Source: Methanobacteriaceae archaeon (lineage in GTDB: Archaea > Methanobacteriota > Methanobacteria > Methanobacteriales > Methanobacteriaceae). From it: a stretch of 64,000 nt of DNA. The first letter of the stretch is position 1; each line of letters begins with the position of its first letter. Shown in pieces: positions 1-64,000 of the stretch. Location: assembly GCA_029219465.1 (NCBI GenBank), contig JAQXTL010000004.1, forward strand, positions 434,001 to 498,000, in the 5' to 3' direction. A program made the position numbers and the translations under genes. The notes under the pieces were generated by a model, which was not told the origin of the DNA, searched no databases, and worked only from the letters and a program-made list of their open reading frames with translations.

Positions 1-170
1 ACTTTTTCAATGTGTGCAGTGATTTTAGCTTTAGCACCGCGAGATTTGACAAGGGTTTTACCACAAATAATACATTTTACGTCAGATGATGCACGATCAA
101 AGATTACTTGTTCATTGTCACAATCTAAACATTTAACTTTTAAAAAGTTTCCTCTACCTTTACTAACCAT
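1..170 (-). CDS. rps27e: 30S ribosomal protein S27e (partial, 3' end outside window)
   Basis: Small zinc-ribbon protein of the archaeal/eukaryotic 30S subunit. The 56 visible residues begin MVSKGRGNFLKVKCLDC and carry two CxxC pairs at residues 14/17 and 33/36, the zinc-ribbon cysteines of S27e. The family is about 60 residues long, so only a few C-terminal residues are missing beyond the left edge. The ATG at 168-170 follows the L44e stop codon by 9 nt and has a GGTGATT-type ribosome site, so it is co-transcribed with L44e. This pair is a common archaeal arrangement. Identity is secure. Confidence 0.95.
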   Translation of the reverse strand, partial: MVSKGRGNFLKVKCLDCDNEQVIFDRASSDVKCIICGKTLVKSRGAKAKITAHIEK

Positions 171-179
171 GTTAATCAC

Positions 180-458
180 CTATTTAGCTACGAATTCAGG
201 TTTTCCTGTTCTGAAAGATTGTTTGATGTGAGATTTACCACATTCTTTACATTTAAGTCTTAAATCTAATTTTTTAACAGGTTTGTTTCCAGCAGGTAAA
301 GGTCTTGGGTAACCTCTATATCCAGCAGTTACACGTCTGAATTGTCTTTGTCCCCAGGTTAATTCACTAGCTTTTCTTTTTTTAGCAGTGTGAACTTCAT
401 GTACTGTGTGTTTTTTACAGTGAGGACAGTATGTTCTTTTTTCTTTTGGTATTTTCAT
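180..458 (-). CDS. rpl44e: 50S ribosomal protein L44e
   Basis: Zinc-binding large-subunit ribosomal protein shared by archaea and eukaryotes, 92 residues, the usual family length. It opens [22 protein letters not shown] with one CxxC (residues 11/14), has a basic middle with the [13 protein letters not shown] stretch, and a second CxxC (KCKECGK) near the C-terminus; together these make the zinc site. The ATG is preceded by a GGTGAAATT ribosome site. It is the first gene of the L44e-S27e unit and has its own TATA box and a leader of about 110 nt. Confidence 0.97.
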
Positions 459-540
459 AATTTCACCGAATTAATAAGTCATTGTAAATCTATCTATGAA
501 TTTATCTAACTATCAGTAATTGTTTAAAAAACGTAGAGAT

Positions 541-600
541 TAGACTGCATTGTAACGCATCAAGTCTACATACAGCGAAAATCCAAATTATATATAAAAT
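541..600 (-). promoter_or_regulatory. Promoter and structured 5' leader of the L44e-S27e operon
   Basis: Read on the minus strand, a TATA box lies at about 589-599, which places transcription start near 568-570. The first transcribed bases would form a stem-loop: six perfectly paired bases (541-546 with 563-568) around a 16-nt loop. This patch is richer in G+C than its surroundings. The stem and TATA box are seen directly; the start site and any regulatory role, for example ribosomal protein feedback, are inferred. Confidence 0.45.
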
Positions 601-676
601 ATAATTTTTTATTATCACAAATAGATACATTGAATATATCTATTTATTAAGTTATTTAAATGTAATGGAAAAATAG

Positions 677-1522
677 TTAAATTTTAACTTGTCTACCTTT
701 TCTATTTTTGAAAAATACTTTTGCATTGATTAAAGGTAGTGTTACCAAGTCTTGAGGTCTAAACGGACCGTAAATCTTTTCATCAACCCCAACAATAGGA
801 CCAATTTCATCAAAAACTAGCATGGTAACTAATTCTGTGTCTCTTGCTAATTTTTTGGATTCCAAATCATAAAATTCATCCTGCTCATCAAAAGCATTAG
901 GGTTTTCCTCTAAATTTTGAGAAACATTCTTTTTTGGTTCTGCTTTAGGTTTTGAATCGAGTGGATTAATTATTTTTGCTTTGTTAATTTCTTCAAGACG
1001 ATTTAATACTTCATCTTCAGGCTCATCAACAACAGGTTTACTTACCTTAGGTTTTGAGATTAAAGTATTGGTTTGAGTTTGTTTAGGTACAACAACAGTC
1101 TCTTTAACATCTTCATCATCACTTTCAGATAGCTTTTCTAAAGAGATATTTGACCTATGGTTTTTTAATGTGTCAAGTAAAGAGAAATAGAATTTTTCTT
1201 CTTCAGGAGTTAAATTAAGAGGGGTTGTATCAACCAAATCAAACTTAGGTTTTCCTGTAAAAACATGATAAGACCTGTGAATATTTAAAACAGCAGCATT
1301 GGTAATTTTATGCTCTCTTCTCTCACAAATCTCTGTTGCAATAATCTGGGCTTCTTTAAGCATCCCATGAACATTTGAAAATGGATCACTCATTGCTTCT
1401 TTTCTTAGCTCATCTAAATACTCATGAATACTAGCATAAAAGTCTTCTTCTACACGAGCTAAAGTACCGTTATTACGTTCTTTTTTTTGAATTTTACGCA
1501 ATTCTTGATAAAACTGATCCAC
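677..1522 (-). CDS. GINS complex protein (archaeal Gins51-type)
   Basis: Subunit of the GINS complex, which links the MCM helicase to primase, polymerase and the RecJ-like nuclease at the replication fork. The 281-residue protein has an N-terminal alpha-helical A domain (about residues 1-130), a charged low-complexity linker (about 135-225), and a C-terminal beta-rich B domain (about 228-281, from TELVTMLVFDEIGPIVG to the RKGRQVKI end). The A-then-B order is that of Gins51 rather than Gins23. It lies 59 bp downstream of PCNA on the same strand, a neighbourhood conserved in many archaea. It probably shares the PCNA transcript. Family assignment is confident; subtype rests on domain order. Confidence 0.88.
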   Translation of the reverse strand: MDQFYQELRKIQKKERNNGTLARVEEDFYASIHEYLDELRKEAMSDPFSNVHGMLKEAQIIATEICERREHKITNAAVLNIHRSYHVFTGKPKFDLVDTTPLNLTPEEEKFYFSLLDTLKNHRSNISLEKLSESDDEDVKETVVVPKQTQTNTLISKPKVSKPVVDEPEDEVLNRLEEINKAKIINPLDSKPKAEPKKNVSQNLEENPNAFDEQDEFYDLESKKLARDTELVTMLVFDEIGPIVGVDEKIYGPFRPQDLVTLPLINAKVFFKNRKGRQVKI

Positions 1523-1581
1523 TTAATACCATCTCTAAAGTTGTCTTTTGAAAAATAAAAAAAGGATAAACAAATGAAAAA

Positions 1582-2316
1582 TTATTCATCTGTTTCTAAT
1601 CTAGGAGCAAGCAAGAAACTAAGTTTACCATCACCAGTAACCATATTAAGGGTTAAACTTAATGGCATGTCAGTACCTAAACTAATTTCAGCTTCCTCTG
1701 AAAATTTATCTGCTTTAAGCATTTCTCTAATCTTGTCTAATGAGAATAAAGATTTTGCATGTTCTTGAATATTTTCTCCGTGAAGATACTTGATACTTGC
1801 ATCTCCAAATTCACCGTCAGCAGATGCCATAAAGTAATCCTCATCAACTTGTAAAGCAATCTTATCTGAGAAAATATCAATATCGTTAATTGAATCTTTT
1901 AAGATTGAGAAACGTACTTTGAATGTAGTTGGGTGATTAATTTGTGGTGGAACAGGATTATCATATTCCATATCAATTAATCTAATTTTGAAGGTTCTTG
2001 TAGCATCACCTTCAAAAGTAATAATAAAGTTACCTTCATCCACAGACATTAAGACTCTATCTTGTGATTTAGCCCTTTTAAGAACTCTCATAAATTCATC
2101 AGTATCAATATTGATTTTTTCAGGAACATCACAAATGTATTCATCAAATAAACTAGATTTAAGTTCTAAATGTACGAAAGTTATGTGACTACGATCTAGA
2201 GCATCTAATCTCATGCCCTCACTGTCAGTTTGAATTTGAACTTCATCAACAATGGATGAAATAGCATCAAAACTGGTTTTTAATATACTAGAATCACTTA
2301 ATTCTGCTTTAAACAT
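1582..2316 (-). CDS. pcn: DNA polymerase sliding clamp (PCNA)
   Basis: Homotrimeric ring that tethers polymerases, ligase and nucleases to DNA. At 244 residues it has typical PCNA length. Recognisable parts are the start [19 protein letters not shown], the [15 protein letters not shown] strand, the interdomain region around residue 120, and the C-terminal [13 protein letters not shown], where the LAPR stretch binds PIP-box partners. The ATG has a GAGGATT ribosome site, and an AT-rich TATA element (about 2352-2367) suggests its own promoter. GINS follows. The RFC loader subunits that open this clamp are at 34.5-37.0 kb. Confidence 0.97.
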
Positions 2317-2383
2317 AAATAATCCTCTTGTAAATAATATGATTAATATTTGTATTTAATATATAATAAGTTTATCTTTTTAA

Positions 2384-2800
2384 TTATTCTTTGAGAGAAT
2401 CTTGAAGCATTTTGTCTTGTTCTTTACTAAATTGAATTACAATCTTTTTAACTTCACGACTTTCCAAATAAGGAACTTTTTCACTTAATTCTTTTTCCAA
2501 GTCACGATTCAACTGCAATCTTTTTTGGACATATTCATCGCCTTCAAAATCCCTGCAATATTGTCTGTTTAAGTTTGAATATTTAGTGATTAAAGGCTGA
2601 ATAATAGATCCAACATCTTTTTCCAATTTGTCATTAATGATTTTTTGTTTTCTAATATCAGTAACATATCCAAAAACAGTAATGAAAAATCCTAATACAG
2701 TTACTGTTAGTGCTGTAACAAAAAATTTACTGTCAAGGAATAGGATAGTTAGAAAAATTCCAACAAAAATCAAAAGAATACCTATTTTTTTCAAATCCAT
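2384..2800 (-). CDS. Small membrane protein of unknown function
   Basis: I do not recognise a named family. The 138 residues start with two closely spaced transmembrane helices (about 6-22 and 26-48), followed by a soluble charged, helical tail of about 85 residues rich in Lys, Glu and Asp that may form a coiled coil. The tail is expected in the cytoplasm by the positive-inside rule. It lies 21 bp downstream of the CPBP protease gene, probably on the same transcript, and 67 bp upstream of PCNA, which has its own promoter. Confidence 0.6.
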   Translation of the reverse strand: MDLKKIGILLIFVGIFLTILFLDSKFFVTALTVTVLGFFITVFGYVTDIRKQKIINDKLEKDVGSIIQPLITKYSNLNRQYCRDFEGDEYVQKRLQLNRDLEKELSEKVPYLESREVKKIVIQFSKEQDKMLQDSLKE

Positions 2801-2821
2801 ATTAAAACTCCTTAAAAATAT

Positions 2822-3598
2822 TTATAAGTTATTAATATTTAAGCTATCCCATTGATTTTTAATAAATATGAAAATTAAAATTCCACAAACAATAGCTAAA
2901 ATAGATATAATCATCATAACACCATCATTTGTAAATAAAACATTTCCCGTATCAATTACAACAATCATCTCAGCTATTAGATTATTTAAAAAATGTGCAA
3001 AAATTGGAATTAGCACATTATCTGTTTTCAGATATAAAATAGCCATACAAACTGCAAAAATAAATGCAGCAGTCATACTTCCAAAGCTATGTAATATACA
3101 AAACAGTAAAGATGAAATAACTATTGAAAATGACAATGGAACAATTAATCTCAGTTTATTTAACAAAACTCCTCTAAAAATCAGCTCTTCACTGATTGGA
3201 GAGATAAATACTGTTGCAATAAAACCACCAATAACTAACGCAGAATTATTAATATATACAGAAGATGAAATCAATGGCCTAATAAACGGAAAAGCCTTTA
3301 AAATAAAGTTAGATAAGTAAAGTAAACCATATGAAACAAATATATTCAAAATTACAATTAAAAATACTAATTTTAGCGAATCGAATGTAAATACTTTTAA
3401 TAAATCCTGTTTAAAACTTGAAAAACATCCTCGAAGTTTAAATGTAAAAAATAGAATTATAACAATGTTAATACATACTAAATCAACATCAGACCAGTTT
3501 AAAGAAATGCATAATATTTTAACTAAAAAAATGAACAGTACAACAACAAATAAGTCTTTTAAATTGAACAATTTAATTTTTTCGTTAAATAAAGACAT
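2822..3598 (-). CDS. CPBP family intramembrane metalloprotease
   Basis: Multi-pass membrane protein of the CPBP/Abi group, related to Rce1 prenyl-protein endopeptidases. Counting from the ATG at 3598 (258 residues) it keeps the three motifs: EExxxR (SPISEELIFRG, Glu137/Glu138/Arg142), FxxxH (FCILH, His170) and HxxxN (HFLNN, His202/Asn206). About seven to eight hydrophobic helices are visible. A TTG three codons upstream also keeps the frame, but the ATG is the better start. It sits between an XRE regulator and a small membrane protein; such regulator-CPBP pairs are common in archaea and Firmicutes. The natural substrate is unknown. Confidence 0.85.
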   Translation of the reverse strand: MSLFNEKIKLFNLKDLFVVVLFIFLVKILCISLNWSDVDLVCINIVIILFFTFKLRGCFSSFKQDLLKVFTFDSLKLVFLIVILNIFVSYGLLYLSNFILKAFPFIRPLISSSVYINNSALVIGGFIATVFISPISEELIFRGVLLNKLRLIVPLSFSIVISSLLFCILHSFGSMTAAFIFAVCMAILYLKTDNVLIPIFAHFLNNLIAEMIVVIDTGNVLFTNDGVMMIISILAIVCGILIFIFIKNQWDSLNINNL

Positions 3599-3668
3599 AA
3601 TTATCAAAAAGTCAAAAATTTTACATAAAATAAACTAACACATTAAAAAAATTAAGTTCAAAACTTAA

Positions 3669-3881
3669 TTAATCGTCTTCTTCGAAGATAAAAACATCTT
3701 CAATGGCACTTTTACCCAAAATATTAGTAATATGATAGGCTAATAATAAGGAAGGATTGTAGCGAGCGTTTTCTAAAGCGTTGATTGTCTGACGAGTCAC
3801 ACCTGCCAATTCGGCGAGACGTTCTTGAGTCATGCCTTTTTCCTGGCGCAACTGTCGTATTTTTGTTTCCAAATATACCAC
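3669..3881 (-). CDS. XRE-family helix-turn-helix regulator
   Basis: Compact DNA-binding protein of about 67-70 residues, nearly all HTH_3 domain: [20 protein letters not shown] is helices 1-2, [19 protein letters not shown] is the recognition helix and following turn, and an acidic tail ends FEEDD. It resembles the small YozG-type regulators found beside membrane protein genes. No ATG is available: GTG at 3881 or TTG at 3872 could start it. The TTG is spaced better from the AGGTGG ribosome site. It is divergent from purB, and a symmetric inverted repeat lies around a TATA box between them, which suggests autoregulation. Confidence 0.85.
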
Positions 3882-3913
3882 CTATTAAATACTTAATAGC
3901 AATTGGTATTTCT

Positions 3914-3944
3914 TTAAACAAACAATATATAAATGTTTGGTTAA
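3914..3944. promoter_or_regulatory. Inverted repeat flanking a TATA box between XRE gene and purB
   Basis: Half-sites TTAAACAAAC (3914-3923) and GTTTGGTTAA (3935-3944) match as an inverted repeat at nine of ten positions, around an 11-bp spacer AATATATAAAT that works as a TATA box in either direction. Occupation would block TBP for one or both divergent genes. The repeat is seen directly; binding by the adjacent XRE protein is inferred. Confidence 0.6.
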
Positions 3945-4018
3945 ACAAATCCCTAAATTATTATAGTATTAAATATAAAATATTAATTGTTATTCATATA
4001 ATTATGTGAGATGATAAA

Positions 4019-5368
4019 ATGGCTATACATCCTATTGAATTTAGATACGGAACTCCTGAAATGAAAAGAATTTGGGAAGAAGAAAATAAATTACAAAGAA
4101 TGTTAGATGTTGAATCCGCATTAGCTCAAGCAGAAGGTAGACTTGGAATTATACCTCAGGAAGTAGCTGATGAAATTTCAGCAAAAGCTAACACTGATTT
4201 TGTTAAATTAGAAAGAATGAAAGAAATTGAAGCAACAACAAACCACGATATTGCAGCTTTATCCAAATCAATTACTGAAGTTTGTGAAAACGGTGCTGGA
4301 GAATATGTGCACTTCGGAGCAACTTCAAACGATATTGTAGACAGTTCAAATTCATTATTAATCAAAGATTCAATCATTATTTTAAAAGAAAAATTAGAAA
4401 GATTGACTAAAATAATGTTAGATTTAGCAAGTGAACATAAAATGAAAGTATGTATTGGACGTACTCACGGACAACACGCACTTCCAACCACCTATGGAAT
4501 GAAATTTGCTTTATGGGCAGATGAACTTCACAGACAATACGACAGATTAGAACATGCAGAAGCAAATGTTTGTGTTGGAATGATGGATGGAGCAGTTGGA
4601 ACTACTGCAGCATTAGGTGAACAAGGTTGGGAAATTCACAAAACCGTTGCAGAAATCTTAGGATTACCAGCAGCAACCATTACAAACCAAGTTGTTCAAA
4701 GAGACAACCACGTAGAATTCATTAGCGTATTAGCCAATATTGCAAGTACCTTAGATAAAATTGGACTTGAAATCAGAAGTTTACAAAGAACTGAGATTAT
4801 GGAGTTAGGTGAATACTTCGATCCTGAAAAACAGGTTGGAAGTAGTACTATGCCTCACAAAATGAACCCAATTACCGCTGAGAGAATTTGTGGTGTTGCA
4901 AGAATTGTTAAATCATATGTGAATGCAGCATTAGACAACAACCCACTCTGGCACGAAAGAGATTTAACCAACTCTTCTTGTGAAAGAATCATGTTCCCAG
5001 AAAGCTGTATTTTAACTGATTACATCTTAAACTTAACAATTAAATTAATGAGCAATCTTATTTTCTACGATGAAAATATTGAAAGAAACTTAAACTTCAC
5101 CAACGGTTTAATTATGGCTGAAAGATTAATGGCAGAACTTACCCGTGCTGGAATGGGAAAACAAACCGCATACGGAATTGTAAGGAAAAATGCTATTAAA
5201 GCTAACAAAGAAAAATTATTACTTGGTGAATTAATTTTAGAAGACGAAGAAGTTAAAAAATTCTTAACTCAAGAAGACGTCGACAAAATTATGGATCCAC
5301 ACACTTACACCGGATCTATACCAACCATTATTGATGAATTGATTGAACAATCCAAAGAATGGTTTTAA
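4019..5368 (+). CDS. purB: Adenylosuccinate lyase
   Basis: Cytosolic fumarase/aspartase-superfamily enzyme that splits SAICAR to AICAR plus fumarate and adenylosuccinate to AMP plus fumarate in purine synthesis. At 449 residues it has the usual length of the short PurB type. The superfamily signature GSSTMPHKMNP lies at about residues 274-284, and the substrate-binding segment RTHGQHALPTTYG is at about residue 147. The ATG follows a GAGATGATAAA ribosome site. The AT-rich promoter holds the inverted repeat shared with the XRE gene. The gene ends at a perfect hairpin facing copA. Confidence 0.97.
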   Translation: MAIHPIEFRYGTPEMKRIWEEENKLQRMLDVESALAQAEGRLGIIPQEVADEISAKANTDFVKLERMKEIEATTNHDIAALSKSITEVCENGAGEYVHFGATSNDIVDSSNSLLIKDSIIILKEKLERLTKIMLDLASEHKMKVCIGRTHGQHALPTTYGMKFALWADELHRQYDRLEHAEANVCVGMMDGAVGTTAALGEQGWEIHKTVAEILGLPAATITNQVVQRDNHVEFISVLANIASTLDKIGLEIRSLQRTEIMELGEYFDPEKQVGSSTMPHKMNPITAERICGVARIVKSYVNAALDNNPLWHERDLTNSSCERIMFPESCILTDYILNLTIKLMSNLIFYDENIERNLNFTNGLIMAERLMAELTRAGMGKQTAYGIVRKNAIKANKEKLLLGELILEDEEVKKFLTQEDVDKIMDPHTYTGSIPTIIDELIEQSKEWF

Positions 5369-5381
5369 AATTAAAAAATAG

Positions 5382-5409
5382 AATTAATTGATTATAATAT
5401 CAATTAATT
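5382..5409. terminator. Bidirectional hairpin between convergent purB and copA
   Basis: A perfect 11-bp inverted repeat, AATTAATTGAT (5382-5392) with ATCAATTAATT (5399-5409), encloses a 6-nt loop. T-rich sequence follows on the purB side. It fills the 41-bp gap between the two convergent genes. Confidence 0.6.
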
Positions 5410-7896
5410 TTAATTACTTTTTCTTTTTATATCTGGAACATATCTCTTAAGCATTAATGAAAGAGTTATGACAGTTACAGAACTCATTGCCATTGCAAGA
5501 CCAGCAAGAGCAGGATTAAATGTAATTCCAAATGTAGGATATAAAATACCTGCTGCAATAGGAATCAATATGGAATTATATGCAAATGCCCAGAATATAT
5601 TTTCCTTAATTCTTCTTAATACTTTCTTGGAAAACTGAATGGAAGCAACTACGTTTTCTAAATTACATTCCATAACGACAATATCTCCACTTTCCATTGC
5701 AATATCAGTACCATTACCCATAGCAACACCAATATCTGCCTGTGTAAGTGCCGGAGCATCGTTAATTCCATCTCCAACAAATAAAACCTTTTTAGTATTA
5801 TTTGCCTGAATTTGCTTAACTGTTTCCAATTTAGTTTCAGGAAGAACACCTGCTTTTACATTGTCAATTCCAACTTCTTTTGCTACATTTAGTGCAGTAG
5901 ATTCGTTATCTCCTGTTAACATGTATGTTTCAATGCCCATTTTATGCAATTCTTCAATGGTTGTTTTGGAATTTGATTTTATCTTATCAGATAAGCTTAA
6001 AATACCTTTTACATTGCTATCTTTAGCTATAAAAATAATGGTTTTGGATAGCTTTTCAAGTTCATGATATTTATCAACAATATCTTTTGAAACTTCAATA
6101 TTTTCAGCTTCCATTAAAGCCAAATTACCTGCAACAACAACATTTGAGTCAATTTTAGCTTTTAAACCCTTACCGGTTACATTTTCAAATTCACTAGTGT
6201 TGTAAAGATTAATTTCCATCTCATTTGCTTTATTTACAATAGCTTTAGCAATTGGATGTGTTGAATTTTGCTCTACACTTGCTGCAAGTTTAATTAACTC
6301 TTCATCTGAAATACCAAAGCTTATAATATCATCAACTTCAGGTTTTCCTTCTGTAATTGTTCCTGTTTTATCAAATGCTGCAACATCAATTTTACCTGCA
6401 TTTTCTAAGGTATCTCCGTTTTTAATAAGAATACCAAATTCTGCTGCTCTTCCAACACCTACAGTAACTGCAGTTGGAGTTGCAAGACCTAATGCACATG
6501 GACATGCTACCACTAAAATGGAAATAAGGCATGTTAAAGAGAATAGCAAAGTAGCCCCAAGTACAAAATACCAGATTATGAATACTATAATTGCAATTGT
6601 TAAAATAACTGGAATGAAGTAACTTACAATAGTATTTGCAAATTTTTGAACCGGAGGTCTTGAGGATTGTGCTTTTTCAACTAAACGGATAATGTTTGAG
6701 AGAACTGTTTCTTTTCCGATTTTTTTAGCTTTAATATAAAGAACACCATCCTGGTTGATAGTTCCTGCAAAGACTTCTTCACCATCGTGTTTAACCTTAG
6801 GAATCGGTTCACCATTAATCATTGATTCATCAACGTAAGACTCTCCACCAATTACATCTCCGTCAACAGGAATCTTCTCACCAGGTTTTACAAGTAACAA
6901 ATCATCTAAAACAATATCTCCTATGGATACTTCTTTTTGAGAGATGATTTGGCCGTTTTCCATTTCAATAGCTGTTGCAGAAGTTGGCTGAAGTCCGATT
7001 AATTCTCTTATTGAATCAGAAGTTTTCTTTTTAGCTCTTGCTTCTAAATATCTACCAATCATTAAAAATGATGGAAGCATTACTGCAGAGTCATAAAACA
7101 TGAAAGTGGAATCTAGAACAATACCAAATGTTCCAAGAATACTTGAGACATATGCAACTAAAATTCCCATTGAATACATTACGTCCATGTTTAGGTTTTT
7201 ATGGATTAATCCGTTCCAACCTGCTTTTAAAATAGGTAGAGAAATGTAAATAAATGGCCCAATACTTACAATCAATGATAAAAGACCCATTGCTGAGATA
7301 TTAGTTTTCCATGATTGATTTAAACCGTGAATTAAACCCATAAGAGGGTCCCATCCACTAAACATGAGAACCATTAAAATGGCTGTAAAAATTATACCAA
7401 CAATAATTCTAGTAAGTTTATCTTTTAAGTCATGTTGGTAGATTTCCTCTTCATCGATTTCAATTTGACCTTCAATTCCTAAAAATTCAAAGCCTAATGA
7501 TTCAATAACTTTTTGGACTTCATCCATATCCACTTTTGATGAATCATATCTGAGTTTTGCAGATTGAGAAGTCAAATCTGCCTTAACATCAAAAATACCA
7601 TCTAATCTGATTAAGAAGTTTTCTACATTCATTGTACAGGATGCACAATGCATACCCTGAATTCTTAAAGTCACTTCATCACTGTGAAGCTCAAAACCTA
7701 AGTTTTTAACTAATCTTTCTATTTCATCATAGGAAATCTTTTTAGGATTGACCTTAATATGTAACTTATTTGCCGCAAGATCAGCATCTACTTCTTCAAC
7801 ACCTTCAATTTTTCCAAAGGTTTTGTTAACACTTAAAACGCAAGAAGCACAATGCATTCCTTCAATCGGCAAATCCATACTTTTAAGTTTTGCCAT
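5410..7896 (-). CDS. copA: Cu(+)-exporting P1B-type ATPase
   Basis: Membrane ATPase that pumps Cu(I) out of the cytoplasm. The 828 residues hold two N-terminal heavy-metal-associated domains (MHCASC at 14-19 and 82-87), eight transmembrane helices, the CPC ion-path motif (ACPCALGLATPTAV), the phosphorylation site DKTGTITEGKP, the ATP-domain HP motif (STHPIAKAI), and the hinge MLTGDN...VGDGINDAPAL. YN in helix 7 (AFAYNS) and MSS in helix 8 (AMAMSSVTV) are the Cu(I)-selectivity residues of the CopA class. It is the last gene of the truD-dehydratase-amidohydrolase-copA unit, 20 bp after the amidohydrolase. The start ATG has a GTGATAAT site. Confidence 0.96.
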   Translation of the reverse strand: MAKLKSMDLPIEGMHCASCVLSVNKTFGKIEGVEEVDADLAANKLHIKVNPKKISYDEIERLVKNLGFELHSDEVTLRIQGMHCASCTMNVENFLIRLDGIFDVKADLTSQSAKLRYDSSKVDMDEVQKVIESLGFEFLGIEGQIEIDEEEIYQHDLKDKLTRIIVGIIFTAILMVLMFSGWDPLMGLIHGLNQSWKTNISAMGLLSLIVSIGPFIYISLPILKAGWNGLIHKNLNMDVMYSMGILVAYVSSILGTFGIVLDSTFMFYDSAVMLPSFLMIGRYLEARAKKKTSDSIRELIGLQPTSATAIEMENGQIISQKEVSIGDIVLDDLLLVKPGEKIPVDGDVIGGESYVDESMINGEPIPKVKHDGEEVFAGTINQDGVLYIKAKKIGKETVLSNIIRLVEKAQSSRPPVQKFANTIVSYFIPVILTIAIIVFIIWYFVLGATLLFSLTCLISILVVACPCALGLATPTAVTVGVGRAAEFGILIKNGDTLENAGKIDVAAFDKTGTITEGKPEVDDIISFGISDEELIKLAASVEQNSTHPIAKAIVNKANEMEINLYNTSEFENVTGKGLKAKIDSNVVVAGNLALMEAENIEVSKDIVDKYHELEKLSKTIIFIAKDSNVKGILSLSDKIKSNSKTTIEELHKMGIETYMLTGDNESTALNVAKEVGIDNVKAGVLPETKLETVKQIQANNTKKVLFVGDGINDAPALTQADIGVAMGNGTDIAMESGDIVVMECNLENVVASIQFSKKVLRRIKENIFWAFAYNSILIPIAAGILYPTFGITFNPALAGLAMAMSSVTVITLSLMLKRYVPDIKRKSN

Positions 7897-7916
7897 ATTA
7901 TCACGACCAAAAACAA

Positions 7917-9125
7917 TTATTTAACTAATACTCCATCCTGGAATACATTTAAAATATTATCATTATTACTTAAAACAGAAATATCGTCCAAAGGATTGGA
8001 ATTAACTAAAATTAAATCTGCAACATGATTCTTTTTAACCTGACCAATATTGTCCTGGCCTAAAAATTCAGCTGATTTTATAGTTCCACTAGCTATTGCT
8101 TCAGTCTCACTCATCCCAATATCAGTTAAATGAACTAATTCTTCTAAATTATGTCCATGAGGAATAACACCACTATCAGTGCCCATTAAAATGTTTACGC
8201 CTTCCTGATATGCAACAGCAATATTTTCCTTGTGAACTTTTACGATTTCTTTTAATTTTGCGGTTTTTTCACTAGCATAGTTATCCCATGCCGGAAAACC
8301 GTTTTTATATAAAAATTGATGAACTAAAAGTGTTGGAACTAAACTAACATTATTTTTAGCCATTTTACCTGCAGCTTTTTTATCAATGAATGTTGCATGC
8401 TCAATTGATGAAAATCCTGCCTTAATACAATTATTAATTCCTTCTAAACTATGACAGTGAGCTGAAACTTTCATGTTACTTGATCTTGCTTCAGATACAA
8501 TAGTTTTAAGTTCCTTTTTATTGAATTGTGCGAAATTAGGTGAAGTATTGGTTGTTAAAACTCCTCCACTACACATTACTTTAATAAAATCAGCACCTGC
8601 TCTTTTAACTTCACGAGTCTTTTTTAATACTTCTTCAACACCATCACATCTTCCTTTTGGAAATCCCGGATACATTATTTCCATATCCCATCCAGATGGA
8701 AGAAGTAAATCAAAATGTCCTCCAGTCATTACAAGAGGAGTTATTGACAAGTGAATCTTTGGAGCGATAAATAGTTTTCTTTGTTGAGCCAATTTAAAAC
8801 TTAAATCAGCAGATCCACAATCTCTAATTGTTGTAACACCAGCATTTATTGTCTGTTTTGAGTGAGGAACTGCATTGTAAAAATGAATTCCTAAAGGATT
8901 TGCCATGTTTTCTTCTTTGTGAAATCCTTTTGCAAAAATATGAGTATGACAGTCAATAAAACCTGGAAGTAAATAGTTATCCTCACCATCAATTACCATG
9001 CAATCATTAGATATTTTATCATGAGTGATTGTTTTAATTAAGTTATCTTCAATTAAGACGTTTTGGTGGGTTTTTATATCCTCACCAGGAGTTATAATGT
9101 TTACATTTTCAATTAGAGTTTGCAT
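7917..9125 (-). CDS. Metal-dependent amidohydrolase
   Basis: TIM-barrel hydrolase of the amidohydrolase superfamily, imidazolonepropionase/prolidase-like branch, 402 residues. Metal and catalytic motifs are visible in order: GFIDCHTHIF (HxH), the lysine in FIKVMCSGG, SAHCHS, EHATF and the late aspartate in MGTDSGV. The N- and C-terminal strands form the usual beta-sandwich. The substrate cannot be read from sequence; relatives cleave cyclic amides, dipeptides or deaminate rings. The gene lies 8 bp after the phosphomevalonate dehydratase small subunit and 20 bp before copA, so it is in the same operon. No pathway link to either neighbour is known to me. Confidence 0.85.
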   Translation of the reverse strand: MQTLIENVNIITPGEDIKTHQNVLIEDNLIKTITHDKISNDCMVIDGEDNYLLPGFIDCHTHIFAKGFHKEENMANPLGIHFYNAVPHSKQTINAGVTTIRDCGSADLSFKLAQQRKLFIAPKIHLSITPLVMTGGHFDLLLPSGWDMEIMYPGFPKGRCDGVEEVLKKTREVKRAGADFIKVMCSGGVLTTNTSPNFAQFNKKELKTIVSEARSSNMKVSAHCHSLEGINNCIKAGFSSIEHATFIDKKAAGKMAKNNVSLVPTLLVHQFLYKNGFPAWDNYASEKTAKLKEIVKVHKENIAVAYQEGVNILMGTDSGVIPHGHNLEELVHLTDIGMSETEAIASGTIKSAEFLGQDNIGQVKKNHVADLILVNSNPLDDISVLSNNDNILNVFQDGVLVK

Positions 9126-9133
9126 AAAATCAT

Positions 9134-9523
9134 CTATAAAATTTCAATTGTTCCATTGTCTCCGTCAACTTCAACTAAAGTTCCGTCAGTTAATTCTTTA
9201 GTATTTGAGGGTGTGTCAACCATTGGAATATCAGACATAATAGCTCCGGTTGCAATAATAGGTTCTGCATTTAAACAGATAATAGCATTTGGAGCAGTAT
9301 TGTTCTTCATCATTTGAAAAATAACATAAGAACCAACAGTAGAACCTTTTCCACCAGGAATAAATAAAACTTTATCTTTAATGGATTGTCCTTTTAATTC
9401 ATGATTTGGATCAATTACAATACCAGTTTCAGGATCTACACCACCAAGAAAACTAATTGGTTCTGAGGAAGTTATTAATTCTCCTTTTCCTTTTCCTTTT
9501 GCAATATTTCTACAACTAATCAT
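9134..9523 (-). CDS. Mevalonate-5-phosphate dehydratase, small subunit (aconitase-X swivel domain, DUF126)
   Basis: Small swivel-domain subunit of the archaeal enzyme that dehydrates (R)-5-phosphomevalonate to trans-anhydromevalonate 5-phosphate in the archaeal mevalonate pathway. The family was formerly DUF126. The 129 residues include [19 protein letters not shown] near the start and the glycine-rich [10 protein letters not shown] loop. The ATG at 9523 has an AGTGAT ribosome site; a GTG nine bases upstream is part of that site. The catalytic large subunit is 40 kb away at 49578-50765. It follows truD by 9 bp. Confidence 0.9.
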
Positions 9524-9532
9524 AAAAATCAC

Positions 9533-10789
9533 TTAAATAACATCTTTTTTCATTATTTCTCTTAAAACAGCAGTTGCATAAGAACCTTTATCAATTGAAA
9601 ATTCGCATAAAACACCATCATCTGTTGGAATAGCTGATGCATCCCATACCTGGAATCTCATAGCTCTTCTAAGACCATGGCTTCCTAAACGCGGCATTTT
9701 TGGAACTTCAAAGTCTGCTTTTGTAATATTATAATTCTTTAAAATATCCTCTTCCATTTCTCCGACAGCCCCTCCTGCAAAAGGAACTTTAGTACCATAC
9801 AACGGACAGGTAGGACTAGCTTCAAAATTATCAATCATTTCCTGGAATTCTTCAGGAGTTTTATCACGAACAATATGTTCTTCCGTATCAATAATGATAT
9901 CTCCCTCAATGTATTTGTTCATTCCCATCTCAACTCTTTTACTTACAGCTTCATTAAACAAATATGATTGATAAGCATGAACAAACATTCTTTGAAGAGG
10001 TTTAGGAAGTGCATGTAAAGCATTCATATATGATTTATCAGTTAATTCTCCTCTTTTTGAATCTCTGATTAATTCCTTAATCATCATTTTTTCATAACGC
10101 ATTCCTTTACCCATTAAGTTAAGAGATTCTTCAAGGTTTCCATCATCATATGCCTGTCTTGCCATTTGGTTTTCTTCAGATTCATCATCCTGAGGATTAC
10201 CAATATAAACTCCGACAGCCTTTTCTAAGTCATTTTCAACTAATGCTTCACCTACTAAATGTGTAATAGTTCTAGGTTTTCCAAATCTCTGCCATCCAAA
10301 GTAATTTGGAACACCAGTACGTTGTAATTTAGCTAAAACTTCATTTGCAACATCTGCACTTTTTTCAATATCATCCAAATCTTTAACAAGAATCCTGAAT
10401 TTATTTCCTCTAAGTTGTCCCATTCTAAGCTTTTTGCGACCACGGACAACTTTTAAAAAATCAGTTTTATAAATATCTAAAGCTTCAACCTGGTTTAATT
10501 GCTCTTCAGAATCCATGTTTGCAATACAAATCCATTGACGGGTGATTGCTTTTTTATCTTTCATTCCAGCAAAACCCATTCTTTTTCTTGAAATATGCAA
10601 ATCACGAGCAATATCCAAAACAACATCAAGTGTGGTTCTTCCTAACTTTTCAATCCACACATAAACATTAGGTCCTTCGCCATCAGGAATAATTTCAGGA
10701 ATTTCTTCAACGTAAAAATCTTCATATTGGTTTCTAATTGTTCCACCAATACCCTTTTGAGATGTAACATAAGTATTAGCATTTAACAT
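9533..10789 (-). CDS. truD: tRNA pseudouridine(13) synthase TruD
   Basis: Converts U13 in the D-arm of tRNAs to pseudouridine. From the ATG at 10789 the protein has 418 residues, normal for archaeal TruD/Pus7. The conserved block GFAGMKDKKAITRQW holds the catalytic aspartate (Asp78). Other TruD marks are VPNYFGWQRFG, the C-terminal-half FEVPKMPRLGSHGLRRAMRF, and FSIDKGSYATAVLREI. The open frame runs 26 codons further upstream through a tRNA gene, but a GTGATTATT ribosome site marks the ATG at 10789. The gene lies 21 bp downstream of tRNA-Arg and heads an operon of four protein genes. Confidence 0.95.
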   Translation of the reverse strand: MLNANTYVTSQKGIGGTIRNQYEDFYVEEIPEIIPDGEGPNVYVWIEKLGRTTLDVVLDIARDLHISRKRMGFAGMKDKKAITRQWICIANMDSEEQLNQVEALDIYKTDFLKVVRGRKKLRMGQLRGNKFRILVKDLDDIEKSADVANEVLAKLQRTGVPNYFGWQRFGKPRTITHLVGEALVENDLEKAVGVYIGNPQDDESEENQMARQAYDDGNLEESLNLMGKGMRYEKMMIKELIRDSKRGELTDKSYMNALHALPKPLQRMFVHAYQSYLFNEAVSKRVEMGMNKYIEGDIIIDTEEHIVRDKTPEEFQEMIDNFEASPTCPLYGTKVPFAGGAVGEMEEDILKNYNITKADFEVPKMPRLGSHGLRRAMRFQVWDASAIPTDDGVLCEFSIDKGSYATAVLREIMKKDVI

Positions 10790-10809
10790 AATAATCACGG
10801 AAATAAAAA

Positions 10810-10883
10810 TGCCCTGGCCGGGATTTGAACCCGGGGAATGGGATCCGCAGTCCCATGTGTTATCCAAACTACACCACCAGGGC
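10810..10883 (-). tRNA. tRNA-Arg (anticodon GCG)
   Basis: A complete cloverleaf reads on the minus strand: 7-bp acceptor GCCCTGG/CCAGGGC, D-stem GTGT/ACAC, anticodon stem TGGGA/TCCCA with loop CTGCGGA (anticodon GCG, reading CGC/CGU), T-stem CCGGG/CCCGG with loop TTCAAAT. The discriminator is A; the CCA end is not encoded, and a T5 run follows at once. There is no intron. U13 lies in the string TGTAG (positions 11-15), which fits the UNUAR target pattern known for Pus7/TruD. An AT-rich TATA-like element lies about 25 bp upstream. Confidence 0.95.
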
Positions 10884-10934
10884 TAATCAAAATAAGATAA
10901 CATATAATTTTATGATTTTAATAGTATTTAATAA

Positions 10935-11372
10935 TTACCATACAAATAAAATATATGAATAGTTTCCATAGTCCCTAATTGCTACTGAAACATTACCAGC
11001 ATTAGAATAATCACCATCTGATGATAATACTTTATTATTTAAAATATTAGTCTCACAAAATCTGTAATTTGTAAGATTAAGGCTCTTAAATTTGTTTTTA
11101 GAAATTTCACAAACTTGTCTTATAGATTCTTTTGAATTTTTATTTTCAATGAGTATTTTAGTTATATCCCCAAGAAATGTTCTGTCTTCAAAATCAACTT
11201 TTCCGCTTAATATTTCCATTATATCCTGAGCATTTTTTATTTTTTGAAAATCGTAGGAATAATCTGAACTTGGCGTGGAAATTGCAGTATTAATAATTAA
11301 AACTACCATTAAAACTAGAAAAACTGCAAGAATTGCATCTACTATGTAGAAATATCCTTTTTCATCCATCAT
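10935..11372 (-). CDS. Secreted or membrane-anchored pilin-like protein
   Basis: The 145 residues start MMDEKGYFYIVDAILAVFLV: a short charged leader followed by one hydrophobic helix (about 10-30) and then a soluble domain rich in Asn, Ser and Lys. This layout resembles archaeal type IV pilin-like or pseudopilin-like proteins, where a prepilin peptidase cuts before the helix, but I cannot point to an exact cleavage motif. Two Cys residues in the soluble part (CEISK, FCETN) could form a disulphide outside the cell. It is flanked by tRNA-Arg and the PurM-like gene, and its role is unknown. ATG at 11372 or 11369 could start it. Confidence 0.6.
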   Translation of the reverse strand: MMDEKGYFYIVDAILAVFLVLMVVLIINTAISTPSSDYSYDFQKIKNAQDIMEILSGKVDFEDRTFLGDITKILIENKNSKESIRQVCEISKNKFKSLNLTNYRFCETNILNNKVLSSDGDYSNAGNVSVAIRDYGNYSYILFVW

Positions 11373-11423
11373 GAATGAAAATTAAATTTTAAAATATTAA
11401 AAAAATAGGTAAGTGTGCAAAAA

Positions 11424-12788
11424 TTAATTTGCACGAATGTGTTCAATAACTTTTTCTTTTTTAGCAATAGCTGCATCAGAAGCTCTTTGAACTTTTTGTT
11501 TCATTTCTTCAAAGTCTTCAGGAGTGGTTTCACCAACTAACTTTTTGATTTTAGTGTAAGCAGCTTCTCTAAATAATGGAACAAGTTTTTCTTGGGTGGA
11601 ATCTTCTTTAATTAAGATAGGTTCACCGGAATTGTTAACTTCCCCAATTTCAGAAATTGCAACATCGTATTTTCCAACAGCCTTTTTAATGTCACCAACA
11701 ATTTCAGGAGGTGCAATTAACATTAAGGAGTCAGTTGAAACACCTAATGGGTCAATGTTTAATGTTTCAAGCATGTTTAACACATTTGGAGCAACCATTT
11801 GTCTGATTTCTTTTTCATAAAACTCTAAACCAACACCAGTAGTATTGGAAATTTCATGAGCATCTCCTCTAAGACCACCATTGGTTACATCAGTCATTGC
11901 GTGAATGTCTTTTACAAGATCAGCTTCAAATAATGCGTGGGAAGCTTGAACAAAGTTTACATTCATTGTATCCCATACAACATCGAAAAATCCGTTGTAT
12001 AATGCTGTTGTGGTAATTGTTCCTCCACCAGAACCTTCGGTTAAAAGAATTACATCGCCTTCAGTTGCACCTTTTCTTGCTGTTGGAGGATGGTTTGATA
12101 CACCGACACTTCCAACTGCTGATACAAATCTGTCACCTAAAACCATGTCTCCACCGACACGTAAGGTACTTCCAGCAACAATAGGAACATCTACAAGTTC
12201 AGATACTGCTGCAACACCTGCTGTAAAGTCAAATATTTTAGCAACATCTCCGTCATCAGCTAAATGAACATCACTTAAAATTGCAACAGGATCAGCACCC
12301 ATTACACAAACATCTCTAAGTGTTGCTCTTGTTACGTGAAAACCACCTAAAAATGGATATTCGCTTAAACGTGAGTGGATTCCATCAACTGCAGTAGTAA
12401 TATAAACTTCATCATCTTTTGCTTTTGCTTTAACAACTCCACCATCGTCTTGTTCTGAGGGATTTACAAGTGATGCTGTGTTGGTTGATGATACAATTTC
12501 AGCGATTTTTCTGTGAACAAAAAAGTCACCTGCACCACGAGATCCAACTCCCATTTCACCCATTAAAACATCAGCTTTGTTTACATTAGCTATTTCTTTT
12601 AAAAATTCATCATCGCTTTCTTGTAATTTGAGAGTTGTTGAAACTTCGTCAATTACTGCTTTTGCCATTTCAACAGAGTTTTCTTGTGAAATTTTTTTAT
12701 ATTCTTTAATTCTTACAGCTAAAATTTCTGCAAGATCATCATAATCATAATCGTCAATTCTTGCTCTTACAAATCCTTCAATATCCAT
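11424..12788 (-). CDS. PurM-superfamily (AIR synthase-related) protein
   Basis: ATP-dependent enzyme fold shared by PurM, PurL, SelD, ThiL and HypE. The 454 residues carry a helical N-terminal extension (about 1-85) not found in PurM, the N-domain with EQDDGGVV, TAVDGIHSRL and ATLRDVCVMGADPVAILSD, and the C-domain with LTEGSGGGTITTTALY and AMTDVTNGGLRGDAHEIS. The reaction is unknown. It is the third gene after cfbD and hisH (2-bp gap), an order I recall as also present in Methanothermobacter. Links to F430 or histidine/purine metabolism are possible but unproven. Confidence 0.8.
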   Translation of the reverse strand: MDIEGFVRARIDDYDYDDLAEILAVRIKEYKKISQENSVEMAKAVIDEVSTTLKLQESDDEFLKEIANVNKADVLMGEMGVGSRGAGDFFVHRKIAEIVSSTNTASLVNPSEQDDGGVVKAKAKDDEVYITTAVDGIHSRLSEYPFLGGFHVTRATLRDVCVMGADPVAILSDVHLADDGDVAKIFDFTAGVAAVSELVDVPIVAGSTLRVGGDMVLGDRFVSAVGSVGVSNHPPTARKGATEGDVILLTEGSGGGTITTTALYNGFFDVVWDTMNVNFVQASHALFEADLVKDIHAMTDVTNGGLRGDAHEISNTTGVGLEFYEKEIRQMVAPNVLNMLETLNIDPLGVSTDSLMLIAPPEIVGDIKKAVGKYDVAISEIGEVNNSGEPILIKEDSTQEKLVPLFREAAYTKIKKLVGETTPEDFEEMKQKVQRASDAAIAKKEKVIEHIRAN

Positions 12789-12790
12789 AA

Positions 12791-13387
12791 TTAAATCTCC
12801 AAATTAGTGAAATTCTTTAAAATCCTAAGTCCTGCTACACCACTTTTTTCTGGGTGAAACTGTGTTGAGAATAAATTATTTTGACTTAAACTAGCTACAA
12901 CTTCTCCACCATATTCACAAACTCCAGCAATGATTTCATCATTATCAGGAACAACATGATATGAGTGTACAAAGTAGAAGTATTCTCCATCAATACCTTC
13001 TAAAATAGGAGAATTATTGCAGACTTTTAGTTTATTCCAACCCATGTGAGGTATTTTAACATCCCCAGACAATAATTCAGCGTGTCCTTTAAATAAATCA
13101 AGTCCTTTAACATCAGGTGCTTCATCACTTGAACTTACCAATGCCTGTTGGCCAAGACAAACTCCTAAAAACGGTTTATCATCATTAACATGTTCGTGAA
13201 TAACATCTTCAAATGGTTTTAAGTTTTCCATAGCGCTTCCAAATGCACCTACACCAGGTAAAACCAAAAAATCACTATCAGCAATTACCTGTTTATCATC
13301 AGTTATTTGAAATTCTGCACCTATCTTTTTAAATCCGTTAGAGATGCTTTTTAAGTTTCCACTTTTATAATCTATAATTGTAATCAT
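12791..13387 (-). CDS. hisH: Imidazole glycerol phosphate synthase, glutaminase subunit
   Basis: Class I glutamine amidotransferase that passes ammonia to HisF, which forms imidazole glycerol phosphate and AICAR in histidine synthesis. The 198 residues from ATG 13387 show the oxyanion segment LPGVGAFG, the nucleophile elbow GVCLGQQ (Cys77), and the His/Glu of the triad in [11 protein letters not shown]. The ATG overlaps the cfbD stop by four bases (ATGA), so translation is coupled. An in-frame GTG lies four codons upstream inside cfbD and is less likely as a start. hisF is not in this window. Confidence 0.96.
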
Positions 13388-14457
13388 TCGTTTAACCATC
13401 CAATAGTTGATCTAATCATTCCACCGAAATCAGAAAATACAATTTTATCAGTTCCAAGAGTTTTTGAGTGTGCATCAAGTTCTGCAACAACATGGTCATA
13501 TCCTAAGTCTTTAAGTGGTTCAACCAAACGAGGTCCATCAGTTATTGCAATGGATTCCACATCAAACTCTTCAATTGGAAATGCGTGAGGAACACCGAAA
13601 ACAACAATTAAATCCAATTCTTCATCTTTTAAGTAGTCTGCTGCCACATTAGCAGTTATTGGATATTCATCAAGTCCTCCAGTAATATAATCTATGTCCA
13701 TTGGAAGTTCATCTTTAATATTTTTTGCATGATTTCTGATTCTTTCAAGTCCTATATTTTCATCAAGATTTGCTACAATAATTGGTTTGTTATCTTTATT
13801 GATTTTTGTATAATCAAAGTTAATAATATCTGCAAAAAGATATGAAGTTTCCTTTTTAACATTATGCACAAATGCGACTTTTTTACCGTCTTTTATGGCA
13901 CCAACAAGTGTTTTAGCAACACTTTCCTTAGAATCTCCAAAGTTAGGTTTTATGTATTTTCCCTGAGCCATACCTCTTGTTTTTTCAACTTCAGTAGCTT
14001 TTTCAAGCATTTCAATTTGCCTTTCAGCTTCGCTTTCAGGAATAACACCACATTCAACAGCAGATTCTAAAACCATAATAGCTCCAACAGTATTGTCCCC
14101 TTCACCAGAACCCCCATGAGATTCTACAGGAATAACAGTACATGGTAAATCAGCATTGGAAATTGCTTCTTTTAAATCTTCACCAATAATCATACTTGCA
14201 CAGGTACCGACAACACCCATTAATTTTGGATTAAACATGTCGTAAGCTTCAATTAAGGTTTCTTCAAGCTTTTCACCAGCACCTAAAATAAAATCATTTT
14301 CAGCCATTGCAGTTGTTAAGACCCTAACGCCATCGCTTTCTAAAAGTCTTCCAGTTCTAAAACAACAACCATTTGGCCCGTGCATAATAATAACATCAAC
14401 ATTCATGTCCCTTAATGTATAAAGAGACGCTGCAATTGGACTTGGTCTTGGATGCAT
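13384..14457 (-). CDS. cfbD: Ni-sirohydrochlorin a,c-diamide reductive cyclase, catalytic subunit
   Basis: NifD-like component of the nitrogenase-related complex CfbCD. With ATP and electrons from the NifH-like CfbC it reduces and cyclises Ni-sirohydrochlorin a,c-diamide on the way to coenzyme F430, the cofactor of methyl-coenzyme M reductase. The 357 residues open with the methanogen-typical [17 protein letters not shown]; the cysteines in [11 protein letters not shown] and [12 protein letters not shown] are candidate [4Fe-4S] ligands. The ribosome site is AGGTGAAA. It is the first gene of the cfbD-hisH-PurM-like unit. cfbC is not in the window. Confidence 0.92.
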
Positions 14458-14645
14458 ATTTTTTCACCTAAATAATTTAACAAATTATTATTTAAAATTC
14501 TTAATTAATATAATTATACAATTAATAAAGATATTTCGTCTAGAATTTAAAAAAATATCAATATGAAAATATCAACAAAACAATAAATAATTTAAGTAAA
14601 AAGAATTATAATTATTAAAATATTATTTGAAATAGTGAGGATAAA

Positions 14646-15764
14646 ATGAATTTAAAAAAATCTGTATACGAAGGATCGAAGCGTATTTTTTATTTAGATG
14701 CATTGCGTGTTATGGCAATTAGCTGTGTAATCTTAATTCACGTTTATGCAACTATGAGAATATTTATTTTAAACGAATACACCGTACCAACATTCAATTG
14801 GATTATAACCTTAATTTTAGGTAGTGTTCCTAGAATTGGAGTTGACTTGTTCTTGATACTATCTGGAGCATTGTCTTTAGGTAGAGTTTGGGAGATAAAA
14901 CCATTTTTAGGTAAAAGATTACCTCGTATTATAATGCCATTTGCATTTTGGAGTATTGTACTAACTATATTTTTAGTAGTTATCTCACCATACTTTGCAA
15001 ACATAACTCTTCCTGCAGATGTGCTTACACCTGGCGGATTTTTAGCATTCTTTTATGATTACATCATGGTAGGTAAATATTCTCAACAAAATTGGTTCTT
15101 CTGGATGATTTTAGGAACTTACTTCATTATGCCTATTTTCAACAAATGGATTTTACATGCAGATTTTAGTGAAATTGAATACTTTTTAGTATTCTGGTTA
15201 GTAACATGTTTGTTTGATTACACTTTAATGATGCCATGTCCAATCAAATTATCTTACTTTACAAGTCCAATCGGATTAGTTGTATTAGGATACTACTTAA
15301 GACATACAAAAAGAAAATTACTCAACAATCCTCATTTCGGATTAGTCTTAATTGCTATTTCAGTTATAATTACAGGTATTTTAGGATACCAATATTCAAG
15401 CCCAACAGAAATGTTTGCATTTAACAGATATTCAATTATCTGCGCTATTACAGTTATTGGAGTTTGTATCGTCTTTAAAAATTATGATAAATTGAAAATA
15501 TATGGATTAACAAAAAAACTTAACGGAAGTTTCATAAGTACTGTGTTTGAAAATTCCGTTTTCTCAATAGCAAAATACAGTTATGGAATTTATTTAATTC
15601 ATGTAATTGTACTTGTATTAATCAAAAATCCATTATTAGCATTTTGTAATTCATATAAAATAAGCTTCATAGCAATATTTGTTTTATGTATATTATGCTC
15701 ATGGGCAGTTATGGCAATATTAAACAGAGTTCCTTACGTAAACAAAGTAATTGGAGCTAAATAG
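14646..15764 (+). CDS. Membrane acyltransferase (acyltransferase 3 family)
   Basis: Integral membrane O-acyltransferase of the OafA/YrhL group, which moves acetyl or similar groups from the cytoplasm onto surface glycans or lipids. The 372 residues start with the family opening RIFYLDALRVMAISCVILIHVY, where the histidine near residue 37 is the conserved catalytic one, and continue with about ten hydrophobic helices. No extra SGNH domain is present. The ATG has a GTGAGGATAA ribosome site. It is transcribed alone and ends at a strong hairpin terminator. The acceptor is unknown; a cell-wall or S-layer-like glycan is a reasonable inference. Confidence 0.85.
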   Translation: MNLKKSVYEGSKRIFYLDALRVMAISCVILIHVYATMRIFILNEYTVPTFNWIITLILGSVPRIGVDLFLILSGALSLGRVWEIKPFLGKRLPRIIMPFAFWSIVLTIFLVVISPYFANITLPADVLTPGGFLAFFYDYIMVGKYSQQNWFFWMILGTYFIMPIFNKWILHADFSEIEYFLVFWLVTCLFDYTLMMPCPIKLSYFTSPIGLVVLGYYLRHTKRKLLNNPHFGLVLIAISVIITGILGYQYSSPTEMFAFNRYSIICAITVIGVCIVFKNYDKLKIYGLTKKLNGSFISTVFENSVFSIAKYSYGIYLIHVIVLVLIKNPLLAFCNSYKISFIAIFVLCILCSWAVMAILNRVPYVNKVIGAK

Positions 15765-15798
15765 TTGTAAATCATATGATTTATAACTCTCTTTTTTT
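15764..15798 (+). terminator. Terminator of the acyltransferase gene
   Basis: The near-perfect palindrome GTTGTAAATCATATGATTTA plus TAAC (15764-15787; one mismatched pair) is followed by TCTC and a run of seven T. The stem begins at the last base of the stop codon. Confidence 0.65.
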
Positions 15799-15850
15799 GT
15801 GATTGAAATATTGATATAACAATAATAACTTACTATAATATGGTGATGAA

Positions 15851-16308
15851 ATGAATAAAAACCATATTATAATCATTATCTTACTAATAATTATTTTTGC
15901 CTTATTGGAGGAATATTCTTTATTAGTAATGCTCCAGACAAGCCTGTTATCTACAACAATACAATTCCAGGAGTTGGAACATTTAACACAACAAATGTGA
16001 CTAATTTTACATTAAGTAGCAGCAGTAATGATCTACAAACAGATTATTTAGCAAATGACAGTATTTCTCAAATAACTACAAGTAGCAGCAGTTTAATAGC
16101 TCAAAATACAAAAGAAATGGCTGAGAGAGTCAATGATTCTGCAAAAGGCCATACTATATACAAAGACACTGCAAATATTGGAGAACACAAAGGAGAAGTT
16201 AGATATTTTTCAATTTTGGAAGATATGGACAAAGGCCAATACATTATGGTAAGTACTGGAGATTACAATCTGACCTGTATGATTGTTGATAGTTTCAAGA
16301 TATTCTAA
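15851..16308 (+). pseudogene. Frameshifted gene for a small secreted or anchored protein
   Basis: ATG at 15851 has a strong GGTGATGAA ribosome site and opens MNKNHIIIIILLIIIF, a signal or anchor helix, but this frame stops at 15998-16000. The next frame continues the helix as CLIGGIFFISNAPDKPVIYN and runs to TAA at 16306-16308 with a Ser/Asn/Thr-rich extracellular domain. One missing base near 15894-15902, most simply a sixth T in the T5 run at 15894-15898, would restore a protein of about 152 residues. It may be a true decay event, a phase-variable tract or a sequencing error. No named family recognised. Confidence 0.7.
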
Positions 16309-16401
16309 AACAAACACGACCATCCCATTTTATCCCATGCTTCTTTATTCAAGTTAATAACCTTTATTAAGAAATATGTACAAATCATAACTCATAAGTT
16401 A

Positions 16402-16494
16402 AATTTGCGCATTATAACGGAAATTATTATCCAACAAGACATCAGGAGGTTTTGTAGTAAAATAACTAATGTTATAAACAACAATACGCAAATT
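16402..16494 (+). other. Nested hairpin element, candidate structured RNA or 5' leader
   Basis: Four stems nest on one axis: 16402-16409 with 16487-16494 (8 bp, perfect), 16412-16418 with 16471-16477 (7 bp, perfect), 16423-16430 with 16462-16470 (8 bp, one bulge), and 16434-16440 with 16449-16455 (7 bp with one G-T). The apical loop is ATCAGGAG, giving an SD-like AGGAGG at its edge that does not precede an open frame. It ends 21 nt before the ATG of the next gene. Pairing is seen directly; expression and function are not known. Confidence 0.4.
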
Positions 16495-16515
16495 AAAAGG
16501 GAAAAAGATGAAATT

Positions 16516-17340
16516 ATGATAATATACATTTTATTATTCTTACTAACAATTTTAATTCCAATTGTGTTGCATTTAAAGTATGGTCGTGACGAAGAATTAA
16601 AAACAGAGATAATTTCTCAAAGAGAATTGCCCTCACACGACCATCCAGTTATTATTAATGGTATTTTTCGCCAAAACTACGGGAATAATATTGGGGATCC
16701 TAATTTAAACGGATTTAAAGCTGGAATGTACGAGTTAGTGAGAAAAGGGTTTTTAGAATTTGATGAAAATGAAAAACATGTTGTTTTAGATTTAAATTTA
16801 AAAAGATTCAGTTTTAGAATCAATCATGAGTATTATAAACTCCACAAATCAGAATTATTTGATTTTAAAATAAAAATGATGGAGATATTTGAAAAAATAA
16901 GTGAAAATGACATTGTTCATTTTGAAGATATTAATAAAGACGACTTTATGCTTCTTTTTGAAAGCTGGCAGGCTTCAGTTAGAGACTATTTAAAAGAAAC
17001 TGACGAAGTAAAAAACTACCATAATTCAAACGGTGAAAAGATGGCATTCATATACTGTCTCGTCTGTTTGAACTTAAATTCTGTACTTTTTGTACTTTAT
17101 AGTGTATTTGGAATAACTATGGGTTATGAATTTTCCCTAACAACTTTCCTGATAATATTCGGATTCCAATTATATTTCATGGCATTGACATTTGTACTTT
17201 TACTTTATAGAACAAAATTATTTGATAAATGGACTGCATATGGTGTGGAATGCCGTGAAAGATGGAGAAAATTTGGAGAACATCTTCAAGATTCAACAAT
17301 TATTGATGAGTATTCACCAAAATATATGAAAATGGGATGA
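16516..17340 (+). CDS. DUF2207-like membrane protein
   Basis: 274 residues from ATG 16516. A hydrophobic helix at the N-terminus (MIIYILLFLLTILIPIVLHL) is followed by a soluble winged-helix-like region of about 150 residues (KAGMYELVRKGFLEFDENEKH), two more helices (about 182-230), and the tail WTAYGVECRERWRKFGEHLQDST, which resembles the C-terminal half of DUF2207 proteins. The large N-terminal extracellular DUF2207 domain is absent, so it is either a short relative or a remnant. A TTG 37 codons upstream is in frame but lies inside the hairpin element. Function unknown. Confidence 0.6.
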   Translation: MIIYILLFLLTILIPIVLHLKYGRDEELKTEIISQRELPSHDHPVIINGIFRQNYGNNIGDPNLNGFKAGMYELVRKGFLEFDENEKHVVLDLNLKRFSFRINHEYYKLHKSELFDFKIKMMEIFEKISENDIVHFEDINKDDFMLLFESWQASVRDYLKETDEVKNYHNSNGEKMAFIYCLVCLNLNSVLFVLYSVFGITMGYEFSLTTFLIIFGFQLYFMALTFVLLLYRTKLFDKWTAYGVECRERWRKFGEHLQDSTIIDEYSPKYMKMG

Positions 17341-17406
17341 TTTGTGGGTTTACTCAGTAGTTCTTGAAGTAAATAAATCAGCACCACCAAAATCATCTGG
17401 GCAGAA

Positions 17407-18419
17407 CTAGAAGATTCCCTTATTGATTAAATAAACTCCAAATAAGATGAACAATAATGAGAGGTTTAAAACTGTAAATACAATAAGGTATTTAGTTTTA
17501 AATTCCTCACACTCATCAACAAGAAGTTTATAGGAAATAAGATTTGCCATAGAAGCAATTAGAGTTCCAAAACCACCAATATTGATTCCAATTACAATAG
17601 CTTCGTAATTACTGCTAAAACCTGTAAGAAGCATTGCAGCAGGAACATTGGATATAAATTGAGATGCAATTATTCCGCAAATTACTTCATTTCCTAAAAT
17701 AAAACTTTTGAAAAACATTGTGAAAAATGAAATCCTTTCAAGATTACCTATTAAAATGAAAAGGGCAATGAAAGTCAAAAGCAAATAATAATCAACACCA
17801 AAAAATACTCTTTTAATAAAATTATCCTTATCTACTTCTATTTTATTTATTTTAGGCAATTGAACAGGTTCACTTTTAATAAAAAATATTATAACTGCCA
17901 TAAATATTACAGATACTGCAATATATGGCATCAACAGGAATAGAAATGATAAAAATCCAATACCAGATACTGTATAAAGCACAATATTGTGTGGCGCACC
18001 TATTGGAAGAACCATACATCCAACATTAGCAGCAATAGTCTGCAGACAAACTGTTAATATAATTAAATCTGTACGATTTACTTTTTTTAGAGCTAAAATT
18101 GCAAACGGAACAAAAATAATTAAGGAAACATCATTTGTTATGAAAATTGAACTAAAAAAACAAATGAAAACCAATGCCAAAACTAATAATCGTGCATTAT
18201 TTATTCTTTTTAGGAGTTTTCGAACCAATATCTCAAATTTTTTAAAACTTCAACAACAACCATAATTACAAAAAGTAAGATGATTGTGTCCCAATTAATG
18301 TAATTTAAGTATTCAATACTTGGTTTAACAAAAAAACAAGAGAAGATAGCTAATATTAATGATATAAAAAAGACTATCTCTTTTTTAAAAAAATCAAAAA
18401 TATCAGCATTACTTTTCAT
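17407..18419 (-). pseudogene. Frameshifted SLC13/ArsB-type anion permease
   Basis: Two overlapping frames make one transporter. The first (18419-18210, 69 residues) has two helices and ends VVVEVLKNLRYWFENS; the second (18228-17407) carries on with RKLLKRINNARLL, FITNDVSLIIFVPFAIL, a re-entrant-like GCMVLPIGAPHN and the second-repeat SNVPAAMLL. Adding one A to the A6 run (T6 at 18238-18243 on the plus strand) restores VVVEVLKKFEILVRKLL and a single protein of about 337 residues. The family moves dicarboxylates, arsenite or other anions. It lies 18 bp after the TIGR04076 gene. It is inactive if the sequence is right. Confidence 0.8.
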
Positions 18420-18437
18420 ATTATCTTTATGAATTAT

Positions 18438-18752
18438 CTAATCTGCATCTTCATCAAGAGTTTCTAAAAGAAAACTCACAGGTCTAAATCCGTCATTACA
18501 GGAAATCATTGCAGATTTTTCATTTTTCATCCATCCATCATAAAAATCAGAAGCACCATTAGATAATGCTAATACAAATGGAGAAACACTCTCCCAAGCA
18601 CTGTCACAAAAATCATCCGGTTTTAACCAGCCGTTAGCTATGAAAACCTGACCTTCTTCAACAATACATTCATGTTCTAGAGGATTTTCATATTTTTCAA
18701 TTAAATCATCGTGTCTGACTTTTCTCATAACAGTAATTTTTACTTTTTTCAT
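18438..18752 (-). CDS. TIGR04076 family protein
   Basis: Small cytosolic protein of 104 residues in a family of unknown function found in anaerobic bacteria and archaea. It starts MKKVKITVMRKVRHDDLIEKY, has the acidic/aromatic middle WLKPDDFCDSAWESVSPFVLALSNG, and ends SCNDGFRPVSFLLE; the Cys in ISCNDGFRPV and the one in DDFCDSAW are typical of the family. The ATG overlaps the upstream SAP-domain gene by 4 bp, so the two are translationally coupled. The frameshifted permease follows. Confidence 0.8.
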   Translation of the reverse strand: MKKVKITVMRKVRHDDLIEKYENPLEHECIVEEGQVFIANGWLKPDDFCDSAWESVSPFVLALSNGASDFYDGWMKNEKSAMISCNDGFRPVSFLLETLDEDAD

Positions 18753-19303
18753 AATGCCACCAAATCACTTTTTTCGTAACGATTGTGTCCTTTAAGACTT
18801 TTTTTATACTTCCAACATTTAATTGCATCATCTAAAGACCTATCTTCATTATCTTCGAAGAAATCTCTAATGTATTGGTTGTATTGGAATTGTTTACCTA
18901 TTGTAGTTTTCTGTTTTGAATTTTGAAGATCATAATAAGCTTCAATAGCATCCGCATAGGTTTTATCAGGATTTGATTTGATCCATTTTTGGAAATTAAC
19001 TTTAAATTTAAAGCCTTTACCTATTTCTTTTTCAAAGAATGCTCTTTTATCTTCACTGCATTTGAAATTTTCACCTAGTTTAGCATTTAAGCCAATTTCA
19101 CCGGAAGATGACTTAACTGACTTTTTTGATGGTTCGCTAAGCTTTTCACCAGTAGCTAAATAATGAATAATTCTGTTTTCCAATTCCTGTTTGCTACCAC
19201 TGACTTTTAAATTGTTGCTTCTGCAAAAATCCTTTAATTGTTCTTTTAAAAAGTAATATTGCTTAAACTCATCAGGAGTTAGATCTGAAGTTAATTCAAC
19301 CAT
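18749..19303 (-). CDS. SAP domain protein with C-terminal DUF6434
   Basis: 184 residues. The N-terminal part (about 8-52; LTPDEFKQYYFLKEQLKDFC, then SNNLKVSGSKQELENRIIHYL) matches the helix-turn-helix SAP fold, which binds AT-rich or scaffold DNA or RNA. After a serine/lysine linker (about 53-75) the C-terminal half (about 78-140) has the DUF6434 pattern with SEDKRAFFEKEIGKGFKFKV and NPDKTYADAIEAYYD; a second charged repeat-like segment ends the protein. Role unknown. It is the first gene of a three-gene minus-strand unit with the TIGR04076 protein and the permease. Confidence 0.75.
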   Translation of the reverse strand: MVELTSDLTPDEFKQYYFLKEQLKDFCRSNNLKVSGSKQELENRIIHYLATGEKLSEPSKKSVKSSSGEIGLNAKLGENFKCSEDKRAFFEKEIGKGFKFKVNFQKWIKSNPDKTYADAIEAYYDLQNSKQKTTIGKQFQYNQYIRDFFEDNEDRSLDDAIKCWKYKKSLKGHNRYEKSDLVAL

Positions 19304-19342
19304 AATAATCTAATCCATTAAAATAAAAAAAGAAAAAAGGAA

Positions 19343-20533
19343 TTATCCTTTTGTAATAATACTAATAATGTCTCCGTCTTTTAGCTCATAGTCACTTGCA
19401 ACACGCATGTTTCTTCTTGCATCAACAGCGTGCATGAACTTATCACCGATATCTGTGTGAACAATATAAGCTAATTCACGAGGAGTAGCACCATTTGGAA
19501 CTAAGAAACCATCAGGCAATACATTGCCTTTTTGGTCTGTGTATTTGTGTTCATCTTGAACCGGATAAACAACAATTCTGTTTAATAATTCGAAAATACC
19601 ATAATTTAAAGCATCTTGTACCCCAGTACTTCCATATTTATCTAAGATATTGGTTTGAATGTATTCAAGTGCTTTAAGCTGATTTGGATTTAATTTATCA
19701 GCATCTAAGATTTCGAAATGGTCATCACCAGAAACATAGGAAATTAAACCTGCTTCTGCTGCTTTAACAAGAGCAATTTCAGACTCTGCAGAGGTTGCAA
19801 TTACATTAGGATATTTTTCTTTAATTCTTTCAATGTTTTCAGCAGAATTTGGAAGGTCTGCTTTATTTGCAATAACCATCATCGGTTTAGCTATTTTTAA
19901 GATATTTCTGGTTAATTCAATTAAATCTTCTTCTTCCCATTTATTATAATCAGGATCAACAGTTCTTTTAGCTTCAATAATATCTTCAATTGCTATTCCA
20001 GTACCAGATAGCTGGTCAAATAATACTTTTGCAATATCTAAATGCTCAGCACCAACTTTTCTAATAAGTCTTACCCAGTTTCTTGATAAAATTCCATACA
20101 TCCACATTACAATTTCTTCTTCCAAAAATTGAATGTCTTCTAATGGATCATGACTTCCAGGATCAACTGGATTTCCCTCAAGGTCAGTAGAACCTGAAGC
20201 ATCAATAACATGAATGAAAACTTTAGCTTGCATTAAATCATCTAAAAACTTGTTACCTAATCCTTTTCCTTCATGAGCTCCAGGAACAAGTCCTGCAACA
20301 TCAATTAATTCTATTGGAAGTAATCTTTTTCCATCAATACAAATTGAATTATGAGGATTACAGGTAACTTCTAATTCTTTACATGGACAATCCTTAATTA
20401 CGTGAGCAACAGCTTTGTTCGCATCAATTGTTGTGAATGGATAATTAGCCATTTCCACAGCAGATGCTGTTGCTGAATTAAAAAAAGAGGATTTCCCTAC
20501 ATTTGGTTTTCCACAAACTGCAATTTGAAGCAT
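19343..20533 (-). CDS. YchF/Obg-like GTPase family protein
   Basis: TRAFAC-class P-loop NTPase of the OLA1/YchF group, associated with ribosomes and stress response; bacterial and human members prefer ATP. The 396 residues from ATG 20533 show G1 ([12 protein letters not shown]), switch/G2 ([10 protein letters not shown]), G3 ([19 protein letters not shown]), G4 (NKAD) and a C-terminal TGS domain ending [14 protein letters not shown] cysteine-rich insertion ([12 protein letters not shown]) after G2 is typical of the archaeal form and may hold metal. The upstream GTG is part of the GTGATTATT ribosome site. Transcribed alone. Confidence 0.92.
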
Positions 20534-20612
20534 AATAATCACTTAATAATTTATAACATCTTAATTTATGTTTTTAAAATTATAAATAGTTTCAGAATGA
20601 TATAGTATTTTA

Positions 20613-21482
20613 ATGACACAAAAAGATATTGACACTCCATCCGCTATGAGAATCCGTCAGGGAATTCAGGATGCTATAACATACTCACTTCCGGATAAAA
20701 AATTCGATTCAAGTAAAATTGAGGTGGTTGAAATTGATATAACCATTGACAATCTTGGATGGAATTTTAATAATTTAAGGATTTTAAACTTGACAGATAT
20801 CCATTTAGGACAATGGATTAATCCAGAATACTTGGATAAACTCATAGATTATGTAAATACACTAAATGTTGATTTAGTTACATTGACTGGAGATTACTTT
20901 TCCTATGTCACCAAAGGATATGAACAATCCCTGCAGGACTCCTTTAAAAAAATAGAATCCAAATATGGAAAATTTGGAGTTTTGGGAAATCATGACCATT
21001 GGATGGGAAGCAAAAAAGTTCGAGACATCTTTACCAATTCAAATGTCATAGATTTAAGCAATGACGTTTACACACTTGAAAAAGATGGTGAATTTTTAAA
21101 TATATGTGGTGTTGACAGCTGTACTGTTTGTGCAGATAATTTAGATAAGGTTTTAGCTAAAATGAAAAAAGATACTCCAAGTATTCTGCTTGCTCATGAA
21201 CCTGACTTTGCTAAACAATCATCTCAAACTAACAGATTTGATTTGCAAATTTCAGGTCATTCCCACGGAGGACAATTCATTATACCTAAATTTGAAACAA
21301 CACCATTTAGAGGCCCAAATTCCAGAAAATATCCTGTTGGAATATATGAAGTAGGAAATATGATACAATATACAAGTAAAGGATTAGGAACTAATTCCTT
21401 TAGATTAAGAGTAAATTGTAAGCCTGAAATTACAATTATTACTCTAAAAACAAATAAAAAACAGGAAATCCTGATAAAATGA
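20613..21482 (+). CDS. Metallophosphoesterase (YaeI-like)
   Basis: Calcineurin-like dimetal phosphoesterase, 289 residues. Metal-ligand motifs are in order: LTDIHLG, LTGDYFS, LGNHDHW, LLAHEPD and SGHSHGGQ. Membrane-associated relatives of the YaeI/YkuE type act on phospholipid or other envelope phosphates, but no signal peptide is evident here. The stop overlaps the next gene start by four bases (ATGA), which couples it to the holin-like/phosphodiesterase protein. The shared operon suggests both act on the same envelope substrate; this is an inference. Confidence 0.88.
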   Translation: MTQKDIDTPSAMRIRQGIQDAITYSLPDKKFDSSKIEVVEIDITIDNLGWNFNNLRILNLTDIHLGQWINPEYLDKLIDYVNTLNVDLVTLTGDYFSYVTKGYEQSLQDSFKKIESKYGKFGVLGNHDHWMGSKKVRDIFTNSNVIDLSNDVYTLEKDGEFLNICGVDSCTVCADNLDKVLAKMKKDTPSILLAHEPDFAKQSSQTNRFDLQISGHSHGGQFIIPKFETTPFRGPNSRKYPVGIYEVGNMIQYTSKGLGTNSFRLRVNCKPEITIITLKTNKKQEILIK

Positions 21483-23593
21483 ATCTCTACAGTTACATTA
21501 AAGCGGCTCCAAACTTAATACTATTTTTAATAGTGAATATGATAGTCATTATAGAAATGACTCAGTTATGTGGTGATTTTAAAATTGGTGATTGGGACAA
21601 TGCATTTTTTATTGTCATAGCCATGAACATAGGATACACTCTCCTATGGCCTTTTTTTAGAAAATACTTTATGAAATTTATGGTCATGACATTTGGACTT
21701 GGAACCATACTTATTGACGGGATTATATTCTACATTGCATGTTTTTTTATCCCAGGAGTTTCTGTTGGTCCTTACGCAGCAATTGAAGTTCCAATCGTAA
21801 TATCCCTTGCAACTACACTTGTTGCAAATATAACAAATACAAATCAATTTGACAAATACCTAAATAAAATCATTGAGCATATTCCTAAAAAAGAAAGTGA
21901 GCCTAAAAATCCTGGAGTCATAATGCTTGAAATAGACGGGCTTTCCATCAATATTCTAAAAAAAGCTATGGATAAAGGCTTAATGCCAACACTTAAAAGC
22001 TGGATTGACAATGATACTCATAATTTAAAAGGCTGGGAAACAGACCTATCATCTCAAACAGGAGCAAGCCAAGCTGGAATTTTACATGGGAATAATGAAA
22101 ATATTGTAGCTTACAGATGGGTTGAAAAGGAAAATAATAATCAGATTGTTGTATCTGGGAAATTAAGCGGTGCTCCATTAGTAGAAAAAAGAATCAGTAA
22201 CGGTGAGGGATTACTTGTTAATGGAATAAGTATCAGCAATATGTTTTCAGGAGACAGTAAAAGTGCACCATTAACCTCATCAAGATTAGGAAAAATAACA
22301 AATATCAACAATGAAACCTTAAATACTGTATTTTTAGATGCATATAACTTCCAGAGAATATTTGCAATGTTTATATGGGATATTTTGGTTGAGCTCAAAT
22401 CTCAAGTCAAACATTACGTAAAAGATATTAAACCTCGTCTTAGACGTGGAATAGTTTATGCTGCAGTAAGAGCAGGAGCGAATGTTGTTCTTCGTGAAGT
22501 TGCAACAAATATCTTAACTGCAGAGATATTGAAAGGTGAAACAGACACAGTTTATTCTACTTTTATGGGATATGATGAAGTTGCTCACCACTCAGGAACT
22601 CAGGATGAAGATGTATGGCCCGTTTTAAGAAAAATTGACTTGCAAATCCAAAGAATAAATTCAATTATTGAAATGAGTGACAGAGAATATAAACTCGTTA
22701 TTTTATCTGATCACGGACAAAGTAACGGTGCAACATTTAAGCAAAGATATGGAATAACACTTGGAAATTACGTTAGAAGCTTACTTCCTGATGACATAAT
22801 GGTTTATAAAAATGAATACAATATTGACCACTTTAGAGATGCAATTATTGGTGAAAATAAACAGATTAAAACCATTAAACAAAAAATGGGAAGTTTACGT
22901 ACTGATATTCTTGATGACAATACTTATGTCCAAAACGTTAGGGGAGGAATGGAAAATAGAAAACCCGCAATAATTTTTGAAAACGAAAGATATCTTAATT
23001 TGAAAAAAAGATATTCCAATAGCTTAGAATACATTACTGGACATGAAAGTACCCAGCAAAGTACAAAAAAGGCAAAAGATTCAGAATTAATTGTAATGGG
23101 ATCTGGAAATCTTGGATTAATTTACTTAACACAGTGGAAACAACGCTTAACCTATGAAGAACTTGTTATGTTATTCCCTGAATTGATACCGGGACTTGTA
23201 AAACATCCAGGAATTGGATTTATCTTGGTAAATTCACTTACAAACGGTGGAATGGTTATTGGAGAAAACGGAATTTATTACTTGGAAAATGATAAAGTAG
23301 TAGGTGAAAATCCAATAGCTAAATTTGGTAAAAATGCTGCAAGACACCTTAAAAGACAAAATTCATTTGACAACATGCCAGATATTATGGTAAACAGTTT
23401 CTATGACGAGAAAACAGAAGAAGTATGTGCATTTGAAGAATTAATTGGAAACCATGGTGGACTTGGAGGAGACCAAACCAAACCATTCATTTTATATCCG
23501 TCTGAATGGGAGGACCCTGGAGAATTAATTGGTGCTTCATCAATACATCATTTCTTAAAAAGAGAAATCAACAATTTAAATCCAAAAAAGTAA
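21479..23593 (+). CDS. Membrane protein with holin-like N-terminus and alkaline-phosphatase-superfamily domain
   Basis: 704 residues. The N-terminal ~125 residues have four hydrophobic helices of the Phage_holin_4_2 type. The rest is a type I phosphodiesterase/nucleotide pyrophosphatase domain with intact metal sites: MLEIDGLS (Asp), the nucleophile region SSQTGASQAGILHG, YDEVAHHSG (Asp and His), LSDHGQ (Asp-His) and GNHGGLGGD (His). A membrane-bound phosphodiesterase or phosphatase on lipid- or polymer-linked phosphate is likely. It overlaps the upstream metallophosphoesterase by 4 bp; cbiE follows after 33 bp. Confidence 0.82.
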   Translation: MNLYSYIKAAPNLILFLIVNMIVIIEMTQLCGDFKIGDWDNAFFIVIAMNIGYTLLWPFFRKYFMKFMVMTFGLGTILIDGIIFYIACFFIPGVSVGPYAAIEVPIVISLATTLVANITNTNQFDKYLNKIIEHIPKKESEPKNPGVIMLEIDGLSINILKKAMDKGLMPTLKSWIDNDTHNLKGWETDLSSQTGASQAGILHGNNENIVAYRWVEKENNNQIVVSGKLSGAPLVEKRISNGEGLLVNGISISNMFSGDSKSAPLTSSRLGKITNINNETLNTVFLDAYNFQRIFAMFIWDILVELKSQVKHYVKDIKPRLRRGIVYAAVRAGANVVLREVATNILTAEILKGETDTVYSTFMGYDEVAHHSGTQDEDVWPVLRKIDLQIQRINSIIEMSDREYKLVILSDHGQSNGATFKQRYGITLGNYVRSLLPDDIMVYKNEYNIDHFRDAIIGENKQIKTIKQKMGSLRTDILDDNTYVQNVRGGMENRKPAIIFENERYLNLKKRYSNSLEYITGHESTQQSTKKAKDSELIVMGSGNLGLIYLTQWKQRLTYEELVMLFPELIPGLVKHPGIGFILVNSLTNGGMVIGENGIYYLENDKVVGENPIAKFGKNAARHLKRQNSFDNMPDIMVNSFYDEKTEEVCAFEELIGNHGGLGGDQTKPFILYPSEWEDPGELIGASSIHHFLKREINNLNPKK

Positions 23594-23626
23594 TCATTAA
23601 TAATAATTTCAAATAAATAAGAAAGT

Positions 23627-24268
23627 ATGGCTAGTGGAAAAATTTTTATTGTCGGAATTGGCCCTGGTGCTTCTGAATACTTAACTAAAAAAGCTATTGA
23701 CACTGTAAAAACTAGTGATTACACTGTTGGAAGTACAAGAGCTATTGAATTATTTGATGATGTTCAAAATAAAATCGATTTTAATGTAAAAAATCTTCTT
23801 GATAAAATAGAAGAAGGTGTTCAATTAGCATGTGATGGAAATACCATATCAATCCTCTCAACTGGAGATCCTGGATTTTCAGGTGTTTTAAATACTGTTT
23901 TAAGAATTTCCAAAGAAAAAAATTTCCCAAAAGAAAACATTGAAGTTGTTCCAGGAATCAGTTCTCTACAGCTTGCAGCTGCAAAATGCCATATTCAATG
24001 GGACAGTGCCAATGTAATGACATTCCACGGAAGAGAAAACATAGAAGACATTTTACCAATTATAAACAATGGAAAAACAACAATTGCTCTTCCTTCAAGA
24101 AAAGTAAAGGACATGGCTCAGTTTTTAATTGATAATGGCGTTGATGAAGACAGAAAAGTTGTTGTCTGTGAGAGATTAAGTTATCCAGATGAAAATATTG
24201 TTGAGTCCACTTTAAAACAAATAGCTCAAAGTGAATTTACTTATATGTGCATTATGGTGATTTATTAG
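23627..24268 (+). CDS. cbiE: Cobalt-precorrin-7 (C5)-methyltransferase
   Basis: SAM-dependent tetrapyrrole methylase acting at C5 of cobalt-precorrin-7 in the anaerobic cobamide pathway. The 213 residues show the family GIGPGASEYLT near the start, STGDPGFSG in the middle and VVPGISSLQLAAAK at the substrate site. In many organisms CbiE is fused to or adjacent to CbiT; neither is true here. Methanogens need cobamides for the Mtr methyltransferase. It is likely read with the two upstream phosphoesterase genes, with a short ribosome site before the ATG (AGAAAGTATG). Confidence 0.9.
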   Translation: MASGKIFIVGIGPGASEYLTKKAIDTVKTSDYTVGSTRAIELFDDVQNKIDFNVKNLLDKIEEGVQLACDGNTISILSTGDPGFSGVLNTVLRISKEKNFPKENIEVVPGISSLQLAAAKCHIQWDSANVMTFHGRENIEDILPIINNGKTTIALPSRKVKDMAQFLIDNGVDEDRKVVVCERLSYPDENIVESTLKQIAQSEFTYMCIMVIY

Positions 24269-24396
24269 GACAATTTAGTCTTAAAAATCATTTTAAAAAA
24301 CATTTATCATTTATTTTTAAGAATAAAACTTATATAATTCATATATCAATCTTTAATCGTTGATTTGACAAAAAAATTAACAAAAAAGATGATAAT

Positions 24397-27207
24397 ATGA
24401 ATAAAAAAATAAACACCCTGTGTTTCATTTTCATATTTCTTTTTTTAATAGGCACTGTTTGTGCAGCAGATAGTGAAAATGAAACCAAACTAACCCAAAC
24501 AAACCAAAACCAGGAATTAAGTACAACAACCAATACATTAGCTGTCAGCCAGGTAAAGCAAAAAGTCACACTGGATGCGCCTGATTTAAAAATGTATTAT
24601 AAAGACGGAAGTAAATTCAAAGTAACAGTAAAAGACAAAAACAAAAAGCCCATAAAAAAATCAAAGGTCGAATTTAGTATAAACAACCAGAAATACACAA
24701 AAACAACCAATGACAAGGGAGTAGCTTATCTGGACATAAATCTGAAAAGTGGAACTTACAGCATTCTAACAAAGTTTGTAGGTACAAGCAAATACCAGGA
24801 GCAGTCTAAAAAAAGCACAATAACTATAAAAAGCACGATAAAATCCAGTAATTTCGAAAAATATTATACAAATACAGAACAATACAAAGCAACGTTTTAC
24901 ACAAAAAGTGGAGCCATGATGAAAAACACCGCAGTTAAATTTAAGCTGAACAATAAGCTATACACCCCTAAAACTAATTCATATGGTATTGCAAAGTTAT
25001 CTGTAAGTCTAAAGCCTGGAAAGTACTCCATTTTAATAACCAATCCAAAAACACTGGAAAGTGTTACAAGAACCATTACTATAAAAACACTAATTGAAAC
25101 AAAAGATTTGACATTTAATGAAAATACTGTTGGAAAATTTAATGTTAAGATCCTAAATAGTAATGGAAAAGCAGCAGCCAGTAAAAAAGTTACAATAACC
25201 TTAAATGGAAAGATATATTCAAAAATAACAAATAAAAACGGACTTGTGACTTTAAACATTAACCTAAAAGCTGGAACCTACCAGATAACAACTGCTTACT
25301 CAAATCTTAAGAATGTAAATAAAATTAAGATAAATCCTGTTAAAATATCTAGTTTTACCCATACAACAATAATTCCAAGTTATGTTAATGTTACAGTACC
25401 AATTGCATTTAACTATCCAGGATACACACTAAAGACAGGATTTAACGGTATAATAAAAATGCCTAAAAACGAGATATTTAATGTTCAAATCAAAGACAAA
25501 ACATATACATTTTCAACTATAAAGTTTTCAGGAATTGATTCTATAGTGCTTGAGCCTAAAAATAGCTTTTTAATTCCATTTGATGGAACTGGCGTGCAAA
25601 TCAATCCGGATAAATCAAAATTTACAAAAGACGGAATTATAATCACAAGAATCAATGATGCTACTCAAATCGAATATAAAAGTAAAACCAAACAAAATAC
25701 TGAATTATTTGGATTTTATACAGGTAGAGGACTGCAGTTTAGTGAAACATTAACATATATGGAAAAGGATGTTAGAACTGCCAAAATCACATTTAAAGCC
25801 ATGAGTTTTGATGAAACTGGTTTAAAATATAGTGTAGCAAAATTTTATGGAAAAACCATCTATGATTTTAATTATAAAAGCTATTATGAAATAACCGGAA
25901 ATAATACTGACTCAATTAAATTTGCAAAAACTCAAACTCCTGTAACACTAAGCTATTTTGGTAATTCTATAGTAGGAGACATTCCAAAAGAAGATATAAT
26001 GACAAAATTTGAGATTAATGGTGTTGAAGAGCTTGAAAAACAAGAAACAATAAGTTACGGTTTTGATGAAAACTATAGAGCAAATATGGGCTTTGAAGTT
26101 TTACAGACATACACCATAATCAATGAAAAGATAACCAAATATTTGTTAGAAAGCTGGATGTCTAAAAATGCAACCTACATTAATAGATTTGCGGTTATGG
26201 ATATGTATGGAATGCATTTGGCATCACTTGAAACAGCATGGATTGCAGATGTTCTTGCAGATAAATCCTCAAATGAATTTGATGTTAATTGGAAAAGAGA
26301 CAAAACATTGACAATAGTAGGTGGAATAAACTTAGAAGATACTTATTTGAATATCTTAAATTCTGATATGGGAATGACCGTAAGTGGAGATGAAAACAAT
26401 TCAGCTTTATTTAGACTAATAAATTCCATTAATTTACCTAATATTGAAGAATATGTTCTTTTGAAAATAACTGAAAATGATGCTGATAAAATTCAAAATT
26501 CCCTTGATAACGTCTTTATGTCAATATTGGACAATAATTTCAGCATGGTACAAATAGATGATATGTTTTACATCTTTTCTGACAGTGATAAAAAATCTGC
26601 AATAATTTTGAATACAAGTAGTGGAATTGCAAGTGTAATTTTAGCCAGAAATTCCGTTTATAAAGGATCATCATCACCAACATCAAAAAATTACTGTGGT
26701 TTTTGTAATCTTGTTGAAGATACCATAAATGGAATTAAAAATACCATTTCAAAAATACAGGACCTCACTTCTAATAAAACACACCCACTATCAAGACTTT
26801 TGTATTATGCCACATCACTATTTTCAAAGGAGTTTAGTGGTCTTAAATCCTTAGGAATGAGCATGATTACAACTATGGCATTAATACAAACTACAGGAAC
26901 TACATATAGAAACGAAATAGCCGAGAAAGAAGACTGGCATGAACTAATGGATAAAATAACCTTTACAAGACCAGGATATTTACAATCAAAAAAAGTCTAC
27001 AATATTCCAAATAAAAATAGCGGATATGATTTTATTGAAGTGAAAATCAAAAGTGATATGAGCTTAGATAGGGAAAATGCGATATATATTAGTAATAAAA
27101 ACACAAGACAATTAACCAAAGAAGAAACCTATGAGTATTTCAGCGAGGATTACTGGACACCATTCAGTATGCCTAAGAAATATTGGGATAAAAGTTGGAA
27201 CGGGTGA
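24397..27207 (+). CDS. Large secreted protein with three Ig-like repeats
   Basis: 936 residues. A signal peptide (1-23, ending VCAA) is followed by a Thr/Asn/Gln-rich stretch and three repeats of about 85 residues (about 58-145, 146-230, 231-315), each with K.YT..TN..G.A.L.I.LK.GTY pattern typical of Ig-like repeats in Methanobrevibacter adhesin-like proteins. The remaining ~620 residues have no motif I recognise. A CGFC pair sits near residue 769. No C-terminal membrane helix is seen. The coupled downstream gene encodes a small membrane protein that may anchor or export it. A TATA element lies near 24328. Confidence 0.72.
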   Translation: MNKKINTLCFIFIFLFLIGTVCAADSENETKLTQTNQNQELSTTTNTLAVSQVKQKVTLDAPDLKMYYKDGSKFKVTVKDKNKKPIKKSKVEFSINNQKYTKTTNDKGVAYLDINLKSGTYSILTKFVGTSKYQEQSKKSTITIKSTIKSSNFEKYYTNTEQYKATFYTKSGAMMKNTAVKFKLNNKLYTPKTNSYGIAKLSVSLKPGKYSILITNPKTLESVTRTITIKTLIETKDLTFNENTVGKFNVKILNSNGKAAASKKVTITLNGKIYSKITNKNGLVTLNINLKAGTYQITTAYSNLKNVNKIKINPVKISSFTHTTIIPSYVNVTVPIAFNYPGYTLKTGFNGIIKMPKNEIFNVQIKDKTYTFSTIKFSGIDSIVLEPKNSFLIPFDGTGVQINPDKSKFTKDGIIITRINDATQIEYKSKTKQNTELFGFYTGRGLQFSETLTYMEKDVRTAKITFKAMSFDETGLKYSVAKFYGKTIYDFNYKSYYEITGNNTDSIKFAKTQTPVTLSYFGNSIVGDIPKEDIMTKFEINGVEELEKQETISYGFDENYRANMGFEVLQTYTIINEKITKYLLESWMSKNATYINRFAVMDMYGMHLASLETAWIADVLADKSSNEFDVNWKRDKTLTIVGGINLEDTYLNILNSDMGMTVSGDENNSALFRLINSINLPNIEEYVLLKITENDADKIQNSLDNVFMSILDNNFSMVQIDDMFYIFSDSDKKSAIILNTSSGIASVILARNSVYKGSSSPTSKNYCGFCNLVEDTINGIKNTISKIQDLTSNKTHPLSRLLYYATSLFSKEFSGLKSLGMSMITTMALIQTTGTTYRNEIAEKEDWHELMDKITFTRPGYLQSKKVYNIPNKNSGYDFIEVKIKSDMSLDRENAIYISNKNTRQLTKEETYEYFSEDYWTPFSMPKKYWDKSWNG

Positions 27208-27521
27208 TGGAAATAAAAAATAAAATCATATTGGGACTAATTATTGTTGTGTTCCTTTTATTGGCCATTTATCCAAATAATTATCCTTTATGGGATTCAT
27301 TATTTATCGTGTGTGCATTTTTAACAGGTATTAGAGCATTTTTAAGTGATGAACCTCAAAAACTAAAAAATTTACACATTGTAGTTAAAATTGGATTAAT
27401 ATTGGGAATATCAGTTGGAGTTTATGAAGCGTTAACTGTAGGACATTTCATTTATTCAACAGCAATATTATTGGTAAGCGAACTAATAGACACATTATTA
27501 GAAATAAAAAAAGAGATTTAA
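27207..27521 (+). CDS. Small three-helix membrane protein
   Basis: 104 residues from ATG 27207, which shares its first base with the stop codon of the upstream secreted protein gene (TGATG). Three hydrophobic helices are visible (about 6-22, 26-40 and 56-95 with a break), and the tail is short and charged (LLEIKKEI). No named family is recognised. Translational coupling suggests that it works with the large secreted protein. Confidence 0.6.
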   Translation: MEIKNKIILGLIIVVFLLLAIYPNNYPLWDSLFIVCAFLTGIRAFLSDEPQKLKNLHIVVKIGLILGISVGVYEALTVGHFIYSTAILLVSELIDTLLEIKKEI

Positions 27522-27549
27522 AAGTTAAAATAATAATTTATTTTAACTT
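27522..27549. terminator. Bidirectional hairpin between convergent genes
   Basis: A perfect 12-bp stem, AAGTTAAAATAA (27522-27533) with TTATTTTAACTT (27538-27549), encloses TAAT. T-rich sequence follows on the plus side. It separates the small membrane protein from the Get3/ArsA gene. Confidence 0.65.
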
Positions 27550-27559
27550 ATTTTATTTT

Positions 27560-28582
<1,023 letters not shown>

Positions 28583-28659
28583 TTAATAAACTTACTTTTA
28601 GTAACTAAATGTTAATTTAATGTTTAATAGTATATAAATTTAGTCATTAATAAGTACTT

Positions 28660-28745
28660 AACCATCATATGGTTCCAAGGAAATCTTTGTAACAAACCAA
28701 TTTATGTTTACTAGATAATTTTATCTAGTTTTAACTTCTTTTTTT
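28660..28745 (+). ncRNA. Candidate small RNA between get3 and nadE
   Basis: In the 291-bp gap between divergent genes, a TATA box (28629-28641) on the plus strand predicts transcription start near 28660. Just there a hairpin AACCAT-CAT-ATGGTT (28660-28674) begins, and about 35 nt later a second, ACTAGATAA/TTATCTAGT (28710-28729), is followed by T4 and T7 runs. No open frame of note is present. This gives a putative transcript of 70-85 nt with its own promoter and terminator. The signals are seen directly; transcription is inferred. The nadE promoter (TATA near 28824) is separate. Confidence 0.35.
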
Positions 28746-28861
28746 AAAATTATTTTTCACCAACCATTTTCATAAAAATTGAAAGTACCATTTCAAATGA
28801 AATCGCCTTAAAATAATAATATAATATATAAATTAATAGTCACATATTATTTAATGTATAA

Positions 28862-29671
28862 ATGATAAAAGTTGGTGAGAACATTAGTGAGATTCCAGAA
28901 CTAAACTTCGAAAAAACAAAAAACGACATTGTTGACTTCATTAAAACCAAAGTATCCGAATCTAAAACAGACGGAATCATAATTGGTTTGAGTGGAGGAA
29001 TTGATTCAACCCTTTCAGCATACCTTGCATGTGAAGCTGTTGGAAAAGAAAATGTTTATGGAGTAAGTTTGCCATCTACTACAACACCAACAGAAGATAA
29101 AATTCATGCTATCGAAATAGCTCAAAAATTAGGAATTAATCATAAGGAAATTGGTATTGACAGCATTTTAAATGAGTATATATCTGCAACTCAAATAAAC
29201 GATGATGATTTAGCTATTGGAAACTTAAAAGCTAGAATCAGAATGTCAATTATCTATCATTATGCTAATCATAAAAATTACTTAGTTTGCGGAACCGGAA
29301 ACAAAAGTGAAATTTTAATTGGTTATTTCACAAAGCATGGAGACGGTGCATGTGATATTGAACCGATTGGAGACTTATACAAAACTGACGTGTTTAAATT
29401 AAGTAAGTTTCTTGAAATCCCTCATGAGATTATTGAAAAACCACCTCGTGCAGGATTATGGAACGATCAGACTGATGAAAAAGAAATTGGTATGAGTTAT
29501 GATTTACTTGACCAAATTCTTTATTTATACACTCAAAAAGATATGAAAAATACTGAAATAGCTGAAAAATTAAGCATTCCAGTAGATGACGTTGATATGA
29601 TTATTAATAAAAAAATTAGGAGCGAACACAAAAGTAAAGTTCCTCAAAGCCCTAAAAAAACAATATTATAA
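28862..29671 (+). CDS. nadE: NAD+ synthase (ammonia-dependent)
   Basis: Last step of NAD synthesis: ATP-dependent amidation of nicotinic acid adenine dinucleotide. The 269 residues match the NadE domain alone, without a glutaminase domain, so free ammonia is the expected nitrogen donor. The PP-loop motif SGGIDS is at residues 44-49; other conserved stretches are GTGNKSE and KTDVFKL. The leader is short: a TATA box at about 28824-28833 lies close to the start. leuS begins 11 bp downstream and is probably co-transcribed. Confidence 0.95.
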
Positions 29672-29681
29672 TGGTGATTTA

Positions 29682-32537
29682 GTGAGCGAAAATATTGAAA
29701 AGAAATGGCAGAAAAAATGGGCAGATGCAAAAATATTTGAATCAAACCCAGATGAAAGAGAAAAATTATACCTTACCGTTGCTTTTCCATACCCAAGTGG
29801 AGCAATGCATATAGGACACGGACGTACTTACACAGTACCTGATGTTTATGCAAGATTTAAAAGAATGGAAGGATATAATGTATTATTCCCAATGGCATGG
29901 CACGTAACCGGTGCTCCAGTTATTGGAATCGCAGACAGGATTAGAAGAAAAGACCCATGGACCCTTGATTTATACCACAGAGTTCACGGAGTTCCTAAAG
30001 AAAAATTACCAGAATTAGAAGACCCAGAATACATCGTAAAATACTTCTCAACTGAATATCACGAAGTAATGGAAGAAATGGGTTATTCAATCGACTGGAG
30101 AAGAGAATTCAGAACTACTGACCCAACCTACAGAAAATTCATCGAATGGCAAATTACCCAATTACATGAAAAAGGATTAGTTGAAAGAGGAGAACACCCT
30201 GTTAAATACTGTCCTAACTGTGACAACCCTGTAGGAGACCACGATTTACTTGAAGGTGAAGGAGTCGGAGTTAACGAATTAACTTTACTTAAATTCCCAA
30301 TTGGAGACAAAATCCTTGTAACTGCAACCTTAAGACCTGAAACCATCGTTGGAGCAACAAACATCTGGTTAAATCCTGATGTTGAATACGTTTTAGTTAA
30401 CGCTAACGGTGAAAACTGGGTTGTTACCAAAGAAGCTCACTACAATTTGCAAAATCAAATTAAAAACTTAGAAATCATATCTGAAATTGATCCTAACGAT
30501 TTAATTGGAAAAATGGCAACAAATCCATTTACCGGTGCTGAATTGCCAGTTTTCCCAGCTAGTTTTGTAAGTGCATCATACGGAAGTGGAGTAGTATTTT
30601 CCGAACCTGCAGATGCACCAGCAGATTACATTGCTCTTCAAGACTTAAAAAACAATTCCGAATTAATAGCTAAATACAACTTAGAAGGAATTATTGAAAA
30701 TGTAAATCCTATTCCTGTATGTACTCTTAAAGGATATGGAGAAATTCCAGCTGCAGACATTATTGAAAGACTTGGAATTACCGATCAAAACGATGAAAAA
30801 TTACATGAAGCTACAAATGAGTTATACAAAGCTCAACACAGTAAAGGTAAAATCATCGATTCCATTCCTGACTTTGGAGGCATGAAAGTTCGTTTCGCAC
30901 GTGAAGAGTTAAAAGAAAAATTAATCAACGACAATATGGCTACAATCATGTACGACTTTGCTGAAAGACCAGTAGTCTGCAGATGTGGTAACAACTGTGT
31001 TGTTAAAATCATGGACGACCAATGGTTCATGAAATACGGAAACGAAGAATGGACTGAAAAAACCTTAAAAGTTCTTGATGGCGAAACCGTTATTCCAAAA
31101 GAAATTAAAAACAATTTCGAATATTATCTCAACTGGTTAGACGATTGGGCATGTTCTAGAAAAGTAGGACTTGGAACAAAACTTCCATGGGACAACCAAT
31201 GGTTAATTGAACCTTTAAGTGACTCTACAATTTACATGTCTTACTACACAATTGCTAAATACTTAAGAGACATGGATCCTGATGATTTAAACCTTGCTTT
31301 CTTTGATAAAGTTCTCTTAAACAAAGATTCAGGAGAAATCACCGTACCAAGTGAAAAAGTACAGGAAATTCAAGATGAATTCAACTACTGGTACCCACTT
31401 GACTGGAGATTATCTGCAAAAGACCTTGTTGGTAACCACTTAAGTTTCTTAATGTTCCACCACAGTGCTATTTATCCTGAAGAAAAATGGCCAAGAGGAA
31501 CTGTAGTATTCGGTATGGGTCTTTTAGAAGGAAACAAAATGTCTTCCTCAAAAGGAAACGTAGTTTTACTTAAAGATGCAATCCGTGATTACAGTGCTGA
31601 TGTTGTAAGACTCTTCTTAATGGCTTCTGCAGAACCATGGCAAGATTTCGATTGGAGAGAAAAAGAAGTTCTTGGAACCAAAAGAAGACTTGAATGGTTT
31701 AGAGAATTTGCAGCAAAAGTTGAAGAAGTAAAAGGTTCACCTTTAGACTTAAGCAACATTGAAGAAGTTGAATTAACAAGAACCATTGATTTATGGATGA
31801 TTAGTCAACTTAATCAACACATTAAAAATGCAACTGAAGCATTAGAAATCTTCCAAACCAGACAAGCACTTCAAGATTCATTATTCTTACTTAAAAAAGA
31901 TGTAGATCACTACTTATACAGAGTAAAACACATCATTGACAAACAAGACCCTGGAGTAATCTATGTATTATCCACTGTTCTTGAAGCTTGGATTAGACTT
32001 CTTGCACCATTTACTCCTCACACCTGTGAAGAATTATGGTCCACATACGGAGGAGTTGGATTTGCAAGTGAAGCAAGCTGGCCTGAATATGATGATGAGC
32101 TCGTAAGTGCTGAGATTGAAAAATCAGAAGATTTAGTAGAAAACATCATTAAAGATATTGCACACATCAAACAGATGGTTGGAGAAGATGTAGAAAAAGT
32201 CCACATTTACCTTGCACCAGAATGGAAATGGGAGTTATACAAAATAGCTGATGAAGTTGGAAAACCAGATATTGGACAAATCATGGGAAGAGCTATTGGC
32301 GCTAAACTCCACGACGATAAAAAAGAAATCGCAATGGTAGCTAAAAAAATAGGTAAAGAAATAACCAAGACAAGATACATCGGTAAAATCAATGAAGAAG
32401 AAATTTTATCTGATGCACTTGAATACATCAAAGAAGAATGTGGAAACGAAGTAATTATCCACGTAGATGATTCCTACGACCCACAAAACAAGGCTAAAAA
32501 CGCTATGCCTTACAAACCTGCAATATTTATGGAATAA
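29682..32537 (+). CDS. leuS: Leucine-tRNA ligase
   Basis: Class Ia synthetase that charges tRNA-Leu. 951 residues, the archaeal/eukaryotic type. HIGH motif [12 protein letters not shown] at about 36-47; the CP1 editing domain with [14 protein letters not shown]; a CxxC...CxC zinc-like segment ([19 protein letters not shown]); KMSSS at 619-623. It starts at GTG 29682, chosen because a perfect GGTGAT ribosome site precedes it and no ATG is available at this position. It follows nadE by 10 bp and ends in a hairpin terminator. Confidence 0.96.
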
Positions 32538-32567
32538 TTTAATTATTCCTACTTTTTCTTTTTTTAA
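32531..32567 (+). terminator. Terminator of leuS, stem includes the stop codon
   Basis: GGAATAAT-TTA-ATTATTCC (32531-32549) is a perfect 8-bp stem that contains the leuS stop codon TAA. It is followed by TAC, T5, C and T8. Confidence 0.7.
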
Positions 32568-32697
32568 TGTAGATACCCTACATGATTTATTAAAAAATAA
32601 TACTAAACTTAAATTTAATGAAAAAAGCTATTGATAAAAATAAGACTAATTTTAAAAAAAGTAAAATAATTATAGCCAAAATTAATTAAAAGTGTAG

Positions 32698-33429
32698 CTA
32701 TAATTTTCTTGCAAATACCATGTATCCGCTGTGACCAACCATACGTGTTTTTGGTCTTACACCTTGAGGTCTGACTTCAAGACCCCTTTCTAAAATTTCA
32801 ATAATTTCAATATCGTAAAATCCTACTTTTTTAGCGATACGATAGGAAATTTCAGCTTGGTCAATATAAGGTGCATAAACAGCCAACCATCCTCCGACAT
32901 TTAAAGAGTCCATAACATCTTCAAATATTTCAAAAGGCTTTGGCAAATCTAAAAAGACCAAATCGATTTTATCTTCATCGATTCCGTCCTTAATGTTTTT
33001 GTTTTTAACATGAATATTAGTAATTCCAAATCTTTCAATGTTTTTTTGAGCAACCTGTGCAAAGTCTTCTCTGATTTCGTAGGTAAATACATCACCATCA
33101 GGACCAACAACATTTCCAAAGTTAAGAGCAATAGCTCCAGCACCAGTACCTGCGTCAATTACACGTGATCCAGATCCTAGTCCAGTATGAGCTAATACTA
33201 ACCCAATATCTTTTTTAAGAAGAATAGAACATCTTCTATCCATTATATCTATAAAGTCATTGATATTAGGTTTCATAATTTTAAATGTGTGGTCTAAATG
33301 ACTTTTAACCTCTTCACCAATTTCTGCACTGTCCAATACTTCTGCAGAAACAATTCCCAAATCGCTTTGGAAATCTTCTCCAGGTTTTAAGACGTATTTT
33401 TTACCACGTTCATCTAAAATCATCTTCAT
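32698..33429 (-). CDS. trmI: tRNA (adenine(57/58)-N1)-methyltransferase
   Basis: SAM-dependent methyltransferase forming m1A at positions 57/58 of the T-loop. The 243 residues consist of a small N-terminal beta domain (about 1-65) and a Rossmann methyltransferase domain with motif I VIDAGTGAGAIAL, an acidic motif II (YEIREDF) and motif IV DLVFLDLPKPFE. The C-terminal EVRPQGVRPKTRMVGHSGYMVFAR is typical of TrmI/Trm61. The ATG shares one base with the htpX stop (TAATG), so the two genes are coupled. Confidence 0.93.
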   Translation of the reverse strand: MKMILDERGKKYVLKPGEDFQSDLGIVSAEVLDSAEIGEEVKSHLDHTFKIMKPNINDFIDIMDRRCSILLKKDIGLVLAHTGLGSGSRVIDAGTGAGAIALNFGNVVGPDGDVFTYEIREDFAQVAQKNIERFGITNIHVKNKNIKDGIDEDKIDLVFLDLPKPFEIFEDVMDSLNVGGWLAVYAPYIDQAEISYRIAKKVGFYDIEIIEILERGLEVRPQGVRPKTRMVGHSGYMVFARKL

Positions 33430-34385
33430 TATTGTAACTCCGCTAATTTCTTAACTCTTTTTAATGAATCTGGGTGAGTAGATAACAATTCCATAATACC
33501 GTTTTTCTTTGAGATTGTGATTTCTGAGTTTGCAAGTCTTCTTAACTCTTCATCAGATATTTTTCCATCACCGTCAAAGTCAAGTTGTTGGAAATCATGA
33601 ATATCATTAGCTGCATTACCAATATCATTTACAAAGAATGCTCTTCCTGAATTTACATCATCAATTGTTTCTTTACTGCAGTTTGAAGCACCGTAGGATA
33701 ATTTATAAAGTGCAGATGCTAATGCTGCAGGACGGTTTCCAAATTCAACACTAGCTGCATCAGCATAGTATTCACGAGTTCTTGAGATGAATAAAACTAA
33801 CAATTGACCTAATATGTAGAATACATAACCAAGAATACCGATTATGATTGCTGCACCATTATCATTGTCTCTTGAAAACATAAAAGATAGTGCAATGTAG
33901 TAACAAATCATTGGAATAACACTAACAGCAGCAGTAACAATCATATCATTGTGTTTGATATGACCCATTTCGTGACCAAGAACTGCTTTTAACTCATCTC
34001 TGTCAAGTAATCCTAAGATAGGGCGGGTAATTGCGATGTGTCCGCTTCTGCTTGATCTACCATATGCAAATGCATTTGGAATTGCAATTTCAGATAAACC
34101 TACTTCAGGTTTTGGAATTCCAGCTTCAGCAGCTAATTCTTGAACCATTTGATGAATGTGAGGTGCTTCAGCTTCAGACAGTGGTCTTACATGCATTGAA
34201 CGTTTTACTAAACTTGGTCCAAACCAGTATTGTAAGAATACAATAATTAAGCTCACTCCACAGTATAATTTCCAACTAGCTATGCCCAAATATAATCCTA
34301 CGAGCATAATAAGGAAATATACAATGGAAAACATTACAACAAATGTAAGAATCATTCTTAACTTAAGTTTCCATGTATTTTTCAT
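33429..34385 (-). CDS. htpX: HtpX-type zinc metalloprotease with an EF-hand-like insert
   Basis: M48-family membrane protease for quality control of membrane proteins. 318 residues: two N-terminal helices (about 11-55), the zinc motif HEMGH (138-142), two further helices (about 150-200), and the third zinc ligand Glu205 in SRTREYYADA. Unusually, between the protease core and the usual STHPDSLKR end there is an insert with the loop DFDGDGKISDEE (269-280), a canonical EF-hand calcium loop followed by a helix (LRRLANSE). The start is ATG with an AGGTG site. It heads a two-gene unit with trmI. Confidence 0.92.
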   Translation of the reverse strand: MKNTWKLKLRMILTFVVMFSIVYFLIMLVGLYLGIASWKLYCGVSLIIVFLQYWFGPSLVKRSMHVRPLSEAEAPHIHQMVQELAAEAGIPKPEVGLSEIAIPNAFAYGRSSRSGHIAITRPILGLLDRDELKAVLGHEMGHIKHNDMIVTAAVSVIPMICYYIALSFMFSRDNDNGAAIIIGILGYVFYILGQLLVLFISRTREYYADAASVEFGNRPAALASALYKLSYGASNCSKETIDDVNSGRAFFVNDIGNAANDIHDFQQLDFDGDGKISDEELRRLANSEITISKKNGIMELLSTHPDSLKRVKKLAELQ

Positions 34386-34523
34386 ATTAACACCTTAAAT
34401 TATTTATAAACATATGTTTCAAAACTACTTTAAATATTATATTTAATTTAATATAAACGTTAAGCACAAAATAATTTAATTACAAAATACATAAACATTA
34501 ACTATATAGAAAATGGTGATTAA

Positions 34524-35471
34524 ATGAGCGGACCATGGGTAGAAAAATATAGACCACAAAAATTAGAAGACATCGTAGGACAAAAACAAATCGTTACAAG
34601 ATTACAAAAATATGTTGGGGAAACCAGCATGCCTAACTTAATGTTTACAGGTCCTGCAGGTGTCGGTAAAACAACCACAGCCTTAGCACTTGTTAAAACA
34701 ATATTAGGAGACTACTGGAGAAACAATTTCTTAGAATTAAATGCATCAGATGCAAGAGGAATTGACACAGTAAGAAATGACATTAAAGATTTCTGTAGAT
34801 TAAAACCGGTAGGTGCTCCATTTAGAATAGTCTTTTTAGACGAAGTAGACAACATGACAAAAGACGCTCAACACGCTCTTCGTCGTGAAATGGAAATGTA
34901 TACTAAAACCGCTTCATTTATACTTTCATGTAATTACTCATCAAAAATTATTGACCCTATTCAATCAAGATGTGCAATATTCAGATTCGGTCCAATCAAC
35001 GGAGAAGAAATTAAAGAACGTTTGCACTTTATCTGTGAATCTGAAGGATTCGAAGCAGATGAAAAAGGTATTGAATCAATTGTTTACTTTGCAGAAGGAG
35101 ATATGAGAAAAGCAGTAAACGTTTTACAGGCTGCAACTGCAGAAGGAGAAAGCATTACTGAAGAGTCAGTTTACGAAGTTGTATCAAAAGCTAAACCTCA
35201 AGACATTGCAAACATGATAAATAAAGCATTAATGGGCGATTTTATGGGTGCACGTAACCTCTTAAGAGAAACCATGGTGCTTCAGGGAACCAGTGGAGAA
35301 GATATGGTTACTCAAATTTATCAGGACGTATCAAGAAGAGTTCTTGACGGTAAAATGGATGCAAGTATCTACATGGATTTAATTGAAGCTATTGCTGAAT
35401 GTGATTTCAGAATTAGAGAAGGAGCAAATCCAAGAATACAACTTGAAGCTTTATTAACTCAATTCTTATAA
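34524..35471 (+). CDS. rfcS: Replication factor C small subunit
   Basis: AAA+ ATPase of the clamp loader that opens PCNA. 315 residues, normal for archaeal RFC-S, with no intein. Walker [11 protein letters not shown], Walker [10 protein letters not shown], the arginine-finger SRC box (IQSRCAIF), and the C-terminal oligomerisation helices. ATG with a GGTGATTAA ribosome site. rfcL follows after 9 bp, a common archaeal order. The 138-bp divergent region upstream serves htpX as well. Confidence 0.97.
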
Positions 35472-35480
35472 GGTATAGAA

Positions 35481-37043
35481 ATGTTATGGACTGATAAATA
35501 CCGACCACAGGAATTAAGCGCAGTGGTAGGTAACACCAAAGAAATCAAAATAATCAAAGATTGGGTTAGCGCTTGGAAATCAAATGACCCTCAAATACCA
35601 CTACTTCTAGTTGGTCCACCAGGTATTGGAAAAACAACCTTAGCACAAATCATTGCTAAAGAGTTTTCAGAGCATATTGAGCTTAATGCAAGTGATAAAC
35701 GTTCACAGGACGTTATTAAAAGAACAATTGGTGAATCATCATCTTCAAGATCCCTTTTTGGAGATGAATACAAATTAATTATCATTGACGAAGTAGACGG
35801 ACTTCATGGAACTAACGACCGTGGAGGAGTTAGAGCTATCGGAGAGATAATTAAAAATTCAAAACATCCAATGATTTTAATAGCTAATGATTTCTACTCA
35901 AAAAGATTACAAAGCATTAAACCAAAATGTCAAGTAATTAAAATGAAAAAATCCAGATGGAATTCCATTGCTAAGCTTTTACGTGAAATAGCTCAAAAAG
36001 AAGGAGTAGATGCAAATCCAAAAGCACTAAAAGAAATTGCTGTTAAATCTCAAGGGGACGTTAGATCTGCTATTAATACTCTTCAGGCACTTTCAAGTAA
36101 AGATGAACCTCTAAACATGGAAGAAATAGCAAATATAAAAACAAAGGACACACGTTCTGATATTTTCAATGCTATAACTGGAGTACTTAAAAGTAAAACC
36201 CCAGCACATGTTAAGGAAGCTCTTTGGATTGAAGAAGACCCTACATTAGTCATGGAATACATTGCAGAAAATATTCCTCGCGAATATAAGAAAAAAGATG
36301 AAATCAAAAAAGCTTATGATTACATCTCAAAAGCAGATGTATTCTTTGGAAGAACCCAGAGAAGCAGAAACTATGGTTACTGGAAATATGCAACTGACTT
36401 TATGGGAATCGGAGTAAGTAACTCAAAACACGAAACCTATAAAAAGTTTACAAAAATCCAAACTCCAACTACATTTTCATTAATGAGTCGTAACAGAGCA
36501 AAAAGAAACCTAAGAGATGAAATTGCTAAAGATATAGGTAAAAAATTACACATATCCCGTGCAGTAGCTATTTCAATGTTCCCATATCTTGAAATAATGT
36601 ATAAAAATGATGAATTAGCTTGGGAACTTTCAGAGTTTTTTGGATTTGAAGACGATGATACTAAAATCAAAAGATTCAGATCAAGAAAAATTCCTAAAAA
36701 AGTAGTTACTAAAATGGAGAAACGAAAAGCTCAAATGATAGTTGAAGAACGTGACAAACGTGTTGAAGAGCTTGAAAATCAGATGATGAATATTGTAGGA
36801 AGAATTGAATCTTCACATGATAATGATTCTTTAGACTTCTCTGAAGAAGAAGCTGTTTTAGAACCAGAAGTTGAAACGGTAGAAGAAGAAATTACTCTAG
36901 AAGAACCTAAAACAGAAACTATTGAAGAAGAAGTTTTAAAACCAGAAGTTGAAGAGAAAAAACCTAAAAAAGAAAGAAAGAGAAAACCTAAAAAAGAAGA
37001 AAAAAAGAAAACTGACAAACAAGTTTCATTGCTCAGTTTCTAA
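35481..37043 (+). CDS. rfcL: Replication factor C large subunit
   Basis: Large clamp-loader subunit, 520 residues. AAA+ core with Walker [11 protein letters not shown] and Walker [11 protein letters not shown], no SRC box as expected for the large subunit, a collar domain, and a long acidic then lysine-rich tail (from about residue 445). The last residues KQVSLLSF fit a PIP box (Q, L and F spaced as QxxLxxF) for PCNA binding. The final 18 bp, coding SLLSF and the stop, overlap the 3' end of the convergent rhuM gene. Confidence 0.96.
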
Positions 37044-38084
37044 TTTACTAATTAAATTTTTTGTTTCTTCATCAAATTTGTTAAAATCTGATTTGAAAAA
37101 TTTATCTTGAATCGGTTTGAATTTTTCATATTCTAATTTAACAAATTCATCAACTTCTTCTCTTGAAATACTTCCCTTACCTTCCAAAACATGATATTCA
37201 TAAAATTCTAAAAATTTATCTAATTTTTCAGCCCAACTTTTCATGCTTATAGGAATTTTTCTTTCAGCCCTATCTTCTGCATAATCCAAATACATACTAA
37301 CAACACGATTAAGAGTTTTTAATTCATCATGTGTTAGATAATTTTTAGCAACTTTCACATCACTTAAAAAAATTTTTCCATCTGGAGATTTTCTCCAACT
37401 TGTTAGACCCACATGTTCTTTAGTAGAATCTGCCCTTTCACGAATCAATTCAGGTGCAGTTAAGCCATAAACAGCAAAATGAAGCTTATTTTGAACTTTA
37501 GCATAAAAATCACGAGTTATTTCTGCATTTTTATTATAATCATATGAAGTAGCAAATAGATCTGTGACTTTTTCATAAACTTTTCTTTCAGACGACCTAA
37601 TATCCCTAATCTCTTCAAGTAACTCTTCAAAATACACATCAGTAAATCTTCCACCATTTACCAATACTTCCTTATTGAGGACATAACCTTTCCTCATATA
37701 TTGCTTTAAAACGCCTCTAGACCATTTACGAAACTTTGTTGCTTCTTTAGAGTTTATCCTGTATCCAATTGATATAATGGCATCAAGATTATACCATATT
37801 TGAGGCCTACCCCTTGTATTAGATTTTTGTAAGAATTCCTTACTAAATTCTAAATCATCTTTAAATAACTCTTTAGATGATATAGATACTTCATTTTCTT
37901 CAAGCTCACCTTCAAACACTATATTAGAAAAATGCATAGACATATTTGAGCCAGTAGTTCCAAAAATCTCTGAAACAACCTTTCTACTAGCCCACAACAT
38001 ATCATCACCAATTATAAATTTGCCTTCAACTGCACCCTCATCACTTTGGTATAATAATGTTTCAACAAGTTCCTACTTAACCAT
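37026..38084 (-). pseudogene. RhuM family protein, interrupted by an amber codon at position 4
   Basis: The N-terminal part of the RhuM family, first noted in a Salmonella pathogenicity island and often mobile, binds DNA-like targets; its function is unknown. The natural start is ATG 38084 with an AAAGGTG ribosome site, but codon 4 is TAG (38073-38075). After it the frame continues ELVETLLYQSDEGAVEGKF, matching the family, then the conserved EIFGTTGSNMSMHFSNI, YNLDAIISIGYRINSK and FRKWSRGVLKQYM to the stop, about 352 codons in all. ATG 38000 with GGTGATG before it could give a truncated product of 324 residues. No mobile-element ends seen. Confidence 0.8.
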
Positions 38085-38254
38085 CAACACACCTTTATAA
38101 ATTTAATATATACCAAACCATTATTAAATACAGATTTATTTTTATCATATATAAATATAATTAGTTAAAAATCTTTAAAAATTGATTTAACTTGATAAAA
38201 TTGCTTTAAAATAAACATTTAATATAAAGTTAACCATTAAAATAAAAATAAAGA

Positions 38255-38938
38255 TTATTGAGATAATTTTTTTTCAATAAATTCAGCTGCTTTAACAACA
38301 TTTTCTTTATATTGAGGAGCTACATCTTCTAAAAATTCACTAAATGAAGTAGCTAACTCATTTTTATTTTTATTTTCGATTAATTTTTGACCATCCATTT
38401 CTAAAAATGAATTAATCCAGTCTAAAGGAACATTAATTAAAGGATAGACTTCATTAGATTTAATATCACGATTTAAACCTACACCATCAAAAATACCTTC
38501 AAAAATATCATTTACCTGATCATCTAAAATTAAAGGATTAACAATAAAATCTGCATCCCCGTCATAAACAAGTTTTACACCGTATTTACGAGTATAAGGT
38601 TCCATTAACAATTCAATAATGAAATTGTCTTTTGGCATCAATAAAGTTGAATTCGGTTGTATTTCAAGTGCCAAGTGTTTTGATGATTTGGAACAGATTT
38701 TCTGGAATAATGAACTTCTTACAACTTCAATTTCAGGATATTGTTTATTGAAAGTGTCCTGTCTTTTTCTTGAAAACTTGGAAAATCTCAAATTGTTAAT
38801 ATAAAGTTTATCTGGAGTATAAGATACAAAACGACTGTCTACTCCAATTATTTTTAGAAATTTCAATACATCTTTTTTAGAATTTGAAAATTCCTTTTTT
38901 TCTTCATTCAATCCTGAAACATCAAACATTAAATCCAT
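38255..38938 (-). CDS. Conserved protein of unknown function downstream of aroE
   Basis: 227 residues with no family I can name. It has a charged N-terminus, a mixed alpha/beta middle (LALEIQPNSTLLMPKDNFIIELL; VKLVYDGDADFIVNPLILDD) and a helical lysine-rich C-terminus (SQ end). No signal peptide or membrane segment is seen. It starts 4 bp after the aroE stop and is co-transcribed. I recall a similar gene beside aroE, hisS and hisI in Methanothermobacter, which would argue for a conserved role, but I could not check this. The 170-bp gap to rhuM contains only AT-rich sequence. Confidence 0.6.
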   Translation of the reverse strand: MDLMFDVSGLNEEKKEFSNSKKDVLKFLKIIGVDSRFVSYTPDKLYINNLRFSKFSRKRQDTFNKQYPEIEVVRSSLFQKICSKSSKHLALEIQPNSTLLMPKDNFIIELLMEPYTRKYGVKLVYDGDADFIVNPLILDDQVNDIFEGIFDGVGLNRDIKSNEVYPLINVPLDWINSFLEMDGQKLIENKNKNELATSFSEFLEDVAPQYKENVVKAAEFIEKKLSQ

Positions 38939-38942
38939 AATA

Positions 38943-39794
38943 TCACTCTAAATTAAGTGTTTGTCTTAAAGCATTTTCCATAACGTCTATTGGTGCATCC
39001 TGACCAGTCCATATTTTGAAGCTTTCTGCTCCCTGATAAAGCAACATTTTAATTCCGTAAACAGGTTTTGCACCTGCTTTAATAGCTTCTTTTATTAAAA
39101 CTGTTTCATTAGGATTATAAACTGCATCAAAGACTACCAAATCCTCATGCATATTATCAAAAGTAGCTATTGGCTCATCATCAATATGTGGATGCATTCC
39201 AATAGGTGTGGTATCAACCAATATGTCAGCATCGCCCAAATAGTTGTTAATAGCTGAAATTGAATCTGATTTTATATCATCAATTAATCCTGAATCTGAA
39301 ATATCTCCTGCCAATTTTTCAGCTCTTTCAACATTTCTGTTTAAGATTGTTATTGAGTCTGCACCATATTTTGCAAGATAACATGAAATAGCTCTTGATG
39401 CTCCACCAGCACCTGCAACAATTACATTTTTGTTTTTAATACTTGTTACTTCTTCAATTGACCTTACAGCACCAATTCCATCGGTGTTGTATCCTTTTAA
39501 ATTTTTAAAGTCAATTGTGTTTACTGCACCTATCAAACTTGCAACAGGATCAATTTCATCTAAAAATTCCATTACCTCAATTTTATGAGGAATTGTAACA
39601 TTAAAACCTTTAATATTTAATGATTTGGCACCTTCAATAGCTGATTTTAAATTAGACGGATCAACATCAAAAGCAACATAGGCATAATCCATTCCAAGAG
39701 CCTTAAATGCAGCATTATGCATCGGCGGTGAAAAGCTATGTTCCACAGGATGACCAATCAAACCTACAATATTTGTACTACCTTTAATTTTCAT
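38943..39794 (-). CDS. aroE: Shikimate dehydrogenase (NADP+)
   Basis: Fourth step of the shikimate pathway: reduces 3-dehydroshikimate to shikimate. 283 residues, standard length. The N-terminal substrate domain carries GHPVEHSFSPPMHNAAF with the two Ser residues that bind shikimate, and the catalytic Lys in NVTIPHKIEVMEF. The NADP-binding Rossmann domain has GAGGASRAI and the NRNVERAEKL loop. Start ATG 39794. It is followed after 4 bp by a conserved unknown gene and is divergent from hisS. Confidence 0.96.
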   Translation of the reverse strand: MKIKGSTNIVGLIGHPVEHSFSPPMHNAAFKALGMDYAYVAFDVDPSNLKSAIEGAKSLNIKGFNVTIPHKIEVMEFLDEIDPVASLIGAVNTIDFKNLKGYNTDGIGAVRSIEEVTSIKNKNVIVAGAGGASRAISCYLAKYGADSITILNRNVERAEKLAGDISDSGLIDDIKSDSISAINNYLGDADILVDTTPIGMHPHIDDEPIATFDNMHEDLVVFDAVYNPNETVLIKEAIKAGAKPVYGIKMLLYQGAESFKIWTGQDAPIDVMENALRQTLNLE

Positions 39795-39878
39795 ATAATA
39801 ATTAATTGATTAACAAAGATTATATAAATTTGTATAGACATAGTTAAATTATAATATATTATTTATAGGAGAGTAAGA

Positions 39879-41174
39879 ATGGAATTTAATAGACCAAGAG
39901 GTACAAGAGATTTCTTATTTGAAGAAATGAGAGAAAGAAACCAAGCAGAAAGTACCTTAAGAAGAGTATTTGAAAGTTACGGTTATCAGGAGATTCAAAC
40001 CCCTTTATTTGAAGAATTAAAATTATTTACAACAAAATCCGGAGACGAAATTGTAAACCAGTTATACAATTTTAAAGACAAATCTGACAGAGAATTGACT
40101 TTAAGACCGGAAATTACCGCACCTGTTGCAAGATTATACTTAAACGAACTTGAAAAAACAGCTACAAAACCAATTAAGTTATTCTATTACGGAAGCTGTT
40201 TTAGATACGAAAGACCTCAAAAAGGAAGGTTCAGACAATTCTGGCAATTCGGTTGTGAATTAATCGGTGCTAAAACACCTCAAGGTGAAGCAGAAGTTAT
40301 TGCACTTTGTACTGATGCAATCAATTCCCTTGGAATTACAACAGCTGATGTTAACATTAACCACTTAGGAATCATCAGAGGATTATTCAAACACTTTGAC
40401 ATTTCTGTTGAAACCCAAAGTGAAATAATGGTTATTATCGACAAAGGAGATAAAGACTTACTTATTGAATCCTTAAGCGGAGATGAACCTGTAATCGATA
40501 ATGATGAATTAAATCAAATTTTATTAAAATTAATTGATCTTGTTGGAGACAAATCCATCATCAGTGAAGTTGAAGATTTAATTGCACCATACGAAGAACC
40601 AAAACAAGCTTTAGAAGAACTTAAAGAATTAATTGAGCTTTTAGAATCCTTCCAAGTTGAAAACTATACCTTGAACTTAGGAGTTGCAAGAGGACTTGAT
40701 TACTACACAGGTGTTGTATTTGAAATATATGTTCCAGAACTTGGAGCTCAAAAACAAATCTGTGGTGGAGGATCATACAGCCTTGTAAAACTCTTCGGAG
40801 GTCAGGAAGTAGAATCCACCGGTTTTGCACTTGGTTTTGACAGATTAATGAATGCTATTGAAGAGCTTACCGATAAAGAAGAGTTACCTTCACACTTAGA
40901 TGTTTATGTAGCACCAATCTCCAAAGACGTCAGACCAAAAGCATTTGAAATTACCCAAATGTTAAGGAAAAATGGTTTTAAAACAGACGTTGACTTAAAC
41001 GGCAAAAAATTCAAGAAATTAATGAACTATGCTGACAAGATTAAAGTTGAAAAACTCGTAATCATTGGAGCTAATGACCTTGCAGAAGGTAAAGTCACTG
41101 TTAAAAATATGATTAGCGGTGAGCAAAACTTAGTTGATATTGATAAGCTTGTAGATTATCTTAAAGAGGAATAA
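39879..41174 (+). CDS. hisS: Histidine-tRNA ligase
   Basis: Class II synthetase, 431 residues. Motif 1 is near residue 38-60 ([10 protein letters not shown]), motif 2 has [21 protein letters not shown], the histidine-specific signatures are [12 protein letters not shown] and GGGSYSLV, and motif 3 is FALGFDRL. The C-terminal anticodon-binding domain follows from about 330. ATG with AGGAGAGTAAG ribosome site, one of the strongest in the window. First gene of a four-gene plus-strand unit (hisS-hisI-PIN/KH ATPase-TIM barrel) with gaps of 1-4 bp. Confidence 0.97.
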
Positions 41175-41176
41175 AA

Positions 41177-41584
41177 ATGAAAATCAACTTCAGACATGAA
41201 ATTAATGGAGTTAAAGTAATTACTGCTATTGCACAGGATGCAAAAACAAATCAGATTTTAATGCTTGCAAACATGAACAAAGAAGCATTAATCAAAACCA
41301 TTAAAACAAAAAAAGCACATTATTGGAGCACCTCCAGAAACCAGTTATGGCTTAAAGGAGAAAGCTCAGGGCATTTCCAGGAAGTTGAAGAAATCCTTAT
41401 TGACTGTGATATGGACGCTGTTATTTTAAAAATCAACCAAACTGGTGCAGCTTGTCATGAAGGATATATTTCATGCTTCTACAGGAAAATAAACACAGAA
41501 AATGAAGTTGATATTGAAGATTTAAAAGATGAAGATTTAGAAGTCATTTTAGAAAGACTTGTAAACCCGGAAGACGTGTATTAA
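41177..41584 (+). CDS. hisI: Phosphoribosyl-AMP cyclohydrolase
   Basis: Zinc enzyme that opens the adenine ring of PR-AMP in histidine synthesis. 135 residues, the stand-alone HisI without a HisE domain. The family blocks are [31 protein letters not shown], the Cys/Asp metal site DCDMDAV and [11 protein letters not shown]. It begins 2 bp after the hisS stop. Confidence 0.97.
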
Positions 41585-41585
41585 A

Positions 41586-43430
41586 ATGAATTGTATAATA
41601 CCAGACACAAGTGCTGTTATTATCGGTGCAATAAGCGAAATAATTGAAACAGAGGATATTGACTATCCGGAAATTATTGTACCTGAAGCAGTTGTTTGTG
41701 AACTTGAACACCAGGCCAATGCTAATAGATCAGAAGGAATAAGAGGCCTAAAGGAATTACAAAAATTACAACAACTCCAGTACGAAGGAGAATTGTCTAT
41801 TAGCTTTAAGGGAAGAAGACCAACAAATTATGACATCAAATACGCTAAAAGCGGTGAAATTGACAGCATAATTAGAGATTTAGCAAGAAGTGAAATGGGA
41901 ACCTTACTTACAAATGATAAAGTACAGGCTGAAACTGCAAAAGCACAGGGGATTCCCGTTTACTTTTTTAAACAACAATATAAGGAAAAACCACTTTCAA
42001 TTGAAAAATTCTTTGATGAAGACACAATGTCCATTCATTTAAAAGAAAATATTGTTCCAATGGCTAAAAAAGGAACACCAGGACATGTAAACTTCGAAGT
42101 ATTAAGTGAAAAACGCTATTCATACAAAGAGCTTAAGAAAATTGTTGATGAAATCCTTGATAAAGCAAAAAGTGATCCTAAAACCTATCTTGAAAGTGAA
42201 AAAGAAGGTTCATTTGTTGTTCAGTCAAGAGAATACAGAATTTCAATTGCTTACCCTCCATTTTCTGAAGCTTTGGAAATTACAATCGTAAGACCTGTTG
42301 CAAACATCAGCCTTGATGAATATAACTTATCTGAAAAGCTATTAAACAGAATTCAAACAAGCGCTGAAGGAATTTTAATCTCCGGATCTCCTGGTGCAGG
42401 TAAATCAACATTTGTACAGGCTATTGCAAATTATTACTCTTCAAAATTAAATAAGATTGTAAAAACAATGGAATCTCCAAGAGATTTACAACTTCCAGAT
42501 GAAATTACTCAATATGCACCACTAGAAGGAAATATGGAAAACACAGCAGACGTGCTATTGCTTGTAAGACCAGATTATACAATTTACGATGAGCTTAGAA
42601 AAAACAGTGACTTTAATATCTTTGCTGATATGAGATTAGCAGGTGTTGGAATGATTGGTGTTGTACATGCAACACGTCCAATTGATGCAATTCAGAGAAT
42701 TTCATCCAGAGTAGAGCTTGGTGTAATCCCATCAATCGTTGATACAAGTATCTACATTGAAAATGGTAAAGTTACAAGTGTTTATGAAACAAAAATGACT
42801 GTTAAAGTTCCAACAGGAATGAAAGAAGCAGATCTTGCAAGACCAGTAATTGAAGTAAGAGACTTTGAAACTGGCGAGCTTAAAAACGAAATCTACACCT
42901 ATGGTGAGCAAACCATCGTAATGGACATGGATTTAGTAAACGGTACTGCTGAAGGAGAAAGAAGAAAAACTTCTGTTGAAAAGATTGCAGAAAAAGAAAT
43001 CTTAAGAAAAGTAAGAAAATTACTTCCAAAGAAAGCTAAAGTTGATGTGGAAGTTACTTCTCCTGAAAGAGCAAACATTTACATTCCTGAAGAATTTATT
43101 CCAAAAATTATCGGTAAAAACGGTAAAAGAATCGCTGAGATTGAAGAAAACATTGGAATAAGTCTTGGTGTTGAAGTAATTGAAACAAAACCAGTTAGCA
43201 AAGCACCAATTGAAGTGGACATTATCCATACCAATAAACAGTTGATTTTGGACTTGGGCCGTGAAAAAGGAAGAAAAAACTTTGATGTTTACATAGCTGG
43301 AGAATACTTACTTACCGCTACAACTTCCAAAAAAGGAGAAATAAAAATTAAAAAAGGAATAGAATTATCTGATTTCATTATTGAAGCTATTGAAATGGGA
43401 TTAGAAATTAGCGCTATTCAAAAAATGTGA
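41586..43430 (+). CDS. PIN domain, ATPase and KH domain protein (PINA-like)
   Basis: 614 residues. An N-terminal PIN nuclease fold (about 1-135; PDTSAV, ELEHQAN, LLTNDKVQ with acidic residues) is followed by a PilT/VirB11-type ATPase (Walker A GSPGAGKST at 267-275; DELRKNSDFNIFADMRLAG) and a KH RNA/DNA-binding segment (about 500-530 with IPKIIGKNGKRIAEIEE). Proteins of this layout occur in most archaea; the Sulfolobus PINA protein is a hexameric ATPase tied to Holliday-junction processing. The acidic PIN residues appear intact. It is in the hisS operon with a 1-bp gap, an unexplained link. Confidence 0.85.
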   Translation: MNCIIPDTSAVIIGAISEIIETEDIDYPEIIVPEAVVCELEHQANANRSEGIRGLKELQKLQQLQYEGELSISFKGRRPTNYDIKYAKSGEIDSIIRDLARSEMGTLLTNDKVQAETAKAQGIPVYFFKQQYKEKPLSIEKFFDEDTMSIHLKENIVPMAKKGTPGHVNFEVLSEKRYSYKELKKIVDEILDKAKSDPKTYLESEKEGSFVVQSREYRISIAYPPFSEALEITIVRPVANISLDEYNLSEKLLNRIQTSAEGILISGSPGAGKSTFVQAIANYYSSKLNKIVKTMESPRDLQLPDEITQYAPLEGNMENTADVLLLVRPDYTIYDELRKNSDFNIFADMRLAGVGMIGVVHATRPIDAIQRISSRVELGVIPSIVDTSIYIENGKVTSVYETKMTVKVPTGMKEADLARPVIEVRDFETGELKNEIYTYGEQTIVMDMDLVNGTAEGERRKTSVEKIAEKEILRKVRKLLPKKAKVDVEVTSPERANIYIPEEFIPKIIGKNGKRIAEIEENIGISLGVEVIETKPVSKAPIEVDIIHTNKQLILDLGREKGRKNFDVYIAGEYLLTATTSKKGEIKIKKGIELSDFIIEAIEMGLEISAIQKM

Positions 43431-43434
43431 TATT

Positions 43435-44184
43435 ATGAAAATCGGAGCATCAACCCTTGCAGGAATTGAAAATGATTTAGAAGAAACTTTAGAATTTATT
43501 GAAAACTTAGGATTGGATTATGCAGAACTTGTACATCAGTTTCCATGTGAAAACATAGATGCTGAAGTATTGGAAAACTACAATTTAAAATATTCCATCC
43601 ACGCACCATTTATTGATGTTAATATCGCAAGTGTGCAGGATAAAAGTAGAATAAATTCAGTAGACCAAATTAAATCATCAATAGATTTAGCAAATAAAAT
43701 TGATGCTGAGTGTGTTGTAGTCCATCCTGGACTAACTTCCTTTTTACCAAACAAATACTTTAAAAATGAAGTAACCAATTTTGCAAATGAATCTATGATA
43801 GAACTTGGAAGATATGCCGAGGACTTAGGAGTGCTTGCAACTTTTGAAAACATGCCTTCATTTAATACAATGATTTATGACAATATGGAAGAATTAAATG
43901 AATTTTTAGTTTCAAATGATTTGTTTATGACACTTGATATCGGTCATGCTATGCATTCTGGATATGGCGCAGATGAAATGTATTTTGATTGCATTAAACA
44001 CGTACATATCCACGATAATTTTGGTGATGATGATGCACACCTTACTTTAGGTGAAGGCACTATTGATTTAAACACTATAGTCAATACTTTAGAGAAGAAT
44101 AATTATGATGGCATCTACATCATTGAAGTAAATAACTATGATTCTATCAAAAAAAGTTATGAATATATGAAAAAGAACTTCTAG
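43435..44184 (+). CDS. Sugar phosphate isomerase/epimerase-like TIM barrel protein
   Basis: 249 residues of the AP endonuclease 2/xylose isomerase-like fold. Putative metal ligands appear in order: SIHAPF, VVHPGL, TFENMPSF, TLDIGHAM, VHIHDNFG, LGEGTIDL and EVNN near the C-terminus. Proteins of this type include inosose isomerase, hydroxypyruvate isomerase and endonuclease IV. At this length a small-sugar isomerase is more likely than a nuclease, but the substrate is unknown. It is the fourth gene of the hisS unit, and its last bases overlap the hef end by 4 bp. Confidence 0.78.
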   Translation: MKIGASTLAGIENDLEETLEFIENLGLDYAELVHQFPCENIDAEVLENYNLKYSIHAPFIDVNIASVQDKSRINSVDQIKSSIDLANKIDAECVVVHPGLTSFLPNKYFKNEVTNFANESMIELGRYAEDLGVLATFENMPSFNTMIYDNMEELNEFLVSNDLFMTLDIGHAMHSGYGADEMYFDCIKHVHIHDNFGDDDAHLTLGEGTIDLNTIVNTLEKNNYDGIYIIEVNNYDSIKKSYEYMKKNF

Positions 44185-44197
44185 AGAAGTCTTTTTT
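44177..44197 (+). terminator. Terminator of the hisS unit, inside the hef 3' end
   Basis: ACTTC-TAGA-GAAGT (44177-44190) is a 5-bp stem with the stop codon in its loop, followed by C and T6 (44192-44197). The T-run also encodes lysine codons near the C-terminus of hef on the other strand, so the terminator is embedded in the convergent gene. Confidence 0.5.
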
Positions 44198-46502
44198 CCT
44201 TAATTTCTTTTTCAAAATAAAGATATTTAGAATCAATTACCTTTCTAATATCTTCAGCTATTTTTTTACCAATACCTTCTACTTCCTGAAGCTCACTTTC
44301 ACTTGCATTAATAATTTTTCCAACACTTCCAAAGTGAGATAATAAGTTTTTAGCATTAACAGGACCAATATTAGGCAGAGATTCTACAATAAACAACTGC
44401 TGCTCCAACATACTCACTGGTTTTTTATCTGTTCTAATTTGAATTGGAGCTCTTTCATCGTTTTGTTCACGAACAGCTATTCTTTTAATCATAGCTGCAG
44501 TATCCTGAGCATTTCTTGTTGGAATAATACTAATACCAAAATCAATTGCAATAGAAGCCAATGATCCACGAATAGCATTTGGATTAACCATACCACCATA
44601 CAAGTCATCCCCTTCAAGAATAAGTAGTGGACGTTTAAATTCCTCAGATAACTCACGAGCCTGCTTGAATAACCTTTTATCAATTATTGAATCAACAAAA
44701 TCTTTTGTTGTTTTTCTCTCAATAGCTACTTCATCACTAACCTGATAGTCTGCAACAGCCATAGAATGAACTTTAACATCCATTTCCATTTCAGTTAAGT
44801 GTCTGATAACTTTGGAATTACCCTCACGAGAGTCAGCATAAACAATAGGGAAGTTATTTTCTTTTTTAGGTCTTTCAATTACCTTGACATGTTTTTCATT
44901 TTCCATTCTCTCAACTGCAGAGGCATTTAACTCTTTTAAAACGTCAGCATCAATTAACTGATTTTTCATACGACTTTCTTTATTGATACTTGACCAGTAG
45001 TATCCTTCATCTCTTGTTCCTTTAGTAATCAATACTTTAACATGCCCTGTTCTTTTACGACCGGTTCTTCCACGTCTCTGAATCATACGAACCTCAGAAG
45101 GAACTGGTTCATATAATACAACCAAATCAACAGCAGGAATATCAATACCTTCCTCAGCTACACTTGTAGAGATTAAAACATCATATTCTCCTTTTTTGAA
45201 TGATTTGATAATAGCTTTTTGTTCTTTTTGAGTTAAACCTTTCTCACCGTCTTTAGCAGCCTGTCCGAAAAATTTAACTGATTTGATTCCTTCTTTTTCA
45301 AGTTTTTGATGAATCATCTCAAGAGTATCACGATATTGTGTAAATACCATGATTTTAGAAGAGTTTTTATCTTCCTTATCTTCAAAACGATTAGTAGTTA
45401 ATTTAACCTGACCATCACGCTGACCTAACTCTTTTTTAATGATATTAGTAATTTCACGTAATTTTGGATGTTCCAAACCATTTTTCTCAGCAATTCTTGC
45501 TAATTTAACTGCTCTTCCAAAATTATCATCCCACATTAATGATTTAGCAGCTTTGGTTTGCTTTTTTCTCAATCTTGCAACATACTTATTGAATGTTACA
45601 ACACCCTGGGTTTCAATTAATTCCTGAGCATGCTGAACATTAATAACAGCACTTAAAATTGAAATAGCCTGGAATAATTCCTTGTCAGGGTTTGTAGATC
45701 TTGCAATTTCACCCTGAATTCTTCCTCTTGCTTTTAGAATATCCAGTTTACCAACAGAAACTGTTTTAATAACACCCATATTCTTTAAAGCTTTAAGTCT
45801 CATTTTCAAAGCTTTATCTACAAATAATTTGATTTTTTCAAGCTCACGGCTCATTTCGATTTTAACCCAGTCAATTTCCACAGGATTAAAATACGGCCTT
45901 ACATCAGCATCATCTTCGCTTTTAACAACAATATTTTGTATGTATAAATTCTCACAGACTTCCTTAATCTTGAATTTATCAGACCCTGGAGAAGCTGTAA
46001 GTGCTAAAATAAGATTGAATTTGGATTCCTGAACATAACGGGAAGCTAAATATACATAAGAATAAGATCCAACACCATGGTGACATTCATCAAATACCAC
46101 TAATGAGACACTGCTTAAATCATAACGTCCATTAAGCAAGTCTGATTCAACAGTTTGAGGTGTTGCACAAATTATTCTTGACTCTTCCCATCTTTTTACT
46201 CTTTCTTCAGGTTTAATAGCTCCAGTTATTGAGGTACATGGCAAATTAATAAATTCCTTAAAACTGGATTCATGTTGTATAGCTAATGGTTTTGAAGGTG
46301 CTAAAACCAATATTTTTGAATTTTTAACCTTTTGCAATCTGTCAGCAGCCACTAAAATAGCTACAATTGTTTTACCTAATGCAGTTGGTGCAACAACCAT
46401 AGTATTTCCTTTTTTTAAAACATCAGCTGCAAGAACCTGTTGATATAACCTTGATTCGATTGCATTTTCCTTTAATAAAGGATGAGAAATATAACTAGCC
46501 AT
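44181..46502 (-). CDS. hef: Hef helicase-nuclease (FANCM/XPF homolog)
   Basis: Archaeal fork-repair enzyme that combines a superfamily 2 helicase with an XPF-type nuclease. 773 residues from ATG 46502. Helicase motifs: VAPTALGKTI (Walker A-like), FDECHHGVG (DECH), LALTASPG, VFTQYRDT, STSVAEEGIDIPAV and QRRGRTGRKRTG. Nuclease domain: YADSREGNSKV, ERKTTKDF (the ERKxxxD core) and C-terminal double HhH (LPNIGPVNAKNLLSHFG, VEGIGKKIAEDI). A second ATG three codons upstream (46511) is too close to its AGGTAATG ribosome site. Confidence 0.95.
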   Translation of the reverse strand: MASYISHPLLKENAIESRLYQQVLAADVLKKGNTMVVAPTALGKTIVAILVAADRLQKVKNSKILVLAPSKPLAIQHESSFKEFINLPCTSITGAIKPEERVKRWEESRIICATPQTVESDLLNGRYDLSSVSLVVFDECHHGVGSYSYVYLASRYVQESKFNLILALTASPGSDKFKIKEVCENLYIQNIVVKSEDDADVRPYFNPVEIDWVKIEMSRELEKIKLFVDKALKMRLKALKNMGVIKTVSVGKLDILKARGRIQGEIARSTNPDKELFQAISILSAVINVQHAQELIETQGVVTFNKYVARLRKKQTKAAKSLMWDDNFGRAVKLARIAEKNGLEHPKLREITNIIKKELGQRDGQVKLTTNRFEDKEDKNSSKIMVFTQYRDTLEMIHQKLEKEGIKSVKFFGQAAKDGEKGLTQKEQKAIIKSFKKGEYDVLISTSVAEEGIDIPAVDLVVLYEPVPSEVRMIQRRGRTGRKRTGHVKVLITKGTRDEGYYWSSINKESRMKNQLIDADVLKELNASAVERMENEKHVKVIERPKKENNFPIVYADSREGNSKVIRHLTEMEMDVKVHSMAVADYQVSDEVAIERKTTKDFVDSIIDKRLFKQARELSEEFKRPLLILEGDDLYGGMVNPNAIRGSLASIAIDFGISIIPTRNAQDTAAMIKRIAVREQNDERAPIQIRTDKKPVSMLEQQLFIVESLPNIGPVNAKNLLSHFGSVGKIINASESELQEVEGIGKKIAEDIRKVIDSKYLYFEKEIKEKRLL

Positions 46503-46603
46503 AATAACCATTACCTAAACCCTAATCATTACCATATTACTTTTTAATATTTATAAAATGTTTAGAAAGAGCATTTGAAAAGTAATTCATAAAAAAAATA
46601 AAA

Positions 46604-48112
46604 TTATAATTCAAAAATAACATTTTTGAATTTAGTTGCAGCTTCACCAATTGCGACTACTACATCACAATCAAGGTTTAAAGCTTTTTTAATACCGTCT
46701 TTAACTTCTTCTTCAGAAGCCCCTAAAGTTCCAGTTTTTTCAAAATCGCTAATATGGTTTAAGAATATTCTGTCATTTAATTCAGAGTTTTCTTTAAGCT
46801 GTTCAAATGCAGCAATTTGTGATGAAACAGATGCTGGCACGATGAATTTTGAATATTTTAAAACACTGTTGAAAATGCCTGTATCTCCAACTTTTCCAGA
46901 TTCTGATGAAACAGTAATTACAGTTGTAAAATCACCATATAACTTTTTAAATTCTTTTAAAACTGTTTCAACTCCTGCGGGATTGTGAGCATAGTCAACA
47001 AATATTGTTTTACCATCAACAGTTGCAACTTCTTCCATTCTTCCGCTTACACCTGAAAAACTTGCAATTGAAGGTAAAATTTTATCATATGGTAAATTAA
47101 GGAATTTATGAGCTGCAATAATGACTCCAGTAATATTATATACATTGTGAAGTCCATCAACGTTCATTTTGACTGTTAATTTTTCACTTGGTGTGTGTAA
47201 ATCAAAGGTTCTGTTTTTAAGATCAATGTTTGTTGCAATATAGTCGACCTGTGGAGTTGTTAGGCCACATTTACAAAAGTAGTATCCACAGCCTGAAATT
47301 ATTTCTTTAACAGCTATTTCATTGCCACATACACATTCTTTCATTCCAACAGACTCGGGAAGTTCGTCAACACCAAATGTGATTACTTCACCTTTAAAGT
47401 CCATATCTCTTATAAGACCCATAATTGTAGGATCTTGTCCGTTTACAATTAACTGGCCAAAATCTAACTCAGAGATAAATTCTCCTTTAACATTAGCATA
47501 ATCCTTGAAACTTCCAAGGTCATTTAAGTGATCTGGAGTAATATTTGTAATTAAACCGCCAGACATTCCAGTATCTCTAACTATTCTTCCAATAGTTCCT
47601 GGAATACCAAATGTTCCAACTTCAAGTATTCCAACATCCCCATCTAATCTTGATTGAAGAATTGGAATAAACTCTGCATTACCCTGCATTCCTTCCAAAT
47701 CATGTTCACATGGTTTAATTCCATTATCATAAGCTATTTTTTTAAGTAAAGTTGTGGTTGTTGTTTTACCGTTAGTACCAGTAATTCCAAAAACCGGTTT
47801 TTCGGACTTGAGTTTTTCAATAACGTCATATAATTCAAAAATAGGTTTATCGAATTTTTTAAATATTGCAGCATCTTTAGGTAGGCTTGCCGGAGGAATT
47901 ATATAATCTGCTTTTTCAAAAAATTCCTCAGGAGCTTCTCCATAGAATACTTCAATATCATAACCTTCTAGTGCTTTAGCAAACCGGCAATCCTCTTTAG
48001 AGGACAAGTCATTTCCAATTACATTATATCCTCTTTGTTTGAGAATTCTTGCTATTAAATTTCCGTTTGCTCCACAAACACCAATAATTCCGAAGGTTTT
48101 ATTTTTATTCAT
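46604..48112 (-). CDS. Mur ligase family protein with CxC zinc ribbon (pseudomurein synthesis)
   Basis: ATP-dependent amino-acid or peptide ligase of the Mur fold, 502 residues. A Rossmann-like N-domain (GVCGANGNLIARILKQRGYNV), central ATPase domain with P-loop GITGTNGKTTTTTLL and GTFGIPG, and C-domain with SGVSGRMEEV and VDYAHNPAGVETV. Within the central domain a CVCGN...FCKCG segment (about residues 257-280) looks like the zinc ribbon of MurT. In Methanobacteriales such proteins build the pseudomurein peptide. It overlaps the other Mur ligase by 8 bp. Which bond it forms cannot be read off. Confidence 0.82.
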   Translation of the reverse strand: MNKNKTFGIIGVCGANGNLIARILKQRGYNVIGNDLSSKEDCRFAKALEGYDIEVFYGEAPEEFFEKADYIIPPASLPKDAAIFKKFDKPIFELYDVIEKLKSEKPVFGITGTNGKTTTTTLLKKIAYDNGIKPCEHDLEGMQGNAEFIPILQSRLDGDVGILEVGTFGIPGTIGRIVRDTGMSGGLITNITPDHLNDLGSFKDYANVKGEFISELDFGQLIVNGQDPTIMGLIRDMDFKGEVITFGVDELPESVGMKECVCGNEIAVKEIISGCGYYFCKCGLTTPQVDYIATNIDLKNRTFDLHTPSEKLTVKMNVDGLHNVYNITGVIIAAHKFLNLPYDKILPSIASFSGVSGRMEEVATVDGKTIFVDYAHNPAGVETVLKEFKKLYGDFTTVITVSSESGKVGDTGIFNSVLKYSKFIVPASVSSQIAAFEQLKENSELNDRIFLNHISDFEKTGTLGASEEEVKDGIKKALNLDCDVVVAIGEAATKFKNVIFEL

Positions 48113-49490
48113 ACTTTTTACTTCCTATTTCAAGTCCTTTAGTAATTTTATCAACAGTAGTAAGTCTGTCATATGCTATAAGTGGTCCCATGTGTAAGAT
48201 AATATCTCCAGGTTTTGAATATTTGAATGTTAATTCTGCTGCTTTTTCAATTGTCTCAACAGCTACTTTTTCTATGTTTGGATTTGTTATAGCATCCAAG
48301 ATTTCATGTGCAGCTTCCATTTCCACACATTGTGTCACTTCATTAAATCCACTAGCTATAACAACTTTAAGGTCATATTCACTTACTAATTGACCAACTT
48401 CAGCTTTATCCCTTACAGATAATGTGTCAAAGTGATCCAAGAACAATACAACACTTTCATCTTTAAAGTAATCTAAAGTTATCTTCATTCCATCATATAA
48501 GAATGCAGAATCTAAAATAACTTTTCTTCCATTATAATCACCAACATCTTCCATGTGTGCTGGTAATCCTTTAAATTCTGTTAATGCATCAATAACATCT
48601 GATTTGTCAACCCCGTAGGTTAATGCAATAGCAGATGCTCCAACTGAGTTTTCAAAGAAATAACTCATCATATTAAATGGTGTTGTAAATTCTTCGTCTT
48701 TAGATTTTATAGTTAATGATTTATCTCCCACTACACCTTTAAAGTCAACATCTTCATCAAGTGCATAGAATATTGCATCATCACGAACAGTTTCAATGAT
48801 ATCGCGACAGGAATTGTTTGAGATGAAAGTTTCACTCATAGCCTGAAGCACTAATTTACGTTGCTGATATTTTTCAAGAGAACCGCCAAATTCAGATAAG
48901 TGATCTTCTGCAACATTAGTTAAAAGACCAATTTTAATATCTAATTTGTTTAAAAGTCCTATTGTACCATGAGGAAGTTCAAAAATTGCAATATCACATT
49001 CATTTACCTTACCTTTTACAATACCGTCAATAATAGCTTCTGAAACTAAATTGTTTACAAGAGAAGAACAGGACCAGACTTTATATCCTGCCTGTTTAAA
49101 TAAACTGGTTGTAATAAAAGTAGTTGTGGTTTTTCCCATAGTACCAGTAATTCCAATAATATCAACAGGAATCAAATCATTTACTATTTTAGAAAATTCT
49201 TCATTGGTTAAAATTTTTAAGTCAGACTCGGCAATTTTTTGAGCAATTGGAGCGCTTTTAGGTAAAGTAGGTGGCATATAAACAGCATCAAATCCATCTA
49301 CAGACGGATTTTTGTTAGCCATATCTAAGGTAACTCCTTCTTTTTCCATTTCAATTAAACTTCTTTGAAACTCGATTTTAAATTCAGAAATATCTTTTAA
49401 ATCAGTTACAACAACATCATGTCCCAAATGATTTAATAATCTTGCGACAGGCCTACTTGCATTACCTGCACCAACAACTAAATAATTCAT
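48105..49490 (-). CDS. Mur ligase family protein (pseudomurein peptide ligase)
   Basis: Second Mur-fold ligase, 461 residues. N-terminal nucleotide-binding-like domain (VVGAGNASRPVARLLNHLG), P-loop GITGTMGKTTTT, the family segment LLTNVAEDHLSEFG, and a C-terminal domain ending in DRLTTVDKITKGLEIG. It lacks the cysteine ribbon of its neighbour. Together they form a coupled pair (8-bp overlap) with the same overall fold but little local similarity, as expected for ligases adding different residues of the pseudomurein peptide from UDP precursors. This role is inferred from order-level knowledge; murG or mraY analogues are not in the window. Confidence 0.8.
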   Translation of the reverse strand: MNYLVVGAGNASRPVARLLNHLGHDVVVTDLKDISEFKIEFQRSLIEMEKEGVTLDMANKNPSVDGFDAVYMPPTLPKSAPIAQKIAESDLKILTNEEFSKIVNDLIPVDIIGITGTMGKTTTTFITTSLFKQAGYKVWSCSSLVNNLVSEAIIDGIVKGKVNECDIAIFELPHGTIGLLNKLDIKIGLLTNVAEDHLSEFGGSLEKYQQRKLVLQAMSETFISNNSCRDIIETVRDDAIFYALDEDVDFKGVVGDKSLTIKSKDEEFTTPFNMMSYFFENSVGASAIALTYGVDKSDVIDALTEFKGLPAHMEDVGDYNGRKVILDSAFLYDGMKITLDYFKDESVVLFLDHFDTLSVRDKAEVGQLVSEYDLKVVIASGFNEVTQCVEMEAAHEILDAITNPNIEKVAVETIEKAAELTFKYSKPGDIILHMGPLIAYDRLTTVDKITKGLEIGSKKYE

Positions 49491-49577
49491 AAAATAGTCT
49501 TCCTCAATAATTTATTAGTATAATATATGCATCTTATTAAATTTAAGATTTTTTAAAAAAAAAAATTATTAGAAAAT

Positions 49578-50765
49578 TTATTCAAACTGAATTAAATTTT
49601 CTACGTCATTATAGACAACATCAAGTCCGCACATTGACGGAACGTAGTTTGCTGCTTTTGCTGAGTTTACACCAATCACTTCGAAGCCCATTTCTTCAAT
49701 AGGAGCTACAACCATACAGGTATCACATACTACGTTTCCACCTGCTTGTTCGATGATTTTTGTATAACCCATTCTGTCAGCGGTTGCCTTTACGCTTACG
49801 GATGTACAAATCCATAATTTATTTTTAATAGTTTTTCCTTGGACAATGTCAGCTACTTGTTTAATTTCATCAAGAGATGCATGAGGACATCCTAAACAAA
49901 TCAAATCAGGTACTTTATCTGTAGTAGATAATTTTTGGCGAGTTTCATCGATTTGACTTCTGGAAACAAACATAATATCTTCAACATCATCTTTTCCAGC
50001 TTTTTTATGCTCTGGAGTTACATCTTCCATATGGTATAAAGCAACAGATCCAGAGGACGCAAGTGCTGCACCTAAGGTTTTTAAGTCATTGTTGTCTGGA
50101 GTATTTTTCAAAGTGAAATATGGAACTCCTCCACCAACAAATTTACCAATAATGTAACCTAGTGCACCAAAATCAGCACCGGAAATTTCACAATCAACAT
50201 TAACAATTAAATTAGCTTTCCTGTTTTGTTCTAAGTGGAAACCATATAATGGAGTTTTACCAACAATAGCTGCTGCTAATGCTGCAGGACCTCCTTCACG
50301 ATTGGTTCTAGCACCTATAACTGAATTAACAAATGCTACAGCAGATGATTCAGACCATGATACATGATCTTCAAATCTTGGAACATTACCGACCAAATAA
50401 GGTGTACAGGTACATGTTTTGTAGATTCCAAGATTTGCATAAGCATCTACAATCTGATTTTGCTTAACAGCAAATTCTTCTGGAAAACCTAATTCTTTCC
50501 AATTATCCAAATCAGTTCCCGGAGGGTTTAAAGATGCATTAATAGTAGCTTTTGCAGAACCATCACGAGCCAAATCTTCGAGATATTCTAAACCTGCATC
50601 TCCAATTGTTTTATATGAAACTCCAGATACTTGTGCGGAAGTAATGTCAACTAATTTAGAAGCACCATAGATATCTCCTAAAGCAACTAAAATATCCATA
50701 CTTTTTCTAATAGTTTCTCCAAACTCCCCATCACACATTTGTTCTTCTTTTTTTGTTAAAAACAT
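49578..50765 (-). CDS. Mevalonate-5-phosphate dehydratase, large subunit (aconitase X, DUF521)
   Basis: Catalytic [4Fe-4S] subunit of the enzyme that dehydrates 5-phosphomevalonate in the archaeal mevalonate pathway. 395 residues from ATG 50765 (another ATG three codons upstream overlaps the recJ-like end). Family blocks: [38 protein letters not shown] with [35 protein letters not shown], and Fe-S cysteines in [15 protein letters not shown] and SMCGL. The small swivel subunit lies at 9134-9523, 40 kb away. It follows the recJ-like stop by one base. Confidence 0.92.
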
Positions 50766-50766
50766 A

Positions 50767-52101
50767 TTAATCATTAATTAATTGATATTCAACCATCTCA
50801 TCAACTAAGTGTAGGAAATTATCTTTAAATTCATAAGGAATCATAGCACCTGCTGCGATGTCATGACCTCCACCACTGCCCCCGAAGTTGTTTGAAGAGT
50901 CCTGTAAGGCTCTGCCTAAGTTAACTCCTCTTTCAACCATTTCACGAGTGGTTCTACCGGAGATTTTAATATCCTTATGGAGTCTTGAAAGACCTATTAC
51001 TGGTTTTGAGTCGTCCAATAACTCAACTGATAAACCAATACTTGCAATAGTACCCATTACAGATTTTAATACTTTATCTTCTGAGTATAAGTATTGAATA
51101 CTGTTGAGTTGTTCTGCACCCTGTTTTTTAATCCATTCTAAACCTTTAACGATTTGATCACGGTATTGGCGTTGTAATTTTAAAGCAGCATCAAGTGCTT
51201 GTTCACGCTCGCCAATTGCAATACTTAAACCAAGACCTGGTTTTTTGTTTTTACCACATGCATCGAGAATGTATGAGTATTCTTCTAAATCACGTAGCAA
51301 AGGCACTTCTTTTGGTACAACATAACAGTCCCCAAAGATATCTGGATTAATAGAAACAAGAGCTTCTTTTAATAAATCCTTTTCTTCATCTTCCAAATCT
51401 GTGAATTTAATTCCGTAAGATAAGTTCATACGTTCTAAAAATTCACGAGCACCATCAAAGTCTCCACTTATTTTAGGAAGAGGTGGTGAAAAAGTATAAG
51501 CTAAGGATTTGTATATTGGTTCTGATGCTTGAGAAACAGTTTTTAATCCTTCATGGATTTCTAAAGTTCCACTTTCAAGAGCATCCTGAACGATTAATTT
51601 ATTTACACCTGTAAAGCCGTTTTGACCTTGCATATCACCGAATGCACCAATCAATGCAAAATAAGCCAAATGTTTTTTATCCATTTCACGGATTGTTAAA
51701 TAACTTGAACCTGCACCGCATAAATCCTTACTTCCGTCAATTCCAAATAAGTGAGGATTTAAATGAACAACATTACTTTCTGCTTCGGTGTCATCTGGTT
51801 GATGGTGGTCTGCTACGATTACGTCATGCTTGTAGGTGTTAAATTCTTTAATAAAAGAACTTCCCATGTCTGAAAATATGAATAAATCATATTTTTCATG
51901 CCTTAACTGATTTACAATGTCTTCTTTAAGACGAGGGATGATTGTTGTATGGAATTGAACATCCTCCTCAGCAAGAGCGTTAGCTAATACTGCTGCAGAT
52001 GAAATTCCATCAGCATCGTTATGAGAAATTATTCTTATAACATCATCCTTTTCGATATGCTCCTGGAGCATATCAGTTGCTTCACTAGCCCTATTTAACA
52101 A
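50767..52101 (-). CDS. RecJ-like DHH-family exonuclease (GINS-associated nuclease type)
   Basis: DHH/DHHA1 phosphoesterase related to RecJ and archaeal GAN, a 5'-3' single-strand exonuclease that binds GINS; also kin of Cdc45. Motifs: [13 protein letters not shown] (motif I), [10 protein letters not shown] (II), [11 protein letters not shown] (DHH, III), [10 protein letters not shown] (IV), and the DHHA1 [15 protein letters not shown]. The catalytic residues are intact. The open frame extends into rps15; TTG at 52101 (11-bp overlap) or ATG at 52071 are more likely starts than the ATG at 52155. Next to rps15 as in many archaea. Confidence 0.85.
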
Positions 52102-52489
52102 GGAGTGCTGCTTCTTTTGGATTATATCTCCATCCTTCAGGTAATGCACCTTCACTTACGTAGTAAGATGCTAATCTTCTGATTCTAGATTCGATGATAG
52201 TTAAACCTCTTTTAGAGTGTAAATCTTTAGGATTTTCTTCTAAGTGGTCTCTGATGTTAACAGCTCTTTTGATTAAGTTTAATAAGTCTTCTGGGTATTG
52301 TCCAGCTTGATCATTTCTTTTTAAGATTTGGGTGATTCTTTCACCGGTAACATCTTTAACGGAAGGGATTCCGTATTGGTCTCTTAATACGATACCGATT
52401 TCGGAAGTACTTTTACCTTCTTTGTTGAATTTTAAAATCATTTCTTCAATTTCTTCATTACTGTAAGTTACCCATTCTGGTCTTGCCAT
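52091..52489 (-). CDS. rps15: 30S ribosomal protein S15
   Basis: Primary 16S rRNA-binding protein. 132 residues, the archaeal/eukaryotic type with an N-terminal extension ([19 protein letters not shown]) and the conserved S15 core with [42 protein letters not shown] with a strong GAGGTAATATT ribosome site. The preceding 70-bp gap probably holds its promoter. The recJ-like gene starts within or just after its 3' end. Confidence 0.97.
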
Positions 52490-52559
52490 AATATTACCTC
52501 TTTAATATTTTTAAATAAGCCCAATAAGTATTAATTTAAAATCTTTTAGAAAATCTAAG

Positions 52560-53111
52560 CTATTCTTGACTAGAATACCATTTTATAAATTGTTCTAAAG
52601 AATTTTTTCTATGTGAAAATTGGTTTTTTTCATCAGTTGTAAGTTCTCCAAATGTTTTATCTAATTCAGGAACATAGAAAATAGGATCAAAAGCAAAACC
52701 TAAATCTCCTTTTTCTTCAACTGCGATTTCTCCTGACACCTTGCCTAAAAAGATCTTGGGCTCAGAATTGGGGGCACAGTACCCAATAACTGACCTGAAT
52801 TCGGCATAACGGTCATCAGTATCTGCTAATAACTTTAAAATTCCTTGGTTTCCTAAAGTATCTTGAACATAATGTGAATATGTTCCAGGAAATCCTTTTA
52901 AAGCTTTAATGAATAAACCAGCATCTTCAACAATCACAGGTTTATCAAGTTTACGACTAGCATATTTTGCGCCTGACATAGCTACCTCTTCAAGAGTTCC
53001 TTGAAGTTCATCATAGCCTAAGTCAATATGCTCTAATGAAATGTCATAATCTTTGAAAATATTCTCTGCTTCTTTAACTTTATGTTCGTTACCAGTAATA
53101 AATGTTATCAT
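52560..53111 (-). CDS. rdgB: XTP/dITP diphosphatase
   Basis: HAM1/RdgB-type pyrophosphatase that removes non-canonical purine triphosphates (XTP, dITP, ITP). 183 residues. Family blocks: [12 protein letters not shown] at the start, [25 protein letters not shown], and [15 protein letters not shown] with FSHRKNSL at the end. It follows the Kae1-Bud32 gene by 45 bp on the same strand and precedes rps15. Confidence 0.95.
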
Positions 53112-53156
53112 ATTTTAAAATATGAGTTCATTTTTTTATATAGTTAATCCAAAAAA

Positions 53157-54764
<1,608 letters not shown>

Positions 54765-54857
54765 TTAATTATTTAATATATTGTTCTTTTTATTATTAAA
54801 TAATTTTTAATTAGAAAACAACATAACAAACATTTTAAATTTAAATTAACATAAACT

Positions 54858-55364
54858 ATGATTATGGGATTTTATAGCGCTAATACTCCAGAAGAAAAAA
54901 GAGTAAAAAAATTAACCGGAGATATTAACATCAGCGATATGTTCAAAAATGAATGTGAAACCCGTGGAATTCCTATTTATAATGCTTATAATATTCAAAA
55001 AAGATTATTGCACGAGGTAGAACAAGAACAGCTTCACGGTGTTAAAGAAGTAGATGACAGATTAATGGAATTACTTGATGAGAGAGGAAAAAATAAAGTA
55101 ACTCACAGATATGTGGACTATATATCAAATGAAGATAGTGCATCTAGAGGAGTAATCCCTCCAAAAGCATCTGAGACTTCACTTCCTCCAAGAGATCAAA
55201 TTAAAATTCCACCAAGAGCAAGAGATGCAAAACAGTTCCCTAATGATGATGAATTGCCTGAAAGAGAATTGTTAAAGAAAATCATGCTCCAGAATAAAAA
55301 GATTATTAATCAAAATAAATTAATTTTAGAACAGTTGAAAAAATTAGGTGAAAAAGATGATTGA
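54858..55364 (+). CDS. Conserved protein of unknown function coupled to cobT
   Basis: 168 residues, none matching a family I know. It starts MIMGFYSANTPEEKRVKKLTG (ATG 54858; an in-frame ATG at 54864 is also possible), has a basic/polar middle with proline-rich stretches (IPPKASETSLPPRDQIKIPPR), and ends in a coiled-coil-like helix of Lys, Asn, Gln and Leu (about 137-168). No membrane segment or signal. Its stop overlaps the cobT start by eight bases, so they are coupled. It may support cobamide assembly, but that is only context. Confidence 0.55.
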   Translation: MIMGFYSANTPEEKRVKKLTGDINISDMFKNECETRGIPIYNAYNIQKRLLHEVEQEQLHGVKEVDDRLMELLDERGKNKVTHRYVDYISNEDSASRGVIPPKASETSLPPRDQIKIPPRARDAKQFPNDDELPERELLKKIMLQNKKIINQNKLILEQLKKLGEKDD

Positions 55365-56418
55365 TGGAATAACAACTTACGGTTCAACTGACCTTATAGA
55401 AAAGTTACAAAAATGTGATGATCCAGTATTTTTACTTACAATAGGAACCACTGACACATCAACAATCCCTGATATTTCAGGAGCTGGCGCAACACCGGAA
55501 TTAACAGTTTATACTCCGGCAGCAGATGCGGAATTTTTGGTTTTAGGAGAAGTTCACTGTACACAAACAGCTGCAGAAACAGTTGTTGACGGAGCAGCTG
55601 CACCAACACCTGCAAGACTTACAAAAGCTTCACTTCAGCTTTCAGAAATTCCTTTTGTTATTATTGATGCAGGTTCCAAAATTAAAGCTGACGTTTCATA
55701 CTACAGTTTTGGAAAAGAACACGGTAGAGACATAAGAACTGGTAAAGGTATCGTAAACCCATTGGAAATTATTGAAAACGGGAAAGATTTAGGAGCAGAA
55801 TTGTCAAACAGACATGAAATGCTCATTATTGGTGAAAGTATACCTGCAGGAACAACAACTGCATTAGGAGTATTAAAAGCATTAGGCTATGAAGCAAATG
55901 AAAAAGTTAGTGGAAGTATGCCACACAACCCACATGACCTTAAATCAAAAGTTGTTGATGAAGGATTGAAAAATGCAGGAATAACCCCTGGAGAAGCTGA
56001 TGCTATACAAGCTATTGGTGCTGTGGGAGATCCAACAATTCCGGCTATTGCAGGTCTTGTTTTAGGTTCAGATATTCCTATTATCTTAGCAGGTGGAACA
56101 CAAATGGCAGCAACATGTGCTGTTATTAAAGCATTAGAACCAAACTTTGACTTTTCAAGAATTAACTTAGCAACTACTGTATTTGTCGCAACTGATGAAA
56201 CTGCTGATTTATTTGGAATTTTAAAACAAATTGATGATGACATTACAGTAAATGTTGTAGATCCTAGATTTGAAGAATCTGAAAACGAAGGATTGAAAAA
56301 TTACTTAACAGGATTTGTTAAAGAAGGAGCTGGAGCTGGAGGCGCTATGTTTACAGCACTTGTTTTAGGAAGTTCTGTTGAAGAATTAAGAAAAAAAATA
56401 GAAAAAGTATGTGAATAG
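55357..56418 (+). CDS. Archaeal CobT-like nicotinate-nucleotide:base phosphoribosyltransferase
   Basis: 353 residues of the TIGR00303/UPF0284 family of CobT-like enzymes, which in archaea make the alpha-ribotide of the cobamide lower ligand. Family blocks: DPVFLLTIGTTDTSTIPDISGAGATPE, SLQLSEIPFVIIDAGSK, GESIPAGTTTALGVL, AILGTGDPTIPAIAG-like AIGAVGDPTIPAIAGLVLG, and GGTQMAATCAVIKAL. ATG 55357 overlaps the upstream gene by eight bases and has an AGGTGAAA ribosome site. Sequence shows no missing catalytic block. It ends at a perfect hairpin. Confidence 0.85.
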   Translation: MIDGITTYGSTDLIEKLQKCDDPVFLLTIGTTDTSTIPDISGAGATPELTVYTPAADAEFLVLGEVHCTQTAAETVVDGAAAPTPARLTKASLQLSEIPFVIIDAGSKIKADVSYYSFGKEHGRDIRTGKGIVNPLEIIENGKDLGAELSNRHEMLIIGESIPAGTTTALGVLKALGYEANEKVSGSMPHNPHDLKSKVVDEGLKNAGITPGEADAIQAIGAVGDPTIPAIAGLVLGSDIPIILAGGTQMAATCAVIKALEPNFDFSRINLATTVFVATDETADLFGILKQIDDDITVNVVDPRFEESENEGLKNYLTGFVKEGAGAGGAMFTALVLGSSVEELRKKIEKVCE

Positions 56419-56442
56419 AGATTATTAATCTCTATCTTTTTT
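56415..56442. terminator. Hairpin between convergent cobT-like and uppP, stem holds stop codon
   Basis: ATAGAGATT-ATT-AATCTCTAT (56415-56435) is a perfect 9-bp stem containing the TAG stop of the cobT-like gene, followed by C and T6 on the plus strand. Confidence 0.7.
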
Positions 56443-56446
56443 AATT

Positions 56447-57280
<834 letters not shown>

Positions 57281-57289
57281 TATACTCAC

Positions 57290-58213
57290 CTAAACGTATG
57301 CTAACCAGCCGTATTTGTCTTCTACTTTACCTTCTACAATGTCAAAGAAGGTTTTTTGAACTTTTTCAGAGATTGGTCCTCTTCTACCAGCACCAATGAT
57401 TTTGCGGTCAACTGAACGGATTGGAGTTACTTCAGCTGCAGTACCAGTAAAGAACATTTCATCAGCAAAGTATAATCTTTCTCTGGAAATAACTTCTTCA
57501 GATACTTCGTAACCTAAATCACGTGCGATAGTCATCATAGAGTCTCTTGTAATACCTCTGAGGTTAGATGATGCCATTGAAGGAGTGATTAATTTTTCAC
57601 CTTCAACGATGAATATGTTTTCTCCAGTACCTTCAGATACATGACCTTGGTAGTCAAGCATAATAGCTTCGTCAAATCCGTTTTCAATAGCCTCTGTTTT
57701 AGCTAATTGAGAGTTCATATAGTTTGCACCAGCTTTTGCAAGAGTTGGGAAAGTATCAGGTGCAGGTTTTCTCCATGAGGAAACACCGACATCTACACCG
57801 TTTGCCATTCCTTCTTCTCCTAAGTAAGATCCCCATTCCCAAGCAGCAATAACTACATTAACAGGACAACTTGAAGCATCTACACCTAATTGTCCGTATC
57901 CTTTGAATACTACAGGACGGATGTAACATGAATCTAAATCATTTACACGGATTGTTTCTAAGATTGCTTCTTCAATTTCTTTATGTGTGAATGGAATTTC
58001 CATTTTGTAAACTTTTGCAGAATCAAATAAACGTTTAACGTGTTCTTCTAATCTGAATACTGCAACACCTGTTTCATTTTTGTATGCGCGAATTCCTTCG
58101 AAAACACTTGTACCGTAGTGGACTACATGAGAAAGAACATGAATTTTTGCATCTGCCCAATCAACCATGTCGCCATCTACCCATATTTTTTCAGCTGAGT
58201 CATCCCATGCCAT
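57290..58213 (-). CDS. ilvE: Branched-chain amino acid aminotransferase
   Basis: Fold-type IV PLP enzyme for the last step of Leu, Ile and Val synthesis. 307 residues, standard length. [11 protein letters not shown] is the substrate end; the PLP lysine is Lys160 in [12 protein letters not shown]; the other blocks are [15 protein letters not shown] and [15 protein letters not shown] 58213 has a GGTGATAAA ribosome site. The upstream 150 bp are AT-rich and shared with tRNA-Val. Confidence 0.96.
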
Positions 58214-58362
58214 TTTTTATCACCTTATAATTTATTTTTTAAATGATTATATTATACAAATTTGTAATTACTCCATATTAATAATTTACTTTATTGAATA
58301 TAATTCATTTTTATGAAAAAACGAAAAGTATATATAGTAATAAATTCATAATATTGTTTGTT

Positions 58363-58434
58363 GGTTCCGTGGTCTAGTGGTATGATACCTCCCTTACAAG
58401 GAGGGGATCACGAGTTCGAATCTCGTCGGAACCA
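58363..58434 (+). tRNA. tRNA-Val (anticodon TAC)
   Basis: Cloverleaf with 7-bp acceptor GGTTCCG/CGGAACC, anticodon stem CCTCC/GGAGG and loop CTTACAA (anticodon TAC, codon GTA), T-stem ACGAG/CTCGT with loop TTCGAAT. The discriminator is A and CCA is not encoded. The D-stem has one T-T mismatch. U13 lies in the string TCTAG, which also fits UNUAR. A TATA box (TATATATAG, about 58329-58336) lies about 28 bp upstream, and a T8 run follows as terminator. Confidence 0.95.
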
Positions 58435-58700
58435 CTATCTTGATTTTTTTTAGAATTTTTTTCAATATTAGTCAATTTTTTCGTTCTTTTTTTGAAAGAT
58501 TATACAATTTTCATTCCTAACAGTCAATCTTATAAAAAATTTTTAAAAAAATGACCAGTTGAATATTTTTTTACTATAAGAACTAATAGATTGAACAATT
58601 TTTAACGAAATATGTATTATACTGATTAAAAACAACAAATAATAAAATTTAAATAGTTTTCTAACAATAATTAGTATTATCAAAAAGGGGGAAATTTATT
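58435..58700 (+). promoter_or_regulatory. Long AT-rich upstream region of mtd
   Basis: The 266 bp between tRNA-Val and mtd hold the tRNA terminator T-runs and then mtd control sequence. A TATA box TTTAAATAG (58648-58656) predicts a start near 58678 and a short leader whose AGGGGG at about 58686-58691 is the strongest ribosome site of the window, fitting a highly expressed gene. No other feature seen. Confidence 0.55.
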
Positions 58701-59531
58701 ATGGTAGTTAAAATAGCTATTATTAAAAGTGGAAATATTGGTACCTCACCAGTAATTGACTTATTGTTAGACGAAAGAGCAGACAGACCAAATATCGATG
58801 TAAGAACTTTTGGATCTGGAGCAAAAATGGGACCTGAACAAGTAGAAGACGTCGTTCCTAAAATAGACGCATTCGAACCAGATTTCGCAATCTTCATCAG
58901 CCCAAACCCAGGAGCACCTGGACCTGCTAAAGCAAGAGAAATGTTATCTGAAAAAGACATTCCTGCAATCATCATTGGTGACGCACCTGGTAAAGGTAAA
59001 AAAGATGAAATGGACGAACAAGGCTTAGGTTACATTATTGTTATGTCCGACCCAATGATTGGTGCAAAAAGAGAATGGTTAGACCCAACTGAAATGGCTA
59101 TTTTCAATGCAGATATTTTAAAAGTATTAGCTGAAACCGGAGCATTAAGATTAGTACAAAAAACTATTGATGCTGTTATCGAACAAGCTGACTCTGGTGC
59201 AGAAATTGAATTACCAAAACTCATTGTTACTGCTGAAAAAGCTGTAGAAGCAGCAGGATTCGCAAACCCATACGCAAAAGCAAAAGCTATCGCAGCATAC
59301 GAAATGGCTGGCGCAGTTGCAAACTTAGACATGAAAGGTTGTTTCATGACCAAAGGTTTCGAAAACTTCATCCCATTAGTAGCAGCTGCTCACGAAATGG
59401 CTGCATGTGCTGCTAACTTAGCTCAAGAAGCAAGAGAAATCGAAAAATCTAATGATACTGTTTTAAGAACTCCTCACATGAAAGAAGGAAACTTAGGTTC
59501 TAAAACAGACTTAATCTCAAAACCAGAATAA
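58701..59531 (+). CDS. mtd: F420-dependent methylenetetrahydromethanopterin dehydrogenase
   Basis: Central enzyme of methanogenesis from CO2: reduces methenyl-H4MPT to methylene-H4MPT with reduced F420, in the cytosol. 276 residues, the family length. Starts MVVKIAIIKSGNIGTSPVIDLLLDERADR (first part only the conserved KSGNIGTSPV shown here), with RTFGSGAKMGPEQ, SPNPGAPGPAKAREML, and the C-terminal LRTPHMKEG. Monocistronic: own promoter and a terminator hairpin directly after the stop. Codon choice is strongly biased, as expected for an abundant protein. Confidence 0.98.
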   Translation: MVVKIAIIKSGNIGTSPVIDLLLDERADRPNIDVRTFGSGAKMGPEQVEDVVPKIDAFEPDFAIFISPNPGAPGPAKAREMLSEKDIPAIIIGDAPGKGKKDEMDEQGLGYIIVMSDPMIGAKREWLDPTEMAIFNADILKVLAETGALRLVQKTIDAVIEQADSGAEIELPKLIVTAEKAVEAAGFANPYAKAKAIAAYEMAGAVANLDMKGCFMTKGFENFIPLVAAAHEMAACAANLAQEAREIEKSNDTVLRTPHMKEGNLGSKTDLISKPE

Positions 59532-59558
59532 GTAGTATAACACTACTTTTCTTTTTTT
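59530..59558 (+). terminator. Terminator of mtd
   Basis: AAGTAGT-ATAAC-ACTACTT (59530-59548), a perfect 7-bp stem that begins in the stop codon, followed by TTC and T7. Confidence 0.7.
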
Positions 59559-59609
59559 ACTTTTTTTACAATTAACAACTATTAACTGAACTTTTTTTAA
59601 AAAAATAGA

Positions 59610-59635
59610 AAAGAAAATTAAAAGTAATTTTCTTT
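59610..59635 (-). terminator. Terminator of the ABC binding protein gene
   Basis: AAAGAAAATTA-AAAG-TAATTTTCTTT (59610-59635), a perfect 11-bp stem; on the minus strand it is followed by a T7 run. The start of the stem is two bases from the gene end. Confidence 0.65.
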
Positions 59636-59637
59636 GA

Positions 59638-60750
59638 TTATAAATTTGATTCTTTTATTCCAGAGTCTGTTAATATTTCTTTAGCCTGATTATCTGTTAA
59701 ATCAAAGTGATAGAAATTACTGTAAAACTCTTTGGTTGTGTTTACAAGATTTAAATCTTTATATTCTTCAGGATAGATAACTTTAGCAGCCCATAGAAGA
59801 CCCATAATCATATTAGCTCCAACAGGATTGTCAAACCATTTGAATGGGAATTGTGGAGTTACATAAACTTCCTTATTTTTAACTGCTTTTAGTAAAGCCC
59901 AGTTTGAGTTATTGTATACACTGTAATAAAAGTCAATATCATTGGTAATTATAACATCAGGGTCCCATTTGATTATCTGTTCAATTGAAACCTGAACTCC
60001 AGAAGAAGCATTAGTCTGATTTAGAGAATCTGCAACATTTTTACCACCTACATAATCAATTAACTGACTATGTGATATACCGGAAGGATATGTTTTCAAT
60101 CCATCAGGACCATTAGCATAATAAATAGTTTTCTTATTATCATCAGATAACTTGGATGACTTTTCTTTAGCCGTGTTCATGTATTTATTGTTGAAATCTA
60201 TAAGCTGTTTTGCTTTATCGCTTGCACCCAATAGCTCACCGACAAATGAAATCGGCTTATCTATAGTAGTAAGGTTACTTGTATCACCAACTGCTACTAC
60301 AGGAATTGATCCCATTTTTTCCTGGCGTTCATTTATAACACCAAGATCAGCATTTCCCTGTTTATCAAAAGTAGATTCAAGTATAATATCTGGCTTTGCA
60401 GCTATAAATTCTTCATAACTTCCGTCCTGTTTACCATACCATCCTCCAACAGCAGGTAAATCTGAATATTTGGAAGGAACATATTGTGATTCGTTTTCGC
60501 TCCACTGATTGTTAAGTGCCTTTACTTTATCCGGAGCAACCATATATGCAACCATTGTCATAGACGGTGAAGTAGATATAACACTACCCACATCATTTGG
60601 AATTGTAACAGTTCTGTTTGCCATATCAGTAATATTTTTAGAGCCATCAGTCTCAATAGATGACGAAGACATAAATACTTGAGTTGCAACACCCATTACA
60701 ACCAAAATAACTAACATCAAAATTATTATTTTATTTCTCTTATTCATCAC
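59638..60750 (-). CDS. ABC transporter substrate-binding protein (iron/cobalamin type)
   Basis: Cluster with BtuF/FecB-type class III binding proteins. 370 residues: one N-terminal helix (about 8-28; IIILMLVILVVMGVATQVFM) that acts as signal or anchor without a lipobox cysteine, and two alpha/beta lobes (DMANRTVTIPNDVGSVIS; AAKPDIILES; KWDPDVIITND). It binds a metal chelate, corrinoid or similar ligand; the ligand cannot be read. No permease or ATPase gene is adjacent, so it is an orphan. A palindrome covers its promoter region. Confidence 0.85.
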   Translation of the reverse strand: MMNKRNKIIILMLVILVVMGVATQVFMSSSSIETDGSKNITDMANRTVTIPNDVGSVISTSPSMTMVAYMVAPDKVKALNNQWSENESQYVPSKYSDLPAVGGWYGKQDGSYEEFIAAKPDIILESTFDKQGNADLGVINERQEKMGSIPVVAVGDTSNLTTIDKPISFVGELLGASDKAKQLIDFNNKYMNTAKEKSSKLSDDNKKTIYYANGPDGLKTYPSGISHSQLIDYVGGKNVADSLNQTNASSGVQVSIEQIIKWDPDVIITNDIDFYYSVYNNSNWALLKAVKNKEVYVTPQFPFKWFDNPVGANMIMGLLWAAKVIYPEEYKDLNLVNTTKEFYSNFYHFDLTDNQAKEILTDSGIKESNL

Positions 60751-60768
60751 GAAAAACCCCTATTTTCG

Positions 60769-60786
60769 ATGAGAATATATTTTCAT
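60769..60786 (-). promoter_or_regulatory. Palindromic operator candidate upstream of the binding protein gene
   Basis: ATGAGAATATATTTTCAT is an 18-bp palindrome with one mismatched pair and a TATA-like centre, 19 bp upstream of the start codon. It is placed where a DtxR/Fur-like or other metal regulator would block transcription. Only the palindrome is observed. Confidence 0.5.
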
Positions 60787-60851
60787 GATGATGTTAAAAA
60801 AAGTTTCTAAATAGTTATGCAAACCTAAAATAAAAAAAGAGTAACTAAAAG

Positions 60852-61430
60852 CTATAAAACGCCTTTAGTAGATGGAATTTGATCATGTTCAACTTTAATT
60901 GCATCTTTAATAGCTTTTGCAAATGCTTTAAAGATTGCTTCAGCCTTATGGTGATCGTTAACTCCTTCAACAGTGCCATAAATATTTAATTTAGCAGCAC
61001 TTGCAAATGATTCAAAGAAATGAATTACAATATCTGAAGTCATATCTCCAATTTTTTCATTTTTGAATTTTAAATCCATATTACAATAGCTGCGTCCACT
61101 AATATCTATAGCCACAGTTGCAACTGATTCATCCATTGGGACAATAGCATGTGCCATTCTTCTGATACCTTTTTTGTCACCAATAGTATTACTAAATGCT
61201 TCACCAAGCAATATTCCAACATCTTCAATTGTATGGTGATCATCTATTTCAATATCCCCACTTGCCTGAACATCCAAATCTATCATACTATGTTTTGAAA
61301 ATGATTCTAACATGTGATTGAAAAAATTCACACCGGTTGAAATATTGTATTTACCAGTACCGTCAAGATCCATTTTGATAGTGATATCTGTCTCAGATGT
61401 CTTTCTTGAAACATTTGTATTTCTAGTCAT
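60852..61430 (-). CDS. hisB: Imidazoleglycerol-phosphate dehydratase
   Basis: Manganese enzyme that dehydrates imidazole glycerol phosphate in histidine synthesis. 192 residues, the stand-alone dehydratase without a phosphatase domain. Metal motifs are the two duplicated blocks with [11 protein letters not shown] and [16 protein letters not shown], plus [20 protein letters not shown] 61430 with an AGGTTAG site. Gap of 48 bp after the ferredoxin-like gene; a T7 run follows the stop. Confidence 0.97.
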
Positions 61431-61478
61431 AATCTAACCTATAAAATAATTAATTTAAGCTACAATAATTTGGATAGT

Positions 61479-61670
61479 TTAACCATTACGATCAATAATA
61501 ATGCACTGTGTAGGGCATTCCATTGCACATAAGGTACAAACGTGACAATATCTTAAATCCAATATATGTGCAACGTCACTAATCTTCCAAATTTTAGCAG
61601 ATTTAGGACAAATCTCAGCACATTTTCCACAAGCAATACATTTTTCTTCGTCGACTAAAATTTGTAACAA
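61479..61670 (-). CDS. Small 2[4Fe-4S] ferredoxin-type protein
   Basis: 63 residues with eight cysteines in two cluster motifs, CIACGKCAEICPKSA and CHVCTLCAMECPTQC. This is the bacterial-type 2[4Fe-4S] fold with a longer linker than usual between the halves. TTG at 61670 is the only start in frame; GGAGAG lies upstream. It follows the ModE-like regulator by 18 bp, so the two share a transcript. It may pass electrons to a nearby or distant metalloenzyme; partner unknown. Confidence 0.8.
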   Translation of the reverse strand: MLQILVDEEKCIACGKCAEICPKSAKIWKISDVAHILDLRYCHVCTLCAMECPTQCIIIDRNG

Positions 61671-61688
61671 TTCAATCTCTCCATATAA

Positions 61689-62381
61689 TTATAATTTTAA
61701 TGTTGCAACAGACATTGCTTTAAATCCTACGTAAACTTCAGAACCAATATTAAGATTCAATTCTTTTTCAGCAGAAACTGTAATATCAGAACATAAAACA
61801 ACGCCACCAACATCGATTTTAACACGAATGATTTCGTTTTTAAGTCTCATTTCAACAATTTGGCCTTTTAATACGTTACGAATACTTGAAGATTGAGGTT
61901 CTAACATTAAAAAGATATTATCGTAACTAATTAAAGCTAAAATTTTATCTCCTAACTCATAATTCCTATTTAAAGGAGCATTAATTTCAAATTGATTCAT
62001 TTTAATGGTCATTACACCTTTTTCAAGATTAACATCCACAATTTCAGCTTCAATTTCATTAACATCTTTGTGAAGTTCCATAATTGCATTAATCTTTTTA
62101 CATTCTTTTAAAATGGAATAACCATCATCGGTAAGAGATGTTCCTCCACCTCCACCTTTTCCTCCTTTTGTAGTATTAACAATCTTTACATCAAGAGCCA
62201 TTTCCATTTTTTCAATATAATTTAATGCAGTCCTATAAGAAACTTTAATTTCTTTAGCAGCCTTTGTTAGAGAACCATAATCTAAAATAGACTGTAATAA
62301 CTGATATTTTTTATTATCTAATAAAAATAAGTTATTATTTACATTAATTTTATATTCCACACCTGCCTTTACATCAGCCAT
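61689..62381 (-). CDS. ModE-like transcriptional regulator with TOBE/MOP domain
   Basis: 230 residues. An N-terminal LysR-type winged helix (about 22-90; LTKAAKEIKVSYRTALNYIEKME, then a Gly-rich wing KGGKGGGGGTSLTDDG) is joined to C-terminal molbindin-like TOBE repeats (about 110-168 and 170-230). This is the layout of ModE, the molybdate- or tungstate-sensing repressor. Fmd/Fwd and ABC molybdate genes it might control are not in this window. The start has a GGGGGATTATA site. First gene of a two-gene unit with the ferredoxin. Confidence 0.85.
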   Translation of the reverse strand: MADVKAGVEYKINVNNNLFLLDNKKYQLLQSILDYGSLTKAAKEIKVSYRTALNYIEKMEMALDVKIVNTTKGGKGGGGGTSLTDDGYSILKECKKINAIMELHKDVNEIEAEIVDVNLEKGVMTIKMNQFEINAPLNRNYELGDKILALISYDNIFLMLEPQSSSIRNVLKGQIVEMRLKNEIIRVKIDVGGVVLCSDITVSAEKELNLNIGSEVYVGFKAMSVATLKL

Positions 62382-62446
62382 TATAATCCCCCGAAAATAT
62401 AATAATTCTATTATATTTTATATAATTAAAATAATTTTTGATTAAA

Positions 62447-64000
62447 TTATTCTTTAAATTCAACTTTTTCGATGAAATTAATTACTTTATTAATTAATTT
62501 AGACAAAGGTCCGAATTTATCTGCAAGTCTTCTTAAACTTTCAATATCATCTTTTTGGAAAAATTTAACCAATATTAAAGCTATGAAATAAACAATAATA
62601 CATGCAAATATTCCTGGGAACAAGAATAAAGTAGTTTTTGGAATAAAGTATGCGAAAATACCCATGATTAATGAAGCAAGTAAAATCTTAATTATCGGAA
62701 CAGACGGAGCTTTAGTATTTGTTAATCTAAATACACAAATAACACATGGAATCATCATTAAAAGACAAGCTACACTGGTAGCTAGAGCTCCACCAGCAAT
62801 TCCAAGAGTTGGAACCATAATCCAGTTTAATACACCAGTAACTATTGCACCAAAAATTAAAATATACATTGGAATTCTCGGATTTCCAATACCTTGAATA
62901 ATACTAGTTGAAATTGCAAATATTGAATAGAATGTCATTCCCAATGACAAAATAGCTAAAGCACTAGCCCCTGCAACATAAGCTGGGTTTTTAAAGTAAA
63001 GAACCCCTAAAGTTGGTGCTGAAAATAGAGCAAGTCCTACACACATTGGTACAACAAACAATAATGAAAACTTATACGCATCAGAAACATACTTTTGAAG
63101 CAAGTTTGTATCTTTTAACTTGAATGCTTCTGAGGAAGCCGGTAAAATTGTAGTAGCAATTGAAATAGATATTATCAAAGGAAGTCTTGCAATAGGATCT
63201 GCTGCTGCAAAAAATCCAATATCATCGAAAGTCAAGAATCTACCCATTACAATTGTACAGATGTTATAAATAAGCATCTCAGCAATAGCAGTTACAATTA
63301 CAGGAATAGAAAATTTAACCAAAGTTGTAGCTAACTTTAATTCGTCACGTCTTGTGAAAACAAAGTCTTCACTAGGTTTTGGTATTAAATCGCCCATACG
63401 GTATTTGAAAATATAGACTGCTGCAACTACAGATAATGAATATCCAATAACAGTACCCCATAAAGCACCAATTGTGGAAAAACCAATTAAAACAAAAGCA
63501 GTTGCAAATAAAATCATACCCAATTGTTCTACAGCACGAGTGTATACGATATACTCCATCTTATAGACACCCTGGAATGCACCTCTAAAAGCACCTACAA
63601 TTACACTAAATGGAGCAATAAGTCCTACAATTTGTAAAGGAACTAATGCAACAGGTTTTTGCAAATAATTATAAGCAAGATAAGGAGCAACAACAAAAAT
63701 CATTAGCGCTCCAAAGAATAAACCTAAAAAGACCATAATCTTTAAGGCCGTATAAATAGTCTGTCGGGCCATATCCTTTTCGTCAACAGCCTCGTATTCG
63801 GCAACATATTTAGCAATAGCCGGAGGAAGTCCACCAGCAGATAAAGTCTGGAAAATTCCCTGAAATGGCAATGTAATTCCTAAAATACCATATGCAGTAG
63901 GTCCAAGTAAAATTGCCATTAAAAAACGGTAGATATAACCACCGATACGGAAAATTACATTTCCTATTAGAATTATCAGACTACCTCTAACTAATTTATT
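62447..64000 (-). CDS. Lipid-linked oligosaccharide flippase (partial, 5' end outside window)
   Basis: MATE-like polysaccharide/MurJ superfamily transporter that flips lipid-linked glycan or wall precursor. The frame continues through the right edge with no in-frame stop (NKLVRGSLIILIGNVIFRI precedes the internal ATG at 63919), so the true start lies beyond 64000. About 13-14 hydrophobic helices and the conserved early segment GPTAYGILGITLPFQGIF. It resembles SpoVB/MurJ-type proteins. In a pseudomurein archaeon wall-precursor export is a reasonable inference. Ends 65 bp before the ModE-like gene. Confidence 0.82.
   Translation of the reverse strand, partial: NKLVRGSLIILIGNVIFRIGGYIYRFLMAILLGPTAYGILGITLPFQGIFQTLSAGGLPPAIAKYVAEYEAVDEKDMARQTIYTALKIMVFLGLFFGALMIFVVAPYLAYNYLQKPVALVPLQIVGLIAPFSVIVGAFRGAFQGVYKMEYIVYTRAVEQLGMILFATAFVLIGFSTIGALWGTVIGYSLSVVAAVYIFKYRMGDLIPKPSEDFVFTRRDELKLATTLVKFSIPVIVTAIAEMLIYNICTIVMGRFLTFDDIGFFAAADPIARLPLIISISIATTILPASSEAFKLKDTNLLQKYVSDAYKFSLLFVVPMCVGLALFSAPTLGVLYFKNPAYVAGASALAILSLGMTFYSIFAISTSIIQGIGNPRIPMYILIFGAIVTGVLNWIMVPTLGIAGGALATSVACLLMMIPCVICVFRLTNTKAPSVPIIKILLASLIMGIFAYFIPKTTLFLFPGIFACIIVYFIALILVKFFQKDDIESLRRLADKFGPLSKLINKVINFIEKVEFKE

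Follow-up and report, generated by a model that had tools for sequence, protein, structure and literature searches.

An EF-hand loop next to the active-site plug motif of HtpX-like membrane proteases in archaea: conservation, distribution and a possible link to calcium

The presence of a canonical EF-hand loop within a zinc metalloprotease raises two questions: whether the loop is a genuine EF-hand, and what a bound metal might do for the protease. The locus lies in a window of 64,000 nucleotides (the whole stretch of DNA that was analysed, positions 434,001 to 498,000 of contig JAQXTL010000004.1, assembly GCA_029219465.1) from a Methanobacteriaceae archaeon; all coordinates below refer to this window. 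The htpX-like gene occupies 33429..34385 on the minus strand and codes for an M48B zinc metalloprotease of 318 residues that contains the EF-hand. Its Peptidase_M48 domain scores 158 bits in Pfam (cut-off 20.3). The cut-offs of the NCBIfam HtpX equivalogs are missed, the best model being NF002669 (202 bits versus 341); the NF002322 score is also low (153.7 bits against a cut-off of 275), yet its alignment spans residues 5-316. The protein is HtpX-like and lies outside the named NCBIfam equivalogs, and a family search found one protein of this type in the genome.

The catalytic elements were located in an alignment of 70 HtpX proteins. The zinc-binding HExxH motif is HEMGH at residues 138-142 (33960..33974, minus strand), where H138, E139 and H142 are invariant. 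E205 (33771..33773, minus strand), within an SRTREYYAD motif and invariant in all 70 proteins, is the expected third zinc ligand by comparison with E201 of BepA (PMC7950410). The HPx4R motif of the active-site plug is HPDSLKR at residues 304-310 (33456..33476, minus strand); T303, H304 and P305 are invariant and R310 nearly so, the plug role being taken from published work (PMC7950410). Like the bacterial HtpX proteins of MEROPS M48 subfamily B (E. coli and its homologues), the archaeal protein carries HExxH, the Glu zinc ligand in SRxREYxAD, HPx4R, and both N-terminal and central hydrophobic helices; unlike the bacterial homologues examined, it is extended by 45 residues, which include an EF-hand, in the stretch from the Glu ligand to the HP plug. 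Judged by its sequence, it is a membrane protease of the HtpX type (M48B), with a putative role in quality control.

The 12-residue loop, DFDGDGKISDEE (residues 269-280), is encoded by the minus strand of 33546-33581, the plus-strand translation not giving DFDGDGKISDEE, and was assigned from the translation, Pfam and conservation. It has the form D-x-D-x-D-G-x-I-S-x-x-E, with ligands at positions 1, 3, 5 and 12, Gly at 6 and a hydrophobic residue at 8, and matches the PS00018-style pattern. Pfam EF-hand_5 scores 33.2 bits over residues 262-284 (cut-off 25.9), the EF-hand_1 and EF-hand_6 scores fall slightly under their cut-offs, and a profile of the HtpX family hits calmodulin chains in the EF region (E ~4e-7). 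As in calmodulin-type EF-hands, a 12-residue loop is combined with flanking helices; the difference is that here the EF-hand is single, unpaired and embedded in a protease. EF-hands usually, if not obligatorily, occur in pairs, and this protein has one loop.

A fortuitous resemblance to an EF-hand loop has to be considered at this point. In a proteome of 500,000 residues with this composition, chance alone would yield the PROSITE-style pattern about 2.8 times, and a bare match is therefore weak evidence; the chance of a match in one protein of 318 residues is about 0.0017, or 8e-5 for the strict DxDxDG form. Against a chance origin stand the Pfam score above the cut-off, the helices predicted on either side of the loop, the loops that occupy the same site in other archaeal lineages, and above all the orthologues. 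Among 110 HtpX orthologues from Methanobacteria, position 1 is D in 109, position 3 is D or N in all, position 5 is D or N in 109, position 6 is G and position 8 is I, L or V in all, and position 12 is always acidic (103 E, 7 D), while synonymous codons have turned over at these conserved positions. Positions 2, 4, 7, 10 and 11 are free to vary, and L281, the first residue after the loop, is invariant. Entropy averages 0.28 bits over the six EF positions and 1.54 bits over the other positions in the stretch (permutation p = 3e-4, which is indicative, since the sequences are related). The ligand positions are under strong purifying selection. It is this conservation, and not the bare motif match, that makes the EF-hand real; the 110 orthologues refute a chance motif in practice, and we give that explanation next to no weight.

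The initial annotation had described, without naming the minus strand, a canonical EF-hand loop with all ligand positions in HtpX, a description borne out by the Pfam match and by the orthologues, and had proposed an alignment of related proteases, with absence of the loop from close relatives as the outcome that would speak against it; in the 110 orthologues the loop is kept. Broken ligands were found in only two of them, L105 (D1 to Y) and L106 (D5 to K), natural mutants that may be of use. The EF loop is present in every Methanobacteriaceae genus with a full-type match; outside this set are g26, whose HtpX is a different one, and g31, which gave no match. The loop is also found in the remaining families of the order and the class. 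In one record (L048, genome G047), htpX is seemingly split over two frames, by a frameshift or a sequencing error.

The HtpX loop is the sole EF-hand_5 match that a family search found in this genome. The genus was sampled in 41 genomes. In 37 of them there is a single EF-hand_5 match, at the htpX positions; two have extra matches in another protein, and the last two match neither EF-hand_5 nor this htpX. Two genomes of the genus encode an additional EF-hand protein, about 221-223 residues long (G034:C1:22342-22527 and G011:C1:110621-110686).

The archaeal insert covers roughly residues 259-295 (33501..33611, minus strand), as delimited by an alignment gap in bacterial-type HtpX and by the spacing of E205 and H304. 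The third zinc ligand and the His of HPx4R are 99 residues apart here (E205-H304) and 54 in E. coli HtpX (E222-H276), a difference of about 45 residues that the alignment attributes to the insert, and the plug His comes 24 residues past the end of the loop. Because the insert sits between E205 and HPx4R, the EF-hand is placed by the sequence in the segment leading into the active-site plug. In E. coli BepA, an M48 protease that shares the motif, H246 of HPx4R is the fourth zinc ligand and is situated on this plug; a role as plug has been described both in BepA and in the M48 family, and movement of the His is needed for activity (PMC7950410). BepA differs in being periplasmic, in having a TPR domain and in lacking an EF-hand, and the plug is predicted, by analogy, to work in HtpX as it does in BepA.

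An AlphaFold2 model (seven sequences in the alignment, mean pLDDT 77.5) supports a helix-loop-helix arrangement with moderate confidence. The E-helix comprises residues 255-268 (33582..33623, minus strand; block pLDDT about 78-81) and the F-helix residues 278-286 (33528..33554, minus strand), including the invariant L281; the helix that had been noticed after the loop from the sequence alone is thus also predicted in the model. The C-terminal 87 residues folded alone gave a pLDDT of 49.5, too low to be informative, and that model was set aside. A structure search with the full predicted model retrieved Ste24/HtpX folds and no separate EF-hand match. The best matches, at E 2e-5, were to Ste24/ZMPSTE24 (M48A), which differs from the present protein in being an intramembrane CAAX protease and in its large chamber, and for which, to our knowledge, an EF-hand has never been reported.

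For bacteria, the comparison covered E. coli K-12, four aligned plasmid homologues and three insect-symbiont HtpX proteins. The HtpX proteins of E. coli K-12, Streptomyces, Chroococcidiopsis, Ponticoccus and Georgenia show a gap at the exact site in the alignment, and the three insect-symbiont proteins likewise lack the insert; the earlier statement that bacterial HtpX has no such loop holds for the bacterial proteins examined. The same gap is seen in two haloarchaeal HtpX proteins and in the g26 protein, and L052, L053 and L055-L057, which are short HtpX proteins from other archaea, also have no EF insert.

PROSITE-matching EF loops are present at the same HtpX site in Odinarchaeia and Jordarchaeia. 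The phylum of G051 contributes about ten sequences and that of G054 a single one, and the phylum of G060 is also represented; these loops were collected by combining an EF-type query with a permissive loop pattern, such that the counts denote presence and not frequency. All 34 of the listed distant loops match the PROSITE pattern (a few are duplicate records), and loop and THP are 19-23 residues apart in them, a range that also covers Methanobacteria. In two genomes from the phylum of G060 (L241 and L265), HtpX contains a tandem pair of EF loops, DLDGNGVLDKHE(I/M) and DL(D/N)(K/Q)DGRLDGHEL, 21 residues apart and ahead of THP. The same-site loops across Methanobacteria and other archaeal lineages rule out a quirk of one genome, and the EF-hand appears to mark a broad archaeal HtpX subfamily that is not peculiar to this archaeon. 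A scan of viral contigs found no viral carriers of EF-type HtpX.

The distribution within archaea is nevertheless uneven, as several related lineages have kept the protease and are missing the EF loop. Genus g26 (L118-L126), probably Methanosphaera, has in place of the EF type a short HtpX of bacterial type, which lacks the insert. In family f6 (L179-L183), the loop 'SYYLDLHISEKE' is unchanged in length and in its I-S-E-x-E part, yet D1, D3 and G6 are gone; it is apparently a decayed EF-hand. In a tree from which the insert was omitted, the EF state switches at least five times; one origin, with all EF proteins in a single clade, is rejected (AU p = 0.005), so that losses, several gains or transfer must have occurred. 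In view of the decayed loops, an ancestral EF-hand with repeated loss is the simplest reading; several gains or transfer are possible alternative histories.

What, then, does the EF-hand do? The loop very probably binds metal. Glu at EF position 12 favours Ca2+ over Mg2+, and the predominance of Glu at this position (103 of the 110 orthologues) counts in favour of Ca2+ as the ligand. The genome encodes a protein of the Na+/Ca2+-exchanger family, suggesting that cytosolic Ca2+ can be held low, and the protease domain of HtpX has been described as cytoplasmic (PMC9263693). Since the insert adjoins the plug motif, a concrete mechanism can be put forward for the calcium-dependent control that the initial annotation had suggested: Ca2+ would bind the loop in the cytoplasm and rearrange the E and F helices, and this rearrangement would move or lock the plug, such that proteolysis would become sensitive to calcium. 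A damaged membrane that lets Ca2+ in, for example, could activate HtpX. What has been observed is the motif, how it is conserved, where it lies and the predicted helix-loop-helix. The proposal that Ca2+ binding positions or releases the HPx4R plug and makes proteolysis Ca2+-sensitive is a less certain step than metal binding; it is the explanation we favour, and we consider it an even call.

Several points count against calcium control of the plug. A lone EF-hand as a rule binds weakly when it has neither a second EF-hand nor a partner to pack against, and this protein contains no second loop. The missing loop in related lineages in which the protease persists also argues against it, and since g26 (probably Methanosphaera) lives with the short HtpX, calcium control is dispensable in that genus. 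The seven-sequence AlphaFold2 model may be regarded as a further weakness of the plug-control reading.

The main rival is a permanent structural Ca2+ (or Mg2+) site that staples the 45-residue insert and stabilises the protease, with no regulatory change in how the site is occupied; this has a substantial chance of being correct, somewhat below even, and is nearly as likely as plug control. One EF-hand with a complete set of ligands is typical of structural sites too, and the ligand-less loops of L179-L183 persist at the same length, which indicates that the segment is useful without metal. On the other hand, the predominant Glu at position 12 would suit a switch, as would the neighbourhood of a mobile plug, a location that a pure staple would not need.

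Alternatively, the helix-loop-helix could be a docking surface for a substrate or a partner (an adaptor or an oligomerisation contact), with calcium merely shaping it. The insert runs into the active-site plug, EF-hands commonly bind helices, and the variable non-ligand positions would suit differing partners; but the most conserved positions are the metal ligands and not a surface patch, and the neighbourhood offers no apparent partner gene, consisting of housekeeping functions (RFC subunits, TrmI and LeuRS). We rate docking as improbable. Downstream of htpX lies a gene for a GCD14/TrmI-type tRNA methyltransferase (32698..33429, minus strand; Pfam GCD14, 104 bits), and the htpX stop overlaps the trmI ATG (TAATG, 33429-33433). 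Because of this overlap the two genes are probably co-transcribed. The order rfcS-htpX-trmI is kept in nearly all of the genus loci checked, and the neighbours of htpX give no hint of calcium biology. Beside the RFC genes, a minus-strand ORF (37026-38000) matches the RhuM family (Virulence_RhuM, 317 bits) and is possibly of mobile origin.

A full-text search of the open-licence literature for an EF-hand in HtpX or M48, or for Methanobrevibacter HtpX, returned nothing relevant. A review of archaeal membrane proteases mentions HtpX and not calcium (PMC9263693). Work on how calcium systems evolved covers bacterial EF-hand fusions, with a fusion to HtpX unmentioned in the parts consulted (PMC7016017). 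Databases very likely already list the EF-hand match in HtpX through automated PROSITE or Pfam annotation.

Little is documented about calcium signalling in archaea, and here an EF-hand occupies the same spot across several archaeal phyla, beside a plug proposed to regulate all M48 proteases. Two questions thereby become testable in one protein: whether archaea have an intracellular Ca2+ signal, and how HtpX is switched on and off. Natural controls are at hand: one genus of the family lacks the insert, and in some lineages the loop has degenerated. A calcium-gated membrane protease widespread in archaea, through which the quality control of membrane proteins would respond to cytosolic Ca2+, is on the present sequences a tentative proposal, with the odds slightly against it. 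If true, it would represent an output of archaeal calcium signalling in genomes with no EF-hand protein detected besides HtpX.
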